From assembly GCA_913060665.1 (NCBI GenBank), contig CAJXUY010000023.1, forward strand, positions 1-62,708: DNA of 62,708 bases, written 5' to 3'. Shown piece after piece: positions 1 through 62,708 of the stretch. The stretch is from an uncultured Oleiphilaceae bacterium (GTDB lineage Bacteria; Pseudomonadota; Gammaproteobacteria; Pseudomonadales; Oleiphilaceae). Both the position numbers and the translations under genes were made by a program. Position 1 is the first letter of the stretch. Each line of letters opens with the position of its first letter. Below the pieces are notes generated by a model. That model saw only the letters and a list, made by a program, of their open reading frames with translations, made no database searches and was not told the DNA's origin.

Positions 1-128
1 GCAAAAAGCCTCTTATTTGTTGATACTTTCACAGCCTCGAAGCGGAATCAAGGAACAACCTTGGTTTCGACTTTACGGCCACTTCATGCTTAAATCAGTA
101 CAGGAACCAAAAACAAATAGGTACAGCT

Positions 129-605
129 ATGGAGCAACGCCACGTTGAACTCATTAGAAAGACCATAAGTTTAGCCCAGTACAACATAAAAAATGGTCTA
201 GGCGGGCCTTTTGGAGCCATTATCGCGAAAGATGGTATTGAAGTATCATCTGGCTGCAACAGCGTTACAACCAGCAATGACCCTACCGCTCACGCTGAAA
301 TCGTAGCCATACGCAATGCCTGCCAAACACTCAACACTTGGGACTTAAAAGGTTACGAACTTTACTCCAGCTGTGAGCCATGCCCGATGTGCCTTAGCGC
401 CGCTTATTGGGCCGGTATTAGTAAAATTTGGTTCTCAGCAAATAGGGCAGATGCTAGCCTGGCAGGGTTTGATGATGACTACCAGTACCAGGAAATATCA
501 AAACCCGTTGGTCAACGAAGTATGGGAATGTCGGTGCTAGTTCCCGCTGAAGGACAAGCACTGCTAAAAGAATGGCTCAACTCCCCTGACCGTATTGAGT
601 ACTAA
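129..605 (+). CDS. guaD: Guanine deaminase (GuaD, short bacterial type)
   Basis: Predicted cytosolic enzyme converting guanine to xanthine and ammonia (purine salvage, nitrogen release). The 158-residue protein has the cytidine-deaminase-fold zinc signature: HAE at 55-57 (zinc ligand His55, proton-shuttle Glu57) and PCPMC at 84-88 (ligands Cys85 and Cys88). The context TTSNDPTAHAE, the GFDDDYQYQEI stretch and the terminal EY are those of the short Bacillus-type GuaD, whose C-terminus is swapped into the partner subunit, rather than of TadA. Length matches that family (about 156). The start ATG has only a weak purine run upstream. It precedes nitrate-uptake genes in the same direction but lies 321 bp from the next one, so it is probably a separate unit. 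Alternative: another small nucleoside deaminase. Confidence 0.85.
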   Translation: MEQRHVELIRKTISLAQYNIKNGLGGPFGAIIAKDGIEVSSGCNSVTTSNDPTAHAEIVAIRNACQTLNTWDLKGYELYSSCEPCPMCLSAAYWAGISKIWFSANRADASLAGFDDDYQYQEISKPVGQRSMGMSVLVPAEGQALLKEWLNSPDRIEY

Positions 606-635
606 GCCTAGCAACCTTCCTTCATGTACCTTCTG

Positions 636-652
636 TGCACAAAAATAGCACT
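636..652 (+). promoter_or_regulatory. NtrC-like binding site
   Basis: TGCACAAAAATAGCAC matches 12 of 16 positions of the NtrC consensus TGCACCAAAATGGTGC. A weaker second copy starts at 671 (TGCACCTATATAG...). Both lie about 190-240 bp upstream of a sigma-54 promoter, a usual enhancer distance. Match judged by eye. Confidence 0.45.
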
Positions 653-874
653 TTTTTCTCTCCTCCTCGCTGCACCTATATAGTTCCAATGCTAGTCATA
701 CAACATGCCACCATAGCTACCCCCTATCAAGCTCCTACTATGTATCACATCTACTGTTACAATTGAAACGCCGTAAAATCATCAACTTAGTAGAACACAC
801 AAACTCAATACCCTCAGTAAAGACAGGCAATTCATCACAAATAATCATTTATAAGTACTACCAAGTACCTCTTT

Positions 875-890
875 TGGCATACTCGATGCA
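875..890 (+). promoter_or_regulatory. Sigma-54 promoter for the NIT-domain gene
   Basis: TGGCATACTCGATGCA has the invariant GG and GC of the -24/-12 elements separated by exactly 10 nt and resembles TGGCAC-N5-TTGCA. Transcription would start near 902, about 25 nt before the ATG at 927. Confidence 0.6.
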
Positions 891-926
891 TAGGAAATAA
901 TTACATTTTTAGGGATTTAATGAATT

Positions 927-1796
927 ATGCTCGATACTAATAATAACAACACAATAGATGCCAACAACCTTTACCTGCGACACAAACGACGCCTTGATGG
1001 CATTAGCAGTAGCAAAAAACTGCTCGATTTAATGCTTGAAATACAGCGACATAGGGCCGCAAGTCTAGCGTCTCTAGGCGGGGACCTCTTTTTCGAGAAT
1101 AGGATATTTAATATTCAAAAAAACACAACACAACGCTTGTTAGAGCTGAGTCGAAATAGTGAACAATTACTAACCCAACAGGAGCTCCGTCAACTTAACG
1201 GCGAGTGGATCACTATCCGTAGTCAGTGGCAAAAAGACAGCGTCATGCAGAACTTCCTATTACATGGGCATTTAATCAATCTAATACTCAGAATAAACAG
1301 CAGTATCTGTGCCCGCGCAGGTCACACTCAATTAGATAGTCAACATCAGGCACTTGCCCACTACTGCCTAAACGACCTACCACGCTTAATCGAAGTTGCT
1401 GCTCAAGCAAGAGGTCTCGCGACTCACTGCGCAGCGCAAAAAACAAACTCGGACAAAATAATGTCCAAAATAAAATATTTGGTCGATGAAATACGAACAT
1501 TAGACGACAAGTCTCAATCCACAGTAGTCCAATGCAGCGCCGAAAACTACCGTATCATTCAACATGTACGAACGACCAATAATAGCCAACGATATATGGA
1601 CACATTTATACAGCAACTCAAAGTACACTTTACAGAAAATAATACCCCCGAGCTTTTCTCAGATGAGATATATACCACCGGCAGCCAATTTATTATGGCG
1701 ACATATGGTGTTCTTTTAAGAGCCTACAAGCTGATGAGCAAGAGTATTGATGGAGACATGCAAGAATGGATATACCGTTCAAGCTACAACTGTTAA
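927..1796 (+). CDS. NIT-like nitrate/nitrite sensor protein without output domain
   Basis: An all-helical, soluble 289-residue protein that resembles the NIT ligand-binding module of nitrate/nitrite regulators such as Klebsiella NasR. Helix 1 carries LEIQRHRAASLASLGGD (residues 37-53, with Arg41 and Arg43), similar to the Q-x-ER-G/A-S helix of NIT domains. A second repeat carries IEVAAQARGLATH (Arg162), like the second helical bundle. NasR-type proteins end in an RNA-binding ANTAR domain; here the C-terminal 60 residues do not look like ANTAR, no HTH is visible, and there are no membrane helices. It is followed by nitrate-transporter genes and preceded by its own sigma-54/NtrC sites, so a nitrate-responsive role is likely, but how it signals is unknown. 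The NIT assignment is from motif resemblance and needs a profile search. Confidence 0.6.
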   Translation: MLDTNNNNTIDANNLYLRHKRRLDGISSSKKLLDLMLEIQRHRAASLASLGGDLFFENRIFNIQKNTTQRLLELSRNSEQLLTQQELRQLNGEWITIRSQWQKDSVMQNFLLHGHLINLILRINSSICARAGHTQLDSQHQALAHYCLNDLPRLIEVAAQARGLATHCAAQKTNSDKIMSKIKYLVDEIRTLDDKSQSTVVQCSAENYRIIQHVRTTNNSQRYMDTFIQQLKVHFTENNTPELFSDEIYTTGSQFIMATYGVLLRAYKLMSKSIDGDMQEWIYRSSYNC

Positions 1797-1915
1797 TAAA
1801 AACGCTAACCTGCTTAAATACCCGATCTAGCCCACCTTAATAACCCTATATAGAAAGTGCCGACCATAAATAGTCACACGATCCAGCACCGACCTCCCTC
1901 TTTTTAAACCCCAAT

Positions 1916-1932
1916 TGCACCAAATTAATGCA
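1916..1932 (+). promoter_or_regulatory. NtrC binding site upstream of nrtA
   Basis: TGCACCAAATTAATGCA matches 14 of 17 positions of the NtrC dyad TGCACCAAAATGGTGCA, with both outer arms perfect. It lies about 180 bp upstream of the sigma-54-like box. Confidence 0.6.
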
Positions 1933-2096
1933 CATATCAGCCATGGCTATTCACGTTTAACTCCTCAACATGCCCCATATTAGTCACACATACTCCGATA
2001 TAAGTGCACTTTTATATCCACACACCCTTTTATATTTATACATAAAACTCTCGAAAACAACATAAGCTATTGTTTTGTATGGATACAGGAGGCTAA

Positions 2097-2112
2097 TGGC
2101 ACGCACATTGAT
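2097..2112 (+). promoter_or_regulatory. Sigma-54-like promoter of nrt operon (imperfect -12)
   Basis: TGGCACGCACATTGAT has a perfect -24 element (TGGCACG) and correct spacing, but the -12 GC is GA. It sits 48 bp before the nrtA start. The defective -12 lowers confidence; the NtrC dyad upstream raises it. Confidence 0.4.
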
Positions 2113-2159
2113 ATACTTATAAGTAAGTATATATATTTCACACTAAAATAGGAGTCCTC

Positions 2160-3542
2160 ATGGGCATCTCTACGACAAAGAAAAAGAAGTTCAAAAGTTT
2201 ACTACTCACACTATCGATTTCTGCCTCCATTAGTTTGCCATCTATGGGCTATGCGGTAGAGCCAGAAAAAGATGAACTGAAGTTTGGCTTTATTAAATTA
2301 ACAGACATGGCGCCACTCGCCGTTGCCTATGAAAAAGGTTTCTTTGAAGATGAAGGTTTGTTTGTTCAGTTGGAAGCCCAAGCAAACTGGAAAGTATTGC
2401 TCGACAGAGTGATTACAGGTGAGCTTGATGGAGCACACATGTTGGCAGGCCAGCCTTTGGGAGCCACCATCGGGTTTGGAACACAGTCACACATTATCAC
2501 CGCGTTCAGTATGGACCTGAACGGTAACGCCATTACCGTTTCTAATAAGGTTTGGGATGAGATGAAACCACTGATCCCAAAAGATGCCGACGGCAAGCCT
2601 GTTCACCCAATTAAAGCCGACTATCTAAAACCTGTTATTGATAAATATAAAGACGAAGGCAAGCCCTTTAACATGGGAATGGTATTTCCAGTATCGACCC
2701 ATAACTACGAACTTCGTTATTGGTTAGCAGCAGGTGGGATTAACCCAGGACTATATGCGCCCCATAAAGGCGACACTTCAGGAAAAATAGATGCGGATGC
2801 GTTGTTATCCGTTACACCTCCACCTCAAATGCCATCGACCATGGAAGCAGGTACTATCGAGGGGTATTGTGTAGGTGAGCCATGGAACCAACAAGCGGTA
2901 TTTAAGAATATTGGTGTTCCTGTCATTACCGATTATGAAATTTGGAAAAACAATCCAGAAAAAGTATTTGGTGTCAGCAAAGGCTGGGCTGATAAATACC
3001 CTAACACCCATATTGCTGTCGTTAAATCATTAATCCGTGCAGCGGAATGGTTGGATGCTAACAATAATGGCAACCGCCCTGAAGCCGTTAAGATTCTTGC
3101 ACAACCAAATTACGTAGGTGCTGATTACGACGTTATTGCTAACAGTATGACTGGTACCTTTGAGTACGAAAAAGGTGATAAGCGAGATGTGCCAGATTTC
3201 AACGTATTCTTCCGATATAACGCCACCTACCCCTACTATAGCGATGCTATCTGGTACTTGACCCAAATGCGTAGATGGGGACAGATTTCAGAGCAGAAGC
3301 CTGATAGCTGGTACATGGATGTTGCAAAAAGCGTTTACCGCCCAGACATTTATGCTCAAGCCGCTAAAGAGTTAATTGCCGAAGGTAAGCTTAAAGCAAG
3401 TGATTTCCCAGCCTTTGATACCGAAGACGGTTTCAAAGCGCCGCAATCCGACTTCATTGATGGCATTACCTATGATGGCAAGCAACCCAACGCTTACCTT
3501 GAGAAGTTCTCAATTGGTCTAAAAGGAAAAGAACAGATTTAA
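2160..3542 (+). CDS. nrtA: Nitrate ABC transporter substrate-binding protein (NrtA/CmpA family)
   Basis: Periplasmic solute-binding protein of a nitrate-type ABC importer. It has a Sec signal peptide (KKKKF, then a hydrophobic run to about residue 33, ending in GYAVE) and no lipobox, so it is secreted rather than a lipoprotein. The mature part begins [21 protein letters not shown], the NrtA/SsuA-like fold, with [10 protein letters not shown] as in NrtA/CmpA proteins. The 460-residue length is that of NrtA/CmpA (about 440-460), well above taurine or sulfonate binders. AGGAG precedes the ATG. It is the first gene of nrtA-nrtB-ATPase, with stable hairpins in both gaps. Nitrate is the most likely ligand given the NIT gene and NtrC site; nitrite, cyanate or bicarbonate cannot be excluded. 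Confidence 0.9.
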
Positions 3543-3551
3543 CAAAAGCCG

Positions 3552-3579
3552 GTATGAGGAGGAATAGGCCTCCTCATAC
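3552..3579 (+). other. Intercistronic stem-loop after nrtA
   Basis: An 11-bp perfect stem (GTATGAGGAGG / CCTCCTCATAC) with a 6-nt loop and no T-tract follows the nrtA stop. A second dyad at 3626-3663 (TAGTCC...GGACTA enclosing CAACGATTTCGTTG) comes before nrtB. Such structures usually stabilise the binding-protein mRNA over the permease mRNA. Confidence 0.6.
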
Positions 3580-3700
3580 AAAACTTTCTGATAACGGGGC
3601 GTTCTAATAGCAGGCCCCCAGAGGCTAGTCCACCTCATACAACGATTTCGTTGATACGGACTACCCGTAAATAACTCCCTATTTTAAAGGTTGCAGTCCT

Positions 3701-4723
3701 ATGTCTACACGAATAATTAACTTTTTTGAGTCTACCGGGCTCAGCTGGCTGGCGCCGTTTGTGAAACTTATCACAGGGGATAACCGAGGTCAGCAGCTCA
3801 ACATTATTTTTAAGTCTCTTGGTATTCCGCTTGTAGCCTTTGCACTGTTCTTGTTCTTTTGGGACTTATCTGCATCCAGGGTCAACACTAGCCTAGGAAC
3901 TCTACCCGGCCCCACCCAAGTGATGGAACAAGCTCAAGGTCTTGTAGTTGAACACAACGCTGAAAAAGAGAAAGAAGAAGCCTTCTATGAGCGCCAGGAA
4001 AAGAGAAATGCCGCAAAACTGGCAAAAAACCCTGAAGCGAAAGTTAAATGGAGGAATTACAATGGCCGTGCTACTTACGTAGACCAGATATGGACAAGCC
4101 TATACACCGTTTTTACCGGCTTCCTTCTTGCTAGTTTTATCGCCATCCCGATTGGTATAGTGTGCGGACTAAATCAAACCGTTTACTCCGCCCTGGATCC
4201 ACTAATTCAAATTTTCAAACCAGTCTCTCCTCTGGCCTGGCTCCCCATTGTCACGATGGTCGTCAGTGCAGTATACGTCAGCGATGACCCCATGTTTGCA
4301 AAATCATTTGTCACTTCTGCGATTACCGTCACCCTATGTTGCTTATGGCCAACACTTATTAATACAGCAGTAGGCGTGGGCTCCATTGATAAAGATTTAA
4401 TTAATGTAAGTCTAGTTCTTCGCCTTAGCTGGTTCCAGAAGTTGACCAAAGTCGTTTTACCATCATCTATACCGATGATTTTTACCGGGCTTCGCCTCTC
4501 TCTAGGTGTTGGTTGGATGGTACTCATTGCCGCTGAAATGCTGGCGCAAAATCCAGGACTTGGAAAGTTTGTATGGGATGAGTTTCAAAACGGTAGTTCG
4601 AACTCCTTAGGCAGAATTATGGTAGCAGTGCTAACAATTGGTTTTATTGGGTTTATTCTCGACCGATTAATGCTAACTCTGCAAAGACGAGTGTCATGGG
4701 ATAAAAGCGCGATTCTTAAATGA
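3701..4723 (+). CDS. nrtB: Nitrate ABC transporter permease (NrtB)
   Basis: Inner-membrane permease of the nitrate importer. An N-terminal membrane helix lies at about residues 43-60. A charged, Lys/Glu-rich insertion follows (about 88-125), and then a six-helix BPD_transp_1 domain. The coupling-loop EAA motif is seen as INVSLVLRLSWFQKLTKVVLP, and GWMVLIAAEML is typical of the NrtB/SsuC family. Length 340 fits proteobacterial NrtB with its extended N-terminus. Start ATG with AAAGG 11 nt upstream. The 158-bp gap from nrtA carries two stem-loops, suggesting lower expression than the binding protein. Confidence 0.88.
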   Translation: MSTRIINFFESTGLSWLAPFVKLITGDNRGQQLNIIFKSLGIPLVAFALFLFFWDLSASRVNTSLGTLPGPTQVMEQAQGLVVEHNAEKEKEEAFYERQEKRNAAKLAKNPEAKVKWRNYNGRATYVDQIWTSLYTVFTGFLLASFIAIPIGIVCGLNQTVYSALDPLIQIFKPVSPLAWLPIVTMVVSAVYVSDDPMFAKSFVTSAITVTLCCLWPTLINTAVGVGSIDKDLINVSLVLRLSWFQKLTKVVLPSSIPMIFTGLRLSLGVGWMVLIAAEMLAQNPGLGKFVWDEFQNGSSNSLGRIMVAVLTIGFIGFILDRLMLTLQRRVSWDKSAILK

Positions 4724-4755
4724 CCCCCAACCAAAGACAACCTTAATTTGAAGAC

Positions 4756-4783
4756 AGCCATCCTCCCATAGACGAGGATGGCT
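4756..4783 (+). other. Intercistronic stem-loop between nrtB and the ATPase gene
   Basis: A 10-bp perfect stem (AGCCATCCTC / GAGGATGGCT) with an 8-nt loop and no T-tract. It is followed by CTCATACGAA, reminiscent of CTCATACAA downstream of the stems after nrtA. Confidence 0.5.
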
Positions 4784-4823
4784 CATACGAAATACTACAA
4801 GATTTGATAATGGAGTAATAACA

Positions 4824-5621
4824 ATGAGTTCATCATACTTAAGCATTGAACAAGTCTCTATTGAATTCCCTACACCAAAAGGCCCCTTTAAAGCATTAGA
4901 TGAAGTTGACTTAAGAATAGATAAAGGTGAGTTTATTTCTCTGATCGGGCACTCGGGTTGTGGTAAATCTACAGTGCTCAACATTGTTGCAGGATTGTAT
5001 GAAGCAACGTCAGGGGGCGTAATACTTGACGGTAAAGAAGTGTCAGAACCCGGCCCAGAACGCTCTGTGGTTTTTCAGAATCACTCACTTTTACCCTGGT
5101 TGACCTGTTATGAAAACGTCAAACTGGCAGTGGATACGGTTTTTACCAAGACAATGAACCGGAGGGAGCGCCACGATTGGATAATGCATAACCTTGATTT
5201 GGTGCATATGACTCATGCCGCACGTAAGCGACCCAGTGAGATTTCTGGCGGCATGAAGCAACGTATTGGTATTGCTCGTGCGCTCTCGATGAAACCAAAA
5301 GTACTACTAATGGATGAACCCTTCGGTGCGCTAGATGCGTTGACACGCTCTCACCTTCAAGATTCGTTGATGGAAATACAGGCCGACTTAAACAACACAG
5401 TCATTATGATTACACATGACGTTGACGAAGCAGTCTTACTGTCTGACCGAATCGTCATGATGACCAATGGCCCTGAAGCTACCGTAGGCGAAATACTCAA
5501 CATTGAATTACCAAGGCCCAGACACCGTCTAGCACTAGCCGATGACCCAACCTATAACCACTACCGGGCGCAGGTGCTTTCGTTCTTACATGAACGACAC
5601 AGCAAACCCGAAGCGGCTTAG
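4824..5621 (+). CDS. nrtD: Nitrate ABC transporter ATP-binding protein (NrtD-like)
   Basis: Cytoplasmic ATPase subunit powering nitrate import. Walker A is GHSGCGKST (about residues 42-50). The Q-loop is VVFQNHSLLPWL, the ABC signature ISGGMKQRIGIARAL, Walker B VLLMDEPFGALDA, and the switch His is in MITHDVDEA. The 265-residue length and the absence of a C-terminal NrtA-like domain make it NrtD-type rather than the large NrtC of cyanobacteria. The system would therefore use a homodimeric ATPase. GGAG lies 8 nt upstream of the ATG. It is the last gene of the operon; no nitrate or nitrite reductase is present in the window. Confidence 0.9.
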   Translation: MSSSYLSIEQVSIEFPTPKGPFKALDEVDLRIDKGEFISLIGHSGCGKSTVLNIVAGLYEATSGGVILDGKEVSEPGPERSVVFQNHSLLPWLTCYENVKLAVDTVFTKTMNRRERHDWIMHNLDLVHMTHAARKRPSEISGGMKQRIGIARALSMKPKVLLMDEPFGALDALTRSHLQDSLMEIQADLNNTVIMITHDVDEAVLLSDRIVMMTNGPEATVGEILNIELPRPRHRLALADDPTYNHYRAQVLSFLHERHSKPEAA

Positions 5622-5789
5622 TTAATTTAAACGGAAAAGGTCACCGGAAGCTCACGCTTAAACGACAATAAGGTTCACACTGCCAAACTCTAACGTGCCA
5701 CAGCTTCATAACAAACATGGCCATATAAGTGCATTTCACAATGTTTGACAGGTTTTGAGCGACATTTAACCAACCCCCTCGATGAATCG

Positions 5790-5888
5790 GTATATAATGT
5801 TCGCAGAGTCATTGAGAAGCAATCATGATTCTACCTTCTGTTAAGACCCATTTTAATAAGCCGCCTGAGTTATCAGGCGGCTTTTTTT
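5790..5888 (+). ncRNA. Candidate small RNA between nrtD and comM
   Basis: A TATAAT box at 5793-5798 is followed about 65 nt later by a strong terminator. The transcript (about 85 nt) would include an AGAAG...CTTCT stem. No good -35 element is seen, so the terminator may simply serve the nrt operon, whose last gene ends 240 bp earlier. Low confidence. Confidence 0.25.
5860..5888 (+). terminator. Rho-independent terminator
   Basis: A 9-bp stem GCCGCCTGA / TCAGGCGGC with loop GTTA, followed directly by seven T. Oriented for plus-strand transcripts, so it ends the nrt operon and/or the candidate small RNA. Confidence 0.9.
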
Positions 5889-5894
5889 GTCTGT

Positions 5895-7403
5895 TTAGGT
5901 CGCCTTTCGATCGAGTTTCCGATACCCCAACGCCTCAGTTATATGCTGCATTGAAACAACGTCCACCTGCTGAAGGTCTGCTATTGTTCTAGCCACTCGA
6001 AGTACACGGTGGAAAGCTCTGGCTGAAAGCCCCAAACGATTCATGGCGTTTTCCAATAATGAACGTGACTGGTTATTCAATTTACAAACTTCTTCCAGCT
6101 CAGTGCCCGACAACTCACGATTCGCTTTACCTGAACGCTGATATTGAATTTCACGCGCGATTAATACCCGCGCTTTTACCATTTCGCTACTTTCTGTATT
6201 CAACGACGTGGAAATCAAAACATCCGCTGCTTGAGCAGGGACTTCAACATGCATATCGAAACGATCCAATAGCGGGCCCGACAGCTTTTGTCGGTACTTT
6301 GTAACCTGTTGCGGCGTGTCTGTGCACTCAATACTTGGGTGTCCATGATATCCGCAGGGGCAAGGATTCATTGCCGCTACTAGCTGAAACCGAGCCGGAA
6401 AGGTAATTTGCGACGCGGCTCGTGAAATCGCAATATGACCACTTTCCAAAGGTTCTCGTAATACCTCTAGTACTTTACGGCTGTACTCTGGCAGTTCATC
6501 TAAAAACAACACTCCATTGTGAGCAAGCGAGATTTCTCCAGGCTTAGGTGAGCTTCCTCCCCCAACCAACGCAACCGCAGAGGCTGTATGATGAGGCGTT
6601 CGAAAAGGGCGACGACCCCAGCTTGCAATATCGACTGGCTGACCACTAATAGAGTGGATCGCGGCCACTTCAAGTGCCTCACTTTCAGTTAAACCAGGAA
6701 GAATACCGGGCAATCGAGAGGCAAGCATACTTTTGCCGGTGCCTGGAGGCCCATAAAAAAGTAGATTAAGGCTGGCTGCTGCCGCTATTTCTAACGCTCG
6801 CCTCGCCAGAAATTGACCCTTTACGTCTAAGAGGTCTGGTATAACCAAACGATCTTGACGATGCTCATCAAATGTTAATTCAGGTAAGAGGGTATCTCCT
6901 TTAATATCAGAGCAGACTTGCAATAGATGACCAACAGCGAGCATTCGAGTTGATCGACATAACGAAGCTTCTTCGCTGTTTTGCAATGGTACATATAAGG
7001 TTCGCCCCTCTTTGCCGCAGGCCATTGCGGCAGGAAGACAGCCCTTCACCGAGCGAACATCACCTGTTAACGCTAACTCACCAATAAACTCTCGACTCGC
7101 TAAGTCTTCGGCAGGCAATTGATGAGACGCTGCAAGAATACCCAAGGCGATCGCCAAGTCATATCGCCCCCCCTCTTTTGGCAGATCAGCTGGGGCTAAG
7201 TTAATGGTGATTCGTCGATTAGGGAACTCAAAACCAGAATTGATAAGGGCGCTTCTTACCCGATCCTTACTTTCTTTAACCGCGGTTTCAGGCAAACCGA
7301 CAATCGAAAGGCTAGGCAGACCATTTGAGATATGAGTTTCTACTGTAACTAATGGAGAACTAACGCCCACGCGGGCACGACTATAGATAATCGAAAGTGA
7401 CAT
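5895..7403 (-). CDS. comM: Mg-chelatase-like AAA+ ATPase ComM (YifB)
   Basis: Hexameric branch-migration helicase that promotes integration of DNA during natural transformation, acting in the cytoplasm. The N-terminal Lon-protease-like/ChlI domain (about 20-140) is followed by the AAA+ Mg-chelatase domain with Walker A YGPPGTGKSMLA (about 217-228) and Walker B VLFLDELPEY. A C-terminal Mg-chelatase domain includes the zinc-like cluster CPCGYHG...C. The 502-residue length is typical for YifB/ComM. AAGGAA precedes the ATG. It lies downstream of ubiK on the same strand. Confidence 0.93.
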   Translation of the reverse strand: MSLSIIYSRARVGVSSPLVTVETHISNGLPSLSIVGLPETAVKESKDRVRSALINSGFEFPNRRITINLAPADLPKEGGRYDLAIALGILAASHQLPAEDLASREFIGELALTGDVRSVKGCLPAAMACGKEGRTLYVPLQNSEEASLCRSTRMLAVGHLLQVCSDIKGDTLLPELTFDEHRQDRLVIPDLLDVKGQFLARRALEIAAAASLNLLFYGPPGTGKSMLASRLPGILPGLTESEALEVAAIHSISGQPVDIASWGRRPFRTPHHTASAVALVGGGSSPKPGEISLAHNGVLFLDELPEYSRKVLEVLREPLESGHIAISRAASQITFPARFQLVAAMNPCPCGYHGHPSIECTDTPQQVTKYRQKLSGPLLDRFDMHVEVPAQAADVLISTSLNTESSEMVKARVLIAREIQYQRSGKANRELSGTELEEVCKLNNQSRSLLENAMNRLGLSARAFHRVLRVARTIADLQQVDVVSMQHITEALGYRKLDRKAT

Positions 7404-7568
7404 AGCATTCCTTGCTATTGTCCCACCTTGTTATGACCCATCAACAGTATTGATAAATCCAATAAAGGGGGATGTTCCAATTTAGTGCATCAATACATGC
7501 ACATTATTAATTTGTTTAAATCAAGCCCCAGACAGCCTATTTTTGTCTGCCCACAGGCGAATATGTTC

Positions 7569-7823
7569 TTACTTGTCTGTAATCTTCTCTTCTAGCTCAC
7601 TCACTTGCTTTTCTAATTGCTCTAACATGGAGCGAGTTCTGTGCAATACCGCTTGCTGCGTCTCAAACTCCTCGCGAGTGACGAGGTCTAATTTACTCAG
7701 AACACTACTCACGACCATTTTCACATGGTTGTGCAGGTCATCTTGTGCAGACTTTGCTACATCAGGAATAAATTGACCTACTTGCTCATGAATAGAACTT
7801 AAAAGTTGTTGTGGTGTTAACAT
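7569..7823 (-). CDS. ubiK: Ubiquinone biosynthesis accessory factor UbiK
   Basis: Small (84 aa) coiled-coil accessory factor (YqiC/BMFP family) that assists the late, O2-dependent ubiquinone biosynthesis complex at the membrane. LDLVTREEFETQQAVLHRTRSMLEQLEKQ closely follows the family pattern LDLVSREEFDVQ..VL.RTREKL..LE. The C-terminal half is a trimeric-type coiled coil. I chose the internal ATG because AAGGAG lies 9 nt upstream of it; a longer TTG reading would overlap that ribosome site. Gene order ubiK-comM next to glnK-amtB is conserved in Pseudomonas-like bacteria. Confidence 0.88.
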   Translation of the reverse strand: MLTPQQLLSSIHEQVGQFIPDVAKSAQDDLHNHVKMVVSSVLSKLDLVTREEFETQQAVLHRTRSMLEQLEKQVSELEEKITDK

Positions 7824-7949
7824 TAACTGCAACTCCTTATAATTCAATTAATTAAAAACTGCCACCCAGCCACCATAGTGAAAGCAGGGTAACGCTCTGA
7901 AGCATTTACAATCAGACGTGAATCTCGCTTATAAGCCAAATTGCTCCAA

Positions 7950-8011
7950 ATTATAGGGTGTGCTCCGCACACCAAAGACTCTAACATTGTTGCTCAAGCA
8001 CGCCCTATAAT
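7950..8011. repeat. Nested inverted repeats (mutually exclusive stems)
   Basis: The outer arms ATTATAGGGTGTGCT and AGCACGCCCTATAAT pair over 15 bp with one G-T. An inner perfect hairpin GGTGTGC-TCC-GCACACC (7957-7973) overlaps the left arm, so the two folds exclude each other. Function unknown. Confidence 0.6.
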
Positions 8012-8098
8012 GTTAAAAACCAATAATCAATACGCTTAGCTGACCATCATTCTAACATGCTTATTATCATCCGCTAGATTAATCTCCACAGCCATAAA

Positions 8099-8115
8099 TG
8101 CACCAAGTTGATGCG
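8099..8115 (+). promoter_or_regulatory. NtrC binding site of glnK-amtB
   Basis: TGCACCAAGTTGATGCG matches 13 of 17 positions of the NtrC dyad and lies about 150 bp upstream of the -24 element. Confidence 0.6.
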
Positions 8116-8250
8116 CCAAGCTTCATTTGACAGCATTACCGCACTAGATCAGTTCGCATTCGCGAGCAATGCGCTATAATTGGGCTTACAAAATTAACAA
8201 ACCCAAAACAAATAGCGCTATCTAATTGTTTTTTATGTTATTTTAACCAT

Positions 8251-8266
8251 TGGCACAGCTAATGCT
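8251..8266 (+). promoter_or_regulatory. Sigma-54 promoter of glnK-amtB
   Basis: TGGCACAGCTAATGCT has GG-N10-GC with a perfect TGGCAC -24 element. The predicted start near 8278 gives a 110-nt leader to glnK. This arrangement (NtrC enhancer plus sigma-54) is the known mode of control of glnK-amtB. Confidence 0.75.
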
Positions 8267-8375
8267 AAGACTACGTACAATCCGCACAATTGCGTTTACC
8301 ATAGGTAGACGTACAGTGTGCGTAGTAATAGTTTCGGTCAACTGGCCCAATAACTAAAAATCTCGGCGGCTCTAA

Positions 8376-8726
<351 letters not shown>

Positions 8727-8779
8727 TTAAAGAATCCTCAATTTATTTATTAAATAAGCCTAGTGCGGAGGGCTTAATT

Positions 8780-10045
8780 ATGGAAAACAATATCTTCCAG
8801 TTGCAATATGCAATGGATACGTTCTACTTCCTCGTTTGTGGTGCCTTGGTCATGTGGATGGCAGCTGGATTTGCGATGCTTGAAGCAGGTCTGGTTCGCT
8901 CCAAAAACACCACTGAAATTTTGACTAAAAACGTCGCGTTGTTCGCGATCTCATGCATTATGTATCTCGTTTGTGGTTATTCAATCATGTACGGTGGTGA
9001 CATATTCCTTTCAGGTATTCAAGACGTCGATGTAGCAGCTACGCTAGGCGAATTTGCTGGTCGCGAAGACGGGTTTGAAGGCGGCTCTATCTACTCAGGC
9101 GCATCTGACTTTTTCTTCCAGGTAGTATTTGTTGCAACCGCAATGTCAATCGTATCGGGTGCCGTAGCTGAGCGTATGAAGCTTTGGGCTTTCTTAGCTT
9201 TTGCAGTCGCAATGACAGCGGTTATCTACCCTCTTGAAGGTTCTTGGACTTGGGGTGGTGCTTCTGTATTTGGTATGTATACCCTTGGCGATCTTGGTTT
9301 TTCTGACTTCGCAGGTTCTGGTATCGTTCACATGGCAGGCGCTTCTGCAGCACTAGCTGGCGTATTGCTATTAGGTGCTCGTAAAGGTAAGTACAGCTCA
9401 AACGGTCAAGTTAATGCGTTCCCAGGTGCTAACCTTCCACTAGCAACACTTGGTACCTTCATCTTATGGATGGGCTGGTTCGGTTTCAACGGTGGCTCTG
9501 TATTAAAACTTGGCGATATTTCAAGTGCTAACGCGGTTGCAATGGTTTTCCTTAACACTAACGCAGCTGCAGCAGGTGGCGCGATAGCCGCTCTAATTAC
9601 TGCACGTATACTATTCGGTAAAGCTGATTTAACCATGCTATTAAACGGTGCTCTTGCCGGACTAGTTGCAATCACTGCTGAGCCGTCAACACCTAGCGCA
9701 CTTCAGGCAACTCTATTTGGTGCCATCGGTGGTGTATTAGTAGTATTCAGCATCATCACACTTGATAAGCTAAAAATTGATGATCCAGTCGGTGCTATCT
9801 CGGTACACGGTGTTGTAGGTCTATTAGGTCTACTATTGGTACCGATTACTAACGGCGACGTATCATTCTCTGGTCAGCTAATCGGTGCTGCTACCATCTT
9901 CGTATGGGTATTCGGCGCATCATTAGTCGTATGGGGAATTCTGAAAGCCGTCATGGGTATCCGTGTCAGCGAAGAAGACGAGTACGAAGGTGTTGACCTT
10001 GCTGAATGTGGAATGGAAGCTTACCCAGAATTCAGTAACAAATAG
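8780..10045 (+). CDS. amtB: Ammonium transporter AmtB
   Basis: Trimeric inner-membrane ammonium channel of the Amt/Rh family with about 11 transmembrane helices. The twin pore histidines are seen in GIVHMAGASA (His184) and ISVHGVVGLLG (about residue 345). The signature DFAGSGIVHMAGASAALAG is present. Length 421 fits Amt proteins. The short N-terminus (MENNIFQLQ) has no cleavable signal of the E. coli type; the first helix begins near residue 14. GGAGGG precedes the start. A strong terminator follows the stop by 47 bp. It is the presumed partner of the upstream GlnK. Confidence 0.96.
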   Translation: MENNIFQLQYAMDTFYFLVCGALVMWMAAGFAMLEAGLVRSKNTTEILTKNVALFAISCIMYLVCGYSIMYGGDIFLSGIQDVDVAATLGEFAGREDGFEGGSIYSGASDFFFQVVFVATAMSIVSGAVAERMKLWAFLAFAVAMTAVIYPLEGSWTWGGASVFGMYTLGDLGFSDFAGSGIVHMAGASAALAGVLLLGARKGKYSSNGQVNAFPGANLPLATLGTFILWMGWFGFNGGSVLKLGDISSANAVAMVFLNTNAAAAGGAIAALITARILFGKADLTMLLNGALAGLVAITAEPSTPSALQATLFGAIGGVLVVFSIITLDKLKIDDPVGAISVHGVVGLLGLLLVPITNGDVSFSGQLIGAATIFVWVFGASLVVWGILKAVMGIRVSEEDEYEGVDLAECGMEAYPEFSNK

Positions 10046-10091
10046 TTCAACAACCAATAGATCAATAGTAATAACTGTTTGATTTATGATT

Positions 10092-10117
10092 AAGGCGCCT
10101 CTTGAGGCGCCTTTTTT
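10092..10117 (+). terminator. Rho-independent terminator of glnK-amtB
   Basis: AAGGCGCCTC-TT-GAGGCGCCTT stem followed by T6. The last T residues also pair with the preceding A residues. Confidence 0.92.
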
Positions 10118-10292
10118 GGGTTCTGATAAAGTGTTAACTCTGTCACACTATAATAACGATTCATTACCAACCACTCACACGGTTATATTCAGACATATTT
10201 TTAACACATTTATTTTCAGAAGTGTTCACCTTTACTCGCTACTATACTTCCTCATAAAACAAAACAATGACTCACGCTTTGACGGGTAGCCG

Positions 10293-10736
10293 ATGGAATC
10301 ATCAAGCGCATGTAAAAAAAGCACACAAGACCTGACCGATGCTGATTTTATCGACTCAAGTGCTGCATCACGAAATGCTAGCCCGATTGAAGCAGAATCT
10401 TCCCCTTCCACCCCCTCCAAGCGTCAACACCCTCGACGGTCAGCCAAATGGACAATTACGGTCAGAACCACTCAGGGTCAGCAGCTAAAGGGTAAAACAG
10501 TCAACGCTTCTAAAGAGGGTATGATGGTATCCCTACCCGTAAATCTTAAGTTGGGGAGCAAAGCATTTATTGAAGCCAACGTACTATACCGAGGTACTCA
10601 GTTTAGCTTACAGGGCGTAACGACTGTAAAACACAGTAGCATTAGCGGTAGTCTTTTTAATATTGGCTTCCAGTTCACTGTCGCAACAGACGTTACCACT
10701 CGCTTTTTGGCTCGATACGCGTCAAAGACTATCTAA
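10293..10736 (+). CDS. PilZ domain protein (c-di-GMP binding)
   Basis: Probable cytosolic c-di-GMP effector. The N-terminal 45 residues are Ser-rich and low in complexity, followed by a PilZ domain (about 46-147) with the RxxxR motif in RQHPRRS and the NxSxxG motif in VNASKEGMMVSL, both needed for c-di-GMP binding. No output domain is attached. Start ATG with only a weak ribosome site (GGGTAGCCG). It is a single gene after the amtB terminator and shares no operon with a cyclase. A second PilZ protein lies near 58.8 kb. Confidence 0.75.
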   Translation: MESSSACKKSTQDLTDADFIDSSAASRNASPIEAESSPSTPSKRQHPRRSAKWTITVRTTQGQQLKGKTVNASKEGMMVSLPVNLKLGSKAFIEANVLYRGTQFSLQGVTTVKHSSISGSLFNIGFQFTVATDVTTRFLARYASKTI

Positions 10737-10785
10737 TTAATCATTAGCGCAAACTACCGCGCCGTATAAGAATGCTTGGTCACGC

Positions 10786-10971
10786 CTATGAATACATACT
10801 GTCGTTCGCATGGCGAATATAAAGATTGAGCTCTAATTGAGCTTCTTCCCGGTTATCAAACGGCCCTTCTTGTGTAAGCTCCCGAGTTATAAAGAACCAC
10901 CGCTCATTGACACATAAAAAGCGGTCACTTCGAAACCATGTTTTTATTTTTTCACCTAATCTAACAGCCAT
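10786..10971 (-). CDS. Small DUF6316-like protein
   Basis: Uncharacterised 61-residue protein. The pattern RSDRFLCVNERWFFITRE followed by EGPFDNREEAQLELNLYI resembles DUF6316 proteins of marine gammaproteobacteria (aromatic strand, E-G-P-F turn, then a helix). No signal or membrane segment. I chose the ATG with GAGGTG 6 nt upstream; an upstream TTG would add four residues but overlaps that site. Function unknown. Confidence 0.6.
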   Translation of the reverse strand: MAVRLGEKIKTWFRSDRFLCVNERWFFITRELTQEGPFDNREEAQLELNLYIRHANDSMYS

Positions 10972-11227
10972 ACTACACCTCAATGGACACCTTGACGTTA
11001 ATAGACAAACCAGTGATTTATTGGTCGTTATAAGGTCAGTATAGGTCGCTTTCAGTAGCAGAATAGATTGATAGGCACTAACCCTCTCTGACTATATAGC
11101 CAATAAGGATTAGTAAAACTATGTGAAATATAGGTCGGCCGTTTTACAAATTCGACGTTTGCATTCAACAACGGCGTTGTCGTTGCGACAAAATCGTTTT
11201 TAATTAAGCCGGAAAAGTATTGCGGAA

Positions 11228-12094
11228 CTAATCTAGATTAAGATCAACCTTCATAAACTCAGGAACCGCCAATGCACCGCGGTGAATGTCTTGATTGTAA
11301 TACCGAGTCACAAATGGTTTTTGCTGAGCATCTTCTTCTCTAAAGCAGGTTAATGGTTTTTGCCTACTGGCCATCGTGGCACTCCACCAGCCAGTAGGGT
11401 AAACCGGCTGAGGAAAAGGCAGCGTATGAACATGATCAAACCCCGCCTCTTTCATGTCTTTATGTACTGATTTGATAATGGTTTTGCTGTGCAATAGTGG
11501 TGACTCGCTCTGCTGAACCAGTATGCCACCTTCTTTCAACGCAAGCATGCAATTACGATAAAAGTCTACTGCAAATAACCCTTCTGCCGGCCCGACTGGG
11601 TCTGTTGAGTCGACGATAATGATATCCACAGAGCCAGGCACCACGTCAGACATCCACTTAATCCCGTCCCCGAAAAAGAAGTTCGCGCGAGGGTCTTGAT
11701 TAGAAGAGCAAAGATCCGGAAAATAACGTTCAGCCATCTGTGTGACCAACTCATCTATTTCTACCTGCCACACTTCTTTAACCCCAGGGTGTTTGAGTAC
11801 TTCTTTTAATGTGCCACAATCTCCGCCGCCTATCACGACGACCTTTTCGGGATTTGCATGGGTAAACAACGCGGGGTGAGTCATCATTTCATGATATAGG
11901 AAGTTATCTCGCTCGGTCAGCATCACGCAGCCGTCAATGACCATCAAGTTACCAAACGTCTCCGTTGAGTAGATTTCTATATGCTGGTACTCACTCTTCT
12001 CATCATGAAGCTTTTCTTTTATCTTTAGAGAAAAAGCAGTCCCTTCATTTTGAAATTCTTCTGTAAACCACTCTGATGGTAAATTGTTCATCAT
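11228..12094 (-). CDS. speE: Spermidine synthase (polyamine aminopropyltransferase)
   Basis: Transfers an aminopropyl group from decarboxylated S-adenosylmethionine to putrescine, giving spermidine; cytosolic. The N-terminal strand domain is followed by a Rossmann methyltransferase-like domain with VVIGGGDCGTLKEVL (the nucleotide loop, here GGGDC where E. coli has GGGDG) and the catalytic VDSTDPVGPAEGLF. The 288 residues equal the E. coli enzyme's length. The start is the ATG-ATG pair with AGGAG just upstream; the in-frame TTG further up is unlikely. Divergent from speA, so the two polyamine genes share a 212-bp control region; speD is not in the window. Confidence 0.93.
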   Translation of the reverse strand: MMNNLPSEWFTEEFQNEGTAFSLKIKEKLHDEKSEYQHIEIYSTETFGNLMVIDGCVMLTERDNFLYHEMMTHPALFTHANPEKVVVIGGGDCGTLKEVLKHPGVKEVWQVEIDELVTQMAERYFPDLCSSNQDPRANFFFGDGIKWMSDVVPGSVDIIIVDSTDPVGPAEGLFAVDFYRNCMLALKEGGILVQQSESPLLHSKTIIKSVHKDMKEAGFDHVHTLPFPQPVYPTGWWSATMASRQKPLTCFREEDAQQKPFVTRYYNQDIHRGALAVPEFMKVDLNLD

Positions 12095-12306
12095 TTGGCT
12101 CTCCTGATTCCCCAAAAGTTGTTTAATTGTTAGCGCCGTTGACGTGCCAATATTCTAATCCCAAATGCTTTGGCTAGCCACCATTCTTAAGTTAAAACTA
12201 AACGCATATTGAGGCAGAACTAAACGATGATTACATTTTTGTTTCCATCTATAATTCGCCAACTATAATCATTGCATAGATTACAATTCTTTTATCAAGG
12301 ACACCC

Positions 12307-14205
12307 ATGAAAGAGAGCACCCACGGCAAGTACAGCCTTCCTTACTGGAGCGAAGGTTATGTCGATGCAGACCCTCAGGGTGATGTGGTCATTAAACCCC
12401 ATCGTCACAATGACGGCTTACAAATTAACCTTAAAAAGTTGGTTGAACGGTTAAAGCAACATCAATTGCAAACTCCGATACTCATTCGGTTTAATGAAAT
12501 CTTGCATGATCGGGTGAATAGCATTTGTGATGCATTTAATCAGGTAGCCGAACAGCACGATTACCAAGGACGCTACACTATTGTTTACCCTATCAAGGTA
12601 AACCAACAACGGCGTGTCGTAGAGGAAATTATTAGCTCTGAGCCCGCCGCTAGCCGTCATCAAGTAGGCTTAGAAGCAGGCAGTAAACCAGAGCTAATGG
12701 CAGTATTGGCGCTTTCTCAAAGGCAGGGTTCTACTATTGTCTGTAACGGATATAAGGACCGTGAATATATTCGCCTAGCGCTTATCGGCCAAAAGCTGGG
12801 GCATCATGTGTTTATTGTGGTTGAAAAAAGGTCTGAACTAACTCTAATTCTAGAAGAGGCAAAAAACCTTAACGTTAAACCTCTTATCGGATTAAGAGCA
12901 AGGCTATCTACTATTGGCAAAGGGAAGTGGCAAAACACCGGAGGCGAGAAGTCTAAGTTTGGCCTCTCCGCACGCCAAGTACTCGATGTTGTAACAACGC
13001 TTAAAGAACATGAGGCATTGGACTCACTTAAACTGCTCCACTTTCATCTTGGTTCACAAATTGCCAATATCAGGGATATACAAACCGGTCTAGGTGAATC
13101 TGCTCGCTTCTATAGTCAGTTGAGAGAATTAGGCGCTCCCATCACCACTGTTGATGTTGGTGGAGGTTTAGGGATTGACTATGAAGGTACTCGATCACGT
13201 AGCAGTTGCTCCATTAACTACAGCATTGCCGAGTATGCCTATAACGTTATCCATACATTTAAAGATGAGTGTGAAAGAACAGGCCTCCCGCACCCTAATA
13301 TTATTAGTGAATCAGGTCGGGCACTGACCGCCCACCATGCCGTATTAGTGGCAGATGTTATCGATGTCGAATCACCTGAATACCAACATTTAGACGCACC
13401 AAAAGATGATGCGCCCTCTCCTTTAAAAGACTTATGGAATGACTTTCAAACACTCAAGTTAGAGAATAGTAAACGCTCTATATTGGAAATATACCATGAT
13501 GCCTGCCACGCTATTTCGGACGTTCATAGTATGTTTGCTCATGGCATACTTAGCTTGCAGCACCGAGCACAAGCCGAGCAAGTCTATATCGCAACCTGTA
13601 CATTAGTTCGCCAGTTCCTGCGACAAGAAAATCGAGCCCACCAAGAAATTTTGGATGAACTCAATGAAAAGCTAGCCGATAAACTATTTGTTAACTTCTC
13701 GTTATTTCAATCGTTACCTGATGTATGGGGTATTAATCAGATATTTCCTATATTACCGCTGGAAGGCCTCAATCAAGCAGATGAAACACGAGTGGTCATT
13801 CAAGATATTACTTGTGACTCTGATGGGAGAATTGATCAATATGTTGATGACGACGGGATCGAAACCACCTTGCCTCTCCCCCCTTACCCCAAAGACGGGC
13901 CGTTTATGCTCGGTTTTTTCTTAACGGGTGCTTATCAAGAAATTCTCGGCGATATGCACAATCTGTTTGGCGACACTGATTCGGTAGATATTGCGATTGG
14001 GCATGATAACGAAGTCATTATTCAGCACCCAATAAAAGGGGATACTGTTGATAAGGTACTACGTTATGTCAACTTTGACCCCAGTACCTTGTTGCATGCC
14101 TATCAACAACAGCTCACCAATAGCGACCTTCCTGTAGATGAAAAATCGACATTGCTACAAGAACTGGAACATGGTTTAAGTGGCTACACCTATTTGGAGG
14201 ACTAG
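12307..14205 (+). CDS. speA: Biosynthetic arginine decarboxylase
   Basis: PLP enzyme converting arginine to agmatine, the first step of the agmatine route to putrescine. Fold-III decarboxylase with the PLP lysine in YTIVYPIKVNQQ (Lys97), the glycine loop VDVGGGLGIDYEG, SESGRALTAHHA, and the active-site FMLGFFLTGAYQEILGD near the end. Length 632 matches the SpeA family (about 630-660). AAGGA precedes the ATG. Together with speE it suggests agmatine to putrescine to spermidine synthesis, though the agmatinase or AguA/AguB step lies elsewhere. Confidence 0.96.
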   Translation: MKESTHGKYSLPYWSEGYVDADPQGDVVIKPHRHNDGLQINLKKLVERLKQHQLQTPILIRFNEILHDRVNSICDAFNQVAEQHDYQGRYTIVYPIKVNQQRRVVEEIISSEPAASRHQVGLEAGSKPELMAVLALSQRQGSTIVCNGYKDREYIRLALIGQKLGHHVFIVVEKRSELTLILEEAKNLNVKPLIGLRARLSTIGKGKWQNTGGEKSKFGLSARQVLDVVTTLKEHEALDSLKLLHFHLGSQIANIRDIQTGLGESARFYSQLRELGAPITTVDVGGGLGIDYEGTRSRSSCSINYSIAEYAYNVIHTFKDECERTGLPHPNIISESGRALTAHHAVLVADVIDVESPEYQHLDAPKDDAPSPLKDLWNDFQTLKLENSKRSILEIYHDACHAISDVHSMFAHGILSLQHRAQAEQVYIATCTLVRQFLRQENRAHQEILDELNEKLADKLFVNFSLFQSLPDVWGINQIFPILPLEGLNQADETRVVIQDITCDSDGRIDQYVDDDGIETTLPLPPYPKDGPFMLGFFLTGAYQEILGDMHNLFGDTDSVDIAIGHDNEVIIQHPIKGDTVDKVLRYVNFDPSTLLHAYQQQLTNSDLPVDEKSTLLQELEHGLSGYTYLED

Positions 14206-14260
14206 CGAAAAGAGGCTTAATGACCGACATAAACACTGAAGAAGCCCTTAACAAAGCAGA

Positions 14261-15004
14261 TTAGTGCTCTGTTGACCAAGCTTCATCGCTTTCATCCTGC
14301 TTAAAGAATTCTGGAAACAGCTGCTGCCCCATACGGTCATTGTATGCCATCAAGTTTTTGCATTTGTGCAAATAGTCCTTCATCGGGCTACGTAGATGCA
14401 CCTCCAGAATATTACATAAAAATGCGTATAACGTCGCATCGACAGTCGACGGTTTATCCCCCATCAAATAAGGCTTATCGGCTAGAAAATCAGAAATAGC
14501 TTTCAGGTCCTGATTTGCAAATTCATAAATCTCATCACGACTATGTCGTCCCATGCCATGACCATCAAGCTCATTTTTAATATTTTTCTGAGCGACTACC
14601 GGTACGATACCTCTAATGACTGCCGGCAGTGTTGAGAAGAATGCTTCTTTTGTTTTTACCCAGTTATCATCGACCCAGCGATTGTAAAGTAACGCCCAGT
14701 ACAGGTGCTCATCCAGCATTCTTTCAAAGGCTAAGGCTATGGCCCGATCAGAGGGTGAAAGGTGGTCATCAATCTGAATACTGTGCTGTTTCTTCAAATA
14801 GTCGATGATCAAAGAAGTGTCTGCAAGCTCTAGCTCATCAACACGAATAAATGGAAGCTTCCCTTTTGGCCCCTTTCGAGGGTCTGCAACCTCTCGAATA
14901 TCATACTTAATTTCGACCATTCTGAGCCATGCTTCAAGCTTTAGACAAAATGGGCTCATATTGGGGATACCCAGCAATCTGGGATACTGATATACCGTAA
15001 TCAT
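14261..15004 (-). CDS. Glutathione S-transferase family protein (metaxin/FAXC-like)
   Basis: Two-domain GST-fold protein of 247 residues. The N-terminal thioredoxin-like domain reads ITVYQYPRLLGIPNMSPFCLKLEAWLRM, with SPFC in place of the classic active-site motif and a cis-Pro in KLPFIRVDELELADTSLIIDYL. The all-helical C-terminal domain contains DKPSTVDATLYAF, typical of GST C-domains. The order of motifs is that of the FAXC/metaxin-like bacterial GSTs. Substrate unknown. Weak ribosome site. Convergent with speA, 56 bp apart. Confidence 0.8.
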   Translation of the reverse strand: MITVYQYPRLLGIPNMSPFCLKLEAWLRMVEIKYDIREVADPRKGPKGKLPFIRVDELELADTSLIIDYLKKQHSIQIDDHLSPSDRAIALAFERMLDEHLYWALLYNRWVDDNWVKTKEAFFSTLPAVIRGIVPVVAQKNIKNELDGHGMGRHSRDEIYEFANQDLKAISDFLADKPYLMGDKPSTVDATLYAFLCNILEVHLRSPMKDYLHKCKNLMAYNDRMGQQLFPEFFKQDESDEAWSTEH

Positions 15005-15086
15005 TTAAACAAACATCCGTTGTGTTTATATTATTATCAATGAAACCCTCTAAACATAGCACGATTTTGCCAATTTGAAATATGAA

Positions 15087-16001
15087 CTATGGCCGATTTA
15101 TGGTGATATCCCCATACTGTTGCCCATCTCGTCCAATAGCTAGATAAGGCAAGCCTAAAGACTCTAACCAAGCCAAACCTTGGTCACCTTTTAGCATCGC
15201 TACGGTCGTCGCGGAACCCGCAATAACGCATTGATCAGCAATAACCGTCACACTGGCAAGAGACTCAACCGGCCAACCCGTAATGGGGTTAAGTAGGTGG
15301 CTATAACGTACACCGTCAACCAGCATAAAGCGTTCGTAATCGCCACTGCTGGCCAGACCTCCTTTATGCAGTGGCACCATGGCAATGGGTTGATCAGGCT
15401 CCCGAGGCGCTCTTATGCCAACCATCCATGGTTTTCCGTCTGAGTGTGGCCCTATAATACCAATATCCCCACCCAACTCTATCAATCCATGTTTAACGCC
15501 CCGCTGCACACAAAACCCCTTCACCCTATCGCAGGCATACTCTTTCACGACCCCCCCAAAGTCGAGCTCCATACCCGCTAACGGAAACCCCAAACGGCCA
15601 TCTTTCCACGTTAACTTGTTCCAGCCAATTCGCGCGCGAATGACATCCAATTCACTCTGTAAGGGCAACTGGTCTGATTTGAAATCCCACACTTGCCTCA
15701 GCAAGCCGGAGGTAACATCAAATAGCCCTTCGCTCTCACGCCAAACCGTATCAGCGTAGTTCAATAAGCCGGCGGTTTCTTCATCAACCGCTATCTCTCC
15801 ACCCGCTAGTGCGGCACGGTTAATCTGACTAATAACACTGTCTTCACGGTAACGAGAGTACTTTGACTCTAAACGATATACCTCATCCATGGCGAATTTT
15901 GCGTGCAGAGAGGCCTCATTTTCACTATCAGCATAAAACTGAATAGAGCATGGGCCTCCCATTGCTTTAAAACGAAAATGGTATCTTGAGCGTTGTGGCA
16001 T
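15087..16001 (-). CDS. apbE: Divergent ApbE-family FAD:protein FMN transferase, no signal peptide
   Basis: Last gene of the six-gene redox operon. ApbE enzymes transfer FMN from FAD to a Thr/Ser of target proteins. Family features are visible: MGGPCSIQFYA at the start of the core, the YSRYREDSVISQINRA segment, DFGGVVKEYACDRV, the loop LIELGGDIGIIG, and the C-terminal AGSATTVAMLKG. Two oddities stand out. The core begins at residue 5-15 with no signal peptide or lipobox, and only 46 bp separate it from the upstream stop, so there is no room for one. In the C-terminal metal loop the usual A-D-A-x-x-T is A-G-S-A-T-T, so the Mg-ligand Asp appears to be Gly. It may be a cytosolic or altered-activity ApbE; the family call itself is safe. 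Confidence 0.85.
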   Translation of the reverse strand: MPQRSRYHFRFKAMGGPCSIQFYADSENEASLHAKFAMDEVYRLESKYSRYREDSVISQINRAALAGGEIAVDEETAGLLNYADTVWRESEGLFDVTSGLLRQVWDFKSDQLPLQSELDVIRARIGWNKLTWKDGRLGFPLAGMELDFGGVVKEYACDRVKGFCVQRGVKHGLIELGGDIGIIGPHSDGKPWMVGIRAPREPDQPIAMVPLHKGGLASSGDYERFMLVDGVRYSHLLNPITGWPVESLASVTVIADQCVIAGSATTVAMLKGDQGLAWLESLGLPYLAIGRDGQQYGDITINRP

Positions 16002-16047
16002 CAGCGTTCACATATCAGTCTATAAAACCAGACTCTAGGCAATTACC

Positions 16048-17253
16048 CTAGAATGAGTAATCAAAGCCTAGCGTGACCAGCGTATATTGCAACAATCCCG
16101 GGTGTTCCTTTTCTACCGAGCCTAATGCTAGGTCACCGTCTGAAACATAGCGCTCTGCACTGACAATAACTTTCCAGTTATAGCTATGAGCAACTGCAGA
16201 CAACCCAAACGTTAGCGCACCAAAAGGTGACAATCGATAATCTGACGACTTATCCCCTGGCTGGGCAGCTATATCAATAGGTGTGTAGAAGTCAGCCTGA
16301 CTCTGAGAATAGTACCTAACGGAAGGGATAACTCTCAGGTTCGGGTCAATATTTTGCTGCCATTCAAACGCCATGGTGTGAGACACTAGATCCCAGTCAT
16401 CGACATAAAGTCGATAATCAGCGTGCATGGCGGCGTCGAGATCCCCAAAGAAGTAACGGTATCGGTTATTCCACGCCACTGACGAGCGCGAATTAGGTCG
16501 CTGATCAACCAGTTTATAAGGGTCCGATAGATAACCATCACTATAAGCGTAGTTAATGCTCGTCTGGAAAACCGATCGTGCATCAATCACCTGCGCGACC
16601 CCCAGAAACGTGGTTGCAGTATATTTGCTTTCATTCGTGACGCGGTTAAAACCGGATGCTTGAGTGGGTTTTATCGTGTCATCTGAGTAACCCAGGCCAC
16701 CCATCAGAGTGGTCATTTTGTCATTGACATCAACGGTTCCTTCCAGCCCCAAATTGTAAGCTTCATAGTCATCTTCGGTTGAATAACCACCAATGACCGA
16801 TGCCGTACCACTCTCATAATAACGCGTCGTTTTAACATTTAAATCCATTCGCGTATCTTCGATACTGGCTCCACTCATCACCAGCAGTGGGTTGCCTTCG
16901 CCGTCATCAACAGTTCCATAAGGAGATGCGCCACTCATCGTCTCATAGTCAAACGTCGTATCTACCGCGTAGTTTTCGCCAACCGGCGTAAGCACTCTAA
17001 ATTGATGAACATCGATGTCATACCGTTGCTTACTGCCACTGGCCAGCTTACTTTGAGGCACATCTTCTTCTTGATAATGTGAATATCGATACCCCACTTC
17101 AGTGTTGGTGGGCGGCGCTTCTGCATGCACGCCGGTTGCAACGGCCGTCATCGCCATACCCGGTATCGCTAACGCAGCCGTTGTCAGTGCATTCAAGGCG
17201 CGGGAGTTGCCCGGTACGCCTTGCGGGCTCTTTTTAAATATCTCAGAACTCAT
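16048..17253 (-). CDS. DUF3570 outer-membrane beta-barrel protein
   Basis: Predicted outer-membrane protein of 401 residues. A long signal region (residues about 20-45, ending GVHAEA) is followed by repeated amphipathic strands with alternating aromatic residues, and the chain ends in GFDYSF, with the C-terminal Phe typical of beta-barrels recognised by the BAM machinery. Near the N-terminus of the barrel two copies of M-S-G-A-S occur (106-110 and 126-130), 20 residues apart; they resemble the SGA(T/S) core of ApbE flavinylation sites. AAAGGAA precedes the ATG. It lies directly upstream of apbE and downstream of the DUF4266 lipoprotein gene, 81 bp away. Function unknown; the family call is from memory of co-occurrence with DUF4266 and ApbE. 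Confidence 0.75.
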   Translation of the reverse strand: MSSEIFKKSPQGVPGNSRALNALTTAALAIPGMAMTAVATGVHAEAPPTNTEVGYRYSHYQEEDVPQSKLASGSKQRYDIDVHQFRVLTPVGENYAVDTTFDYETMSGASPYGTVDDGEGNPLLVMSGASIEDTRMDLNVKTTRYYESGTASVIGGYSTEDDYEAYNLGLEGTVDVNDKMTTLMGGLGYSDDTIKPTQASGFNRVTNESKYTATTFLGVAQVIDARSVFQTSINYAYSDGYLSDPYKLVDQRPNSRSSVAWNNRYRYFFGDLDAAMHADYRLYVDDWDLVSHTMAFEWQQNIDPNLRVIPSVRYYSQSQADFYTPIDIAAQPGDKSSDYRLSPFGALTFGLSAVAHSYNWKVIVSAERYVSDGDLALGSVEKEHPGLLQYTLVTLGFDYSF

Positions 17254-17334
17254 GGGTCATTCCTTTCCAATTATATTTCAGGTTTCGCGTCTACTATCGA
17301 CTAGTTAGAACTATGGGCTAGTTACAACTGCAGG

Positions 17335-17547
17335 TTAGTTGCAGCCACAACCGCCACCACCTGAACTCGCCCCACCAGAAGAACCTTCTTTACTGAAATA
17401 AATATGGTCGCGTAATGCCGACTTCATAGGGTCTGGGTCCCATGCCATTTCTATTTTGGCCAAATCACCACGCTCCCAAGGCTGAACCGTTGTACAGCCC
17501 CAAAGCGATGACAATAAAACAGGAAGCAGCAGTATTTTTTTGTTCAT
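17335..17547 (-). CDS. DUF4266 small lipoprotein with Gly-rich CGC tail
   Basis: A 70-residue predicted lipoprotein: signal peptide with lipobox LWGC (Cys18). A conserved-looking core (VQPWERGDLAKIEMAWDPDP) follows, then a flexible tail from residue 55, Ser/Gly-rich and ending GGGGCGCN (Cys67 and Cys69). The residue after Cys18 is Thr, not Asp, so outer-membrane sorting is expected. The start ATG has GGAAGGGG upstream and overlaps the thioredoxin gene stop by 4 nt (ATGA), implying translational coupling. The two tail cysteines could bind a metal or heme, form a disulfide handled by the neighbouring TlpA, or be modified; none of this is shown. Confidence 0.8.
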   Translation of the reverse strand: MNKKILLLPVLLSSLWGCTTVQPWERGDLAKIEMAWDPDPMKSALRDHIYFSKEGSSGGASSGGGGCGCN

Positions 17548-18056
17548 GATTTATCCCCTTCCTGAATCAGTGTTTTTACGACATCCCTTATCTTGTCTAT
17601 ATCGCCACTACGGAACCCTTGGTGTACCCCTCTTAGGTTTCCATTCTGGTCGATTAAATAAGAGGTTGGCATACCGGATAATTGATATTTTTGTGGTGTA
17701 CTGCCTGTGGTATCGGTTAACACCGGATAGTTAACCGGGTACTTTTGAAGAAATCGCTTTCCATCTTCAGGGTTTTCATCCAGGTTAATGGCGATCACTT
17801 CAAACTTATCTTCGCCTAGCTCATTACGTAACGTGTTCAGTAACGGGAGCGACTGACGACAAGGGCCACACCAAGACGCCCAAAAATCGAGATACACGAC
17901 TTTTCCTCGATACTGTTCCAGTGCTTTCTCCTGCCCAGAATAAATATCAGGCAGACTAAAAGCAGGAGCAGGTTCATTTACAGACTCCGCCCAGCTATTG
18001 CTAACCACAACGGTAAGCAATAACCACAGCGAAACTAACGACTTCAATTTCAGCAT
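17544..18056 (-). CDS. TlpA-family periplasmic thioredoxin
   Basis: Membrane-exported thiol:disulfide reductase of 170 residues. Signal peptide/anchor MLKLKSLVSLWLLLTVVVSN, then an AhpC/TSA-thioredoxin fold with the redox motif WCGPC at 62-66 and a cis-Pro in GMPTSYLID. LDFWASWCGPCRQSLPLLN is typical of TlpA/ResA, which keep heme-binding or metal-binding cysteines reduced in the periplasm. I chose the ATG with GGAG 6 nt upstream; a GTG 21 nt earlier is possible. In this operon its likely clients are the c-type cytochrome (CXXCH motifs) and/or the CGC tail of the overlapping downstream lipoprotein. Confidence 0.9.
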   Translation of the reverse strand: MLKLKSLVSLWLLLTVVVSNSWAESVNEPAPAFSLPDIYSGQEKALEQYRGKVVYLDFWASWCGPCRQSLPLLNTLRNELGEDKFEVIAINLDENPEDGKRFLQKYPVNYPVLTDTTGSTPQKYQLSGMPTSYLIDQNGNLRGVHQGFRSGDIDKIRDVVKTLIQEGDKS

Positions 18057-18079
18057 ACGACTCTCCAATCGGATCACGC

Positions 18080-19381
18080 TTATGTAAACAGGGGAATATC
18101 ATCAATGGCGACGGGGTATAGTTTATCGAGCGCTGTACCTGCTAGCCCCGTCACACGCCTTAGTGCTTTATGAATATGTGCTGGGGTAATTAAGATACCG
18201 TTATCATCAAACGCCAACGTAGAAGGGTTAACTTTTCGAGCACCGTATAAGTCATCTGTGCCACCAATCACTCGATCACCTGTAATGCCTGCTCCCATTA
18301 CAATCATGCTAGTGACATTCCAGTGATCTTTACCACCGGCGCCAACCAAATCACCGGAGTCTCGGGTATAACCATTATAAAAAGGCGTTCGACCAAAATC
18401 AGAACCAATCAAGATGGTGGTACGGTCTTGAATGCCCTGCCGCTCTAGTTCGGTCCATAGGTGGTTTACGCCATCTAACAGGCTATCAAGACTGCTGGTT
18501 TGACTGTTGTCATGATTACCATGAGTGTCAAAGCCTCCCACATTAAGGTTTGCAGATACAGAAAGCCCAGCAGCAAACGCGGCTGCTGCCATTTCTGCCT
18601 GACCTTTCAAACCACTGGAAATTGGGCTGGGCAACTTCTGAACAATTTGATCAAGGCTGTCTGTACCCGATCGAGCAGACAGTAACTCATTCAATTTCTT
18701 ACGCCTTTTGCCCAACACCTCTGTCGAACTCTGGCGGCTTAAGCTGGCTATTTGAGCTTTCTCAATAAGGTCATACACACCGTCCTCATGATAGCGATCA
18801 GTGTTTCCTGGACTTGGTTCATTAGGGAACGCCAACTCACTAAAGTTACCGCTGCCCGAAACTCGTGAAGCACTCACAATGGAGTCAGTGAAGTCATAAC
18901 CACCATTACTAATATAAGACATGGCCTTATTAGGTGCTGCAGAGGCTGCAATCATTGCGGCAAGACTGGGATTCCCCATATCACTCTTACCACTCCAGAC
19001 AAACCGGCTACCTACCGAGTGGCTGTTAGTACCGGTGTCGATGCCGTTAATAACCTGCATTCGGCCCGAGTGACGAGTAAAAAACTCCGCCAATGTATCA
19101 TCTACCGGTGCCGTTATTGTGTCGGCATAAGGCGCATAATTAATATTACCTGCAGATCGTATAGCGGCTGTAGCAAAGTTGTTAACCGGCCCTCTCCCAT
19201 CACTACGCAGTGCATTCCCCTTTGGGTCACACAGGCTAGTTGGGTCCCACCCTCCACTCGCATTCACCATGACCCAAAAGCGATTAGGGTCTGCTGCGGC
19301 ACTCAATGGCGTGCTCACGATCGGCAAACTCAAACTCATCCCAGTTGCCGCCAGTGCTTTCAAAAAATATCTACGGTTCAT
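18080..19381 (-). CDS. DUF1501 family exported protein
   Basis: A 433-residue exported protein. N-terminus MNRRYFLKALAATGMSLSLP resembles a Tat/Sec signal (RRYFLK), processed near LSAAA. The rest fits DUF1501, an alkaline-phosphatase/sulfatase-like fold without assigned enzyme activity: VNASGGWDPTSLCDP near the start, NVGGFDTHGNHD in the middle and TILIGSDFGRTPFYN with GGKDHWNVTSMIVMGAGI near the end. DUF1501 genes are regularly paired with cytochrome-type DUF1592/DUF1549 genes in other phyla, as here (26 bp downstream of one). AAGGAG precedes the ATG. Role unknown. Confidence 0.85.
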   Translation of the reverse strand: MNRRYFLKALAATGMSLSLPIVSTPLSAAADPNRFWVMVNASGGWDPTSLCDPKGNALRSDGRGPVNNFATAAIRSAGNINYAPYADTITAPVDDTLAEFFTRHSGRMQVINGIDTGTNSHSVGSRFVWSGKSDMGNPSLAAMIAASAAPNKAMSYISNGGYDFTDSIVSASRVSGSGNFSELAFPNEPSPGNTDRYHEDGVYDLIEKAQIASLSRQSSTEVLGKRRKKLNELLSARSGTDSLDQIVQKLPSPISSGLKGQAEMAAAAFAAGLSVSANLNVGGFDTHGNHDNSQTSSLDSLLDGVNHLWTELERQGIQDRTTILIGSDFGRTPFYNGYTRDSGDLVGAGGKDHWNVTSMIVMGAGITGDRVIGGTDDLYGARKVNPSTLAFDDNGILITPAHIHKALRRVTGLAGTALDKLYPVAIDDIPLFT

Positions 19382-19407
19382 AATTCATTTCTCCTTTGAC
19401 AGACGGC

Positions 19408-21723
19408 TTATTCATACAGGAATCGGTAATCGGCAAACATGTAAGTTAATACGCCCGTCCATGACCGGATCACATAATTTTCGTCCAGTCTGATTTGCTC
19501 TTCAGAAGGAAAGCTTTCACCTGTTTCAGGGTGATATCGTAATCTGCAACGCCAATCTAGATAAGTGCTCACTTCGCCCTCCTCTAGAAGGCTTTGTCCT
19601 TGGGTCCAGATATTGGAAAACAGATCATAAGTACGGGAAACCTGAGCAGAACCTTCATCTACACGCTCCCCAAAAAAGACCCAGTGTAAATGCACAATAT
19701 TCTGCTTTATAGCACTGATAGCCGCATCATTTACTATACCGTCAGCATCAAGTGGAGCCATATCCATCGCAACAAACGGGAATAAGTTCCTTTGCGCTCT
19801 CGGATAAAACAAGTCTTTTGTCGCTACATCGCAGGCCACCTGCGTTGCCATAAGTCTCTGGGTTGATGACATCAAACCATTAGGTTGAGTAATTCGAGTG
19901 GTTACTGAGTCTGAGTCAATACCACCATAAATCTGATTATAGTCTCCACCCTCTTTACTCAAATTAGAGGTACTTGAATTCTCCATCCAACGGAAACCGG
20001 TAACCGCCTCAATTTTTCGGTCAAGCATTTCAGGGGTCAAGAGGCGAGCACTACCTACAATATCAGCACTATGTCCCGTTGCTGCAGAAGCTCGATAGTA
20101 AGGACTCAGTAATATACCTTTGATCGCCACTTTCAAATTATAATTTGAATCGGTGAAGTCTTTTTCAATAGTACCAAAGTGAAACCGTTGCGCCGCATAA
20201 GCTGACTTTTCGTCATCAGAAGCGCTCTCTGAAGGTATTGGTAGTGGGCTATCTCCAGTTAGTCCGGTATATAGTATCTTAACCATTGCTTTAACAAACC
20301 GAGGGTCTTTCGCAATAGCTTTGCCTAACCATTGCAAAGACTTATCCACATTACCTGATAACGGCATCACCTCTCCGTTGAAACCACGAGGTTGGATATC
20401 GCTTGGCCAGCCATCAGACGATAAACGACTGGGGCGATATCGGCCCCGGTCATCCCAGTTCTGGAATGATGCAGCCACTGGATCCATCACATCATGACAC
20501 CCAGTACAGCCAGGGTTATCCAGCGTAGGGGTCGTACTCACCAAGTCAATCGCTTCGTCAGGTCTATTACCTTGAATAGCTAATATATCAGTATCTAAAA
20601 ATATCTCGAAAACCTTGCGAGAGCGGTGACGATTTAGATTAGTATCGGTCGTTGGAAAACGATTCAAAAACATCGCTGACGTTAGTAGGCCCGCATGAGG
20701 AATACCCGGTATACGTATTTCTCTGAAATCATTAGGGTCTTCTGGATAACTAGCATCCAAAGGCGCGTCTAATGCATCAAAAGCAACCTGCCCTTGAACA
20801 CCATATGCTTGAGCAGAGTACCGGTTCGCCAGCGTATAATCTGCGGTCAGAATTTCAGTAAAGGGTCGGTTATTCTTAACCACATGTACAATTAATCGAT
20901 GTGCCTCTTGCGATACTGCATCATTGGTACTGTTTCGTAGCCAATAATATAGGTCTCGCTCTGGCCCTGCCATTGATGTATCGAGCCCAAGGTCTCTATG
21001 CCAACGTCGCTCAGGATAATCTCCACTATCTAACAGGTTGACGGCATCTTCATTCGGCAAATATTTATCCTGATGAAGCACATCATTAAATATCTCCATC
21101 AACCGATCATAAAACGCATCAGTAGCCATATACGTATCAATCGCTTGCGATAAACCTGTTTCCCCCGAACTTTCGGCCTGAGAAAGCTGAGCATCAGTTG
21201 GGAGTTCCCCAGTTAAGCTTAATGACGTGCGATAGAGCGATTTGCTGACATCTTCGAGCTCAACTCCTTCAAGCGAACACGCAGAAGACGCCACACTTTG
21301 AGCGTTAAACCCGCTATTAAACGCTGCAATGATGTATTCTGCTGTTTTTTCGGAGCAATCCAAGCCGCAACTTTCAACACCACCAATCGGCATAGTAGTG
21401 GCAATACGGTTGGTCAGCGTGTCGATATCGCCGCAGGTCGCACAACCAATCAGCGATGTCCCACTTGCGGTACCATAGCCTGCACTACCGTGGCACGATG
21501 AACATTGCTGTCCGTAAAGCTGTTGCCCCTCAACAGAAAACGCCCCTTGAACCGATGCGGTTGAGAGTGTTGCACAGGCTAAGCCTGACGAAGATTGCTC
21601 TTCGCCGCTATACTCTCCACAGCCCGCTAAAAAAACACTCACGGCAATCGTTTTTATCAGCCGTGGCCACTGGCACAGCGTTTTAATGATGGTACTAGGT
21701 ATCTTACTCGCTATACCCTTCAT
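19408..21723 (-). CDS. c-type cytochrome lipoprotein with DUF1592/DUF1588-like domains
   Basis: First gene of the operon. Predicted 771-residue lipoprotein: basic N-terminus, hydrophobic helix and lipobox LAGC (Cys35). A cytochrome c module follows with heme motif CSSCH (74-78) and a candidate distal ligand Met111 in TTMPIGG. Extra cysteines (CATC and CGLDC) may form disulfides or an additional site. The large C-terminal region follows the planctomycete/myxobacterial DUF1592-DUF1588 plan, including TADYTLANRYSA, PHAGLLTSAMFLNRFP and a second CXXCH (CTGCHDVMDP, 406-410). The start ATG has GAGGAGAGG just upstream; the GTG five codons earlier is less likely. A possible -10 box (TATAAT) lies about 40 bp upstream of the ATG. 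Electron partner and substrate unknown. Confidence 0.8.
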   Translation of the reverse strand: MKGIASKIPSTIIKTLCQWPRLIKTIAVSVFLAGCGEYSGEEQSSSGLACATLSTASVQGAFSVEGQQLYGQQCSSCHGSAGYGTASGTSLIGCATCGDIDTLTNRIATTMPIGGVESCGLDCSEKTAEYIIAAFNSGFNAQSVASSACSLEGVELEDVSKSLYRTSLSLTGELPTDAQLSQAESSGETGLSQAIDTYMATDAFYDRLMEIFNDVLHQDKYLPNEDAVNLLDSGDYPERRWHRDLGLDTSMAGPERDLYYWLRNSTNDAVSQEAHRLIVHVVKNNRPFTEILTADYTLANRYSAQAYGVQGQVAFDALDAPLDASYPEDPNDFREIRIPGIPHAGLLTSAMFLNRFPTTDTNLNRHRSRKVFEIFLDTDILAIQGNRPDEAIDLVSTTPTLDNPGCTGCHDVMDPVAASFQNWDDRGRYRPSRLSSDGWPSDIQPRGFNGEVMPLSGNVDKSLQWLGKAIAKDPRFVKAMVKILYTGLTGDSPLPIPSESASDDEKSAYAAQRFHFGTIEKDFTDSNYNLKVAIKGILLSPYYRASAATGHSADIVGSARLLTPEMLDRKIEAVTGFRWMENSSTSNLSKEGGDYNQIYGGIDSDSVTTRITQPNGLMSSTQRLMATQVACDVATKDLFYPRAQRNLFPFVAMDMAPLDADGIVNDAAISAIKQNIVHLHWVFFGERVDEGSAQVSRTYDLFSNIWTQGQSLLEEGEVSTYLDWRCRLRYHPETGESFPSEEQIRLDENYVIRSWTGVLTYMFADYRFLYE

Positions 21724-22145
21724 TGATCCTCTCCTCACCTTGGTTATCCATTTCGGTGCAAATTATATGTGATCGCTTTTTATATTTTGAAATGTCTCTT
21801 TTTTGCGACTTATCATTTTTCAGCCTTTTACGGCTATCTGGTGAGCATATTTATCGTAAAAGAGGTGGCAAAGAACCCAGTAGGCACTCATTTTGTTAGC
21901 TATCGCACAAAAAGCACCATCTAGGTCAAGGGAAATGAAGGGTGGTTCTCAGAAAAGGAGATTACGAAAGACTATAGCTGTGTAATAATTACTTACATTT
22001 CATATCATTAGCACACACATGCCCTGCACTAATTAACAGATAACCGGTAGAGATTACACATCAAGCTACTCTGGATGAATGGTTTTCGATCGAAAAAATG
22101 ACGTTTATTATTAATGGTGATGGTTCGGCTAAGGGTCGCCCCCAT
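21724..22145. other. Upstream region of the redox operon
   Basis: 422 bp without a gene, downstream of cobC and upstream of the cytochrome gene (both minus strand). It contains a perfect 14-bp palindrome TTTTCGATCGAAAA at 22083-22096 and a possible minus-strand promoter at 21762-21791. Nothing else is recognised. Confidence 0.5.
21762..21791 (-). promoter_or_regulatory. Possible sigma-70 promoter of the redox operon
   Basis: Read on the minus strand: -10 TATAAT and a weak -35 TTCAAA with 18-bp spacing. The -10 ends 39 bp before the cytochrome-gene ATG. Confidence 0.35.
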
Positions 22146-22760
22146 TTAAAGGCGAGGCTGATGAAATACGAGATTGGATGTTGCCGGAAAGTCATCAAAG
22201 TGGGTGACACGAATCCTGCTTATATTGGCATAAGGGACTTCGACCCGCCAAAGTGCGTTTAACGGCATTTCAAGTATTTTATTGATCACCGCTCTAATCA
22301 CACCTCCATGGCAAACCAACAGAACATGTTGCCCTTGATGCTCGTTCAACAGACCTAACCAATGGCCTTCTACGCGCGCAATAAACGCATCCAGTGTCTC
22401 GCCATCGGGAGGCGAAAATTGAGTCGGGTCACGCCAGTAGGCTTCTAGTTCTCCAGGGTACGCCACCATAACTTGCTCAGGACTCATGCCTTCCCATCGA
22501 CCAAACCCTATTTCCTGAAACCCTGCAACTTCCTTGTATGGCAGCCCTAGACTCTCAGACAGTTGCGACGCAAACTCCGAACATCGCCTTAGAGGTGAAC
22601 TAACAATCTGCTGCCAAGAGCTATGATCACCAACAGATGTGTGCATTTGACTCCATCCATCGTCAGTAAGTGGGTCATCCTGACTACCTCTCAGGAGTCG
22701 CCCACCAACAGGCTCTCCATGACGCAACAAATCAATAATCGTTTCTTTATAAGTACTCAT
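22146..22760 (-). CDS. cobC: Histidine phosphatase, probable alpha-ribazole phosphatase (CobC)
   Basis: Cytosolic histidine-phosphatase-superfamily enzyme of 204 residues. The catalytic RHG motif is in DLLRHGEPVGG (about 13-15), SSPLRRCSEFA supplies the second arginine, and the second histidine lies in LLVCHGGVIRAV. In cobalamin synthesis CobC removes phosphate from alpha-ribazole-5'-phosphate. The assignment to CobC rests on the neighbouring cobT and cobU in the same direction; by motif alone it could be another phosphoglycerate-mutase-like phosphatase. GAG precedes the ATG. Confidence 0.8.
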   Translation of the reverse strand: MSTYKETIIDLLRHGEPVGGRLLRGSQDDPLTDDGWSQMHTSVGDHSSWQQIVSSPLRRCSEFASQLSESLGLPYKEVAGFQEIGFGRWEGMSPEQVMVAYPGELEAYWRDPTQFSPPDGETLDAFIARVEGHWLGLLNEHQGQHVLLVCHGGVIRAVINKILEMPLNALWRVEVPYANISRIRVTHFDDFPATSNLVFHQPRL

Positions 22761-22829
22761 TTACCGCTCAATTATTTTTCTGGAAGCCCAATGCTAGATG
22801 TCTACAAGACCTGCCAATGGGTTGGCTCT

Positions 22830-23879
22830 TCACCCCGCTTGTACTTCAGCCTCTTCAAAGGTTGCCATATTAGCATGCAAGGCTAACGCTGAATCAATAA
22901 TAGGCAGGCAGATAGCTGCACCACTGCCTTCTCCTAATCTCATCTCCAACGATAATAGAGGCGTAACCGCTAACTGCTGCAATACTCGCTGATGACCTTT
23001 TTCTGCCGATTGATGCGAAAACAATAACCATTCTTTAAGCTCTGGGCGCAGCTTACAGGCAACTAAAGCGGAAGCGGTTGCGATAAAACCATCAACCAAA
23101 GAGGGTATCCCTTTTTGGGCCGCCGCAATATAAGCACCTGCCAGCGCCGCAATCTCGAACCCGCCGACCTTGCGCAGCACCTCAAGAGGTTGCAGCAAGG
23201 GTTGATGTTTCGCTAATGCGCTTGCTATCACCTTAGTTTTATGAACAATCGCCTGCTCATCTAACCCCGTTCCTGCACCGACTAACACTTCTGCATTCAG
23301 GTTAAGTAAAGCACAACTTAGCGCGGTTGCTGAGGTAGTGTTCGCAATTCCCATTTCACCGCCAATAAATAGCCTTGTTTCACTCGCAATCACCTCATTG
23401 ATAACGTGTCGACCAATGGCCAGCGCGTCTAGGCATTGTGATTCAGTCATAGCCGGTTGATCGGCAAAATTGGCCGTGCCATATGCCACGGCACAATCAA
23501 CAACCCCTTCTATTCCCGTTACGCTATTGGCAGTACCCGCATTGACGATATGTAGCGCAGCCCCTTGATGCTTGGCAAGAACACTAATAGCGGCGCCTCC
23601 TCGGGCAAAATTCTTCACCATTTCTACCGTCACCGCCTGAGGAAAAGCAGATACCCCCTCTACAGCAACCCCATGATCGGCGGCAAAGATCGCTATAGAA
23701 GTTTTTTGAGCAACCAATTCTGGCTTTTCTGCGCCTTGCCAGCCTGCAAATTTAATCGCCAGCCGCTCAAGCTGGCCAAGTGACCCTGGCGGTTTGGTTA
23801 AAACACCCTGCCGACGTTCCGCTTGCTGTATCGACGTTAGATTAATCTCAGCTAAAGGGGCTTCAAACCAATGTGACAT
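22830..23879 (-). CDS. cobT: Nicotinate-nucleotide--dimethylbenzimidazole phosphoribosyltransferase (CobT)
   Basis: Makes alpha-ribazole-5'-phosphate from nicotinate mononucleotide and 5,6-dimethylbenzimidazole for the lower ligand of cobalamin. Length 349 matches CobT. Family hallmarks are visible: TKPPGSLGQLERLAIKFAGWQG near the start, IFAADHGVAVEGVSAFPQAVT, GEMGIANTTSATAL, and the C-terminal MRLGEGSGAAICLPI with the catalytic Glu in LGEGSGA. GAGAG precedes the ATG. It lies between cobC (69 bp) and cobU (63 bp) in one probable operon. cobS, usually in the same cluster, is not here. Confidence 0.95.
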   Translation of the reverse strand: MSHWFEAPLAEINLTSIQQAERRQGVLTKPPGSLGQLERLAIKFAGWQGAEKPELVAQKTSIAIFAADHGVAVEGVSAFPQAVTVEMVKNFARGGAAISVLAKHQGAALHIVNAGTANSVTGIEGVVDCAVAYGTANFADQPAMTESQCLDALAIGRHVINEVIASETRLFIGGEMGIANTTSATALSCALLNLNAEVLVGAGTGLDEQAIVHKTKVIASALAKHQPLLQPLEVLRKVGGFEIAALAGAYIAAAQKGIPSLVDGFIATASALVACKLRPELKEWLLFSHQSAEKGHQRVLQQLAVTPLLSLEMRLGEGSGAAICLPIIDSALALHANMATFEEAEVQAG

Positions 23880-23942
23880 AGTTAACTCTCATTTATACTC
23901 TTCGTATTCGTATACTCAATGACATAATCGCTTAATGTTGCG

Positions 23943-24455
23943 CTATGGTTTAAGTCTCTGCGCAATGCCTGCCGTTACAAACGTCACTTGATCACTTTGA
24001 GCAGCCAGCGCCTGATGTAACCACCCGGCTTCATCAATAAATCTCCGCGCTAACGCATTGTCAGGAACAATACCCTGACCTACTTCGTTGCTCACTAGAA
24101 TCACCTGGCCCGGTAGCAAACCATAACACTCTAATAAAGATTGTTTCTGTAGTTCAAAAAATGTTGCATCATCCCTGCACAGTAAATTGCTTAGCCACAG
24201 TGTTAAACAGTCCACCAGTATCACTCGCCCATCTTTCGCATTAGCCTGAAGTGCTCTTGCCAGATACAGTGGTTCTTCTAATGTATTCCAATGAGCCGGT
24301 CGGTCACCTATATGTCTTGCAATGCGTTCATTCATTTCATCATCATAGGCTTGAGCCGTTGCGATATAAAGCACGTCATACTGTGTGGCAGCTGCTCTCT
24401 GCTCGGCCAGGCGAGTTTTGCCTGATCTCGCACCACCCAGAATAAGCTCTTTCAT
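23943..24455 (-). CDS. cobU: Adenosylcobinamide kinase/guanylyltransferase (CobU/CobP)
   Basis: Bifunctional enzyme that phosphorylates adenosylcobinamide and then attaches GMP, activating it for lower-ligand joining. The 170-residue RecA-like protein starts with LGGARSGKTRLAEQ (Walker A), has a conserved RIARHIGDRPAHWNTLEEP segment that contains the guanylylated His, and VSNEVGQGIVPDNALARRF near the C-terminus. Length is normal for CobU. CGGAGA precedes the ATG. First gene of the cobUTC unit; no cobalamin riboswitch is visible in the 160-bp gap upstream. Confidence 0.95.
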   Translation of the reverse strand: MKELILGGARSGKTRLAEQRAAATQYDVLYIATAQAYDDEMNERIARHIGDRPAHWNTLEEPLYLARALQANAKDGRVILVDCLTLWLSNLLCRDDATFFELQKQSLLECYGLLPGQVILVSNEVGQGIVPDNALARRFIDEAGWLHQALAAQSDQVTFVTAGIAQRLKP

Positions 24456-24616
24456 TTTATCTCCGATTCAAACCGTCTAATGACTCAATATAATCGCAGA
24501 GCATCATAATTTTTTTAAGGAATCACTGTAAAGTTGTTTTGGGTATTTAATGGCGATATGCTCTTCTATATTATGCTGTAATCGAACCACCACTCTTTTT
24601 TTGATAAGGATAAAAA

Positions 24617-25747
24617 ATGCCAGCGTTATTACCCAATGTTGATCCCGATGGACTATTAGAATATTCCGTTGTATTTACTGATCGGTCGCTCAATCACATG
24701 TCCAAAACCTTTCAATCTGTGATGACCGATATTTCAAGTACGCTCAAGAATGTCTACCAAGCAGAGTCTGTAGTTGTAGTTCCAGGCGGTGGAACCTATG
24801 GGATGGAGTCCGTTGCCAGACAATTTGCCAACGATAAAAAATGCCTTATTATTCGAAATGGCTGGTTTAGTTATCGCTGGACCCAAATATTGGAGATGGG
24901 CAAAATCGCCCAAGAATCCATTGTACTAAAAGCACGTAAAACCTCTAACGCCAGCGATGCGCCGTTTGCACCTGCTCCGATTGACGATGTTATTGCAACC
25001 ATCAAAGCAGAAAAGCCCGAAATAGTATTTGCACCACATGTTGAGACCTCTTCCGGTATCATCCTACCTGATGATTACATCAAAGCGATTGCAGATGCCG
25101 TTCATTCTGTGGGCGGCCTATTTGTGCTGGACTGCATTGCGTCTGGTACTTTATGGGTAGACATGAAAAAAACCGGCGTTGATGTGTTGATTAGCGCACC
25201 ACAAAAAGGTTGGAGTTCATCCCCCTGCAGTGCATTAGTGATGCTCAGCCAACAAGCAAGGCAAGCGATAGACAATACCACCAGTAGCAGCTTTGCCTGT
25301 GATTTACGCAAGTGGCTACAAATTATGGAAGCCTATGAAAATGGAGGCCATGCTTATCATGCCACTATGCCCACAGATGCATTAACGACGTTCCGTGACA
25401 CCATGAAAGAAACGCAGGCATATGGTTTTGACAAAGTGCGCGCCGAACAACAAGAACTAGGTGATCGTGTTCGCACACTGCTCGCGAGCAAAGGAGTTAA
25501 AAGTGTTGCCGCAGAAGGATTTGAAGCACCTGGTGTTGTGGTGAGCTATACCGCTGATGCAGCGATGCAGAATGGCAAAAAGTTTCTCGATCTTGGTCTG
25601 CAAATAGCGGCAGGCGTTCCACTGCAATGTGATGAACCTACAGACTTTCAAACGTTTAGGCTTGGACTGTTTGGTTTAGATAAACTGCACAATATTGACC
25701 GTACGGTAGCACACTTGAACAGTGCGCTTGATCAGATAGTCGGTTAA
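24617..25747 (+). CDS. Class V aminotransferase (alanine/serine-glyoxylate type)
   Basis: PLP-dependent fold-I enzyme of 376 residues. The cofactor loop reads VVVVPGGGTYGMESVARQF, the aspartate that binds the pyridine nitrogen is in GGLFVLDCIASGTLW, and the Schiff-base lysine is in ISAPQKGWSSSPCS. The arrangement matches the alanine-glyoxylate/serine-pyruvate aminotransferase branch of class V. The true amino donor is uncertain. AAGGA precedes the ATG. It is a single gene with its own terminator, divergent from cobU. Confidence 0.85.
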   Translation: MPALLPNVDPDGLLEYSVVFTDRSLNHMSKTFQSVMTDISSTLKNVYQAESVVVVPGGGTYGMESVARQFANDKKCLIIRNGWFSYRWTQILEMGKIAQESIVLKARKTSNASDAPFAPAPIDDVIATIKAEKPEIVFAPHVETSSGIILPDDYIKAIADAVHSVGGLFVLDCIASGTLWVDMKKTGVDVLISAPQKGWSSSPCSALVMLSQQARQAIDNTTSSSFACDLRKWLQIMEAYENGGHAYHATMPTDALTTFRDTMKETQAYGFDKVRAEQQELGDRVRTLLASKGVKSVAAEGFEAPGVVVSYTADAAMQNGKKFLDLGLQIAAGVPLQCDEPTDFQTFRLGLFGLDKLHNIDRTVAHLNSALDQIVG

Positions 25748-25777
25748 TACACCATCAGCCTTTGGCAACACAAAAAA

Positions 25778-25804
25778 ACCCGTATCAAGTGATACGGGTT
25801 TTTT
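25778..25804. terminator. Bidirectional terminator
   Basis: ACCCGTATCA-AG-TGATACGGGT, flanked by an A-run on the left and T6 on the right. It serves both the aminotransferase gene (plus) and the convergent PEP-CTERM gene (minus). Confidence 0.92.
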
Positions 25805-25866
25805 AGGTCGCTAGGAAAGCAATCTATGCTATCCAAACAGTACTTCCATTAACAATAGCAGAAAGA

Positions 25867-26754
25867 TTACTTAGCGAACTTACGACGAGCACCAAAGCCT
25901 GCAAGTCCAAGACCTAATAAAGCAATCGAAGCTGGCTCTGGAACAGTGCTCTGCTGAATAGTTTCCTGAACTTTGATGTCAACAAACGCCGCTGTAAAAG
26001 AATCCGCAGTTAAGCCACCAGCACGAAGTTGGCTAAGATCCCAAACCGCGCCACCCGTTGCGAGTGCAAGATCTCCATAATGATTCCAGCTTGCGCCTGC
26101 ATCCCAACCTCTAATCGCACTTCCACAAGTAGAGAAGCCGCCGCTGCCATCAGCCTTATAAGCGGTACCAGAACTATCCATACCAAGTGCAGAACTTCCG
26201 TCTTGACAGCTAATTCTAACATTTAGAACCGCATTCAATAACGCGTTTTTGCCTGCTAACGCTGCATCTATAACACTGTAATTTAGAGAGTTATCAGCTG
26301 TATCCCTATCTTCATCTGTCACCAAAATAATATTAGTAACCGAGTTCGCCTGACCAGTGTAGCCTAATGCTGTATCGATACCTGAGTAACCATCCTCAAA
26401 TCCGCCACTTAATGTCAGGCTGCCTGTAGCAGTAGCATATTGAGCAGCATCACCAAACTCTTGGATACCTGCAGTGCCTGCATCCATATCATGAGCATGA
26501 CCCAGCAAGTGAGATCCAGCACCACCAAATCCAACCAAACCATATTGTGCGCTAAATGTATCTGTTCCTGCCTCTACAGCAAGCGCAGAGTCTAGCGAGC
26601 TAATCATTCCACCTAACCATCCGTGCTCTCCACCCATAGAACCGGACTCATCAACAACTGAAATGATATCAGTAGTAATAGGTACAGCAAATGCAGGTGC
26701 AGAGATCGTAGCAGTCGCCACTAAAATAGCCTTACTTAACTTAGATAAATTCAT
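25867..26754 (-). CDS. von Willebrand factor A protein with PEP-CTERM sorting signal
   Basis: Exported 295-residue protein. Sec signal ending SAPAFAVP (about residue 24); vWA domain with MIDAS motif VVDESGSMGG (D-x-S-x-S) near residue 34 and a later TDEDRDTAD. The C-terminus VPEPASIALLGLGLAGFGARR is a textbook PEP-CTERM tail: PEP motif, hydrophobic helix, Arg cluster. Such proteins are processed by an EpsH-type exosortase and usually linked to exopolysaccharide biofilm; no exosortase gene is in the window. Many Gly and Ala residues and paired cysteines in the middle. AAGGA 10 nt upstream of the ATG. Confidence 0.88.
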   Translation of the reverse strand: MNLSKLSKAILVATATISAPAFAVPITTDIISVVDESGSMGGEHGWLGGMISSLDSALAVEAGTDTFSAQYGLVGFGGAGSHLLGHAHDMDAGTAGIQEFGDAAQYATATGSLTLSGGFEDGYSGIDTALGYTGQANSVTNIILVTDEDRDTADNSLNYSVIDAALAGKNALLNAVLNVRISCQDGSSALGMDSSGTAYKADGSGGFSTCGSAIRGWDAGASWNHYGDLALATGGAVWDLSQLRAGGLTADSFTAAFVDIKVQETIQQSTVPEPASIALLGLGLAGFGARRKFAK

Positions 26755-27049
26755 AGTAAAAAGTTCCTTATGTATTTTACTTTACCCTAAATATTGAGCT
26801 AACAATTTTTAGGACTCCTTGAAAATCCCGATCTACTGGGAACTAATAAAACTGCCAACTATAAAGCAAAATACACTCCATATAACTTTTATTAATTACT
26901 ATCAATAAGTTACAAATACCACCTACATAACACCCACAGAAGTAAGTAAAAAAATCTGACACTCGCCAATGGCATTACAGGGAATACCGAGTAAAATTTA
27001 TGCGACAGACTTAACAGTTTTTGAACGCTGTATCAAAAATGAAAGCACA

Positions 27050-29647
27050 TTAACGAGCACACTCTTTCACTTGAGTAGGTCCCTTCTCTCGGCTCGGTAG
27101 CGCACTAATTACAGACATGATCAGTGCCGCCACATATGCCTGAGACTGAACTAACAATACAATGACCCAAACTAAGGTATCGGTCGCCGTAATATCTTGT
27201 TGGACACACACGCCAACGGCAGCACCTAACAACATAATTAGTATCAGTACCTCTTCCCATGCAGACAGAATCGCCGTTCTAACAGACGTTTGATCTTTCA
27301 ACTTTGGCGTTCTGATAAAGGGCATTTTTTTATAAATCAGCCCATAGATCACCGCCTTCGATATCGTATACGACAGCGCCAGGCCTGCTAGTGCTGCCGA
27401 TACGGTATCTTTTGCATCAGAATTCACCCGAATACGGTATAGGTGAACGAGCTTGCCCATTTTGAAGAAAAACAGCGCTAGTGGCGGAAAAGCAAATAAA
27501 ATTAAGGGTGGGTCTGACTGTTCTGGGAACAGAATCATCATCAGCGACCAAAACAATGCACCCGCAGTGAAAAATAGATTCATTCCATCGGCTATCCATG
27601 GCAGCCAACCAGCGATAAAGTGATACCGCTGCCCCTGGGTTAACTGCGTATTTTTGCCCAACCAAAGCTTCGCCCCATGTTCGCGCATAATCTGGATTGC
27701 GCCGTAAGCCCAGCGAAAACGCTGTTTTTTGAAGTCTATAAAGGTGTCGGGAATGAGCCCTTTACCATAGCTTTGTTCAATATATGCAGCCTCATACCCC
27801 TGATCAAATACACGTAAACCGAGTTCAGCATCTTCCGTAATTGACCACTCCCCCCAGCCTCCTAACTCATCAAGAAGCGAGCGTCGAATCATGGTCATAG
27901 TGCCGTGTTCAATAATCGCATTACGATCATTTCGAGTCACCATGCCGATATGAAAAAAGCCTCTATATTCGGCATAGCACATCGATTTAAATAGATTTTC
28001 ATCACCGTCACGGTAATCCTGAGGGGCTTGCACAACGCCAATTTTAGGGTCTGTAAAGTGAGGAACCAAATCACTCAACCACTCAGGGCTTACAATATAG
28101 TCACTATCAATCACCGCAACGATATCGGCATCTGCGGCCGTATGACGAAGCGCAAAATTAAGCGCTCCTCCTTTAAAACCCGCTAATGGAGACTCATGAA
28201 AAAAGCGAAACGGCTCGCCTAAGGTGTCACAAAAGGCCTTCACTGGCTCCCAAACATCAGGGTCTTTAGTATTATTATCAATCACCAACACTTCATAGTT
28301 AGCCCCTTTTAACGCGGCTAGTGCTTTAAGTGTTTTAATGACCATTTCCGGTGGCTCGTTGTAGCAAGGGACATGAATAGACACTTTGAAGTTTTTCGCT
28401 CGATCACAGTCACTGCCTGAAAAAGGTCTACGTCGCTGCTTAACCCACAACGCTTCGGCCCACTCATGCGCTTCAACCAACACCACTAACGTGACACACA
28501 GAGCACTCACACACAACATAATGCCCAACAAAACCGCCTGCCAAGAAATGTATTGAGTACTGAAATCGTAAACCATCCAAACTAAGGTGGTCATACAAAC
28601 AAATACTACACACGACAGGAAGCTTATCGCACGCTTACGAAACATATCGCCATCCCTTAACAGTACGGCAATGGTAAGAATGGCTAGTACAATTGAAGTG
28701 CCGACCAAAAAGCCCCATTGAGGGACATTTAAAATCGGCCCCTGAAACGGGAACTTTGCTTCTCTGTCGGCGTTAAATACCCCCCAATAAGCCCCTACTG
28801 CACCTTCATTCACTTCTTTCCAGGGCTGATCAAACGCCTCCATAATGAAATAATCCAATGACGTATCTTTGGCCATGACAATGAAATTGCGTAGAAATAT
28901 ACCCTGATTGGCCACTGAAGCTACCGCCTCACCCCTCATACGACCACGACTAGGCCAGCCGGTTTCGGCTAATAATAAGGGCTTGGCAGGATAAGCCTCT
29001 CGCAACTCCTGACTATGGGTCGCGACATAATCAACCGCAACTGATATATGAACGCCCTCCCAGTACGGCAGAATATGTGCAGCGATAAAGTCTACATGAG
29101 AAGCTAGTTCAGGTGTTTTTAACCAATAGTCCCATGTTTCAGCCGTTGAGACAGGCACCTTAACCCGGGCTTTTACATAGTCGATATATTCAATCAGCTC
29201 TATTAACTCAACATCTTTTCTCAATATTGCTTCGTTCCCCACCATCAACCGTGTGACATTGCTATGGCTATTGGCAATCTCAATTAATCGATCCAGCTCC
29301 TTATAGTTTTCAACGCGGTCACGGGTTATCCATGCCCCAAGCGTTACATCTAAGCCATAGGATTTGGCGAGTATAGGGGCATAATTAAGTGTTCCCGCTA
29401 CTGAATAGGTTCTAATTGATGCGGTGTGATGCGAAATCAGTGCAATATCAGCTTGGATAGCCTTCACAGAAGGGAATATTCCATCGACTGGGCTTTGCCC
29501 TGATTGAAAAGGCGAAAAAGAGAAACCTGCAACGGGTTCACTCCATTCAGGTTCAATATAGGGTCGGTTAGCGAGCGCCCAGATAGAACAGGTAATCACC
29601 GAAATGATTAATAAGATTATAAATTTTGCTTGATACTTTTTTCGCAT
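27050..29647 (-). CDS. ndvB: GH17/GT2 fusion: beta-(1,3)-glucosyltransferase (NdvB-like)
   Basis: Large inner-membrane enzyme (865 aa) for synthesis and remodelling of beta-1,3-glucans, very like P. aeruginosa NdvB, whose cyclic glucans are periplasmic and linked to biofilm antibiotic tolerance. Order: N-terminal membrane helix (8-28); GH17-type domain (about 35-300) with VGNEAIL and AETGWPSRG as the acid/nucleophile segments; two or three membrane helices; a family 2 glycosyltransferase (about 415-650) with DSDY, TEDAELGLR and the product motif QRFRW; and a C-terminal block of membrane helices. Length equals NdvB (about 866). Single gene. Weak ribosome site. Confidence 0.88.
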   Translation of the reverse strand: MRKKYQAKFIILLIISVITCSIWALANRPYIEPEWSEPVAGFSFSPFQSGQSPVDGIFPSVKAIQADIALISHHTASIRTYSVAGTLNYAPILAKSYGLDVTLGAWITRDRVENYKELDRLIEIANSHSNVTRLMVGNEAILRKDVELIELIEYIDYVKARVKVPVSTAETWDYWLKTPELASHVDFIAAHILPYWEGVHISVAVDYVATHSQELREAYPAKPLLLAETGWPSRGRMRGEAVASVANQGIFLRNFIVMAKDTSLDYFIMEAFDQPWKEVNEGAVGAYWGVFNADREAKFPFQGPILNVPQWGFLVGTSIVLAILTIAVLLRDGDMFRKRAISFLSCVVFVCMTTLVWMVYDFSTQYISWQAVLLGIMLCVSALCVTLVVLVEAHEWAEALWVKQRRRPFSGSDCDRAKNFKVSIHVPCYNEPPEMVIKTLKALAALKGANYEVLVIDNNTKDPDVWEPVKAFCDTLGEPFRFFHESPLAGFKGGALNFALRHTAADADIVAVIDSDYIVSPEWLSDLVPHFTDPKIGVVQAPQDYRDGDENLFKSMCYAEYRGFFHIGMVTRNDRNAIIEHGTMTMIRRSLLDELGGWGEWSITEDAELGLRVFDQGYEAAYIEQSYGKGLIPDTFIDFKKQRFRWAYGAIQIMREHGAKLWLGKNTQLTQGQRYHFIAGWLPWIADGMNLFFTAGALFWSLMMILFPEQSDPPLILFAFPPLALFFFKMGKLVHLYRIRVNSDAKDTVSAALAGLALSYTISKAVIYGLIYKKMPFIRTPKLKDQTSVRTAILSAWEEVLILIMLLGAAVGVCVQQDITATDTLVWVIVLLVQSQAYVAALIMSVISALPSREKGPTQVKECAR

Positions 29648-29894
29648 AAGACGCTAATAGTCACTGCCGCTGTAACATTGATGACATAAGTCACGGGAAC
29701 AAGCGGCGAGATTATACTCAGATCGCAGGGGGTTAATAGTCAAAAAGATGATTTTGTGACACTAATGTGACAGAGTGGTAACGAAAACAATGACCGCCGC
29801 ACAGTTCTGATTGTTCGACAATGTCCCCTTATGACCGACTTATTGTCATAAATTGACCTTCAGTAACCAATAGCAAATGGGCACAATAGTCTTC

Positions 29895-29987
29895 GTTGAT
29901 TAGTGTCTCTGAACTAGTCCGTTTTTACTCTCTTAAGAGGGTAAATACTTACCTTGCTTTAAGGCTGCCGTTTGGCAGCCTTTTTTT
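29895..29987 (+). ncRNA. Candidate small RNA with two hairpins
   Basis: A plus-strand hairpin TTTACTCTC-TTAA-GAGGGTAAA (29924-29945, one G-U) is followed by a rho-independent terminator AAGGCTGCC-GTTT-GGCAGCC-T7. Both flanking genes are on the minus strand, so no protein gene explains this terminator. The 5' end is a guess; no clear promoter was found. Confidence 0.4.
29961..29987 (+). terminator. Orphan rho-independent terminator
   Basis: AAGGCTGCC-GTTT-GGCAGCC stem followed by T7; the minus-strand reading lacks a T-tract, so it acts on plus-strand RNA. Confidence 0.88.
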
Positions 29988-30027
29988 ATGGCCCTTACGC
30001 GATATGAAATTCGTATTTAAGAAAGCG

Positions 30028-30606
30028 CTACAGTAAAATATCAAACACCAGCTCATCCAACATTTTAAGCGTTAACCCCCAAATTCGATGTTCTCCATAA
30101 AAATAGCATGGCAACTTAATCGACATACCCTTTCGTTCCCACACCATCGTTTCGCGGTTTCGTTTGTCCGCCAAAAATGAGACAGGCAACCAAATAACCT
30201 GATCAACTTCATGGTTAATAGTGAAGCGGGGGTCACCCTCTAACCTGAAGGCATAGGGTGAAACCACCATGGGTTTGCGAGTGCCGTGGGCCAATGTCAT
30301 CACATCGGACATGCGCCCCATATAGTTATCAACCGACAGCCCTAACCCTATTTCCTCAGAGGTTTCCCTTATGGCAGTTTCACGAATATTGCTATCTTCT
30401 TGTTGCTCTCTTCCTCCAGGGAAGGCAATATGACCAGACCAACGATCGCCCTCTTTGTGCGCCCGCTTAATGAGTAAAACCTGCAATTCACCGTTCTGAT
30501 CACGTAATACGGTTGCCACCGACGAGCGGGTCATAAAACGTCGAAACATCCGCGTTTTGGCTCTCCGTTGACTCAGCGTTTGTTCAAGTTCGTATAAGTT
30601 TTTCAT
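30028..30606 (-). CDS. NUDIX hydrolase, CoA pyrophosphatase type
   Basis: Cytosolic NUDIX hydrolase of 192 residues, probably cleaving CoA or CoA derivatives to 3',5'-ADP and phosphopantetheine. The pattern HIAFPGGREQQED...TAIRETSEEIGL combines the NUDIX box with the FPGG(R/K) start typical of the CoA pyrophosphatase (UPF0035/NudL) group. The long substrate loop with LIKRAHKEGDRWSGH agrees. Length equals E. coli NudL. Single gene, divergent from tcdA, 112 bp away. Confidence 0.82.
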   Translation of the reverse strand: MKNLYELEQTLSQRRAKTRMFRRFMTRSSVATVLRDQNGELQVLLIKRAHKEGDRWSGHIAFPGGREQQEDSNIRETAIRETSEEIGLGLSVDNYMGRMSDVMTLAHGTRKPMVVSPYAFRLEGDPRFTINHEVDQVIWLPVSFLADKRNRETMVWERKGMSIKLPCYFYGEHRIWGLTLKMLDELVFDILL

Positions 30607-30718
30607 ACGTTAACATTAGCATATTTATCGTCGCTAAACACAGTAGTTGGTATCCGGCAAAACACAGGTATAATGGCGTTTTTGTTTATTTTCGACCACG
30701 CTCAGAGAAGTGTTACCT

Positions 30719-31498
30719 ATGTCAGATGATTTTTCCCACCGCTTTGGGGGAACCCAGCGCCTTTATGGTCTCGATGCAGTTGAAAAACTGAGACATGCGC
30801 ATGTAGGCGTCATTGGCATAGGTGGTGTCGGCTCTTGGGCAGCAGAGGCGCTTGCACGCTCCGCTATCGGTAAAATCACCTTATTTGATATGGACGATAT
30901 TTGTGTCTCGAATGTTAATCGTCAAATACATGCACTGGATGGGCAAATTGGTCGATTAAAAGTGGATGCTATGGCAGACCGAATAAAAGCGATTAACCCA
31001 GAAGTACAGTGTGAAGCGGTTATGGGGTTCGTAACTGAAAAGAACCTTGAGAAGCACCTTGACACTCAATTCGATTATATCATTGAAGCCACCGACAGCG
31101 TTAAAGCAAAAGCCGCAATTATCGCCTACTGCAAACGTAATAAAATACGGATCATAAGCTCCGGTGGCGCAGGTGGCCAAATTGACCCGTCGCAAATCCA
31201 GATAGCGGATCTCAGCCGCACGATACAAGACCCACTAATGGCAAAAGTCAGAAACCTGCTTCGCAGAGACTATAACTTCTCTCGAAACACCAAACGTAAG
31301 TTTGGAGTAGAGTGCGTCTTTTCAACCGAGCAACTGCTGTACCCTAACGCAGATGGTGCGATATGCCAGCAAAAGCCATCAACCGATGGGCCTGTCAAAC
31401 TTGACTGTGCCACAGGGTTTGGCGCATCAACCTGCGTTACCGCAACCTTTGGTTTATTTGCAGCATCAAGAGTGTTGAATAAGTTAGTAAAGGCTTAA
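30719..31498 (+). CDS. tcdA: tRNA threonylcarbamoyladenosine dehydratase (TcdA/CsdL)
   Basis: E1-like enzyme that cyclises t6A37 of tRNAs to ct6A, using ATP. The 259-residue protein begins with FSHRFGGTQRLYG, has the nucleotide loop VIGIGGVGSWAAEALARS, the Arg finger region NVNRQIHALDGQIG, and a C-terminal FGASTCVTATFGLFAA as in TcdA. I chose the ATG with GAGAAG 8 nt upstream; a GTG nine bases earlier is a weaker alternative. Single gene upstream of an antiporter. Confidence 0.93.
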   Translation: MSDDFSHRFGGTQRLYGLDAVEKLRHAHVGVIGIGGVGSWAAEALARSAIGKITLFDMDDICVSNVNRQIHALDGQIGRLKVDAMADRIKAINPEVQCEAVMGFVTEKNLEKHLDTQFDYIIEATDSVKAKAAIIAYCKRNKIRIISSGGAGGQIDPSQIQIADLSRTIQDPLMAKVRNLLRRDYNFSRNTKRKFGVECVFSTEQLLYPNADGAICQQKPSTDGPVKLDCATGFGASTCVTATFGLFAASRVLNKLVKA

Positions 31499-31612
31499 TT
31501 CAAAGCAATACCTGCTGATATCTGGACAAGATCACTATCTCCGATTACTGTTACTTAACACCTCTTATCTAATAGATACACTCACTAATAATAAGCGAAG
31601 TAACGCCGTTTC

Positions 31613-33463
31613 ATGACTGAAAATACGCTTTTCCTACTCGCCAGTATTGGTGTCGTCTCTCTGTTTTGTCAGTGGCTAGCGTGGAAAATGAAGCTTCCCG
31701 CAATCCTGCTGTTGTTACTGGGCGGGATTTTAATGGGACCAGTATTTGACTGGCTAGACCCTGATGCATTATTTAATGATCTTCTGTTTCCCATTATCTC
31801 GCTGTCGGTAGCCGTTATTCTTTTTGAGGGGAGTCTAACCCTCGAGTTTAAAGAACTTAAAGAACATGGCCGCATGGTCAGAAACCTGCTTAGTGTTGGC
31901 ATGCTCGTAACCTGGGTTACGGCAACGCTCGTAAGTCGTTTGGCCTTGGGGCTCTCTTGGGAAATCGCAACACTATTTGGAGCCATTGTTGTCGTTAGCG
32001 GGCCTACCGTCATCATGCCGCTATTACGGGTGGTGCGTCCCACATCAAATATATCCAACATCCTAAAGTGGGAAGGCATCGTGATTGACCCCATTGGAGC
32101 ATTGCTGGCAGTACTGGTGTTCGAATTTATCGTATCAGGGAAGTCCGGCGCCCTAGGTCACACCCTTTGGACATTTAGTTCGACCATAATGCTAGGCGCA
32201 TCTCTCGGATGCGCTGCAGGGTGGCTTCTTGGGCTCGCACTAAGACAACACTGGCTGCCTCAGTTCCTACAAAATGCAGGCTCTCTCACCTTTATGTTAG
32301 GTGTATATGCGCTATCAAATACGTTACAGCATGAATCCGGGCTGCTCACGGTTACCGTTATGGGTATTTGGCTCGCTAACATGAGAGGCGTACCTGTCGA
32401 TGATATTCTAGAGTTTAAAGAGTCATTAAGCGTACTACTCATTTCAGCCTTATTTATATTGCTGGCTGCTCGAATAGAGTTCGCCGCTATTGCCGCGCTG
32501 GGATGGGGGCCTGCCTGGGTTATTCTAGCGCTTATTTTTATAGCTCGCCCAGCGGGCGTTTGGCTTTCAGCCATGGGAACAACACTCAGCTGGCAAGAAA
32601 AGGCATTTTTAAGCTGGATATCACCCCGCGGTATCGTAGCAGCGGCTGTTTCAGCGCTCTTTGCATTTCAGCTTGAAAGCCTAGGGCATACTGATGCCGC
32701 AATTCTAATACCATTGGTGTTTTTGGTCATTATTACGACTGTTATTACACAAAGCCTGACGGCACGCCCTCTCGCTAAATGGTTAAAGGTATCGGAACCC
32801 GATAGTAGTGGCTTCCTATTTATTGGGGCAAACCAAGTCTCCCGTGAAATCGCTAAAGCACTTATCAAGCGAGATATTCCCGTGATGCTAAGCGACACTA
32901 GCTATGAAAACATTCGCTTGGCCAGAATGGAAAACTTACCGGTTTATTTTGGTAATCCTGTATCTGAGCACGCCGAAAACCATATGGATCTAACGGGTAT
33001 TAGCAATGTATTAGCCATATCCCCTTATCGACAGCTGAATACACTCGCGACCTTTCACTATCTTGACCTATTTTCCAAGGGCCATGTGTTTGGTCTCTCT
33101 GATGGCCAGGCAGATCAACGAGCCAGCCATCAATTCTCAGAGAAATTTAAAGAAACCCGAACGCTATTTGGTGAAAAGGTCACCTATGCAATGCTAGCCA
33201 GTCAGCTAAGCCTGAAAGCAAGTATCCGGACGACACAACTCAGCTCTGAGTTTACCCTTGAAGATTATCGTGCCCAACACAGTAACCGCCTGCTTATCCT
33301 ATTCGTCGTAACACCTCAGGGTAAGCTGACACCTGTTGTGGCGGATCAAGACATTAAAGCCGATGAAGGGTATGAAGTAATCAGCATGATTAGACCAGAT
33401 CCAGAGAAAGACCCCGCTGTTACCGCAGATAAGCAGGTAAAAGAACCCAGCCTCCCCTCATAA
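31613..33463 (+). CDS. Cation:proton antiporter with C-terminal nucleotide-binding domain
   Basis: Inner-membrane Na+ (or K+)/H+ antiporter of 616 residues. The first 400 residues form 12-13 hydrophobic helices of the CPA1/NhaP kind, with VVSGPTVIMPLL and EGIVIDPIGALLAV (the ion-binding ND/PD-type segment). Residues about 400-520 look like a TrkA-N Rossmann domain (GFLFIGANQVSREIAKALIKR), suggesting nucleotide control. The acidic C-terminal end is soluble. Which cation is moved cannot be told. Weak ribosome site; it ends 138 bp before the next gene. Confidence 0.85.
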   Translation: MTENTLFLLASIGVVSLFCQWLAWKMKLPAILLLLLGGILMGPVFDWLDPDALFNDLLFPIISLSVAVILFEGSLTLEFKELKEHGRMVRNLLSVGMLVTWVTATLVSRLALGLSWEIATLFGAIVVVSGPTVIMPLLRVVRPTSNISNILKWEGIVIDPIGALLAVLVFEFIVSGKSGALGHTLWTFSSTIMLGASLGCAAGWLLGLALRQHWLPQFLQNAGSLTFMLGVYALSNTLQHESGLLTVTVMGIWLANMRGVPVDDILEFKESLSVLLISALFILLAARIEFAAIAALGWGPAWVILALIFIARPAGVWLSAMGTTLSWQEKAFLSWISPRGIVAAAVSALFAFQLESLGHTDAAILIPLVFLVIITTVITQSLTARPLAKWLKVSEPDSSGFLFIGANQVSREIAKALIKRDIPVMLSDTSYENIRLARMENLPVYFGNPVSEHAENHMDLTGISNVLAISPYRQLNTLATFHYLDLFSKGHVFGLSDGQADQRASHQFSEKFKETRTLFGEKVTYAMLASQLSLKASIRTTQLSSEFTLEDYRAQHSNRLLILFVVTPQGKLTPVVADQDIKADEGYEVISMIRPDPEKDPAVTADKQVKEPSLPS

Positions 33464-33601
33464 GAACTGATACCTTGAAATCCGTTATATAAAGTCACCT
33501 GATATAACAGATTCGTCACAAAACAACGAATATAGAAGTACATTTTTTGTACAAATTAAGCTATTATATTGAACAGTGTAAGCTTTAAAGGGGATTTTGT
33601 T

Positions 33602-34297
33602 ATGGCTGATATTGCAGGTGTGTCGTTTCCAATTGCTCAACCCATTCTAAACAGTGGCGTTAATCAGTTGAGTGAACCTGATAGCAGAGATTCGGCTGAC
33701 GCGTTACGAGCCACTACCGCCCCTCAGAACAACCAACAGGTCAATCAAGAACCCTCCGATATACCCGCAGAACAAAGCATCTCATCTCGTCTTGATATAT
33801 CGATTAAACCCGGTGAAAACAATACTCAAGAAGGTAATCGCTCACAGAACTCGGTAGAAATCACCGCAGGCGATAAAACCGCCACAGTCAGCCGAGAGCA
33901 AGTGGTCGATGCCGTCGACCGACAGCTACAACGTAATGCGGTAGAGCAAGCGGCGCAAAATAATAGCGATAACCGGAATGACCTGGACAACTCAACGATT
34001 GTCAAAGCCGCTGTAGCCAACAGTGATAGCCCTGAGGAAGCAAGAGAGACAACCGTTGATCTTGCTGAAACGAAGCAGAACACTCAAACTGCTGAGTTTG
34101 CATTTGATCAAATCGAACAAGCTAATCAAGCCAATGATAGCAGCAGCGAGTCCAATGAACCGTCTGGCCTAACCGAATTTAATCAATCATTTGCAGAAAT
34201 TGGAAAAGACGCATCGCAGCAGCAAGTTAGAAATGAGTTTATTGCCTCAAAAGACCCTGAGCAGAACTTAGGGCTTAGTGTAGATACAAGAACCTAA
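33602..34297 (+). CDS. Hydrophilic low-complexity protein, unknown
   Basis: A 231-residue protein without recognised domain. It is very rich in Asn, Gln, Ser, Asp and Glu, has no cysteine, signal or membrane helix, and is probably largely disordered, apart from a short hydrophobic start (IAGVSFPIAQPIL) and a helix-like EQVVDAVDRQLQRNAVEQAAQ. The start ATG has AAAGGGG upstream; an earlier TTG in frame lacks such a site. Stable hairpin downstream. Could be a flagellar or secretion-associated accessory protein, but nothing in the sequence proves this. Confidence 0.6.
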   Translation: MADIAGVSFPIAQPILNSGVNQLSEPDSRDSADALRATTAPQNNQQVNQEPSDIPAEQSISSRLDISIKPGENNTQEGNRSQNSVEITAGDKTATVSREQVVDAVDRQLQRNAVEQAAQNNSDNRNDLDNSTIVKAAVANSDSPEEARETTVDLAETKQNTQTAEFAFDQIEQANQANDSSSESNEPSGLTEFNQSFAEIGKDASQQQVRNEFIASKDPEQNLGLSVDTRT

Positions 34298-34314
34298 CGT
34301 TTAGTAGTTTTTCT

Positions 34315-34341
34315 GGGCTACAGTTCGCTGTACTGTAGCCC
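34315..34341. terminator. Stem-loop between convergent genes
   Basis: A 10-bp perfect stem GGGCTACAGT / ACTGTAGCCC with a 7-nt loop lies between a plus-strand and a minus-strand stop. It lacks a T-tract on either side, so its termination strength is doubtful. Confidence 0.45.
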
Positions 34342-34351
34342 CTTAATAGCA

Positions 34352-34762
34352 TTAAGAGCCGTGATGCGGATGATCAATATTATCTAGTAATGCTTTGCCA
34401 AAATCACAACGGGTAATAATACCCACCAACTTACCCTCTTCCATCACTGGTAAACGTCGACGACCTTTAATAAACAAATCTGCCGTTACAAGAATATCGT
34501 CGTCTGCATTAACCGAATCGATATCTTTGCTCATATGGTCAGCAACGCTATCACCTGCTTGTTGATAATAGCCCCCCATTAAGGTCTCTTTAAGGCAATC
34601 AATCTCTGAGAGCAAGCCTACGATTTTGCCTTGATCGTCCATTACCGGAGCACCAGAACGGCCTGACTTGATTAGTTGACGCAAAGCATCAATAACACTA
34701 TCTTCTGACTTTAAAGTTAAGATATTGCGTGTCATATAGTCCCTGACTTTTAATGACTGCAT
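34352..34762 (-). CDS. Two-CBS-domain protein
   Basis: A 136-residue protein made of two CBS domains: VRDYMTRNILTLKSEDSVIDAL...SGAPVMDDQGKIVGLLSEIDCL and VADHMSKDIDSVNADDDILVTADLF...RLPVMEEGKLVGIITRCDFGKAL. A Bateman module binds adenine nucleotides and senses energy state; no effector domain is attached and the partner is unknown. I chose the ATG preceded by GAGGGA; upstream ATG and TTG codons lack ribosome sites. C-terminus His-rich (HPHHGS). Confidence 0.85.
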   Translation of the reverse strand: MQSLKVRDYMTRNILTLKSEDSVIDALRQLIKSGRSGAPVMDDQGKIVGLLSEIDCLKETLMGGYYQQAGDSVADHMSKDIDSVNADDDILVTADLFIKGRRRLPVMEEGKLVGIITRCDFGKALLDNIDHPHHGS

Positions 34763-34831
34763 TCGTGCATCCCTCATATTAATCAACGTTGATTTATTTT
34801 TGTTAACTGTTCAATAAATATTCTTCATATG

Positions 34832-35788
34832 TTACATGGTCAACACCAATTTACCACGAACATGGCCAGTTTCCAGTTCAGTATGCGATTTTTTTGCATC
34901 TACCAAAGGGAACTGTTTATCAATATGCACCGACACGTCTTCAGTTTCAATTAATTCAGCTATTGCCGCAAGCCCTTCTTGGTCAGGGTGGACTGTCAAA
35001 CCAACCGTTTTAATGCCAAGCTTATCGCCTTCTTTAATTATCTGCTCCGCCGTAATCGTCGGCACTGTGACCAACTGCCCCGTCGTCGCCAATACGCCCA
35101 ATGACCAATGTCCGACATCCCCCCCCATCGTATCAAGCACAAAATCGAGGCCATAGCAGGCATCAACGAAGTCCGTCTTGGTGTAGTCAATCGCTTCGTC
35201 TACCCCTATTTCATGTAAAAAATCATGGTTTCGGCCCGATGCGGTCGCTATTACGTACGCGCCATGAGCCTTAGCAAACTGCACCGCGAAATGACCAACG
35301 CCACCAGCCGCGGCATGAATCAATACCTTATCGCCTTCTTTGACAGACCCGACTTCAAACAGCGCCTGCCAAGCCGTTAATGCCGCTAGCGGAACACCCG
35401 CTGCTTTTTTAATATCAAGATTGTCAGGCACTCGACATAATAGCTCTGGCGTCGTTGTTACATACTCGGCATAGCCCCCGCCGAGAAGAGGGAATCCAAT
35501 CATTCCCATTACGCGATCACCTACGTTCCAATCGCGACACCCCTCTCCCACTGCGTCAACCACACCTGCAATATCATACCCGGGCACCCAACCGATTTGA
35601 TCTTCGAGTTGCGCTGCAATTTGCCCAGCGACAAACCCTAAACCTTTACGTGTTTTGTAATCAATCGGGTTGAGCCCTGCCGCTGCGACCTTAACCCTCA
35701 CTTCCCGCCCTTTTGGCTGAGTCACTGCCCGTTCAGCTAACTGTAAGACCTCCACTCCACCGAAACGGGTGTATTCAATTGACTTCAT
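34832..35788 (-). CDS. MDR-type NADP-dependent oxidoreductase
   Basis: Medium-chain dehydrogenase/reductase of 318 residues without the catalytic zinc ligands, so a quinone-oxidoreductase/enone-reductase type. N-terminal GroES-like domain (KSIEYTRFGGVEVLQL, AAGLNPIDYKTRKG) and Rossmann domain with AAAGGVGHFAVQFAKAHGAYVIATAS. The end HTELETGHVRGKLVLTM is typical. AAAGGAA precedes the ATG. Its start overlaps the end of the tapT-like gene by 14 nt, so they form one operon with the GNAT gene. Confidence 0.85.
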   Translation of the reverse strand: MKSIEYTRFGGVEVLQLAERAVTQPKGREVRVKVAAAGLNPIDYKTRKGLGFVAGQIAAQLEDQIGWVPGYDIAGVVDAVGEGCRDWNVGDRVMGMIGFPLLGGGYAEYVTTTPELLCRVPDNLDIKKAAGVPLAALTAWQALFEVGSVKEGDKVLIHAAAGGVGHFAVQFAKAHGAYVIATASGRNHDFLHEIGVDEAIDYTKTDFVDACYGLDFVLDTMGGDVGHWSLGVLATTGQLVTVPTITAEQIIKEGDKLGIKTVGLTVHPDQEGLAAIAELIETEDVSVHIDKQFPLVDAKKSHTELETGHVRGKLVLTM

Positions 35789-36467
35789 TATATTGTTCCT
35801 TTAGTAAACGTCTCATTGACTCACTTTCTTGCTTCACACCATGACCACTTCGTGCTGCCATATAGTGCTGGCTAAAAACAAGAAAATAGTCTTGTAGTAA
35901 CAATGCATTAGCCTTCTCACCAGCTAGACCAAGCAGCTCAATGGCTACCTCAACCGTACACAAATGATGTGCGTGAGAAGCTCGCCTCAAGCTATACTGA
36001 GACAACCTTTCTGGATTCAATGACAGTATAGGCAAATGATTCAGGCAAGAGCTTTTTCTTAACATTTTAACGGCTTGTTGCCATGTTGCATCTAATAGAA
36101 TAAAAATGTGTTTCTTATAACCATTCTGCCTAGAGTCACCCACCGAAGTATCAAACGGCTTAATTCTGTCTTTGTGCTCTGTCGATTCAGCAGGATACAC
36201 CAACCAATACTGACAACTAGAATCTTCGAGCGATCGTTGAAAATCAATATCTATTTCAGTGCGAGACCACCGATATACCTGAGTAGGCGCTAAGCATTCA
36301 GCGATAAGTCGCCCTGTATTGGTCGGCTTTCGATATTCAGCAGCATGAGTCAACAGACAAAATTCAACCTCTGAACGGATGCTAGGCCGATATTGGCAAA
36401 TACACGCGATCTGAAGCAGCCTGCAGCGGCCACAATAGCCACCAATAGACGTTGATCTCTCATCCAT
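35775..36467 (-). CDS. tapT: DTW-domain tRNA-uridine aminocarboxypropyltransferase
   Basis: Predicted enzyme that forms acp3U in tRNA from SAM. The 230-residue protein has the N-terminal zinc-like CGRCRLLQIACIC cluster, a central LTHAAEYRKPTNTGRLI segment, and the family signature FILLDATWQQAVKML (the D-x-T-W motif), followed by SLRRASHAHHLCTVE. These match TapT/YfiP of E. coli. Its ATG overlaps the upstream GNAT stop by one base (TGATG), indicating coupled translation, and its 3' end overlaps the oxidoreductase gene. Confidence 0.85.
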   Translation of the reverse strand: MDERSTSIGGYCGRCRLLQIACICQYRPSIRSEVEFCLLTHAAEYRKPTNTGRLIAECLAPTQVYRWSRTEIDIDFQRSLEDSSCQYWLVYPAESTEHKDRIKPFDTSVGDSRQNGYKKHIFILLDATWQQAVKMLRKSSCLNHLPILSLNPERLSQYSLRRASHAHHLCTVEVAIELLGLAGEKANALLLQDYFLVFSQHYMAARSGHGVKQESESMRRLLKEQYNEVN

Positions 36468-36955
36468 CAGACTTTAGCACCCTGTTTTCTTCTGACCATA
36501 ATCAAAATGTCTCGCCCCTGACGACGGTAGTTTTCAAACGGTGAGCGAATAATCTCTGGCGAATCATCTGGATCGACAACCTCAAAGCCTACCTGCTCAT
36601 AAAAGCTTTCGAGCCATATAAATGGATAACACCAACACTCTCTCACCCCTATATGTTGAACCACATACTCCATAAACTGACTGCCAACCCCCACTCGACG
36701 ATACTCGGGAGATACCGCAAGACTCCTTAGCAGAAGCCTCTTCGATGGTGTATCTACAAACGCTGGGCCTTTTACCAAAGGGCATAATCTAACAACAGCT
36801 ATAATGCTTGTATCAAACCTAGCCACATACACTTCATCAGTGCTCTGGGTTTTACCTTTTTCACCAGTCTGTTTATAGAAGCGATTAGCTAGAGGATAGG
36901 CAATAGGTAGCAACCGCTCATAGTCGATATTTTTCAATCTAGCCTTCTCACTCAT
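36467..36955 (-). CDS. GNAT-family N-acetyltransferase
   Basis: A 162-residue acetyl-CoA-dependent transferase. The GNAT motif A is LAVSPEYRRVGVGSQFMEYVVQH (R-x-x-G-V-G pyrophosphate loop, about 92-114), with VARFDTSIIAVVRL before it and a C-terminal FYEQVGFEVV segment. Substrate unknown; the pairing with tapT may be positional only. First gene of a three-gene overlapping operon (GNAT-tapT-oxidoreductase). Confidence 0.8.
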   Translation of the reverse strand: MSEKARLKNIDYERLLPIAYPLANRFYKQTGEKGKTQSTDEVYVARFDTSIIAVVRLCPLVKGPAFVDTPSKRLLLRSLAVSPEYRRVGVGSQFMEYVVQHIGVRECWCYPFIWLESFYEQVGFEVVDPDDSPEIIRSPFENYRRQGRDILIMVRRKQGAKV

Positions 36956-37140
36956 ATTAGCACTCTGCCACGTTTGACTATTTTAAGTATGCACCGTAAT
37001 GACTATAAACATTTTAAGCCTGTTCAGACATAAAGACGTCACATTCTTAACGATATACTACTAGCATCATGGCTTATTTATTGCTATATACCTCTAATGA
37101 GGCATTTTAATCAATAATCTGCCCTCTCTAGGTGGTTAGT

Positions 37141-37178
37141 ATATTTCAATGCCCTAAATTGGGGCGTCATTGAATATA
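37141..37178 (+). other. Inverted repeat in leader of the ATP-grasp operon
   Basis: ATATTTCAATG-CCC...GGGG-CGT-CATTGAATAT can fold into a long stem with one bulged T and a small internal loop, 38 nt before the first gene of the cluster. A weak AGGC...GCCT-T5 element follows at 37190-37212. A leader control element is possible. Confidence 0.4.
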
Positions 37179-37215
37179 GCGACCGGTACAGGCATTAGAA
37201 GCAGGCCTTTTTGTT

Positions 37216-38679
37216 ATGAGTATCAATTGGAACCATTACGACCCGAACGATTTTTTTGATGAGTTGATGGGCCCCCATGGCCAAGCCCGACCACCAGCCA
37301 AAAGGCTGGCAGATCACCTGACATCACTCGAAGAGAACGAACTGGAGGCTTGCCGCCAGATGGCCGAGGCTACGATTCATGAGATGGGGGTTAGCTTTAC
37401 TGTTTATACAGAGGAAGGCAACATCGACCGTGCATGGCCGTTTGATATTATTCCTCGCACCATTTCTGCATCACAATGGGACATCGCAGCAGCAGGGCTC
37501 AAACAAAGATTAAAAGCGCTCAATCTTTTTATTGGGGATCTTTATGATCAACAGCAGATCATCAAAGATGGCATCATCCCGGAGCATATCATCAAGAATT
37601 CCAAAAACTTTCGCCCTGAATGTATCGGCGTAAAGCCGGCTCACGGAGTATGGGCACACATTTGTGGAACAGACTTGGTACGAGATGCCGACGGTGAGTT
37701 TTATGTGCTTGAAGATAACCTTCGAGTACCATCGGGTGTCGCCTACATGCTCGAAAATAGAGCCATTACTAAACGAGTACTACCTGAGCTATTTCAAAAA
37801 GAAGATATTAAACCTGTCGATGACTACCCGGCACGGCTATTCGACACACTGGTATCATTATCACCTCGCGCCATTAAGCGCCCTGAAATTGTGGTATTAA
37901 CACCAGGGATATTCAATTCAGCTTACTTTGAGCATGCTTACCTTGCCCAACAAATGGGAATTGAGCTGGTTGAAGGCAGCGACCTATTTGTCGATGACGA
38001 TGACTGTGTCTATATGCGCACCATTTCGGGCTTAGAGCGTATTGATGTTATTTATCGACGCATAGATGACCTGTTTCTAGACCCTGAAATATTCGAAAAA
38101 GATTCCGTATTGGGGGTGCCAGGCCTCATGCGTGCTTGGCAAGCAGGAAACGTAGCACTTGCCAATGCACCGGGCGCGGGCGTGGCTGACGACAAGGTCG
38201 TATATGCCTATGTGCCCGATATTATTCGCTACTATCTTGACGAAGAACCACTCATCAAAAACGTTAAAACCTATCTATGCGATGACCCTGAACAGCGCAA
38301 GTATGTCATTGATCATATCAGCGAGCTCGTAGTGAAGCCCGCCAACGAGTCGGGAGGCTATGGCATGTTAATTGGGCCTCACTCAACCAAAAAAGAACAA
38401 GCGCATTTCATCAAACTGATCAACGCCGACCCTCGCAATTATATTGCCCAACCCACGCTAGCACTTTCAACCGCGCCAACACTGGTTGGCAAAGGCCAAA
38501 TTGAACCCCGCCACCTCGACCTTCGTCCGTTCATACTGCAAGGAAAAGATAGTTATGTGACAACCGGAGGATTAACACGAGTCGCAATGACGAAAGGATC
38601 ATTAGTTGTCAACTCATCTCAAGGCGGAGGTAGTAAAGATACCTGGATTGTGAATGGGGAGAAGAAAGATGTTATCTAA
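37216..38679 (+). CDS. Circularly permuted ATP-grasp type 2 protein
   Basis: A 487-residue protein of the circularly permuted ATP-grasp group, predicted to form peptide-like amide bonds with ATP. Recognised stretches are NPSGV-like LEDNLRVPSGVAYMLENR, VVLTPGIFNSAYFEHAYLAQQMGIELVEGSDL, VIYRRIDDLFLDPE and VVKPANESGGYGMLIGP, with the C-terminal RPFILQGKDSYVTTGGLTRVA. It is the first of a tight plus-strand cluster with alpha-E and transglutaminase genes, an association known in many proteobacteria and proposed to act in synthesis and cleavage of an unknown peptide. No signal peptide. Its stop overlaps the next start by 11 nt. Confidence 0.9.
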   Translation: MSINWNHYDPNDFFDELMGPHGQARPPAKRLADHLTSLEENELEACRQMAEATIHEMGVSFTVYTEEGNIDRAWPFDIIPRTISASQWDIAAAGLKQRLKALNLFIGDLYDQQQIIKDGIIPEHIIKNSKNFRPECIGVKPAHGVWAHICGTDLVRDADGEFYVLEDNLRVPSGVAYMLENRAITKRVLPELFQKEDIKPVDDYPARLFDTLVSLSPRAIKRPEIVVLTPGIFNSAYFEHAYLAQQMGIELVEGSDLFVDDDDCVYMRTISGLERIDVIYRRIDDLFLDPEIFEKDSVLGVPGLMRAWQAGNVALANAPGAGVADDKVVYAYVPDIIRYYLDEEPLIKNVKTYLCDDPEQRKYVIDHISELVVKPANESGGYGMLIGPHSTKKEQAHFIKLINADPRNYIAQPTLALSTAPTLVGKGQIEPRHLDLRPFILQGKDSYVTTGGLTRVAMTKGSLVVNSSQGGGSKDTWIVNGEKKDVI

Positions 38680-39613
38680 AGTAGCCGAAAGGCTTTATTG
38701 GACTGCGCGGTATTTAGAGCGAGTAGAGAATACGGCACGATTAGTAAGCGTATACGACAGCCTGCTATTTGATCTGCCCCATGATCTAGACATTAGCTGG
38801 TACAACCTAGTCACTCTTAACAGTCTCGAGTCACTTTTTGAAGAGCGCTACCGTAACCGAGATGAAAGAAATGTCGTTAAGTTTCTACTAGCCGATGATA
38901 CCAACCCATCATCCATGCTATCCGCGTTAAAAATGGTTCGTGAGAACGTACGTACAACACGAGACATGCTACCGCTGGAATGTTGGGAGATGGTTAACGA
39001 GTTCTATATTTTTGCAGCCAACCATATTAACCAAGGCATTAACCGGCGTGAGCGCCATGAGTTTCTCAATCAAATAGTTAAATGTTGCCAGCAGGTTAAT
39101 GGGCTAATAAAAGGCACGATGAGCCGAGATGCGGCTTGGCAGTTTATGCGTTTAGGGCGAAACCTGGAACGAGCGGATATGGTGACACGACTACTCGATG
39201 CGGGTGCCGCTGCACAAATTCAAGGTGAAGCTGAAACCCAAATGCGAATAAGCCAAGTAGTCTGGGGAAATGTCTTACGCTCAAGTTCTGCTGAACTGAA
39301 TTATCGCCGTGCAATGCGCAGCGCCGTGCGAGAAATCGATGTCGCCTTTTTTTTACTGAAAGACCCCTATTTTCCACGGGGTTTGAATTTTTGCCTATCC
39401 CAAATGTTAAGTGCAGTAGCCGCCCTTCCCAATAGTGGCAACGCCAAAAAATCACTTGATGAGGCCCTAGCCTTTGAGTTCGATTTAGATGATAGCAAGC
39501 GGCTGGGCGGAGAGTTTCGCGAATATCTAAACCAGCAACAACTTTACTTAATTGAGTTACACCAAGGTTTTAATGAAACCTGGTTTTCAGCCGTTCAGAG
39601 AGGCGCAGAATGA
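38669..39613 (+). CDS. Alpha-E domain protein
   Basis: All-helical 314-residue alpha-E protein, partner of the ATP-grasp enzyme. The start MLSKVAERLYWTARYLERVENTARL is the family hallmark; DAAWQFMRLGRNLERADMVTRLLD repeats the same E-R-A/E-N pattern. I chose the second ATG, which has GGGGAG 7 nt upstream, over one 15 nt earlier. It overlaps the ATP-grasp gene and the following transglutaminase gene (4 nt), so these three are translationally coupled. Biochemical role unknown. Confidence 0.9.
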   Translation: MLSKVAERLYWTARYLERVENTARLVSVYDSLLFDLPHDLDISWYNLVTLNSLESLFEERYRNRDERNVVKFLLADDTNPSSMLSALKMVRENVRTTRDMLPLECWEMVNEFYIFAANHINQGINRRERHEFLNQIVKCCQQVNGLIKGTMSRDAAWQFMRLGRNLERADMVTRLLDAGAAAQIQGEAETQMRISQVVWGNVLRSSSAELNYRRAMRSAVREIDVAFFLLKDPYFPRGLNFCLSQMLSAVAALPNSGNAKKSLDEALAFEFDLDDSKRLGGEFREYLNQQQLYLIELHQGFNETWFSAVQRGAE

Positions 39614-42600
39614 CCATACGCACAGCTATTCACCATGTAACAGAATACAAATTTGATCGCGCGGTATCATTGTCGCCCCATGTTATTCGGTTACGCCCCG
39701 CGGCTCACTGTCGAACACCTATTCAGGGTTACTCACTTAAGATAAGCCCTGAAAACCACTTTATTAACTGGCAACAAGATCCTTTTGGTAACTTCCTCGC
39801 TAGACTGGTCTTCCCCGAAAAAACACGGCACCTGAAAGTTGAAGTCGAAGTGATCGCCGATATGACGGTCATTAATCCATTTGATTTTTTTGTTGAAGAA
39901 TCAGCAGAGAGTTTTCCGTTCAAGTATGACGATGAACTTAAACAAGAGCTAAAACCCTATCTCGAAATAGTCGATGACGGCCCTTTAGTTCGTCAATGGG
40001 CGGAGTCGATATCCAAAGAGCCAATGCCGATTAACGACTTTTTAGTCGCTATTAATCAGCGTCTCGAGAGTGAAATTGGTTACAACATTCGCATGGAACC
40101 CGGCGTTCAAGATAGCGACGAGACGCTCACCATCAAAAAAGGCTCTTGCCGTGATAGCAGCTGGTTGTTAGTGCAAATTTTCCGCCACTTAGGTTTGGCA
40201 GCACGTTTTACCTCTGGCTACCTAGTCCAGCTGACCTCAGATGTTAAGTCCCTCGACGGGCCCTCTGGACCAGAAAAAGATTTTACAGACCTACATGCCT
40301 GGTGTGAGGTTTATATTCCAGGCGCTGGTTGGGTCGGCATGGATCCCACCTCCGGATTGTTTGCCAGCGAGGGCCATATCCCTTTGGCCTGCACACCTTC
40401 ACCGAGCTCTGCAGCCCCTATCAGTGGCGGTATGGACAAATGTGAAGTGGCATTTGATTACAGCAATGAAGTGGTTCGAGTGCTAGAGGACCCTAGGGTC
40501 ACAAAGCCTTATAGTGATGAGCAATGGCAGTGCATTGATGCGCTTGGAAAAGCCGTTGATAAAAAACTCAAAGATTATGATGTGCGACTCACTCAAGGCG
40601 GCGAGCCCACGTTTGTCTCTATTGATGACATGGACTCAGACCAGTGGAATACCGGCGCACTTGGAGATGACAAGCTAAGCCTTTCTAAAGACCTGCTGCT
40701 TCGCATGCGTGACCAGTTTGCGCCTGACGGGTTCTTGCATTATGGTCAAGGCAAGTGGTACCCCGGCGAAGAATTACCCCGCTGGGCATTAGGTTGTTTC
40801 TGGCGCCATGACGGTCAACCCTTGTGGCGCAACAAAGAATTTCTCGCCCGCATAGATAAAGACTATGGTGTCACAACAGAAATAGCAGAGGACTTCGCCC
40901 GTAAGCTCACCCAACGAGCCGGGTTAAGGGATAGCTATCTAGTGCCAGCGTATGAAGACGTGATGTACCATTTATGGCGTGAACAGTCGTTACCCGACAA
41001 CGTTGACCCCTTAAAATTTGACCTCAAAGATGACCTTGAACGCAAGAAATTAGCAAAAGTGCTATCTCAAGGCCTCGGAGACCCGGTTGGTTACTGCCTC
41101 CCCCTTGGCTGGAATTATTCAACTAATCATTGGCGTTCAAGCCCATGGCCGTTGCGGAGCAAAACGCTTGCGTTGATTCCGGGAGACTCACCAATGGGCT
41201 TCCGTCTGCCATTGGACTCATTACCTCATGTAGCAGAAGACGAACAAGATAACCCGCAACCCCGCGACCCGTTTGATCATGTTGACGCTTTAGCTGATTC
41301 AGGTGAAAGTGCGAAACAGGCTCGTTGCGACAGTGATGAAACCACTAAGCCTACCGTGAGTGTTGACGTCATTCGCACCACACTCTGTATAGAGCCGAGA
41401 GAAGGTCGACTCTATCTCTTTATGCCACCTTTAGAGCTACTGGAACATTATGTAGCGCTGATCGAACTGATTGAGGATACGGCAGCAGAGATGCAGGTCC
41501 CTGTCGTTATTGAAGGGTATGAACCACCAAAAGATTCAAGGATGAATTGCTTTAAAGTAACACCTGACCCTGGCGTTATCGAAGTTAATATCCATCCGGC
41601 TGAAAACTGGAATGAACTGGTCAGTAATACCGAAACTATTTATGAAGAGGCACGACTGGCCCGTCTATGTGCTGAGAAATTCATGTTGGACGGCCGACAT
41701 ACAGGAACAGGTGGAGGTAATCACATTACTCTCGGAGCGGCTAATCCTATTGATAGCCCGTTTCTTCGTCGCCCAGACATGCTAAGAAGCCTGGTAACTT
41801 ATTGGCAACACCACCCGGGACTCTCTTACCTATTTTCAGGCATGTTTATTGGCCCAACCAGCCAATCTCCACGTGTCGATGAAGGCCGCGATGAAATGCT
41901 CTATGAGCTAGAAGTCGCCTTTTCTCAAATCCCCGAAGGAGAAGTCCCCGAACCATGGTTAGTCGATCGTCTATTGCGAAACCTACTGGTTGATATCACC
42001 GGTAATACCCATCGCTCAGAATTTTGTATCGATAAGCTATATGCACCAGGCTCCGCCTCAGGCCGACAAGGTTTATTAGAGTTTCGTGGTTTCGAAATGC
42101 CTCCTCATGCACGCATGTCGTTAGTACAAGCGTTGTTAATTCGGAGTCTAATGGTACGTTTCTGGAAAGAACCTTATCACAAGCCTTTAGTTCGCTGGGG
42201 TACAGAACTTCATGATAGGTTCATGTTACCACACTATGTTTGGGAAGACCTTCGAGAAGTGGTCAATGATTTACAAAAGAGCGGTTTGCCATTTCAACTC
42301 GAGTGGCTAGCACCCTTTGAAGAATTTCGTTTTCCACACTACGGGCGCGCTCAAATAGATGACGTAAGTGTTGAGTTACGCTGGGCCATTGAGCCTTGGC
42401 ATGTACTCGGTGAAGAAGTGAGCAGCTTTGGCACATCACGCTATGTCGATTCTTCAATGGAGCGCCTTCAGGTAAAAGTCGATGGTTTAACCCCTGGGCG
42501 TTATGTTTTAGCCTGTAATGGTCGCCGTATTCCCCTGCGCTCCACCGGGCGTCATGGAGAGTATGTTGCAGGAGTTCGATATAGAGCTTGGCACCCACCA

Positions 42601-42945
42601 ACGGCGCTTCACCCTACGATCGGCGTTCATTCACCTCTGGTATTTGATCTTTTTGATACTTGGAACGGCCAGTCGATTGGGGGCTGCACCTATCACGTGG
42701 TTCACCCAGGCGGTCGAAGTTATGAAACGCTACCCGTCAACGCATTTGAGGCCGAGTCACGCCGAATAAACCGATTCTGGGAGCTTGGTCATACGCCTAC
42801 CAGTCATGAGCCGCAGCCAGAATTCGATGATATATGGGAGTTCTTTGTTAATGATCAGCCACCACGAGCGATGGAACCACCAAAAGAGGTACCCTCTAGT
42901 GAATTCCCTCATACACTCGACTTAAGACGACAGATAGAGAAATAG
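39610..42945 (+). CDS. Transglutaminase-like/DUF2126 protein
   Basis: A 1111-residue cytosolic protein. N-terminal bacterial transglutaminase-N domain (about 1-90) and transglutaminase-like core with the papain-like triad: Cys in KKGSCRDSSWLLV (about 179), His in DLHAWCEVYIPGAGW (about 228) and Asp in VGMDPTSG. From about 300 onward it is DUF2126, with VRLTQGGEPTFVSIDDMDS, WYPGEELPRWALGCFWRHDGQPLW, RHTGTGGGNHITLG and FRGFEMPPHARMSL. DUF2126 looks like a glutamine-synthetase/ATP-grasp-like ligase module, but its activity is unproven. The length is usual for this family. Confidence 0.9.
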   Translation: MTIRTAIHHVTEYKFDRAVSLSPHVIRLRPAAHCRTPIQGYSLKISPENHFINWQQDPFGNFLARLVFPEKTRHLKVEVEVIADMTVINPFDFFVEESAESFPFKYDDELKQELKPYLEIVDDGPLVRQWAESISKEPMPINDFLVAINQRLESEIGYNIRMEPGVQDSDETLTIKKGSCRDSSWLLVQIFRHLGLAARFTSGYLVQLTSDVKSLDGPSGPEKDFTDLHAWCEVYIPGAGWVGMDPTSGLFASEGHIPLACTPSPSSAAPISGGMDKCEVAFDYSNEVVRVLEDPRVTKPYSDEQWQCIDALGKAVDKKLKDYDVRLTQGGEPTFVSIDDMDSDQWNTGALGDDKLSLSKDLLLRMRDQFAPDGFLHYGQGKWYPGEELPRWALGCFWRHDGQPLWRNKEFLARIDKDYGVTTEIAEDFARKLTQRAGLRDSYLVPAYEDVMYHLWREQSLPDNVDPLKFDLKDDLERKKLAKVLSQGLGDPVGYCLPLGWNYSTNHWRSSPWPLRSKTLALIPGDSPMGFRLPLDSLPHVAEDEQDNPQPRDPFDHVDALADSGESAKQARCDSDETTKPTVSVDVIRTTLCIEPREGRLYLFMPPLELLEHYVALIELIEDTAAEMQVPVVIEGYEPPKDSRMNCFKVTPDPGVIEVNIHPAENWNELVSNTETIYEEARLARLCAEKFMLDGRHTGTGGGNHITLGAANPIDSPFLRRPDMLRSLVTYWQHHPGLSYLFSGMFIGPTSQSPRVDEGRDEMLYELEVAFSQIPEGEVPEPWLVDRLLRNLLVDITGNTHRSEFCIDKLYAPGSASGRQGLLEFRGFEMPPHARMSLVQALLIRSLMVRFWKEPYHKPLVRWGTELHDRFMLPHYVWEDLREVVNDLQKSGLPFQLEWLAPFEEFRFPHYGRAQIDDVSVELRWAIEPWHVLGEEVSSFGTSRYVDSSMERLQVKVDGLTPGRYVLACNGRRIPLRSTGRHGEYVAGVRYRAWHPPTALHPTIGVHSPLVFDLFDTWNGQSIGGCTYHVVHPGGRSYETLPVNAFEAESRRINRFWELGHTPTSHEPQPEFDDIWEFFVNDQPPRAMEPPKEVPSSEFPHTLDLRRQIEK

Positions 42946-43030
42946 AGAAATAAACCAATAATGTACCAAACAAAACGTAAAAGGCCATGTATAATCAGCA
43001 GCCAAAATGTCGACTTGGAGCGTTTGATTA

Positions 43031-45616
43031 ATGGATAACCCTGCTGTGAACATGCCTGATGCGTTTGATTACCCGCGATCAGATCAAGGCTATGATGAGG
43101 TCTATGGGCATCAGGCGCAGATGCGTGAGCACTGGCAACATCTATTAAATGGCTTGAATACCCTCGGTACCGAGGGTATTCAAGAGCGGCACCTCAAAGC
43201 TGAGAGAATTCTTAGAGATGACGGTGCCACCTACAAAAGTGGTTCGTCACGCCAGCCCAAAACCTGGCAACTTGATCCAATTCCAGTTCTATTGGAAAGC
43301 GAGGAGTGGGGATCAATTGAGTCTGGGTTATTGGAGCGAGCAGAACTATTAGATCTTGTACTCAAAGACCTTTATGGCGAGCGAGAGCTGATTCGGCACG
43401 GTGTCATTCCTCCGGAATTGGTCTATAGCCATGCTGGTTTTTTGCGTGCCTGCCAAGGTTTAGTATTACCGGGTGAACACCAGCTTGTACTGCATGCTTC
43501 AGATATGGTGCGCGATGCAAAAGGCACTATGCATGTAATAGGCGACAGAGCGCAGGCACCTAGCGGTTCAGGTTATGCCTTAGAAAACCGCACGGTAATG
43601 TCACGTATCATGCCGTCAATATTTCGCGACAGCCATGTTCATAGGTTATCGCTATTTTTTCAAACACTACGATCAAAACTCAATAATCTCGCTAGTCATA
43701 TTACAGCCGACCAGCCTCGAGTAGTCATCCTCACACCTGGAATCTATAACGAAACTTATTTTGAGCACGCATATCTGGCGAATTATTTAGGCTACCCCTT
43801 GGTACAAGGCAGCGACCTTCAAGTCAGCAATGGCTATTTGTGGATGAAATCACTAGGAGAGCTGACCCGAGTTGATGTGGTTCTCCGTCGTATAGATGAC
43901 TTTTATGCAGACCCTGTTGAGTTAAAAAGCGACTCTAGTTTAGGTGTGCCTGGGTTATTAGAAGTCGTGCGCACCGGCAAAGTCATTATCGCGAATCCTC
44001 TAGGATCAGGCTTACTTGAGAACCCTGCCTTACTCCGATATATGCCGCAAATAAGCCAGCATTTTCTCGGGCGCGAATCTCGCCTGGCCTCGGTAAAAAC
44101 CTATTGGTGTGGTGACCCTTCAGACCTCGCCTATGTACTGAGCAATCTAGACAATTTGGTCATCAAACCCAGTTTTAGAAAACCGGGTATACAAAGCCTG
44201 TTTGGCTCACAACTCGACAACAATCAACGTAAAGTGCTAACAGAAAAGCTAAAGCAATCACCACGAAATTATGTTGCACAAGAGTATATTAAGCCCTCTA
44301 CCACTCCTTCGTGGAAAAACGGACTACTGATGCCCCGCCCTACCGTATTACGGGGTTTTTCAGTCGCAGGAGAGTCTTCATACAGAGTAATGCCTGGGGG
44401 GCTAACCCGTGTAGGTAATGAAGCGGGGAGCCTTAACCTTACCAATCAGCAAGGCGCGGTTAGTAAGGACACATGGATAATTGCCTCCGAACCTGAGAAG
44501 CATACACCTCAGGACCCTGTTCAGTCTCAATCTCAGACCATCCCCCCCACTCAGCCATGGACGCCTCCTGTTGTAGAACAACCCCACGCAACCTTTCCTT
44601 GCAGAGTGGTCGAAAACCTCTTCTGGATGGGCCGTTATGCCGAGCGTGCGGAGTCGGCATTGCGCCTATTAAGAACGATCTTTGTTCAGTTCAATAGCAC
44701 TTATCAAATGCCTGAACAAACGCGACAACTACTACTAAAGACCGTTACTGAAGTGACTACAACCTATCCCGGTTTTGTGGTGGCTGATGCAGGACTTAAT
44801 AATCAAACTGAAACAGAGCTACTGGCCGTCATTCTGGATGCAGAACGCAACGGCAGTGTAAGCAACAACATCAATGCCCTGCTTAAATCTTCAGATCAGG
44901 TGAGAGAGTTATTATCATCTGACACCTTACGTGTACTCAACGACCTGCAAGACGAATTAGAAGGTTTATCTAACGTCTTACAATCAGGTCTTAGTGCCGC
45001 ACCCGAAGAAGCATTAGACCCATTAGTCACCACCCTATTAGCACTCGCCGGACTCTGCCAGGAAAGCATGATACGAGGCTTAGGCTGGCGCTTTATGGAT
45101 ATGGGGCGACGCGTTGAAAAGGCGTTCCAAGCAGTAAGCTTACTGCGCTCATCACTCGTTCAAGTATTACCTGAAGGAGAGCAACTACGGGTGCTGGAGG
45201 CTGTTTTATTGAGCTCCGAGACACTATTTACATTCCGTCGTCGCTATCACTCCGACACCGACATTGCCCGCGGTATAGAGTTATTACTGAATGATAGTAG
45301 CAACCCTCGCTCAGTCTTCTACCAAGTCGAACTGTTACGAGAACACTTGGCCGAATTACCTTCACATACCCACGGTTCAGGGCTGTCACCTGAAGACCGT
45401 TTTCTACTTGAAGCCTCCTCATCGATACAGCTTATTAACGTCAATGAACTCGTCACTACCGATGAAAATACCGGTACCCGAGTAGGTTTAGATCAAATGC
45501 TTGCTCGCTTGCAATACCTATTGCAAGAAACGTCTACACATATTGGCAGCAAGTATTTTGATCAAGTAAAAGTTCATCAACAGCTAGTACGAACTGATTG
45601 GGATGAAGAGTTATGA
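43031..45616 (+). CDS. ATP-grasp/alpha-E fusion protein
   Basis: An 861-residue natural fusion of the two proteins encoded separately upstream. Residues about 1-480 are the circularly permuted ATP-grasp part (VLHASDMVRDAKG, APSGSGYALENR, VILTPGIYNETYFEHAYLANYLGYPLVQGSDL, GGLTRVGNEAGSL). A Pro/Gln-rich linker (about 495-520) follows. The alpha-E part starts at FPCRVVENLFWMGRYAERAESALRLL. The fusion shows the two activities work on one substrate. GGAG 10 nt upstream of the ATG. A 32-bp perfect palindrome lies in its 5' coding part. Overlaps the next gene by 4 nt. Confidence 0.9.
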   Translation: MDNPAVNMPDAFDYPRSDQGYDEVYGHQAQMREHWQHLLNGLNTLGTEGIQERHLKAERILRDDGATYKSGSSRQPKTWQLDPIPVLLESEEWGSIESGLLERAELLDLVLKDLYGERELIRHGVIPPELVYSHAGFLRACQGLVLPGEHQLVLHASDMVRDAKGTMHVIGDRAQAPSGSGYALENRTVMSRIMPSIFRDSHVHRLSLFFQTLRSKLNNLASHITADQPRVVILTPGIYNETYFEHAYLANYLGYPLVQGSDLQVSNGYLWMKSLGELTRVDVVLRRIDDFYADPVELKSDSSLGVPGLLEVVRTGKVIIANPLGSGLLENPALLRYMPQISQHFLGRESRLASVKTYWCGDPSDLAYVLSNLDNLVIKPSFRKPGIQSLFGSQLDNNQRKVLTEKLKQSPRNYVAQEYIKPSTTPSWKNGLLMPRPTVLRGFSVAGESSYRVMPGGLTRVGNEAGSLNLTNQQGAVSKDTWIIASEPEKHTPQDPVQSQSQTIPPTQPWTPPVVEQPHATFPCRVVENLFWMGRYAERAESALRLLRTIFVQFNSTYQMPEQTRQLLLKTVTEVTTTYPGFVVADAGLNNQTETELLAVILDAERNGSVSNNINALLKSSDQVRELLSSDTLRVLNDLQDELEGLSNVLQSGLSAAPEEALDPLVTTLLALAGLCQESMIRGLGWRFMDMGRRVEKAFQAVSLLRSSLVQVLPEGEQLRVLEAVLLSSETLFTFRRRYHSDTDIARGIELLLNDSSNPRSVFYQVELLREHLAELPSHTHGSGLSPEDRFLLEASSSIQLINVNELVTTDENTGTRVGLDQMLARLQYLLQETSTHIGSKYFDQVKVHQQLVRTDWDEEL
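43153..43184. repeat. 32-bp perfect palindrome inside a coding region
   Basis: The half-site CTTGAATACCCTCGGT is followed directly by its exact reverse complement, with no spacer. It encodes LNTLGTEGIQE, near residue 45 of the fusion protein. Confidence 0.9.
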
Positions 45617-46548
45617 TATATCGCGTTCGGCACATAACCCACTACGAATATGAAAAGCCAGTGACGCTCTGTTATAACCAGACGCACCTGCTATTAAGAG
45701 ATACCCATTATCAGACGTGCTTGAGCAGTATTATCCAAATCAAGCCGTCACAAAATCAAGGGCAGCAAAGGACTGATTACTTTGGAAATCAAGCCTATTA
45801 TTTTTCATTAGAAAAACCGCATACCGAACTGATAGTGGATGTTCAAAGTGAAATCCAGGTACATGAATCTAAATATTCAAGAGCCCTTGACCTAAACCTG
45901 GACCTAGGTACCACTTGCGAACAAGCGCTGACACAACTAAAGCACAGCCTCAACATAAACGACTTGGAAGCGCGAGAGTATGCCCTCGACTCCCCTATGA
46001 TTAGAGCATCAAAGCCGTTAAAAGAGTATGCCCAAGACCTATTCAAAAGCGACCGACCGCTGTTATCAGCAGTACGAGAACTCACCCACAAAATTTACGA
46101 TGAGTTTACCTACGACCCAGAATCCACCAACATCGCAACACCGCTTGCAGATGTATTACGTAAAAAAAGAGGTGTTTGTCAGGATTTTGCACATTTTGCC
46201 ATCGGTTGCCTTCGATCTATGGGGTATCCTGCTCGTTATGTTAGCGGTTACCTCGAGACTCTCCCTCCTCCGGGGCAAGAAAAGCTAGTCGGCAGCGACG
46301 CATCCCATGCCTGGTTTGCAGTTTACTCGCCTGGAGAGGGCTGGTTCGAGTTTGACCCCACTAACGACAATATGCCCGCGGAGCACCACATCACAACCGC
46401 ATGGGGGCGCGACTATGGCGATGTATCACCTATCAAAGGTGTTTTCTTTGATGGTGGAAAAAGTCAAAAATTAAATGTTTCGGTTGATGTTAAGCGCACA
46501 AGCAATGGCGCAGATTCATCTGCGCCATTCACCGTATTGCAAAAATAA
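45613..46548 (+). CDS. Transglutaminase-like peptidase
   Basis: A 311-residue cytosolic protein of the bacterial transglutaminase-like family: N-terminal beta domain (YRVRHITHYEYEKPVTLCYNQ) and papain-like core with Cys in KKRGVCQDFAHFAIGCLRSMGYPARYVSGY (about 195), His in DASHAWFAVYSPGEGW (about 233) and Asp in FEFDPTND. Members of such clusters are thought to cleave the peptide made by the ATP-grasp partners. Start overlaps the fusion gene stop by 4 nt. A perfect 12-bp-stem inverted repeat (46504-46529) lies inside its last codons. Confidence 0.9.
   Translation: MIYRVRHITHYEYEKPVTLCYNQTHLLLRDTHYQTCLSSIIQIKPSQNQGQQRTDYFGNQAYYFSLEKPHTELIVDVQSEIQVHESKYSRALDLNLDLGTTCEQALTQLKHSLNINDLEAREYALDSPMIRASKPLKEYAQDLFKSDRPLLSAVRELTHKIYDEFTYDPESTNIATPLADVLRKKRGVCQDFAHFAIGCLRSMGYPARYVSGYLETLPPPGQEKLVGSDASHAWFAVYSPGEGWFEFDPTNDNMPAEHHITTAWGRDYGDVSPIKGVFFDGGKSQKLNVSVDVKRTSNGADSSAPFTVLQK
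46504..46529. repeat. Perfect hairpin in 3' coding end
   Basis: AATGGCGCAGAT-TC-ATCTGCGCCATT, 12-bp stem, encoding NGADSSAP just before the transglutaminase stop. No T-tract follows directly, so it may be an mRNA-stabilising or processing structure. Confidence 0.7.
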
Positions 46549-46622
46549 AATGAGAAGATCTTAGGGTCTTCATTTACTGAATTAGCAACAGAATATTATG
46601 GATTTATTTAAGGAGTGTATTG

Positions 46623-47345
46623 ATGAGCACAATTCATTTTGTGGGTGGTGAAAAAGGTGGCGTAGGGAAGTCGGTTGTTTCACGCCTGATGTCACAGTAC
46701 TTTCTGGAGAAATCAAAGACATTCTCAGGCTTCGATGCCGACCAGTCCCACAGTACACTTACACGGTTTTACCCAGAGTTTACCCAACCGGTTAACCTGG
46801 ATATATTTGAAAGCACCGACCAGATTATGGAGCGAGCACTCGAAGATGATCAACAGGTTATCATCGACCTCCCAGCCCAGAGCGAACGTTTTCTTAATCG
46901 CTGGATCGAAGAAAACGGTGTACTCGATATGTGCGAAGAGATGGATATTTCCATCATATACTGGTATGTCGTCGACGACGGTATCGACTCAGCCAATTTG
47001 ATTGATAGCTTCTTAACTCAATACTACGCCAATAAAAACCAAGGGAACCTCAAATTTGTAGCGGTTAAGAACCAAGGTAGAGGAACCAATTTTACAGCTG
47101 TAGACGCTGCTATTTCTAAACATGCAGCACTTCATAGCACAACGCTACAACAAGCAATATTGCCAGGTTTGCATAAAGAAACCATGCGCAAAATTGACAC
47201 GTTGAACTTCAGCTTTTGGGGAGCTGAAAATATTAAAGACAAAAACTTGCAAACATTAAGCTTAATGGAAAGGCAACGTACAAGAGTATGGCTCAAAAAA
47301 TCATACGCGATGCTCAATACTATCTTCACGACATTCACTAAATAA
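46623..47345 (+). CDS. ParA/MinD-like P-loop ATPase
   Basis: A 240-residue SIMIBI-class ATPase with deviant Walker A GGEKGGVGKSVVSRLM (residues 8-17 for GGEKGGVGKS), a FDADQSH segment and Walker B-like VIIDLPAQSE. No ParB partner or parS-like site is adjacent, so plasmid partition is unlikely; it may position or regulate some other complex. I chose the ATG with AAGGAG 7 nt upstream rather than the TTG one codon earlier. It follows the transglutaminase cluster by 74 bp and precedes a SHOCT protein gene; whether it belongs to that cluster is open. Confidence 0.75.
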   Translation: MSTIHFVGGEKGGVGKSVVSRLMSQYFLEKSKTFSGFDADQSHSTLTRFYPEFTQPVNLDIFESTDQIMERALEDDQQVIIDLPAQSERFLNRWIEENGVLDMCEEMDISIIYWYVVDDGIDSANLIDSFLTQYYANKNQGNLKFVAVKNQGRGTNFTAVDAAISKHAALHSTTLQQAILPGLHKETMRKIDTLNFSFWGAENIKDKNLQTLSLMERQRTRVWLKKSYAMLNTIFTTFTK

Positions 47346-47416
47346 AACACACCCGACCTGTTTTCTCAGTAAGGTCTTGCTCCACCTTTTGACCCGTTTA
47401 ATAAGGAAATAACACT

Positions 47417-48220
47417 ATGCAAAACCTTACACCCGCAGGCATTAATTTAGTTAATGACCTCAGTGCTCGATATAACCTCAGTAATGATGCAGTGATTGCT
47501 ATGCTGATAGCCGTGAATAATGGCGGCGGTACGATGGCACAATTCAACTGTCCAGAATTAGGGGGGGGCGGTCAATGGATGCAAGGCGGCATGACCATGG
47601 TAGGGGACATGTTTAATATGGGCCTTAAATCAACCGTTGATAACCTATGTTCTGAACTGTCTAGCGCATTAGCGACGACTGAAGTGTTTCCACCTATTCC
47701 TAGAGGCACTTCAGCGAGCAACCAATGGTGGCCTGTTGAACTCGGCACGCCGTTTAGCAGTGGCGCTCAAAATAACACTCGTTACGCCGTCTTCCCGCAG
47801 CGATTAGCTGTAGATTTAAACGGGCAGGTCACTATCTACGACACGCTTGATAATAATATTGGAGGGGTAAGCCAACAGCAAGGAGGCGATAATTCATTAA
47901 CATTCAGCAGCCAATACGGCACGATTGCTGTATCGAGTCTACCCATTGTTTCGGGCTCTAATACAGTGTCAGGCTCTGGGATAACAGCCCCTCCTAAAAC
48001 AAATTTTCTTGAACCTGAGCCAGTAAACGCCATACCCGATGCAGAGCCCGATAACACCGTGTTTGAACCTGCTGCGATGACATCACCCGCTATTCAGAGT
48101 GAGTCATCAGCTGACAGCATTATAGAGTTAATAGATAAGCTGGCTCATCTGCATGAAGCGGGAGCTCTCTCCGATGATGAGTTTAGCAGCAAAAAAAGCG
48201 AGTTGTTGAGCCGACTTTAA
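47417..48220 (+). CDS. SHOCT domain protein
   Basis: A 267-residue protein of unknown role. The first 90 residues (LTPAGINLVNDLSARYNLSNDAV, then QFNCPELGGGGQWMQGGMTMVGDMFNMGLK) look like a conserved family seen in Pseudomonas-type genomes. A Gly/Ser/Pro-rich middle follows. The C-terminal DSIIELIDKLAHLHEAGALSDDEFSSKKSELLSRL is a SHOCT module, a short helical oligomerisation motif. No signal or membrane helix. A run of eight G (47571-47578) lies in the coding sequence. AAGGAA precedes the ATG. Confidence 0.75.
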   Translation: MQNLTPAGINLVNDLSARYNLSNDAVIAMLIAVNNGGGTMAQFNCPELGGGGQWMQGGMTMVGDMFNMGLKSTVDNLCSELSSALATTEVFPPIPRGTSASNQWWPVELGTPFSSGAQNNTRYAVFPQRLAVDLNGQVTIYDTLDNNIGGVSQQQGGDNSLTFSSQYGTIAVSSLPIVSGSNTVSGSGITAPPKTNFLEPEPVNAIPDAEPDNTVFEPAAMTSPAIQSESSADSIIELIDKLAHLHEAGALSDDEFSSKKSELLSRL

Positions 48221-48492
48221 CCCTAGGATGATTAATAGGTCTCTATATGCGTTGGAGGCCTATGATTCATTCCAAGAGTTATGGACTATAACGGAATAAT
48301 AAAGCTTCAAAATCTGCTCTAACGGCTTCACCTAGATCTTTAAATATAAGAGCAGATTCTACTTCGTTTGCAGCACTACTGTTTTCACTGTTATCACCGC
48401 CCCTTTACCTCCACGACCTTTCACAGTCTCAGAAAAACGACTAACAACCCTGATTAAAAATAATCGCGCATTATGCACTAAGAAAAACTGAA

Positions 48493-48509
48493 TGCAACAA
48501 AAGTGAGCA
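48493..48509 (+). promoter_or_regulatory. NtrC-like site upstream of aapJ
   Basis: TGCAACAAAAGTGAGCA matches 13 of 17 positions of the NtrC dyad and lies about 110 bp upstream of the -24 element. Confidence 0.5.
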
Positions 48510-48617
48510 CTCGTTTATTTTTTACTTCCTAATGTTTTCGATATGTTGTACTAACCAGATGCATCTAGACATACCGTACCGCCTCGCAAACAGATGCTCT
48601 GTTGAAAGCAGTGCAAA

Positions 48618-48633
48618 TGGCATATTAAATGCT
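48618..48633 (+). promoter_or_regulatory. Sigma-54 promoter of aapJQMP
   Basis: TGGCATATTAAATGCT shows GG-N10-GC. Predicted start near 48645 gives a leader of about 147 nt to aapJ. Confidence 0.55.
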
Positions 48634-48791
48634 AATATTAACTATGTTCACAATCTAAACGGTAAAGTGTTACAAAACGAGGTAAGGCCGGCTCAAACAT
48701 AATTTAGTTGTGTAGTTTAGTTATGTACTCACCTCGAATATCACCGTGTGATTTTTGCGGTATAAAAAAATATAAACATAGGGTAAAGGAA

Positions 48792-49814
48792 ATGAAGATA
48801 AAGAATATAGCAATGACACTGGCTGCTGCTGGTTTAGTTTTCTCTGCGCAAGCAAGCATAGCTGCCTCCACCTTAGAGTCTGTAAAAAAGAACGGCGTTG
48901 TGAGTTGTGGTGTAAGTACCGGACTAGCCGGATTTTCTCAAAAAGATGAAAAGGGGCAATGGAGCGGGTTGGATGTTGATGTTTGTCGTGGTGTCGCCGC
49001 AGCGGTATTAGGTGACGCAAGCAAAGTTCAATACAAGCCTTTAACCGCTAAAGAGCGTTTTACTGCGCTTCAGTCTGGTGAAATCGATATTCTTTCTCGA
49101 AACACAACGTGGACACATACACGAGATACATCACTAGGTTTAAATTTTGCCGGAGTTATCTATTATGATGGAGCCGGTTTTATGGTGAGCAAAAAACTAG
49201 GTGTTAAGTCAGCAACTGAGTTGGATGGTGCCAATGCTTGTATCCAAGCAGGCACATCTACCGAACTTGCGATTTCTGATTACTTCCGTGAAAACAAAAT
49301 GAAGTACAAGGCAATAACATTTGATACATCAGATCAAACTCGCGCAGGTTTTGAATCAGGACGTTGTGATTTCTTGGTATCAGACCAATCTCAACTATAT
49401 GCACTTCGTATAGGTCTTAAAGACCCTGCAGGCGCGTTAGTATTACCCGAGGTAATCTCTAAGGAGCCATTAGGACCTGTGGTTCGTCAAAATGATGATG
49501 AGTGGTTCAATATCGTTAAGTGGGTTGTGAATGCGTCTATTGAAGGAGAGTATCAGGGTGTTACCTCCGCGAATGCCGATGACTTAAAAGATAAAGGAAA
49601 GCCAGGGCAAAAGCGTTTACTCGGAACAGAGGGTGATTTGGGTGAAAAACTCGGTTTATCCTCAGACTGGGCTTACCAAGTCATCAAGCAGGTTGGCAAC
49701 TACTCCGAGTCGTTTGAGCGTAACGTTGGCCAGGCATCTCCACTAAAAATTTCCCGTGGCCTAAACGCGCAGTGGAATAAAGGTGGAATTTTATATTCAC
49801 CTGCTATGCGTTAA
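48792..49814 (+). CDS. aapJ: General L-amino-acid ABC transporter substrate-binding protein (AapJ)
   Basis: Periplasmic binding protein of a broad-range polar amino-acid importer. The start MKIKNIAMTLAAAGLVFSAQASIAA is a clean Sec signal peptide, which decides the start over an upstream in-frame codon. Mature sequence TLESVKKNGVVSCGVSTGLAGFS, then GLDVDVCRGVAAAVLGD, TTWTHTRDTSLGLNFAGVIYYDG and PLGPVVRQNDDEWFNIVKWVV follow the AapJ pattern. The 340-residue length equals AapJ/YhdW. First gene of aapJQMP; a hairpin with T-tract separates it from aapQ, allowing excess binding protein. Confidence 0.95.
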   Translation: MKIKNIAMTLAAAGLVFSAQASIAASTLESVKKNGVVSCGVSTGLAGFSQKDEKGQWSGLDVDVCRGVAAAVLGDASKVQYKPLTAKERFTALQSGEIDILSRNTTWTHTRDTSLGLNFAGVIYYDGAGFMVSKKLGVKSATELDGANACIQAGTSTELAISDYFRENKMKYKAITFDTSDQTRAGFESGRCDFLVSDQSQLYALRIGLKDPAGALVLPEVISKEPLGPVVRQNDDEWFNIVKWVVNASIEGEYQGVTSANADDLKDKGKPGQKRLLGTEGDLGEKLGLSSDWAYQVIKQVGNYSESFERNVGQASPLKISRGLNAQWNKGGILYSPAMR

Positions 49815-49829
49815 TTTATATTGAATGAT

Positions 49830-49860
49830 AAAAAGGGATGCCGTTATGGCTCCCTTTTTA
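49830..49860 (+). terminator. Attenuator-like hairpin between aapJ and aapQ
   Basis: AAAAAGGGATGCC-GTTAT-GGCTCCCTTTTT, one bulged T, T-tract within the 3' arm. A partial terminator would give more aapJ than permease mRNA. Confidence 0.7.
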
Positions 49861-49898
49861 TATCCACGATTTTTTCTGAAACTCAAAAAGACATTTTT

Positions 49899-51110
49899 AT
49901 GTTTTCAAAAAAAACAACCGAACAAATAAAACTCGAAACACGCCCAAACAGTGCAGGCGCGACTGCCTTCTATAACAACCCCAAACATCGTGGCTGGATT
50001 TATCAGACAGCCCTATTCGTTTTTCTCATTGGTTTTTTTTACAGCATCATTTCTAACACCCTCGATAATATGTCAGCACAAGGAATTAAGAGCGGGTTTA
50101 GCTTTCTAAATACCTCCGCCGGTTTTGATGTACTGATGTCATTGATCCCCTTCGAAACAACAGACAGTTATACTCAAATATTTATTATCGGCATCCTGAA
50201 TACCATTTTGGTTTCGGTTATCGGCATTATATTCTCGACTATATTGGGTTTTATTTTCGGTATTGCTTATTTTTCTCGCAACTGGCTAATCAAACAAATC
50301 GCCATTGTCTATGTTGAAATATTCCGCAACATTCCGGTTATTCTCCAAGTTATTTTTTGGTATACCGTATTTAATGCGTTACCCATCGCCAGAGAAAGTC
50401 TCAATTTAGGGGATACCATATTTTTAAATGTAACAGGGTTATACTTCCCCATGTTAGTGGGTGAGAGTGGATCGGGGTTTGTCTATAGCGCCGCAGCCGT
50501 TGCTATTGTGTCCGTATTTATTCTCAAGCGTTGGGCGAAAAAACGCCAAGACTTAACAGGGGAGCAATTTCCTGTTTTATGGGCAAGTCTAGGCATACTG
50601 GCGGGGTTACCTTTACTCGCACTTTTAGTATCTGGCATACCGTTTCATCTTGATTACCCTGCATTGAAAGGGTTTAATTTTAGAGGAGGCGTATCGGTTA
50701 TCCCAGAACTTATTTCGCTAGCCATCGCATTATCTGTATATACCGGAGCATTTATCGCTGAAGCTGTGAGAGCGGGCATTCAATCAGTCCCTAAAGGTCA
50801 AACTGAAGCAGCGAGAAGCATTGGTTTAAAAGAAAGTAAAATCATGTCGCTTATTGTTGTACCTCAGTCGATGCGTGTGATTACACCTATGCTAAATAGT
50901 GAATACCAAAGCCTGGTAAAAAACACCACTATCGCTACCGCCATTGGTTATCCAGAACTATTTACAGTATTTGCAGGCTCTGCTCTAAACCAAGTAGGTC
51001 AAGCTATCGAGATTATGTTTATGACATTAGCGATTTATTTCATTATCAATATGGTTATCTCCGTACTCATGAATCACTTTAATAAACGCACAGAATTGAG
51101 CACGCGATAA
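49899..51110 (+). CDS. aapQ: General L-amino-acid ABC transporter permease (AapQ)
   Basis: Inner-membrane permease, 403 residues, with the AapQ topology: N-terminal helix (about 33-52), a long periplasmic segment, and a His/Glu/Gln/Arg-opine family domain with the coupling motif ESIQSVPKGQTEAARSIGLKESK region (seen as AGIQSVPKGQTEAARSIGL). VEIFRNIPVILQVIFWY is the first signature of the family. I chose MFSKK as start because the upstream in-frame TTG lies inside the hairpin; no strong ribosome site is visible for either. Confidence 0.92.
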   Translation: MFSKKTTEQIKLETRPNSAGATAFYNNPKHRGWIYQTALFVFLIGFFYSIISNTLDNMSAQGIKSGFSFLNTSAGFDVLMSLIPFETTDSYTQIFIIGILNTILVSVIGIIFSTILGFIFGIAYFSRNWLIKQIAIVYVEIFRNIPVILQVIFWYTVFNALPIARESLNLGDTIFLNVTGLYFPMLVGESGSGFVYSAAAVAIVSVFILKRWAKKRQDLTGEQFPVLWASLGILAGLPLLALLVSGIPFHLDYPALKGFNFRGGVSVIPELISLAIALSVYTGAFIAEAVRAGIQSVPKGQTEAARSIGLKESKIMSLIVVPQSMRVITPMLNSEYQSLVKNTTIATAIGYPELFTVFAGSALNQVGQAIEIMFMTLAIYFIINMVISVLMNHFNKRTELSTR

Positions 51111-51120
51111 GGAGGAGGGT

Positions 51121-52227
51121 ATGTCAGCAAAAGAATTTAAGCCACTACCTGCTCAACCTGCGCCCGTTACAACAACTGGACCTGTTGCGTGGGTAAGAGA
51201 TAACCTTTTTTCATCAGCCTTTAATATCGCGGCAACGATTATTATTGCTGCATCTTTGGTTGCCGCTTTACCTGGTATGATCGATTGGCTATTTATCTCA
51301 GCCAACTGGAGTGGAGTAACACAAGACGAGTGCGTAAAAGACGGTGCTTGCTGGGTATTTATTAGCGCGTGGTCACAACAGATATTTTACGGCAGCTATC
51401 CTACTGATGAAATATGGAGGGTTAACCTCTCTTTGTTGTTACTGACAGCCGTCATTGCATCATCTTTTCTGTTGTCTGATCGTTTACGTAATAAGATTTC
51501 TATTCCTGCATTTCTATTACTACCATTTGTATGCCTCTTGCTTTTAGATGGTAGTATGATTGGCTTACCCCCTGTCACCACTGACTTATGGGGTGGTTTC
51601 TCTTTAAACGTGCTATTGGCTGCCGCCAGTATTATTATTGCGTTTCCGTTTGGCTTTTTGTGGGCCTTAGGTCGACGATCCGAAATGCCCTTTGCCCGCT
51701 CAGTGAGTGTGACCTGCATAGAGTTTTTTCGTGGTACACCCATCTTGGCCTTGTTCTTCATGGGGTCAGTGATGCTGCCGTTGTTTTTCCCCGCGGGTGT
51801 AACCGTTGATAAGCTTTTAAGAGTATGGATTATTCTTATCCTGTTTATGTCTGCCTATATGGCAGAGGTCTTTAGAAGTGGCTTCCAGGCGATCCCCAAT
51901 GGTCAATATGAGGCCGCTGACTCTATAGGGTTGGGATATTGGCAAAAAACACTGCTAATCATATTCCCCCAGGTCATCAAAGTATCTATGCCGAATATCT
52001 TAGCGACCTTTGTCATGGTATTTAAGAATACGGTATTTTTGCTGGTCATTGCCGTGCCTGAAATGCTGCAAGTAATCATGTCAGCACTGAGCAATTCAAA
52101 CTGGTTAGGTGGGCACGCTATTGAAGGCTATTTATTTGTCGGATTTATATTTTGGGCGTGCTGCTTCAGCATGTCATTGCTCGCCACAACGATAGAAAAG
52201 AAACTAGATACTAGTCATAAAAATTAA
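51121..52227 (+). CDS. aapM: General L-amino-acid ABC transporter permease (AapM)
   Basis: Second inner-membrane permease subunit, 368 residues. Several N-terminal hydrophobic helices, then the conserved domain with CIEFFRGTPILALFFMGSVMLPLFFP and the EAA-type loop FQAIPNGQYEAADSIGLGYWQK. A conserved periplasmic loop with two cysteines (DECVKDGACWVFI) is typical of AapM. GGAGGG lies just upstream of the ATG. Separated by 10 bp from aapQ and 9 bp from aapP, so one transcript. Confidence 0.94.
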   Translation: MSAKEFKPLPAQPAPVTTTGPVAWVRDNLFSSAFNIAATIIIAASLVAALPGMIDWLFISANWSGVTQDECVKDGACWVFISAWSQQIFYGSYPTDEIWRVNLSLLLLTAVIASSFLLSDRLRNKISIPAFLLLPFVCLLLLDGSMIGLPPVTTDLWGGFSLNVLLAAASIIIAFPFGFLWALGRRSEMPFARSVSVTCIEFFRGTPILALFFMGSVMLPLFFPAGVTVDKLLRVWIILILFMSAYMAEVFRSGFQAIPNGQYEAADSIGLGYWQKTLLIIFPQVIKVSMPNILATFVMVFKNTVFLLVIAVPEMLQVIMSALSNSNWLGGHAIEGYLFVGFIFWACCFSMSLLATTIEKKLDTSHKN

Positions 52228-52236
52228 GGGTTTATC

Positions 52237-53010
52237 ATGAGTGCAGGTAACCAAACTAATGAGAACGTTGATGACAGGGATATCATTGTCATTAAAGACA
52301 TGAACAAATGGTATGGTAATTTTCATGTTCTTAAAGATATCAACCTAACCGTTAAAAAAGGCGAACGTATCGTTGTTTGCGGGCCTTCTGGCTCGGGTAA
52401 ATCAACCATGATTCGTTGCATTAATCGCTTAGAACAGTTTCAACGGGGCTCTCTCACCGTGAATGATGTTGAAATGATTGATGATGTCAAAAATATCGAA
52501 GCGATTCGGCGTGAAGTAGGCATGGTATTTCAACACTTTAACCTATTCCCGCACCTCAGTATTTTAGACAACCTGACGCTAGGCCCGATTTGGGTTCAGA
52601 AAAAGTCTAAGCAAGAGGCTGAAGCCATCGCGATGAATTATCTGGAGCGGGTTAAAATACCTGATCAGGCACATAAATTTCCTGGCCATCTATCCGGTGG
52701 GCAACAGCAACGTGTCGCCATCGCGCGCTCACTTTGTATGGCACCTGAAATCATTTTATTTGATGAGCCAACATCAGCACTAGACCCTGAAATGATAAAA
52801 GAAGTACTAGATGTAATGGTCGAACTCGCCGAAGAAGGCATGACCATGATCTGTGTTACCCATGAAATGGGCTTTGCGAAAAAAGTCGCTGATAGAGTGA
52901 TCTTTATGGATGGCGGTGAAATCGTAGAGCAGAACACGCCTCATGAATTCTTTGATCACCCTGAGACAGATCGGCTTCAGTTGTTTTTAAGTCAGATTTT
53001 GCAGCATTAG
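52237..53010 (+). CDS. aapP: General L-amino-acid ABC transporter ATPase (AapP)
   Basis: Cytoplasmic ATPase subunit, 257 residues. Walker [19 protein letters not shown] (about 49-56 for GPSGSGKS), Q-loop [14 protein letters not shown], signature [15 protein letters not shown], Walker [16 protein letters not shown] and switch His in [20 protein letters not shown], all of the polar amino-acid (GlnQ/AapP) group. Completes aapJQMP. Confidence 0.96.
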
Positions 53011-53178
53011 AAGGCTAAACCCTGTCTAAGCATGAGATATATCTTTGTTGCCGAGAGGGAACGAAGGCTTGTACCTGCGTCATAAATAGATTGCCCGATT
53101 GTTTCCATAGCCAGCAACAGAGTCGATGCGAACCACATTTTCGCAGCCTAATAATTCGATAATTAAAAGGAAAAAGGC

Positions 53179-53379
53179 ATGGACTTGGACCGTGATAATA
53201 CGATTTTCACCGTAATAGTAAGCCAGGAAGGGCAGTTCACCATTTGGCAGCAGGATCGGGAATTACTCCCTGGATGGCGTGCCGTAGGCCAGTCGGGAAC
53301 CAAACAAGAATGCATAGATTATATTCAGGAAGTCTGGACCGCCCCCCCCCAAAAAAATTTAAGAGATAACATAAGTTAA
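53179..53379 (+). CDS. MbtH-like protein
   Basis: A 66-residue protein with the MbtH pattern: TIFTVIVSQEGQFTIW, then LLPGWRAVGQSGTKQECIDYIQEVWT, keeping the conserved tryptophans and the S-x-x-E-C-x-x-Y-I-x-x-x-W helix. MbtH proteins bind and activate the adenylation domains of nonribosomal peptide synthetases. No NRPS gene is in the window, so its partner must be elsewhere. The C-terminal part is encoded across C9 followed by A7, and slippage there would change the last residues. AAAGG precedes the ATG. It lies 168 bp after aapP and ahead of a double hairpin region. Confidence 0.75.
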   Translation: MDLDRDNTIFTVIVSQEGQFTIWQQDRELLPGWRAVGQSGTKQECIDYIQEVWTAPPQKNLRDNIS

Positions 53380-53483
53380 AAGATTGCAGATAGGGATAAA
53401 CCATAGATAGAGAAACTTTCATAAAAGCAGTCAAACCCTCAACACATAGACTACGCCCGCCAGGCGCAGTTTTTTTGATCGCA

Positions 53484-53507
53484 GGACGGGGAAACCCGTC
53501 CTTTTTT
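53484..53507 (+). terminator. Rho-independent terminator after the mbtH-like gene
   Basis: GGACGGG-GAAA-CCCGTCC followed by T6. A weaker element CGCC-CGCCA-GGCG with T7 lies just upstream (53455-53478), giving tandem terminators. Confidence 0.85.
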
Positions 53508-53544
53508 CTATCTGATGATTTAGGAAACCATTAATTGAGGTATT

Positions 53545-54063
53545 ATGGAGTCCTTAATCACATCAACACCTATTAAAAGACTGATAGAGAGAATATACGT
53601 GACCCACACTAAATTTGTCGTACCCGAGGCTGCTTATACCGTCATCCAACGAGAGGACGAAGGTGCAGCCGTTTACGCGGCAGTCAATACCACTCTAGCA
53701 ACCCTTGAGAGCGAACAGCGTCAGCTATTTAGCTGGCAGCTATCACTGATTCTGGAACTACAAACAGAAGATAACAAGGGGCTTACACTGCCAGAAGAAG
53801 CAAAAGAGATAGAGCCCTTCTGTCAGCAGCTTGAGGCTGATTTACGCAAAGACGGGAATGCAATCCCCCTAGCCAGAATAACGTGGCGTAAGACTCGTGA
53901 GCTGTTGTTTCGTGTCTATAACCCCGTACAAGCCGATGAGTTGATCAAGAGTATCATCGAAGCAGAAAGCAACCCTCGTCCTTTTAGTTATGCCATAGAC
54001 CCCGATGAGGAGTGGAAGTTGACGAATATTTATCTTAAGCAGTTTTCTAAGAAAAATACTTAG
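53545..54063 (+). CDS. DUF695-like protein
   Basis: A 172-residue soluble protein. The C-terminal half (ARITWRKTRELLFRVYNPVQADELIKSIIEAES followed by RPFSYAIDPDEEWKLTNIYL) resembles the DUF695/RraB-like fold: R-E-L strand, D/N-P-x-x-A-D helix, then D-P-E-W-x. The N-terminal part resembles no family I know. Function unknown. Ribosome site GAGGTATT just before the ATG. It comes after a terminator, so it is probably a single gene. Confidence 0.65.
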   Translation: MESLITSTPIKRLIERIYVTHTKFVVPEAAYTVIQREDEGAAVYAAVNTTLATLESEQRQLFSWQLSLILELQTEDNKGLTLPEEAKEIEPFCQQLEADLRKDGNAIPLARITWRKTRELLFRVYNPVQADELIKSIIEAESNPRPFSYAIDPDEEWKLTNIYLKQFSKKNT

Positions 54064-54404
54064 GGTACTTTGCAGATATGAATAGCCTAAGATCATCGAT
54101 ATTAAAAGCACCAAAGTTGATGATTTAGCGATCGAGACCCATACTGAAAAGCGAATTTAAATCTTTTAGGTATGGGTTATCAAGGATGAAAAGATCAATC
54201 ATTAAAGACCATCGGTGTCAATTTAGAGCGCATGTTATTACAGGGACACTGCCTGATCATCGAAGTGGCCAGCGGGCTGTGGCTTTTCTGAAGTGATTGT
54301 CATCGACCCTGATAAAGGAAATGTGTCGACGCAACAAGCTAAGACATCAAAAATAACAACCCCTGCTCTTTTTAGAGTCGTTAAAGCGAAGGCTTAAACC
54401 TTAG
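54064..54404. other. Gap with weak coding traces, no supported gene
   Basis: 341 bp. One frame is open from 54190 with RMLLQGHCLIIEVASG and a second frame from 54281 with GFSEVIVIDPDKGN to a stop at 54397; joined by a frameshift they could be a decayed gene. A third frame gives a 36-residue ATG reading, so the signal is ambiguous. Confidence 0.25.
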
Positions 54405-54596
54405 TTAATTCTCAGATTCGCTAAGGCCAGATAGTGAATACTTGAGTTTTTCAGCCCCTGAAAAATAAAACCCGCTATCGTCACCTAATATTTCGGGGTC
54501 ATAGCGAATACCACAACCGGCTTTAACGGTTTTAGAGGTATCTACGATACCGGTGTTGGAACCTTCTATGGGTTCATCGTTGTTTTTTTCTGTCAT
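54405..54596 (-). CDS. Short acidic hypothetical protein
   Basis: A 63-residue acidic polypeptide, no signal or membrane helix, one cysteine in VKAGCGIRYDPEILGDDSGFYFSG. The ATG for MTEKNNDEP has a G-rich but not classic ribosome site (GGGGTGGGGCAAT). No family recognised; it could also be a spurious reading. An 11-bp tandem repeat lies just upstream. Confidence 0.4.
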   Translation of the reverse strand: MTEKNNDEPIEGSNTGIVDTSKTVKAGCGIRYDPEILGDDSGFYFSGAEKLKYSLSGLSESEN

Positions 54597-54623
54597 ATTG
54601 CCCCACCCCTTGATTCCGCTGCG

Positions 54624-54651
54624 CTGCATCACGGCTGCATCACGGCTGCAT
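54624..54651. repeat. Short tandem repeat (11-bp unit)
   Basis: CTGCATCACGG occurs twice in tandem followed by a partial CTGCAT, immediately upstream of the small acidic ORF. Slippage-type repeat; no function seen. Confidence 0.7.
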
Positions 54652-54713
54652 AGGCACGTGGTGATCGTTTTATGCTTATATAATCTAATAATGAGTATAG
54701 ACGAAAATTTGCG

Positions 54714-55493
54714 CTACTTTAGCGCCTTAGAGCACAAAAACCGTTCACAAAGCTTAACAAACAGTTCAGGTTTTTCGGCATGAAGCCAATGCCCGGTATC
54801 AGGGATAATTTTCATGGCAATATGTGGGAATAGCTTTAAAACGTGTTCTCGGTGGTGGCCTTGCACGTAATTTGAATGTCCGCCTGCTACCAATAACACC
54901 TCACCTTCAAACGGGGTTGTGGCGCTCTGCCCGACCATAATATGGTGATAGTTTTTGCACAGCGATTTAAGGTTCATTTTCCAGCTAAACCCTGTACTAC
55001 CGGTTTTAACGAGGTTTTTTAATAAGAACTGACGAACGGATACCTCTTTAACTGTTTTCGCAAGAACCTTGTCTGCCTCTCCTCTTGACTGTAACTCTGC
55101 CAGTGGAAGCGATAATAGCCCATCAAATATCTCATTGTGATGAGGTTCATATTGCACCGGTGCGATGTCGGCAACAATTAGCTTATTAACTCGATCAGAA
55201 AAGTTTAGCGCTAAATGCATCACCGCTTTCCCTCCCATTGAGTGACCTAGAAAGTGACAACGAGATATACCGCAGTTATCCAAGTAACCAATAATATCGC
55301 TCGTTATTGCCTCATAGGTATGTACGTCACTATGAGGGGAGCGCCCATGGTTTCTGACATCAAGGGAGTGAACTTCATAATGATCGGACAAACCTCGAGC
55401 GATCATACCTAGGTTTTCCAATGAGCCAAATAGCCCGTGAACCAAAACAATCGGCTCACCCTCTCCACTCACTTTATGATTAAGTTTTAACAT
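54714..55493 (-). CDS. ybfF: Alpha/beta hydrolase, YbfF-type esterase
   Basis: A 259-residue cytosolic esterase. Oxyanion segment IVLVHGLFGSLENLG, VRNHGRSPHS, nucleophile elbow FLGHSMGGKAVMHLAL (Ser about 92), and catalytic His in PDTGHWLHAEKPELF; these follow YbfF closely, whose substrates are short-chain acyl esters including CoA esters. Lies 20 bp after the preceding gene on the same strand. Confidence 0.85.
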   Translation of the reverse strand: MLKLNHKVSGEGEPIVLVHGLFGSLENLGMIARGLSDHYEVHSLDVRNHGRSPHSDVHTYEAITSDIIGYLDNCGISRCHFLGHSMGGKAVMHLALNFSDRVNKLIVADIAPVQYEPHHNEIFDGLLSLPLAELQSRGEADKVLAKTVKEVSVRQFLLKNLVKTGSTGFSWKMNLKSLCKNYHHIMVGQSATTPFEGEVLLVAGGHSNYVQGHHREHVLKLFPHIAMKIIPDTGHWLHAEKPELFVKLCERFLCSKALK

Positions 55494-55513
55494 TGCTACT
55501 TATCCACTTGTTC

Positions 55514-56188
55514 CTAATCTTTACACCAGAATGCCAGCTCACCTAACGAGGTTGATTTGAGTAAGTACTCTGAATTGCTTTGTTTTGCGAGTAGCTGAAC
55601 CTCTGCAAGCAATTCAGTGTTATTCACTTCATTGGGACGAATAAATGAGTGATCGGATACGTACCCCCACATCTGTTGTAGGGCATTTTGCACATCTGGT
55701 TGATGAGGTTCAGCTCTGGCCGCATGAACAACTTCTAACAATAAATCTTCAAAACTAATCTGACGACTCGCTACTTGTTGCCCTAGGCTAATAAACGCAT
55801 TATGGCTTCTCGCCATAACCGAGTATCGGTATATCGCCCATAACTCTCGCTCGTTTGCAGGCACAGCAATGCGTCCGAACTGCCCTTTTTCTCGGCGTTC
55901 TGCCAGTCTTTGCAACTGATCTTTCAAGGGTTCTTGCAAACGTACAGGCCAAATAACTGTGCCATTGTAAATACGTTGATACTCAGGCGTGGCGATATTC
56001 CTTAAACGCATTTCAGCAATAAGCTGGTTGAGCCTCACTACCAACGCTTCTTCATGGGTTATCCAGTGGGCAGACAAGCGCTTATCTCTGCTGGTTTGAT
56101 CATTAATCAACCCAGACAGCAATCTCATTTGCTCTGTCAGCAACTCATCATCAAGAAAGCCCGCATCAAGATCCCAAATCTGATTCAT
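55514..56188 (-). CDS. Pyrimidine-dimer glycosylase-like (Pyr_excise) protein
   Basis: A 224-residue soluble protein. MNQIWDLDAGFLDDELLTEQ followed by AHWITHEEALVVRLNQLIAEMRLRN resembles the start of Pyr_excise (T4 endonuclease V-like/DUF) proteins, which typically read IWD..P..L....L..EH.EL, H.ETxR, then L..RHEKLVEEM..RG. The later part (ANERELWAIYRYSVMARSHNAF) is not diagnostic. If correct it would be a DNA-repair glycosylase for UV damage; the resemblance is weak and a purely hypothetical label is defensible. In a run of five minus-strand genes (antiporter to esterase). Confidence 0.45.
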   Translation of the reverse strand: MNQIWDLDAGFLDDELLTEQMRLLSGLINDQTSRDKRLSAHWITHEEALVVRLNQLIAEMRLRNIATPEYQRIYNGTVIWPVRLQEPLKDQLQRLAERREKGQFGRIAVPANERELWAIYRYSVMARSHNAFISLGQQVASRQISFEDLLLEVVHAARAEPHQPDVQNALQQMWGYVSDHSFIRPNEVNNTELLAEVQLLAKQSNSEYLLKSTSLGELAFWCKD

Positions 56189-56236
56189 TATCCATCCCTT
56201 TTATTGCTCTAACTTTTCTACCACAATCACAGGCCT

Positions 56237-56728
56237 TTATTCCTTTGGCGTTTCACGCTCTAAATGCCTGTGATATCGAATAATATCTTTCATGGTAATA
56301 TCACCTACCATTCTCCCGCCTTCATCCATAACGGGTACTTCTTCTACCTTACAAGTGATCATTTCTTCTAATATATAATCCAGATCATCATCAGGTGATG
56401 CTTTTAAGCGTTCATTCCGCATCAAGTCAGACGCATGCTCTGAAAGCGCACGACTAATCAATGCGCGAGTATCTACCATATCATCGTGATAGTGAATAAA
56501 AAGATACTTTACCAGTGTCTCCTCTGCCACAACGCCTTGCAATACTTGCGCCTCATCAGTGACATAAACAATATGTGAATAGGGTGATTTCGACAGTGCT
56601 TCTACCGCGTCATCAATAGAGGCCTGTTCTATAACACTCGGCCAAGGTCGATTACCCATATATAGCAATAAGTCTTTTACATTGCCTATACCCTGGTTAC
56701 GATTTTGATTGCTATTTGTATTCTTCAT
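56237..56728 (-). CDS. CBS-domain protein paired with an antiporter
   Basis: A 163-residue protein with two CBS motifs: one degenerate (VEALSKSPYSHIVYVTDEAQVLQGVVAEETLVKYL), and a canonical LKASPDDDLDYILEEMITCKVEEVPVMDEGGRMVGDITMKDIIRYH. It starts 5 bp after the antiporter stop, so the two are co-translated and the CBS protein probably tunes the antiporter according to adenine-nucleotide state. Confidence 0.82.
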   Translation of the reverse strand: MKNTNSNQNRNQGIGNVKDLLLYMGNRPWPSVIEQASIDDAVEALSKSPYSHIVYVTDEAQVLQGVVAEETLVKYLFIHYHDDMVDTRALISRALSEHASDLMRNERLKASPDDDLDYILEEMITCKVEEVPVMDEGGRMVGDITMKDIIRYHRHLERETPKE

Positions 56729-56733
56729 AACCC

Positions 56734-57987
56734 TTACCTTTCCCTAATCTCACCGGCCTTTAACAGCACATGACGCGTTAATATTGGACCAATAATTTCA
56801 AAAATAACAGTCGTTGCTGTAATCGTCGTTAATACCGTAGCGCCAATCTCGGCAGCAGATGGCAAGTCATATTGCAGTGCAATCTGCGCCATCTCTTTCT
56901 GAACAATGAGCGCCAGACCAATGGCCAACCCCGCCTGAGAAAGGATCGCTAGCCCTATTGATCGGGCTATTTTCGGGTCTGCCCCGCCTAGCGTGCCTCC
57001 CAGCCATGCCCCTCCAGCCTTACCAATACAACGACTGATAATGTACACCACACCCCCGACACCGACTACCGATAAAGCAGAGATATCCAGGTGAGCGCCT
57101 GCCAGTGCAAAAAACAGTATAAACACCAAAGGCATTATCATTGATGTTGCTTGCCTAACACGGTTAATAACACCTTCTCTTCCAGAGTTAACCAAGACCA
57201 TCCCAGCCACCATATTGGTCAGGACTAACGACAAATGCCATTGCTGCGACACCCCCACTAAGGTCATCACCAATGCCGATGAAAGTACCAGTACATCCCC
57301 TTCTTTCCGCAACCTTTTCACTAGCGTCAGAAATAAGAACCCCGCAATACCGCCCACTAAAATACTGAGAAATATCTCCTGAAAGGGTACCCAAAGCTGC
57401 GCTAATACAGTGTATTCAGCATGGCCATTTGTCTGCAGCAACATTGATTTCGCGAATACTAATGCAAAACCATAAATCACCACCGATAACCCATCATCAA
57501 ACCCCACCACCGCATACAAAGTATTGGTTAACCGCCCTTTCGCTTGATAGTCCTGAATGATGGCCACCGTGCCCGCGGGCGCGCTTGCAGCCCCAATAGC
57601 CCCCAGCAATATAGCCAACGGAAGATTGCCAAAAAAGAAATAAACCCCAAAGGTAATAACAATAAAGGCAACAATTGTTTCGCCGAGTATAATACTCGCC
57701 AACCCACAACCTGTTTTCTTGAAAGAGGCCATACTCAGAACAGCACCAATGGTGAACGCCACCAGACCCAGCCCAACCTCTACGATAAAATCCAGGTGAG
57801 TCAAAAGATCTTTGTCGATGCTATTAAAAACATACGGGCCAGCCAGCACCCCTACAAACATATAACCAATTAACGACGGCAGTTTAATCAGCCTTACCCA
57901 TTTACCCACATACAAACTGACAAACATCACAATGCCAATCACCAACAGTTGGTGCAGCATAGGGTTAGTACTTTCTTCAGGTATCAT
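56734..57987 (-). CDS. Cation:proton antiporter (CPA2 type)
   Basis: A 417-residue membrane protein with about 12 helices and no soluble C-terminal domain. GYMFVGVLAGPYVFN, VGLGLVAFTIGAVLSM and AIGAASAPAGTVAIIQDYQAKG (the discontinuous helix) place it in the CPA2 Na+(K+)/H+ exchangers. It lacks the TrkA-N domain that many relatives carry; the downstream CBS protein may supply the regulatory part. Divergent organisation with DUF2238 is not seen; both are on the same strand, 58 bp apart. Confidence 0.85.
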   Translation of the reverse strand: MIPEESTNPMLHQLLVIGIVMFVSLYVGKWVRLIKLPSLIGYMFVGVLAGPYVFNSIDKDLLTHLDFIVEVGLGLVAFTIGAVLSMASFKKTGCGLASIILGETIVAFIVITFGVYFFFGNLPLAILLGAIGAASAPAGTVAIIQDYQAKGRLTNTLYAVVGFDDGLSVVIYGFALVFAKSMLLQTNGHAEYTVLAQLWVPFQEIFLSILVGGIAGFLFLTLVKRLRKEGDVLVLSSALVMTLVGVSQQWHLSLVLTNMVAGMVLVNSGREGVINRVRQATSMIMPLVFILFFALAGAHLDISALSVVGVGGVVYIISRCIGKAGGAWLGGTLGGADPKIARSIGLAILSQAGLAIGLALIVQKEMAQIALQYDLPSAAEIGATVLTTITATTVIFEIIGPILTRHVLLKAGEIRER

Positions 57988-58045
57988 TATTTTTTTCCAT
58001 TCGAAAATTAACGAGTTCCTACTCTGAACTACTAAATTATTATAT

Positions 58046-58645
58046 TTATGAAAGCCTGGCTATTTGCTTGTCATGTCGCGATTTAAGTAACGTCACCGCC
58101 AGTATTGCGCCAATTAACGCCAATAACATATCGGATTGCGTATCCCATACAAAACCTTGAGTGCCCAAAAATGACTCTGCAGCTTCATCTGACAGCAGCG
58201 CAACCCACCACTCTATAAGTTCATAAAACGCACTAATCGCCAAACAAATGGAGACCACAATAAACCCCAACCAAGCTGATTTATTGATGACATCATGCCG
58301 TATCAAAATTTCTCTAGCCACAATCGCAGGCACAAACCCTTGGGCAAAATGGCCTACTTTATCGTAGTTATTACGCGTCCCGCCAACAAAATCAGACAGC
58401 CAATCAAACAGCGGGACTTCCGCATAGGTGTAATGGCCACCCACCATCAATATCACACAATGAATTAATATTAACCCATTGCAAAGCCGGGTTAGCGGGA
58501 ATTTTTTATACGTCAGCCCCATAACTACAACGGCTATGAGCGCGGGCAGAACCTCCAAAAACCAGGTGAAGTAGTCTTTTGGTGCAACCGCCGACCAGAT
58601 AAAAACAATTAAAAATATTGTCAGCCACAACCCCCTGTGAGCCAT
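58046..58645 (-). CDS. DUF2238 membrane protein (YjdF-like)
   Basis: A 199-residue inner-membrane protein with five or six hydrophobic helices. Hallmarks are NNYDKVGHFAQGFVPAIVAREILIR and SAFYELIEWWVALLSDEAAESFLGTQGFVWDTQSDM, with conserved His, Glu, Asp and Trp residues in the membrane, typical of DUF2238/YjdF. Function unknown. It shares a 155-bp divergent control region, containing an iterated palindrome, with a PilZ gene. Confidence 0.88.
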   Translation of the reverse strand: MAHRGLWLTIFLIVFIWSAVAPKDYFTWFLEVLPALIAVVVMGLTYKKFPLTRLCNGLILIHCVILMVGGHYTYAEVPLFDWLSDFVGGTRNNYDKVGHFAQGFVPAIVAREILIRHDVINKSAWLGFIVVSICLAISAFYELIEWWVALLSDEAAESFLGTQGFVWDTQSDMLLALIGAILAVTLLKSRHDKQIARLS

Positions 58646-58682
58646 ATCGAAAATCCCCTTAAATATTGGTTAAATCGAGTCA

Positions 58683-58764
58683 TTAGTGTAAGAGTGATCA
58701 TACGTTAGTGCTAATCTTTTAAAGCAAACGTTAGTACTAATCTTTTAAAGATAGTAGTGCTAAC
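58683..58764. promoter_or_regulatory. Iterated TTAGTnCTAA operator-like repeats
   Basis: Near-palindromic TTAGTGCTAA (58705) and palindromic TTAGTACTAA (58731) lie inside a 23-bp direct repeat (58702-58724 and 58728-58750, one mismatch). Degenerate copies occur at 58683 (TTAGTGTAA) and 58754 (GTAGTGCTAA). The spacing of 22-26 bp is about two helical turns, suggesting cooperative binding of an unidentified repressor or activator. Confidence 0.6.
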
Positions 58765-58800
58765 CTCATAGGGAGTATATAGGAGAAAGAGGCCATATTA

Positions 58801-59229
58801 ATGACGGACGAAACCGTTGAACCCAGTAAATCTCAGAGCGAACGCCGCCGATACCGACGACACCCAGCGTTAGAACTTAAAGCTGAAGTCAAAATAAAAA
58901 AGGGTCTCTTTGGCCAACGCATAGAAGTCGAAGCCTGTGATTATAGTAAGCGAGGAATGGCGATTGAAACTGAGTATGAGTTCGAACCACAGCAGATCAT
59001 TACACTAAACATTATCCTAAAAATGATAATGGGCGATATTCGAGTCGATAAAGTGGAGGGTATTGTTAAGAACATAATTTCATCCCATCCTAAACCGCGC
59101 TACGGGATTGAGTTCGATTACAATGCAAATCGTCATATGAAAGCCATTGAAACCAAATCACAATTGGGGCGCATTGAAGGAATTTTAGAGAGAAGTGAGA
59201 AGCTACGATTGAAAACAGAGGATCAATAA
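58801..59229 (+). CDS. PilZ domain protein
   Basis: A 142-residue probable c-di-GMP effector. RRRYRRHPALELKAEVKIKKG carries the RxxxR motif and ACDYSKRGMAIETEYEF the DxSxxG motif. A helical C-terminus (MKAIETKSQLGRIEGILERSEKLRLKTED) follows the barrel. Start ATG; ribosome site weak (AGAAAGAGG). Transcribed divergently from the DUF2238 gene across the iterated palindromes, so the same unknown regulator probably controls both. Confidence 0.82.
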   Translation: MTDETVEPSKSQSERRRYRRHPALELKAEVKIKKGLFGQRIEVEACDYSKRGMAIETEYEFEPQQIITLNIILKMIMGDIRVDKVEGIVKNIISSHPKPRYGIEFDYNANRHMKAIETKSQLGRIEGILERSEKLRLKTEDQ

Positions 59230-59468
59230 TGCCTGATTTAGCCCATTACTCCATAATTTAAGACGATTTTTAGGTATAAAACTAAAGTATCATAAATAAT
59301 TATTTGTTTATTTTTTATCTAAGGACTAAACTTTGGTATTGAAAATTGGCAGTTCAAACAAGTATCGGTTAACTAATCGTTACTGACTGGCGTTTTCATC
59401 AGGATATTTTTGGCAGTTGCCGAAAATTGAAAGCATAAATTAGTTCGTAAAGTTCAAGGTTATTTAGA

Positions 59469-59678
59469 ATGTCAGAAAAGCAATCAGGAACCGTTAAGTG
59501 GTTCAACGAGTCGAAAGGATTTGGATTCATTCAGCGTGACAATGGTCCAGACCTATTTGTTCACTTCAGCAACATAGCTTCCGATGGGTTCCGTACTCTT
59601 CAGGAAGGTCAGGCTGTTACTTTCACTGAAGGTACAGGCCAAAAAGGCCCACAAGCTGAAAACGTATCTCCAGCTTAA
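59469..59678 (+). CDS. CspA-family cold-shock protein
   Basis: A 69-residue OB-fold RNA chaperone: [30 protein letters not shown] contains RNP1 (KGFGFI) and RNP2 (DLFVHF). Length and sequence are standard for CspA/CspE. The 239-bp AT-rich region upstream is typical for a long csp leader, though no cold box can be identified with confidence. AAGGTT precedes the ATG. Confidence 0.95.
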
Positions 59679-59879
59679 GGCTCGTCTGACGTTCTGTTGA
59701 TAGCTTTTTTGTGTAGAACTTTCAGTCCTTACAGATATTGTTTCCAACAGACATTGGTGTCAGAACTCGTAAAAGGGGCCTTGTGCTCCTTTTACACCTA
59801 TTAGTATCTCGTAAATGACTAAACCCCTTAGCCTTGCGAAGCTGCTTAGTTTTACTTAGTGCCACAACAGCAAGCAGAT

Positions 59880-60050
59880 TTACCCTACCGTCAGTCCCTG
59901 CTTTATACGCTCTATACTTTCGTCAGTTAAATTTTTAAACGGTATTGCCACATCAACCGTTCGCTTAATTGACCGCCACAACCCAGCCATCAATAACACC
60001 CGCACTCCGAGACCACTCACTTGTTTTATCGCTATCTTTTCCATCCTCAT
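59880..60050 (-). CDS. Possible 56-residue small protein
   Basis: ATG reading MEKIAIKQVSGLGVRVLLMAG from its third codon on, then LWRSIKRTVDVAIPFKN and ERIKQGLTVG. It has a plausible mix of helix and strand residues, no signal, and AAGAGA 5 nt before the start. No family recognised; could be noise in a non-coding gap. Confidence 0.3.
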   Translation of the reverse strand: MRMEKIAIKQVSGLGVRVLLMAGLWRSIKRTVDVAIPFKNLTDESIERIKQGLTVG

Positions 60051-60189
60051 TTGAATCTCTTATGATCCACGACGCCTTCTACCGTATTAACTTTCTTTAA
60101 TGCGTTGGAAACACTGTAGAGAGTTGCATTAGGCTACTATAGCTTCAACAGTTTCGAGAAGAGGTAGAAATCGTTTCGGTACTGTGCTC

Positions 60190-60271
60190 TTTTTCATTAT
60201 TGTGCATTGAGTAAGTTGCTCCCTTCAAGCACACACTCTGACTCCTCGCTCCCCGCTGGAGTCTTTTTTTT
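60190..60271 (+). ncRNA. Candidate small RNA with terminator
   Basis: A bulged stem GTGC-A-TTGA...TCAA-GCAC (60202-60232) is followed by terminator GACTCC...GGAGTC-T8. No plus-strand gene lies within 500 bp upstream. The 5' end is unknown; the terminator loop is C-rich (TCGCTCCCCGCT). Confidence 0.35.
60240..60271 (+). terminator. Orphan rho-independent terminator
   Basis: GACTCC-N12-GGAGTC followed by eight T, plus-strand orientation. Confidence 0.8.
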
Positions 60272-60424
60272 GCCTATCTGCCCGCCAACCAAGTTGACGC
60301 TAGCTTAGGCGTAACTGCAACGTTTCAGAATGGTCATCATCTTCTTGATCACAGAGGAAGACGCCACTTCAAAGCATCGGTATAATCGTCTCAAATTACC
60401 ACGTTATTTATTGAGAGTGTGAGC

Positions 60425-60706
60425 ATGCTAAACGTAAATCAATACTTTGATGGCAAAGTGGCTTCAATCGGCCTAGAAACCAAAGACCTACCTGCCACGG
60501 TCGGTGTGATGGTGCCGGGTGAGTATACCTTTGGAACAGAAAAACGTGAGTACATGACTGTTATCAGCGGAGCATTGACGGTTAAATTACCTGACGAAAG
60601 CGAGTGGAACGAATTTACTGAAGGCGAAACCTTTATTGTAGAAGCTAATAAGAGCTTTGACCTTAAGGTCGCTATTGATACCGCTTATCTGTGTAAATAC
60701 GAATAA
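60425..60706 (+). CDS. ppnP: Pyrimidine/purine nucleoside phosphorylase PpnP
   Basis: A 93-residue cupin-fold enzyme phosphorolysing various nucleosides (DUF1255 family). [46 protein letters not shown] and the end DTAYLCKYE match E. coli PpnP almost position by position. I start at ATG; an upstream GTG two codons earlier is possible. Located 27 bp before a GST-like gene, probably the same transcript. Confidence 0.93.
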
Positions 60707-60733
60707 TTAGAATCCACACCATAGGACCCCCTT

Positions 60734-61489
60734 ATGAATCACACCTTTAATATTGTTACATCAACGATCGCGTCAAGCATTCGCTCATGGAGAGGCACCT
60801 CTGCTAGCAAAATCAGCCAGCCCCCCGCCAAAACATTAGTGCTGTTTGATCGTGAAGGGTGCCCTCAATGCCGATTCGTAAGGGAAGCGATTACTGAACT
60901 TAATCTGGATGTAGTAATCACCCCCTGCCCTAAAGGCGGTAAGACGATAGCACAACTAAAGCAAGACACCGGTTCTTCTGAGATACCCTTATTAGTTGAT
61001 GCCAATACCCAGCAACAAATACAAGGTGCGGAAGCGGCGGTTAATTACTTATTTGAACAATATCGAGGCAAGCGCCCACCTAAGCAACTACTAGCCAATA
61101 AACTCAATCAACTTGCATCATCCTTCGCGACAGGCATTCGATTTAATGCAGGCATAACAGCCAAACCTTCCAAGGGGGCTGAAAAACCACTAACCCTGTA
61201 TAGTTTTGAGTCTAGCCCTTTTTCAAGACCTGTAAGAGAGCTGCTATGCGAACTTGAACTACCGTATTTATTGGTAACGCTGGGTAAACAGCAATCATCT
61301 GATATGGGCCCAGCCAACTTCAGATTTACACTTAAGCCCTATCAGCCAATTGCCAATAGCAAACGAGATACATTTTTCAAAGTTCATGGCAATGTACAAG
61401 TACCCTATCTCATTGACCCCAATACAGGGACGAGTCTATTTGAGTCTGCGGATATAATCCGCTACCTGAATAAAACCTATTCGATCTAA
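60734..61489 (+). CDS. Glutaredoxin/GST tandem thioredoxin-fold protein
   Basis: A 251-residue protein with two thioredoxin-fold units. The first (about 33-115) is glutaredoxin-like with CPQC at 43-46 and a cis-Pro in SEIPLLVD. A Lys/Pro-rich linker follows. The second (about 150-250) looks like a GST N-terminal domain (LTLYSFESSPFSRPVRELLCELELPYLLV), with SPFS in place of a redox pair and VPYLIDPNTGTSLFESADIIRYL, the glutathione-binding region. Unlike ordinary GSTs it lacks the helical C-terminal domain. AGGA precedes the ATG. Confidence 0.75.
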   Translation: MNHTFNIVTSTIASSIRSWRGTSASKISQPPAKTLVLFDREGCPQCRFVREAITELNLDVVITPCPKGGKTIAQLKQDTGSSEIPLLVDANTQQQIQGAEAAVNYLFEQYRGKRPPKQLLANKLNQLASSFATGIRFNAGITAKPSKGAEKPLTLYSFESSPFSRPVRELLCELELPYLLVTLGKQQSSDMGPANFRFTLKPYQPIANSKRDTFFKVHGNVQVPYLIDPNTGTSLFESADIIRYLNKTYSI

Positions 61490-61693
61490 TCAAGGTCGCC
61501 CCTCGTCGCTATCGAATAATAGCCTGAGCGGTAACGAATAGACGGAAGTCAATGTACGACATTAGCAATACCTATACGATCTGTTACAACAAATTCGTGT
61601 GATTTCTCTATAATCAGAGAGAGTTTGGACAAACATATATAGTTAAGGGTAAGACATAATCGTTCTTGTCGATTGAGGTGTAGTGATTAGATT

Positions 61694-62575
61694 ATGGGCA
61701 AAAAAACATTAGAAATACGTGATAAAACCATCTTTGATGGCATTTTCGTTAAATACATTCTTAAATTTATATACTCTATCTGGTTCAAAGTAACCGGATG
61801 GAAAACCACAGGCTCAGCACCCGATGGAGCAGGCATTACCATTGCCGCACCACACACCTCCAACTGGGATATCATCTATGCCTTGGGTGCCGCGATTCTG
61901 CTGGATGTGAAAATTTATTTTTCTATTAAAGACAGTTGGTGCAGAATTCCTGTCATTGGTCGTATTATGCTTTGGATGGGAGGCATTCCTATAAGCCGAA
62001 GCACCAAAGGCCAAGGTCAGGTCGAACTAATCAGAAGTTTTGTTGAGCGCCACAAAAATAGCCGTATATTTTTCTTATTTACACCTGAAGGAACAAGAGG
62101 CGAGGTATATCGCTGGAAAACTGGGTTCTATCACATTGCTGAAGAGTGTGAGCTGCCAATTTTCTTAGCAAAGGTCGATTACCGCAACAAAGTATCAGGT
62201 GTGTTTCATTCATTTAGACTCACTGACAGTAAAGAAGCAGATATTCAGGCCATTCAGGAATCCTATAAAAGTGTCTATGGTAAGTTCCCGGCGCTTCAAT
62301 ACCCCGCTTACTCAGGCCCTTTACCGGAAATATCACAACGAGAAATGGTGGTAATGTTTGCCATGCACTCTTTTAAAGGGATGGCGACTCAAGCAGAAAT
62401 AGCAGCTCGAACAAAGTTTGATGAAGTCAGCTCCGAAATGCTGGATTTCTTAGTTGAAAAAGGTATTTTAGAAAAAATGGAAGAAGGCAAAAAAGCGGTT
62501 CAGTATAAGCTAACATCTGCAGGAAACGGCTTCTTATTACACCTTGCACCAACCTTGGCTCAAGTTCACAAGTAA
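61694..62575 (+). CDS. Lysophospholipid acyltransferase fused to a winged-helix domain
   Basis: Membrane-associated PlsC-type acyltransferase (residues about 1-205): H-x4-D motif in AAPHTSNWDIIYAL, the second motif around GGIPISRS and TPEGTRGEVYRWKTGFYHIA. Residues about 215-293 (REMVVMFAMHSFKGMATQAEIAART...MLDFLVEKGILEKMEEGKKAVQYKLTSAGNGFLLHL) read like a winged-helix domain with a beta wing, unusual on an acyltransferase. Likely makes phosphatidic acid or acylates another lysolipid. Ribosome site weak (GAGGTG 13 nt upstream). Terminator downstream. Confidence 0.8.
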   Translation: MGKKTLEIRDKTIFDGIFVKYILKFIYSIWFKVTGWKTTGSAPDGAGITIAAPHTSNWDIIYALGAAILLDVKIYFSIKDSWCRIPVIGRIMLWMGGIPISRSTKGQGQVELIRSFVERHKNSRIFFLFTPEGTRGEVYRWKTGFYHIAEECELPIFLAKVDYRNKVSGVFHSFRLTDSKEADIQAIQESYKSVYGKFPALQYPAYSGPLPEISQREMVVMFAMHSFKGMATQAEIAARTKFDEVSSEMLDFLVEKGILEKMEEGKKAVQYKLTSAGNGFLLHLAPTLAQVHK

Positions 62576-62600
62576 GTAACATTTACGTCGTAATAGATAC

Positions 62601-62637
62601 AAAAAAAGGAGCTTCCGTTAGGTCGCTCCTTTTTTTG
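62601..62637. terminator. Bidirectional rho-independent terminator
   Basis: AAAAAAAGGAGC...GCTCCTTTTTTT, with an A-run on the left and T7 on the right. It ends the acyltransferase transcript. Confidence 0.9.
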
Positions 62638-62708
62638 AATCCTAAACCGACTCGTAGCCGTGATGCAGCGAAGAGGCTGTGAAAGTATTCTAGTATTACC
62701 TGTATTAC

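Follow-up and report, generated by a model that had tools for sequence, protein, structure and literature searches.

A run of six genes on the minus strand of the window (the whole stretch of 62,708 nucleotides of Oleiphilaceae DNA analysed here), at positions 15087-21723, may form an electron line that runs outward over the outer membrane to a pair of surface enzymes, a reading to which we give a probability of about 0.45. What looks new is that a four-gene flavin set already described in the literature is joined to exchangeable surface enzymes. The initial annotation knew of no described function for the exact set; this does not hold for TlpA, DUF4266, DUF3570 and ApbE, which are a described set, and does hold for their joining to the pair P6-DUF1501, which was not found in the open-licence literature, supplementary tables aside. 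If the proposal is correct, bacteria would possess a general route for electrons across the outer membrane, from thiol over flavin to heme, to which various surface enzymes could be coupled, among them relatives of oxygenases that attack polymers.

The six ORFs lie in the order previously given, which along the direction of transcription is P6, DUF1501, TlpA, DUF4266, DUF3570 and ApbE, with intergenic gaps of 26, 2, -4 (an overlap), 81 and 46 bp; the second gap becomes 23 bp if the ATG at 18056, which is preceded by GGAG, is the start of TlpA. The adjacent, same-strand arrangement with small gaps or overlap is thus borne out, with ORFs, Pfam matches and motifs all present, and the sequence carries the motifs and domains of the parts that had been claimed, namely two heme motifs, a thiol reductase, a lipoprotein with a cysteine tail and a flavin transferase. 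Upstream of the first gene there is a sigma-70-like promoter candidate (21762..21791, minus strand), a weak match at 10/12 positions in a region where such sites are near chance frequency (19 found, 14.1 expected, sd 3.9).

The search for the same genes in other genomes that the initial annotation proposed was productive: P6-DUF1501 and DUF3570 belong to a single gene run at 19 distinct gammaproteobacterial loci, eight of which, with the window counted, have all six genes. Across the 19 loci, 86 of 88 gaps are at most 100 bp (median 8). Since gene order is kept in these relatives, we reject a chance neighbourhood; a crude binomial estimate of 9e-19 ignores relatedness and is not to be read literally. 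Viewed from P6, the flavin core follows the pair at 16 of 48 counted loci. Sets of the six-gene type are found in the named cultured strains Thalassolituus maritimus DSM 24913, Bacterioplanes sanyensis KCTC 32220 and Reinekea forsetii G2M07, and the proposal is therefore testable. It had been argued that independent occurrence of the genes in known unrelated roles would speak against a common device; the parts do occur apart, and for the separate copies we found no known role.

The flavin core centres on the DUF3570 protein (16048..17253, minus strand; Pfam 216.6 bits, cut-off 25), which from its sequence is a probable outer-membrane beta-barrel. The last residue is F, W or Y in 98/131 DUF3570 proteins versus 176/1506 control ORFs, and a test of beta-alternation, run at three thresholds and with a positive control, gave z 3.8-4.5, the control being lower (z 1.1-1.7); no solved relative was found by sequence at E up to 5. 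The protein has two SGAS motifs, at residues 107-110 (16924..16935, minus strand) and 127-130 (16864..16875, minus strand), of the flavin-site type described in PMC8238504, where flavinylation of DUF3570 at two [S/T]GA[S/T] sites and covalent flavin on a Chlorobium homologue are published. In the same study, clusters of ApbE, DUF3570, thioredoxin-like and DUF4266 genes are described as DsbD-type flavinylation systems, and 316 flavinylation clusters without DsbD are counted (Meheust et al., 2021; PMC8238504). The window operon shares with those clusters four of its six genes, the two SGAS sites and a C-terminal CxC tail, but it has no DsbD gene (three DsbD_TM matches lie elsewhere in this genome), it includes P6 and DUF1501, and its ApbE has no signal peptide; moreover, no outer-membrane barrel is proposed in the main text of that paper, where the word 'barrel' is absent.

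The other three members of the core have domain matches above cut-off. TlpA is a TlpA/ResA-like thiol oxidoreductase (17544..18077, minus strand, likelier start 18056; Redoxin 89.4 bits, cut-off 26.6) with a CGPC motif at 17859-17870 (minus strand), and DUF4266 is a small lipoprotein (17335..17547, minus strand; Pfam 82.8 bits, cut-off 27) with a lipobox and a Gly-rich tail ending in CGCN (CGC at 17341-17349, minus strand). The ApbE-family flavin transferase (15087..16001, minus strand; Pfam 244.7 bits, cut-off 25.6) belongs to a signal-less Gly/Glu/Cys subfamily. At the Asp of the aDalsT motif, presumably a metal ligand, it has Gly, while the aligned solved chains 1vrm, 6nxi and 5mgy have Asp; it keeps the SGDYxR motif and the following His motif (SSGDYERF, YSHLLNPITG). 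Its AM motif is preceded by 13 residues with a hydropathy maximum of -1.69, and no N-terminal signal or lipoprotein sequence is present. Among 69 ApbEs from DUF3570 neighbourhoods, 51 have Gly for the usual Asp, 49 of these without a signal-like N-terminus, and 18 keep the Asp.

P6 (19408..21723, minus strand) is a 771-residue lipoprotein, with the lipobox LAGC at its N-terminus, in which an X183-type heme domain is followed by DUF1592/DUF1588 (PSD4/PSCyt3). Both Pfam matches are above cut-off, at 34.3 bits for PSCyt3/DUF1588 (cut-off 27) and 31.0 bits for PSD4/DUF1592 (cut-off 23.3), the latter to the C-terminal half of the model only; there is no RoxA-like domain by Pfam. The first heme motif is CSSCH (residues 74-78; 21490..21504, minus strand) and the second is CTGCH (residues 406-410; 20494..20508, minus strand), whose Cys-Cys-His is invariant in 32 aligned relatives; the X183 axial Met (M111) is invariant in nine aligned P6 proteins and less than 90% conserved in the 32. 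By sequence comparison the first heme domain matches solved chain 8q1v (E 4.1e-15), and the identifier '8Q1V' occurs in PMC10916295. The available part of that paper gives midpoints of +11, +119 and +124 mV for three Teredinibacter X183 domains, and reports no electron transfer from them to an LPMO and fast oxidation by O2. The X183 domains of Teredinibacter TERTU_2913 and Cellvibrio Cbp2D, as that part presents them, are like the first heme domain of P6 in sequence and differ in architecture, X183 being joined in P6 to DUF1592/DUF1588 within a flavin-barrel operon (PMC10916295).

DUF1501 (18080..19381, minus strand; Pfam 84.3 bits, cut-off 27) adjoins P6 in the window and has a Tat-like N-terminus (RRYFL) and the residues D46, D285, H287, D328 and H353, invariant in ten aligned relatives. 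It directly follows P6 at 46 of the 48 counted loci, the other two stopping at contig ends, and the two form a pair without known function. No credible solved relative was found for it by sequence, one 28-residue chain matching at E 0.14. In the accessible portion of PMC5615132, PSCyt3 genes usually adjoin a family of unknown genes, with DUF1501 unnamed there; the PSCyt3/PSD genes beside an unknown gene in Verrucomicrobia resemble P6, with its PSCyt3 and PSD4 regions and adjoining DUF1501. Pairs of DUF1800 and DUF1501 adjoin bacterial chitin synthases (PMC5122149) and likewise have a Tat signal on DUF1501; here a flavin core follows the pair.

Within the window's DUF3570 clade the partner changes, with RoxA-like, copper-monooxygenase-like and DUF1592/DUF1552 genes as the others, and 7/34 loci have none of the named partners. 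In L085-L087 a RoxA-like cytochrome (rubber oxygenase type) takes the same place, immediately upstream of TlpA, and replaces P6-DUF1501. A single origin was weakly rejected both for the P6 linkage and for the RoxA linkage (p-AU 0.03 each), and the P6 tree is compatible with a single joining to the flavin core. The idea of a heme-carrying gene immediately upstream of the core failed, as 8 of 134 DUF3570 genes have one; upstream of the rest there is a gene without CxxCH (91), a strand change or gap (31) or a contig end (4), and the usual gene is DUF1501 or a small outer-membrane protein. CxxCH genes of at least 250 residues number 12/209 within five genes of DUF3570 versus 3/172 beyond at loci outside classes A and B, and 7/76 versus 1/50 in other orders. 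A heme partner is not general, because in classes F, G and H the count within five genes is 0/77.

We propose that a DsbD-type protein encoded outside the operon would reduce TlpA, which in turn would reduce the lipoprotein DUF4266 at its CxC tail. This dithiol could then pass two electrons to covalent flavin at both SGAS sites of the DUF3570 barrel, and from the flavin electrons would go one at a time to the X183-type heme of P6 and then to the second heme of P6, where P6 and DUF1501 may act on a substrate outside the cell that is probably a polymer. Since ApbE is free of a signal peptide, it would probably make the flavin sites while DUF3570 is still in the cytoplasm, and P6-DUF1501 would be one among several exchangeable terminal modules. 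Support for this line comes from the published flavinylation at two sites that are both kept here, the 19 loci that join P6-DUF1501 to DUF3570, a thiol carrier that tracks the flavin core, the partner changes in the window's DUF3570 clade, the X183 match with midpoints downhill from thiols and flavin, the barrel signs of DUF3570, the lipoboxes of P6 and DUF4266 and the Tat motif of DUF1501. MtrCAB-type conduits combine a barrel, a periplasmic partner and a surface lipoprotein cytochrome, and the likeness is one of idea; the proposed line would use flavin and thiols without a multiheme carrier or surface decaheme, and P6, with two CxxCH, is the only heme gene found in the operon. A bolder and unlikely version is a conduit free of heme carriers, in which DUF4266 would sit on the inner leaflet and extend its Gly-rich CGCN arm into the barrel as a swinging dithiol, reaching two flavins 20 residues apart in one loop; with flavins attached in the cytoplasm by the dedicated signal-less ApbE subfamily, the whole would be a two-to-one electron transformer for any surface enzyme coupled to it (P6-DUF1501, RoxA-like, copper type or others).

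The same parts could be read differently. With inward flow, P6 and DUF1501 would be a dehydrogenase or oxidase outside the cell, acting for instance on polysaccharides, and TlpA, DUF4266 and the flavin barrel would accept electrons or sense redox state. This seems doubtful to us: thiol-disulfide carriers of the TlpA/DsbD kind normally deliver reductant that comes from the cytoplasm, some operons have their own DsbD-like gene, and the available X183 midpoints of +11 to +124 mV lie downhill from both thiol and flavin potentials, which would make transfer from heme to thiol uphill. Nevertheless, the gene set fixes no direction, context ties PSCyt genes to carbohydrate use in the part of PMC5615132 at hand, and positive X183 midpoints, as in the accessible text of PMC10916295, would suit an electron acceptor. 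Alternatively, TlpA might be a helper in cytochrome maturation in the manner of ResA/CcmG, reducing those cysteines of P6 that bind heme, and the flavin barrel would serve a function of its own within this operon. The match of TlpA to ResA (106.2 bits, short of the NCBIfam cut-off of 170, and solved ResA chains) and the two c-type heme motifs of P6 fit this, but the thiol carrier tracks the flavin core and not P6: a TlpA-like or DsbD-like gene lies at most five genes from 96/116 DUF3570 genes versus 2/32 free P6 genes, and 40/53 DUF3570 genes without a CxxCH neighbour still have one, which leaves the helper quite improbable.

It is also improbable that DUF1501, and not the cytochrome, is the enzyme served, as a Tat-exported metalloenzyme of the alkaline-phosphatase type, which we take its clan to be, with the redox proteins serving to keep it reduced or to load it. 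The conserved Asp/His set, its place after P6 at all 46 loci not cut by a contig end, and the DUF1501-like genes that return as partners in classes B and G and, alongside DUF1800, in L093 speak for such a role; against it, the RoxA-like (L081-L083, L085-L087) and copper-monooxygenase-like (L084) neighbourhoods have no DUF1501 match, and the sequence search gave no solved relative. The outward line has evidence against it too. At 4 of the 19 P6-DUF1501-DUF3570 loci both TlpA and a DsbD-like gene are absent from the surroundings, one of these also being without DUF4266; the missing heme neighbours in classes F, G and H, the incomplete conservation of M111 over 32 relatives, the behaviour of the Teredinibacter domains towards LPMO and O2, the low score of the barrel control and the p-AU values of only 0.03, with a P6 tree compatible with a single joining, likewise count against it. 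On the supporting side, a DsbD-like gene (one confirmed by Pfam) replaces TlpA in four operons. Of the 'trans-envelope electron or metal-handling device' of the initial annotation, the electron half agrees with our best reading and with the conserved gene set, and metal uptake is rejected, as no metal transporter was found among the ten window genes and two neighbours scanned, of 47 ORFs of at least 150 residues.

Counts of P6 refer to matches of at least 600 residues and more than 150 bits to the P6 HMM built here, a broad profile that also matches PSD2-like genes of about 410 residues in class A. They exclude L079, L118 and L150, which are not DUF1501-partnered, and the thresholds pass over split or short P6 genes (L179, L080, L198, L206), L193 and the weak loci L217-L233; L211 is additionally missing from the P6 tree. 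Duplicates, in which one contig stands in two collections, were dropped before counting (L183, L184, L186, L188, L209, L206, L240, L097), five places were left out of the locus set (G045:C146, G045:C109, G021:C10, G119:C67, G062:C346), and 20 additional regions, mostly with window-like scores, were taken in. A 37-row tree held 33 of the 34 window-clade rows (without L152) and four outer rows picked after the first tree. In sister genomes from genus g2 of the same family DUF3570 was found in 0/6. Genome G190, again of this family, has a DUF3570 locus of the class A type.

The six-gene set claimed by the initial annotation is present: the stretch 15087-21723 is taken up by six minus-strand ORFs, all of which score above the cut-off of a Pfam family. 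They are transcribed in the order P6 (a diheme lipoprotein), DUF1501, TlpA, DUF4266, DUF3570 and ApbE, with intergenic gaps of 26, 2, -4, 81 and 46 bp. A GST-like gene lies downstream and a histidine phosphatase gene upstream, and we saw no annotated link of either to the operon. In the DUF3570 protein the flavin-site motif SGAS occurs twice, at residues 107-110 and at 127-130; the DUF4266 protein ends in CGCN. Elsewhere in the window, 37216-45616 contains a cluster that encodes a pair of circularly permuted ATP-grasp proteins, a protein combining DUF2126 with transglutaminase, and an Alpha-E domain.

The last four genes, referred to here as the flavin core, are a described set. Meheust et al. 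(2021, PMC8238504) report 316 clusters that lack DsbD but combine ApbE with DUF3570, DUF4266 and a thioredoxin-like protein, 227 DsbD clusters containing DUF3570, and flavinylation of a Chlorobium DUF3570 protein at two [S/T]GA[S/T] sites; our search of the open-licence literature found no other paper on either DUF4266 or DUF3570. The novelty of joining P6-DUF1501 to this core is judged from only the main texts of that literature; some of these neighbourhoods may be listed in the supplement to Meheust et al.

Recurrence of the set in other genomes, the check proposed at the outset, was borne out by 19 distinct loci with a P6-DUF1501-DUF3570 run, the window included. DUF3570 and DUF4266 each occur in 71 of 194 genomes of the order, the listed genomes being identical, and a scan of named genomes gave at least 56 loci. 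By hand tally, adjacent P6-like and DUF1501-like matches in the order's genomes lie by DUF3570 in 10 places, apart from it in 9 and at contig ends in 2. Among the matches listed, runs occur in MAGs of Hahellaceae (L178) and Methylococcales and in Thalassolituus, Oceanobacter, Bacterioplanes, Reinekea and Saccharospirillum, and one further run (L244) comes from another order of the same class. All six families are found in 8/19 loci (L000, L178, L179, L180, L181, L182, L066 and L244); the Hahellaceae MAG (L178) has them in the window's order, with P6 76% identical, while in L244 ApbE stands first, 294 bp off, and in L179 P6 is split and ApbE truncated by the contig end. ApbE is missing from the run in three of the 19 and TlpA in four, one of which also lacks DUF4266; in four, a DsbD-like gene placed after ApbE replaces TlpA. 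Gaps are mostly short (86/88 at most 100 bp; median 8). The split P6 of the Methylococcales MAG (L179:1738-4050) consists of two adjoining ORFs, which may reflect gene breakage, a form made of two genes or misassembly. One genome holds both a P6-DUF1501-DUF3570-ApbE run without TlpA or DUF4266 (L064, G104:C1) and a P6-DUF1501-TlpA-DUF4266-DUF3570 run with no adjacent ApbE (L065), and the two perhaps share parts.

P6 and DUF1501 form a pair, DUF1501 directly following P6 in 16/16 loci linked to DUF3570 and 30/32 free ones, the remaining two stopping at a contig end. He et al. (2017, PMC5615132) report that PSCyt3 genes mostly have a gene of an uncharacterised family as neighbour, in a passage that does not name DUF1501. 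The free loci extend to Planctomycetota, Verrucomicrobiota and Myxococcota. Two pairs in MAG records titled Klebsiella pneumoniae (L189, L191) group with Pseudomonadales and gammaproteobacterial MAGs, and these labels look wrong.

The partners of DUF3570 vary. We compared 116 DUF3570 rows, adding 20 further regions later, and set classes by genes within seven positions, using profiles built here and Pfam scans of representatives. Class A (44 rows) has a protein with an HZS_alpha domain plus small proteins that carry outer-membrane-barrel domains; most of its loci, judged from representatives, also have a divergent PSD2-like gene (in the one scanned, below the Pfam cut-off) together with a cytochrome lipoprotein. 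Class B (18) has P6-DUF1501, and class C (6) cytochromes of RoxA-like type (scans of four genes). In L085-L087 these stand just upstream of TlpA, in L082 they flank the core, and in L081 and L083 they lie downstream at a distance of four to six genes. Class D (1) has Cu2_monoox_C and heme domains, class E (2) PSD4/PSCyt3 with DUF1552, class F (13) a gene called DsbD-like from its profile match and length, class G (4) an unknown lipoprotein and a DUF1501-like gene (26.4 bits against a cut-off of 27, one scanned), with DUF1800-DUF1501 additionally in one locus, and class H (5) an RTX protein (one scanned); 23 rows fall in no class.

Of the 34 rows that make up the window's clade in the first DUF3570 tree, 18 are of class B, 6 of C, 2 of E, 1 of D and 7 other. 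On a careful 37-row tree class B requires three changes and class C two; a single clade of either appears in 0% of 200 bootstrap trees, and a single clade is modestly rejected by AU tests (p 0.029 for B, 0.030 for C). On the P6 side a single joining would be compatible with the tree, because starred branches force only one of the three linkage changes needed. In other orders, RoxA-profile genes adjoin DUF3570 in L242 (Pfam-confirmed) and L245, L243 has two multiheme cytochromes and L252 a two-heme gene nearby, and further ones of the 20 added regions have no heme gene near DUF3570. A heme partner is not general.

The conserved class A locus (L089, L122, L125-L128, L131-L133, L173 and others) encodes a secreted HZS_alpha protein of ~920 aa and small barrel proteins with TlpA, DUF4266 and DUF3570, the last having one SGAS site or none in many. 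The RTX protein of class H (~650 aa; L096, L124, L129, L136, L141) is accompanied by a DsbD-like gene in 4/5 loci, and the ApbE there has Asn where others have Cys. In L243 (3004-7943) DUF4266-DUF3570-ApbE has as neighbours a divergent pair of multiheme cytochromes (24 and 19 CxxCH motifs), which suggests extracellular electron transfer. A gene of 516-557 aa with no Pfam match (one scanned) lies between DUF4266 and DUF3570 in L249, L250, L251 and L255.

DUF3570 looks like an outer-membrane barrel: its C-terminal residue is F, W or Y in 98/131 proteins against 176/1506 control ORFs, and its beta-alternation z of 3.8-4.5 exceeds those of DUF1501, P6 and ApbE (-1.2 to 0.5), although a small-barrel positive control scored only 1.1-1.7. 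TlpA and DsbD supply thiol electrons, and a gene resembling one or the other lies within five genes of 96/116 DUF3570 genes but only 2/32 free P6 genes, so that the thiol carrier is associated with the flavin core and not with P6 maturation. A dithiol moves two electrons and a heme one, and a flavin between them would be a natural two-to-one converter. The first of the two heme domains in P6 gives a sequence match to chain 8q1v. Three Teredinibacter X183 domains have reported midpoints of +11, +119 and +124 mV, so passage from thiol through flavin to the P6 heme would be downhill; the same domains are reported to lose electrons to O2 and not to drive an LPMO (PMC10916295). Taken as a whole, the line probably runs from thiol carrier to DUF3570 flavin to P6 heme. 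The least certain step is the substrate: the occurrence of PSCyt genes bearing carbohydrate-binding modules (PMC5615132), DUF1800-DUF1501 genes adjoining chitin synthases (PMC5122149) and the RoxA-like partners suggest that P6 and DUF1501 target external polymers.

The ApbE proteins of DUF3570 neighbourhoods fall into two types. An Asp present in three solved ApbEs, which we take to be a metal ligand, is kept in 18 of 69 aligned proteins and is Gly in 51, namely the window's ApbE (15087-16001) and 50 further ones. The conserved Lys is followed by Glu in 51/51 Gly-type proteins (KE) and Gly in 18/18 Asp-type (KG), and the Gly-type mostly has Cys after the AM motif. A hydrophobic N-terminal stretch is found in 18/18 Asp-type proteins (best 12-residue mean at least 2.02) and is absent in 49/51 Gly-type (at most 1.44, or too short for one), the exceptions, L116 and L117, having long, perhaps over-extended starts; in classes B to E every aligned ApbE lacks one. 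Cytosolic ApbEs are reported in Klebsiella and trypanosomatids (PMC12052999), and a phrase search of the open-licence literature found no paper on signal-less ApbE or flavin attachment before export. If the ApbE is signal-less and its target exported, then either the flavin is attached before export or ApbE leaves the cell another way; judged by sequence, the Gly-type subfamily is a candidate for pre-export attachment.
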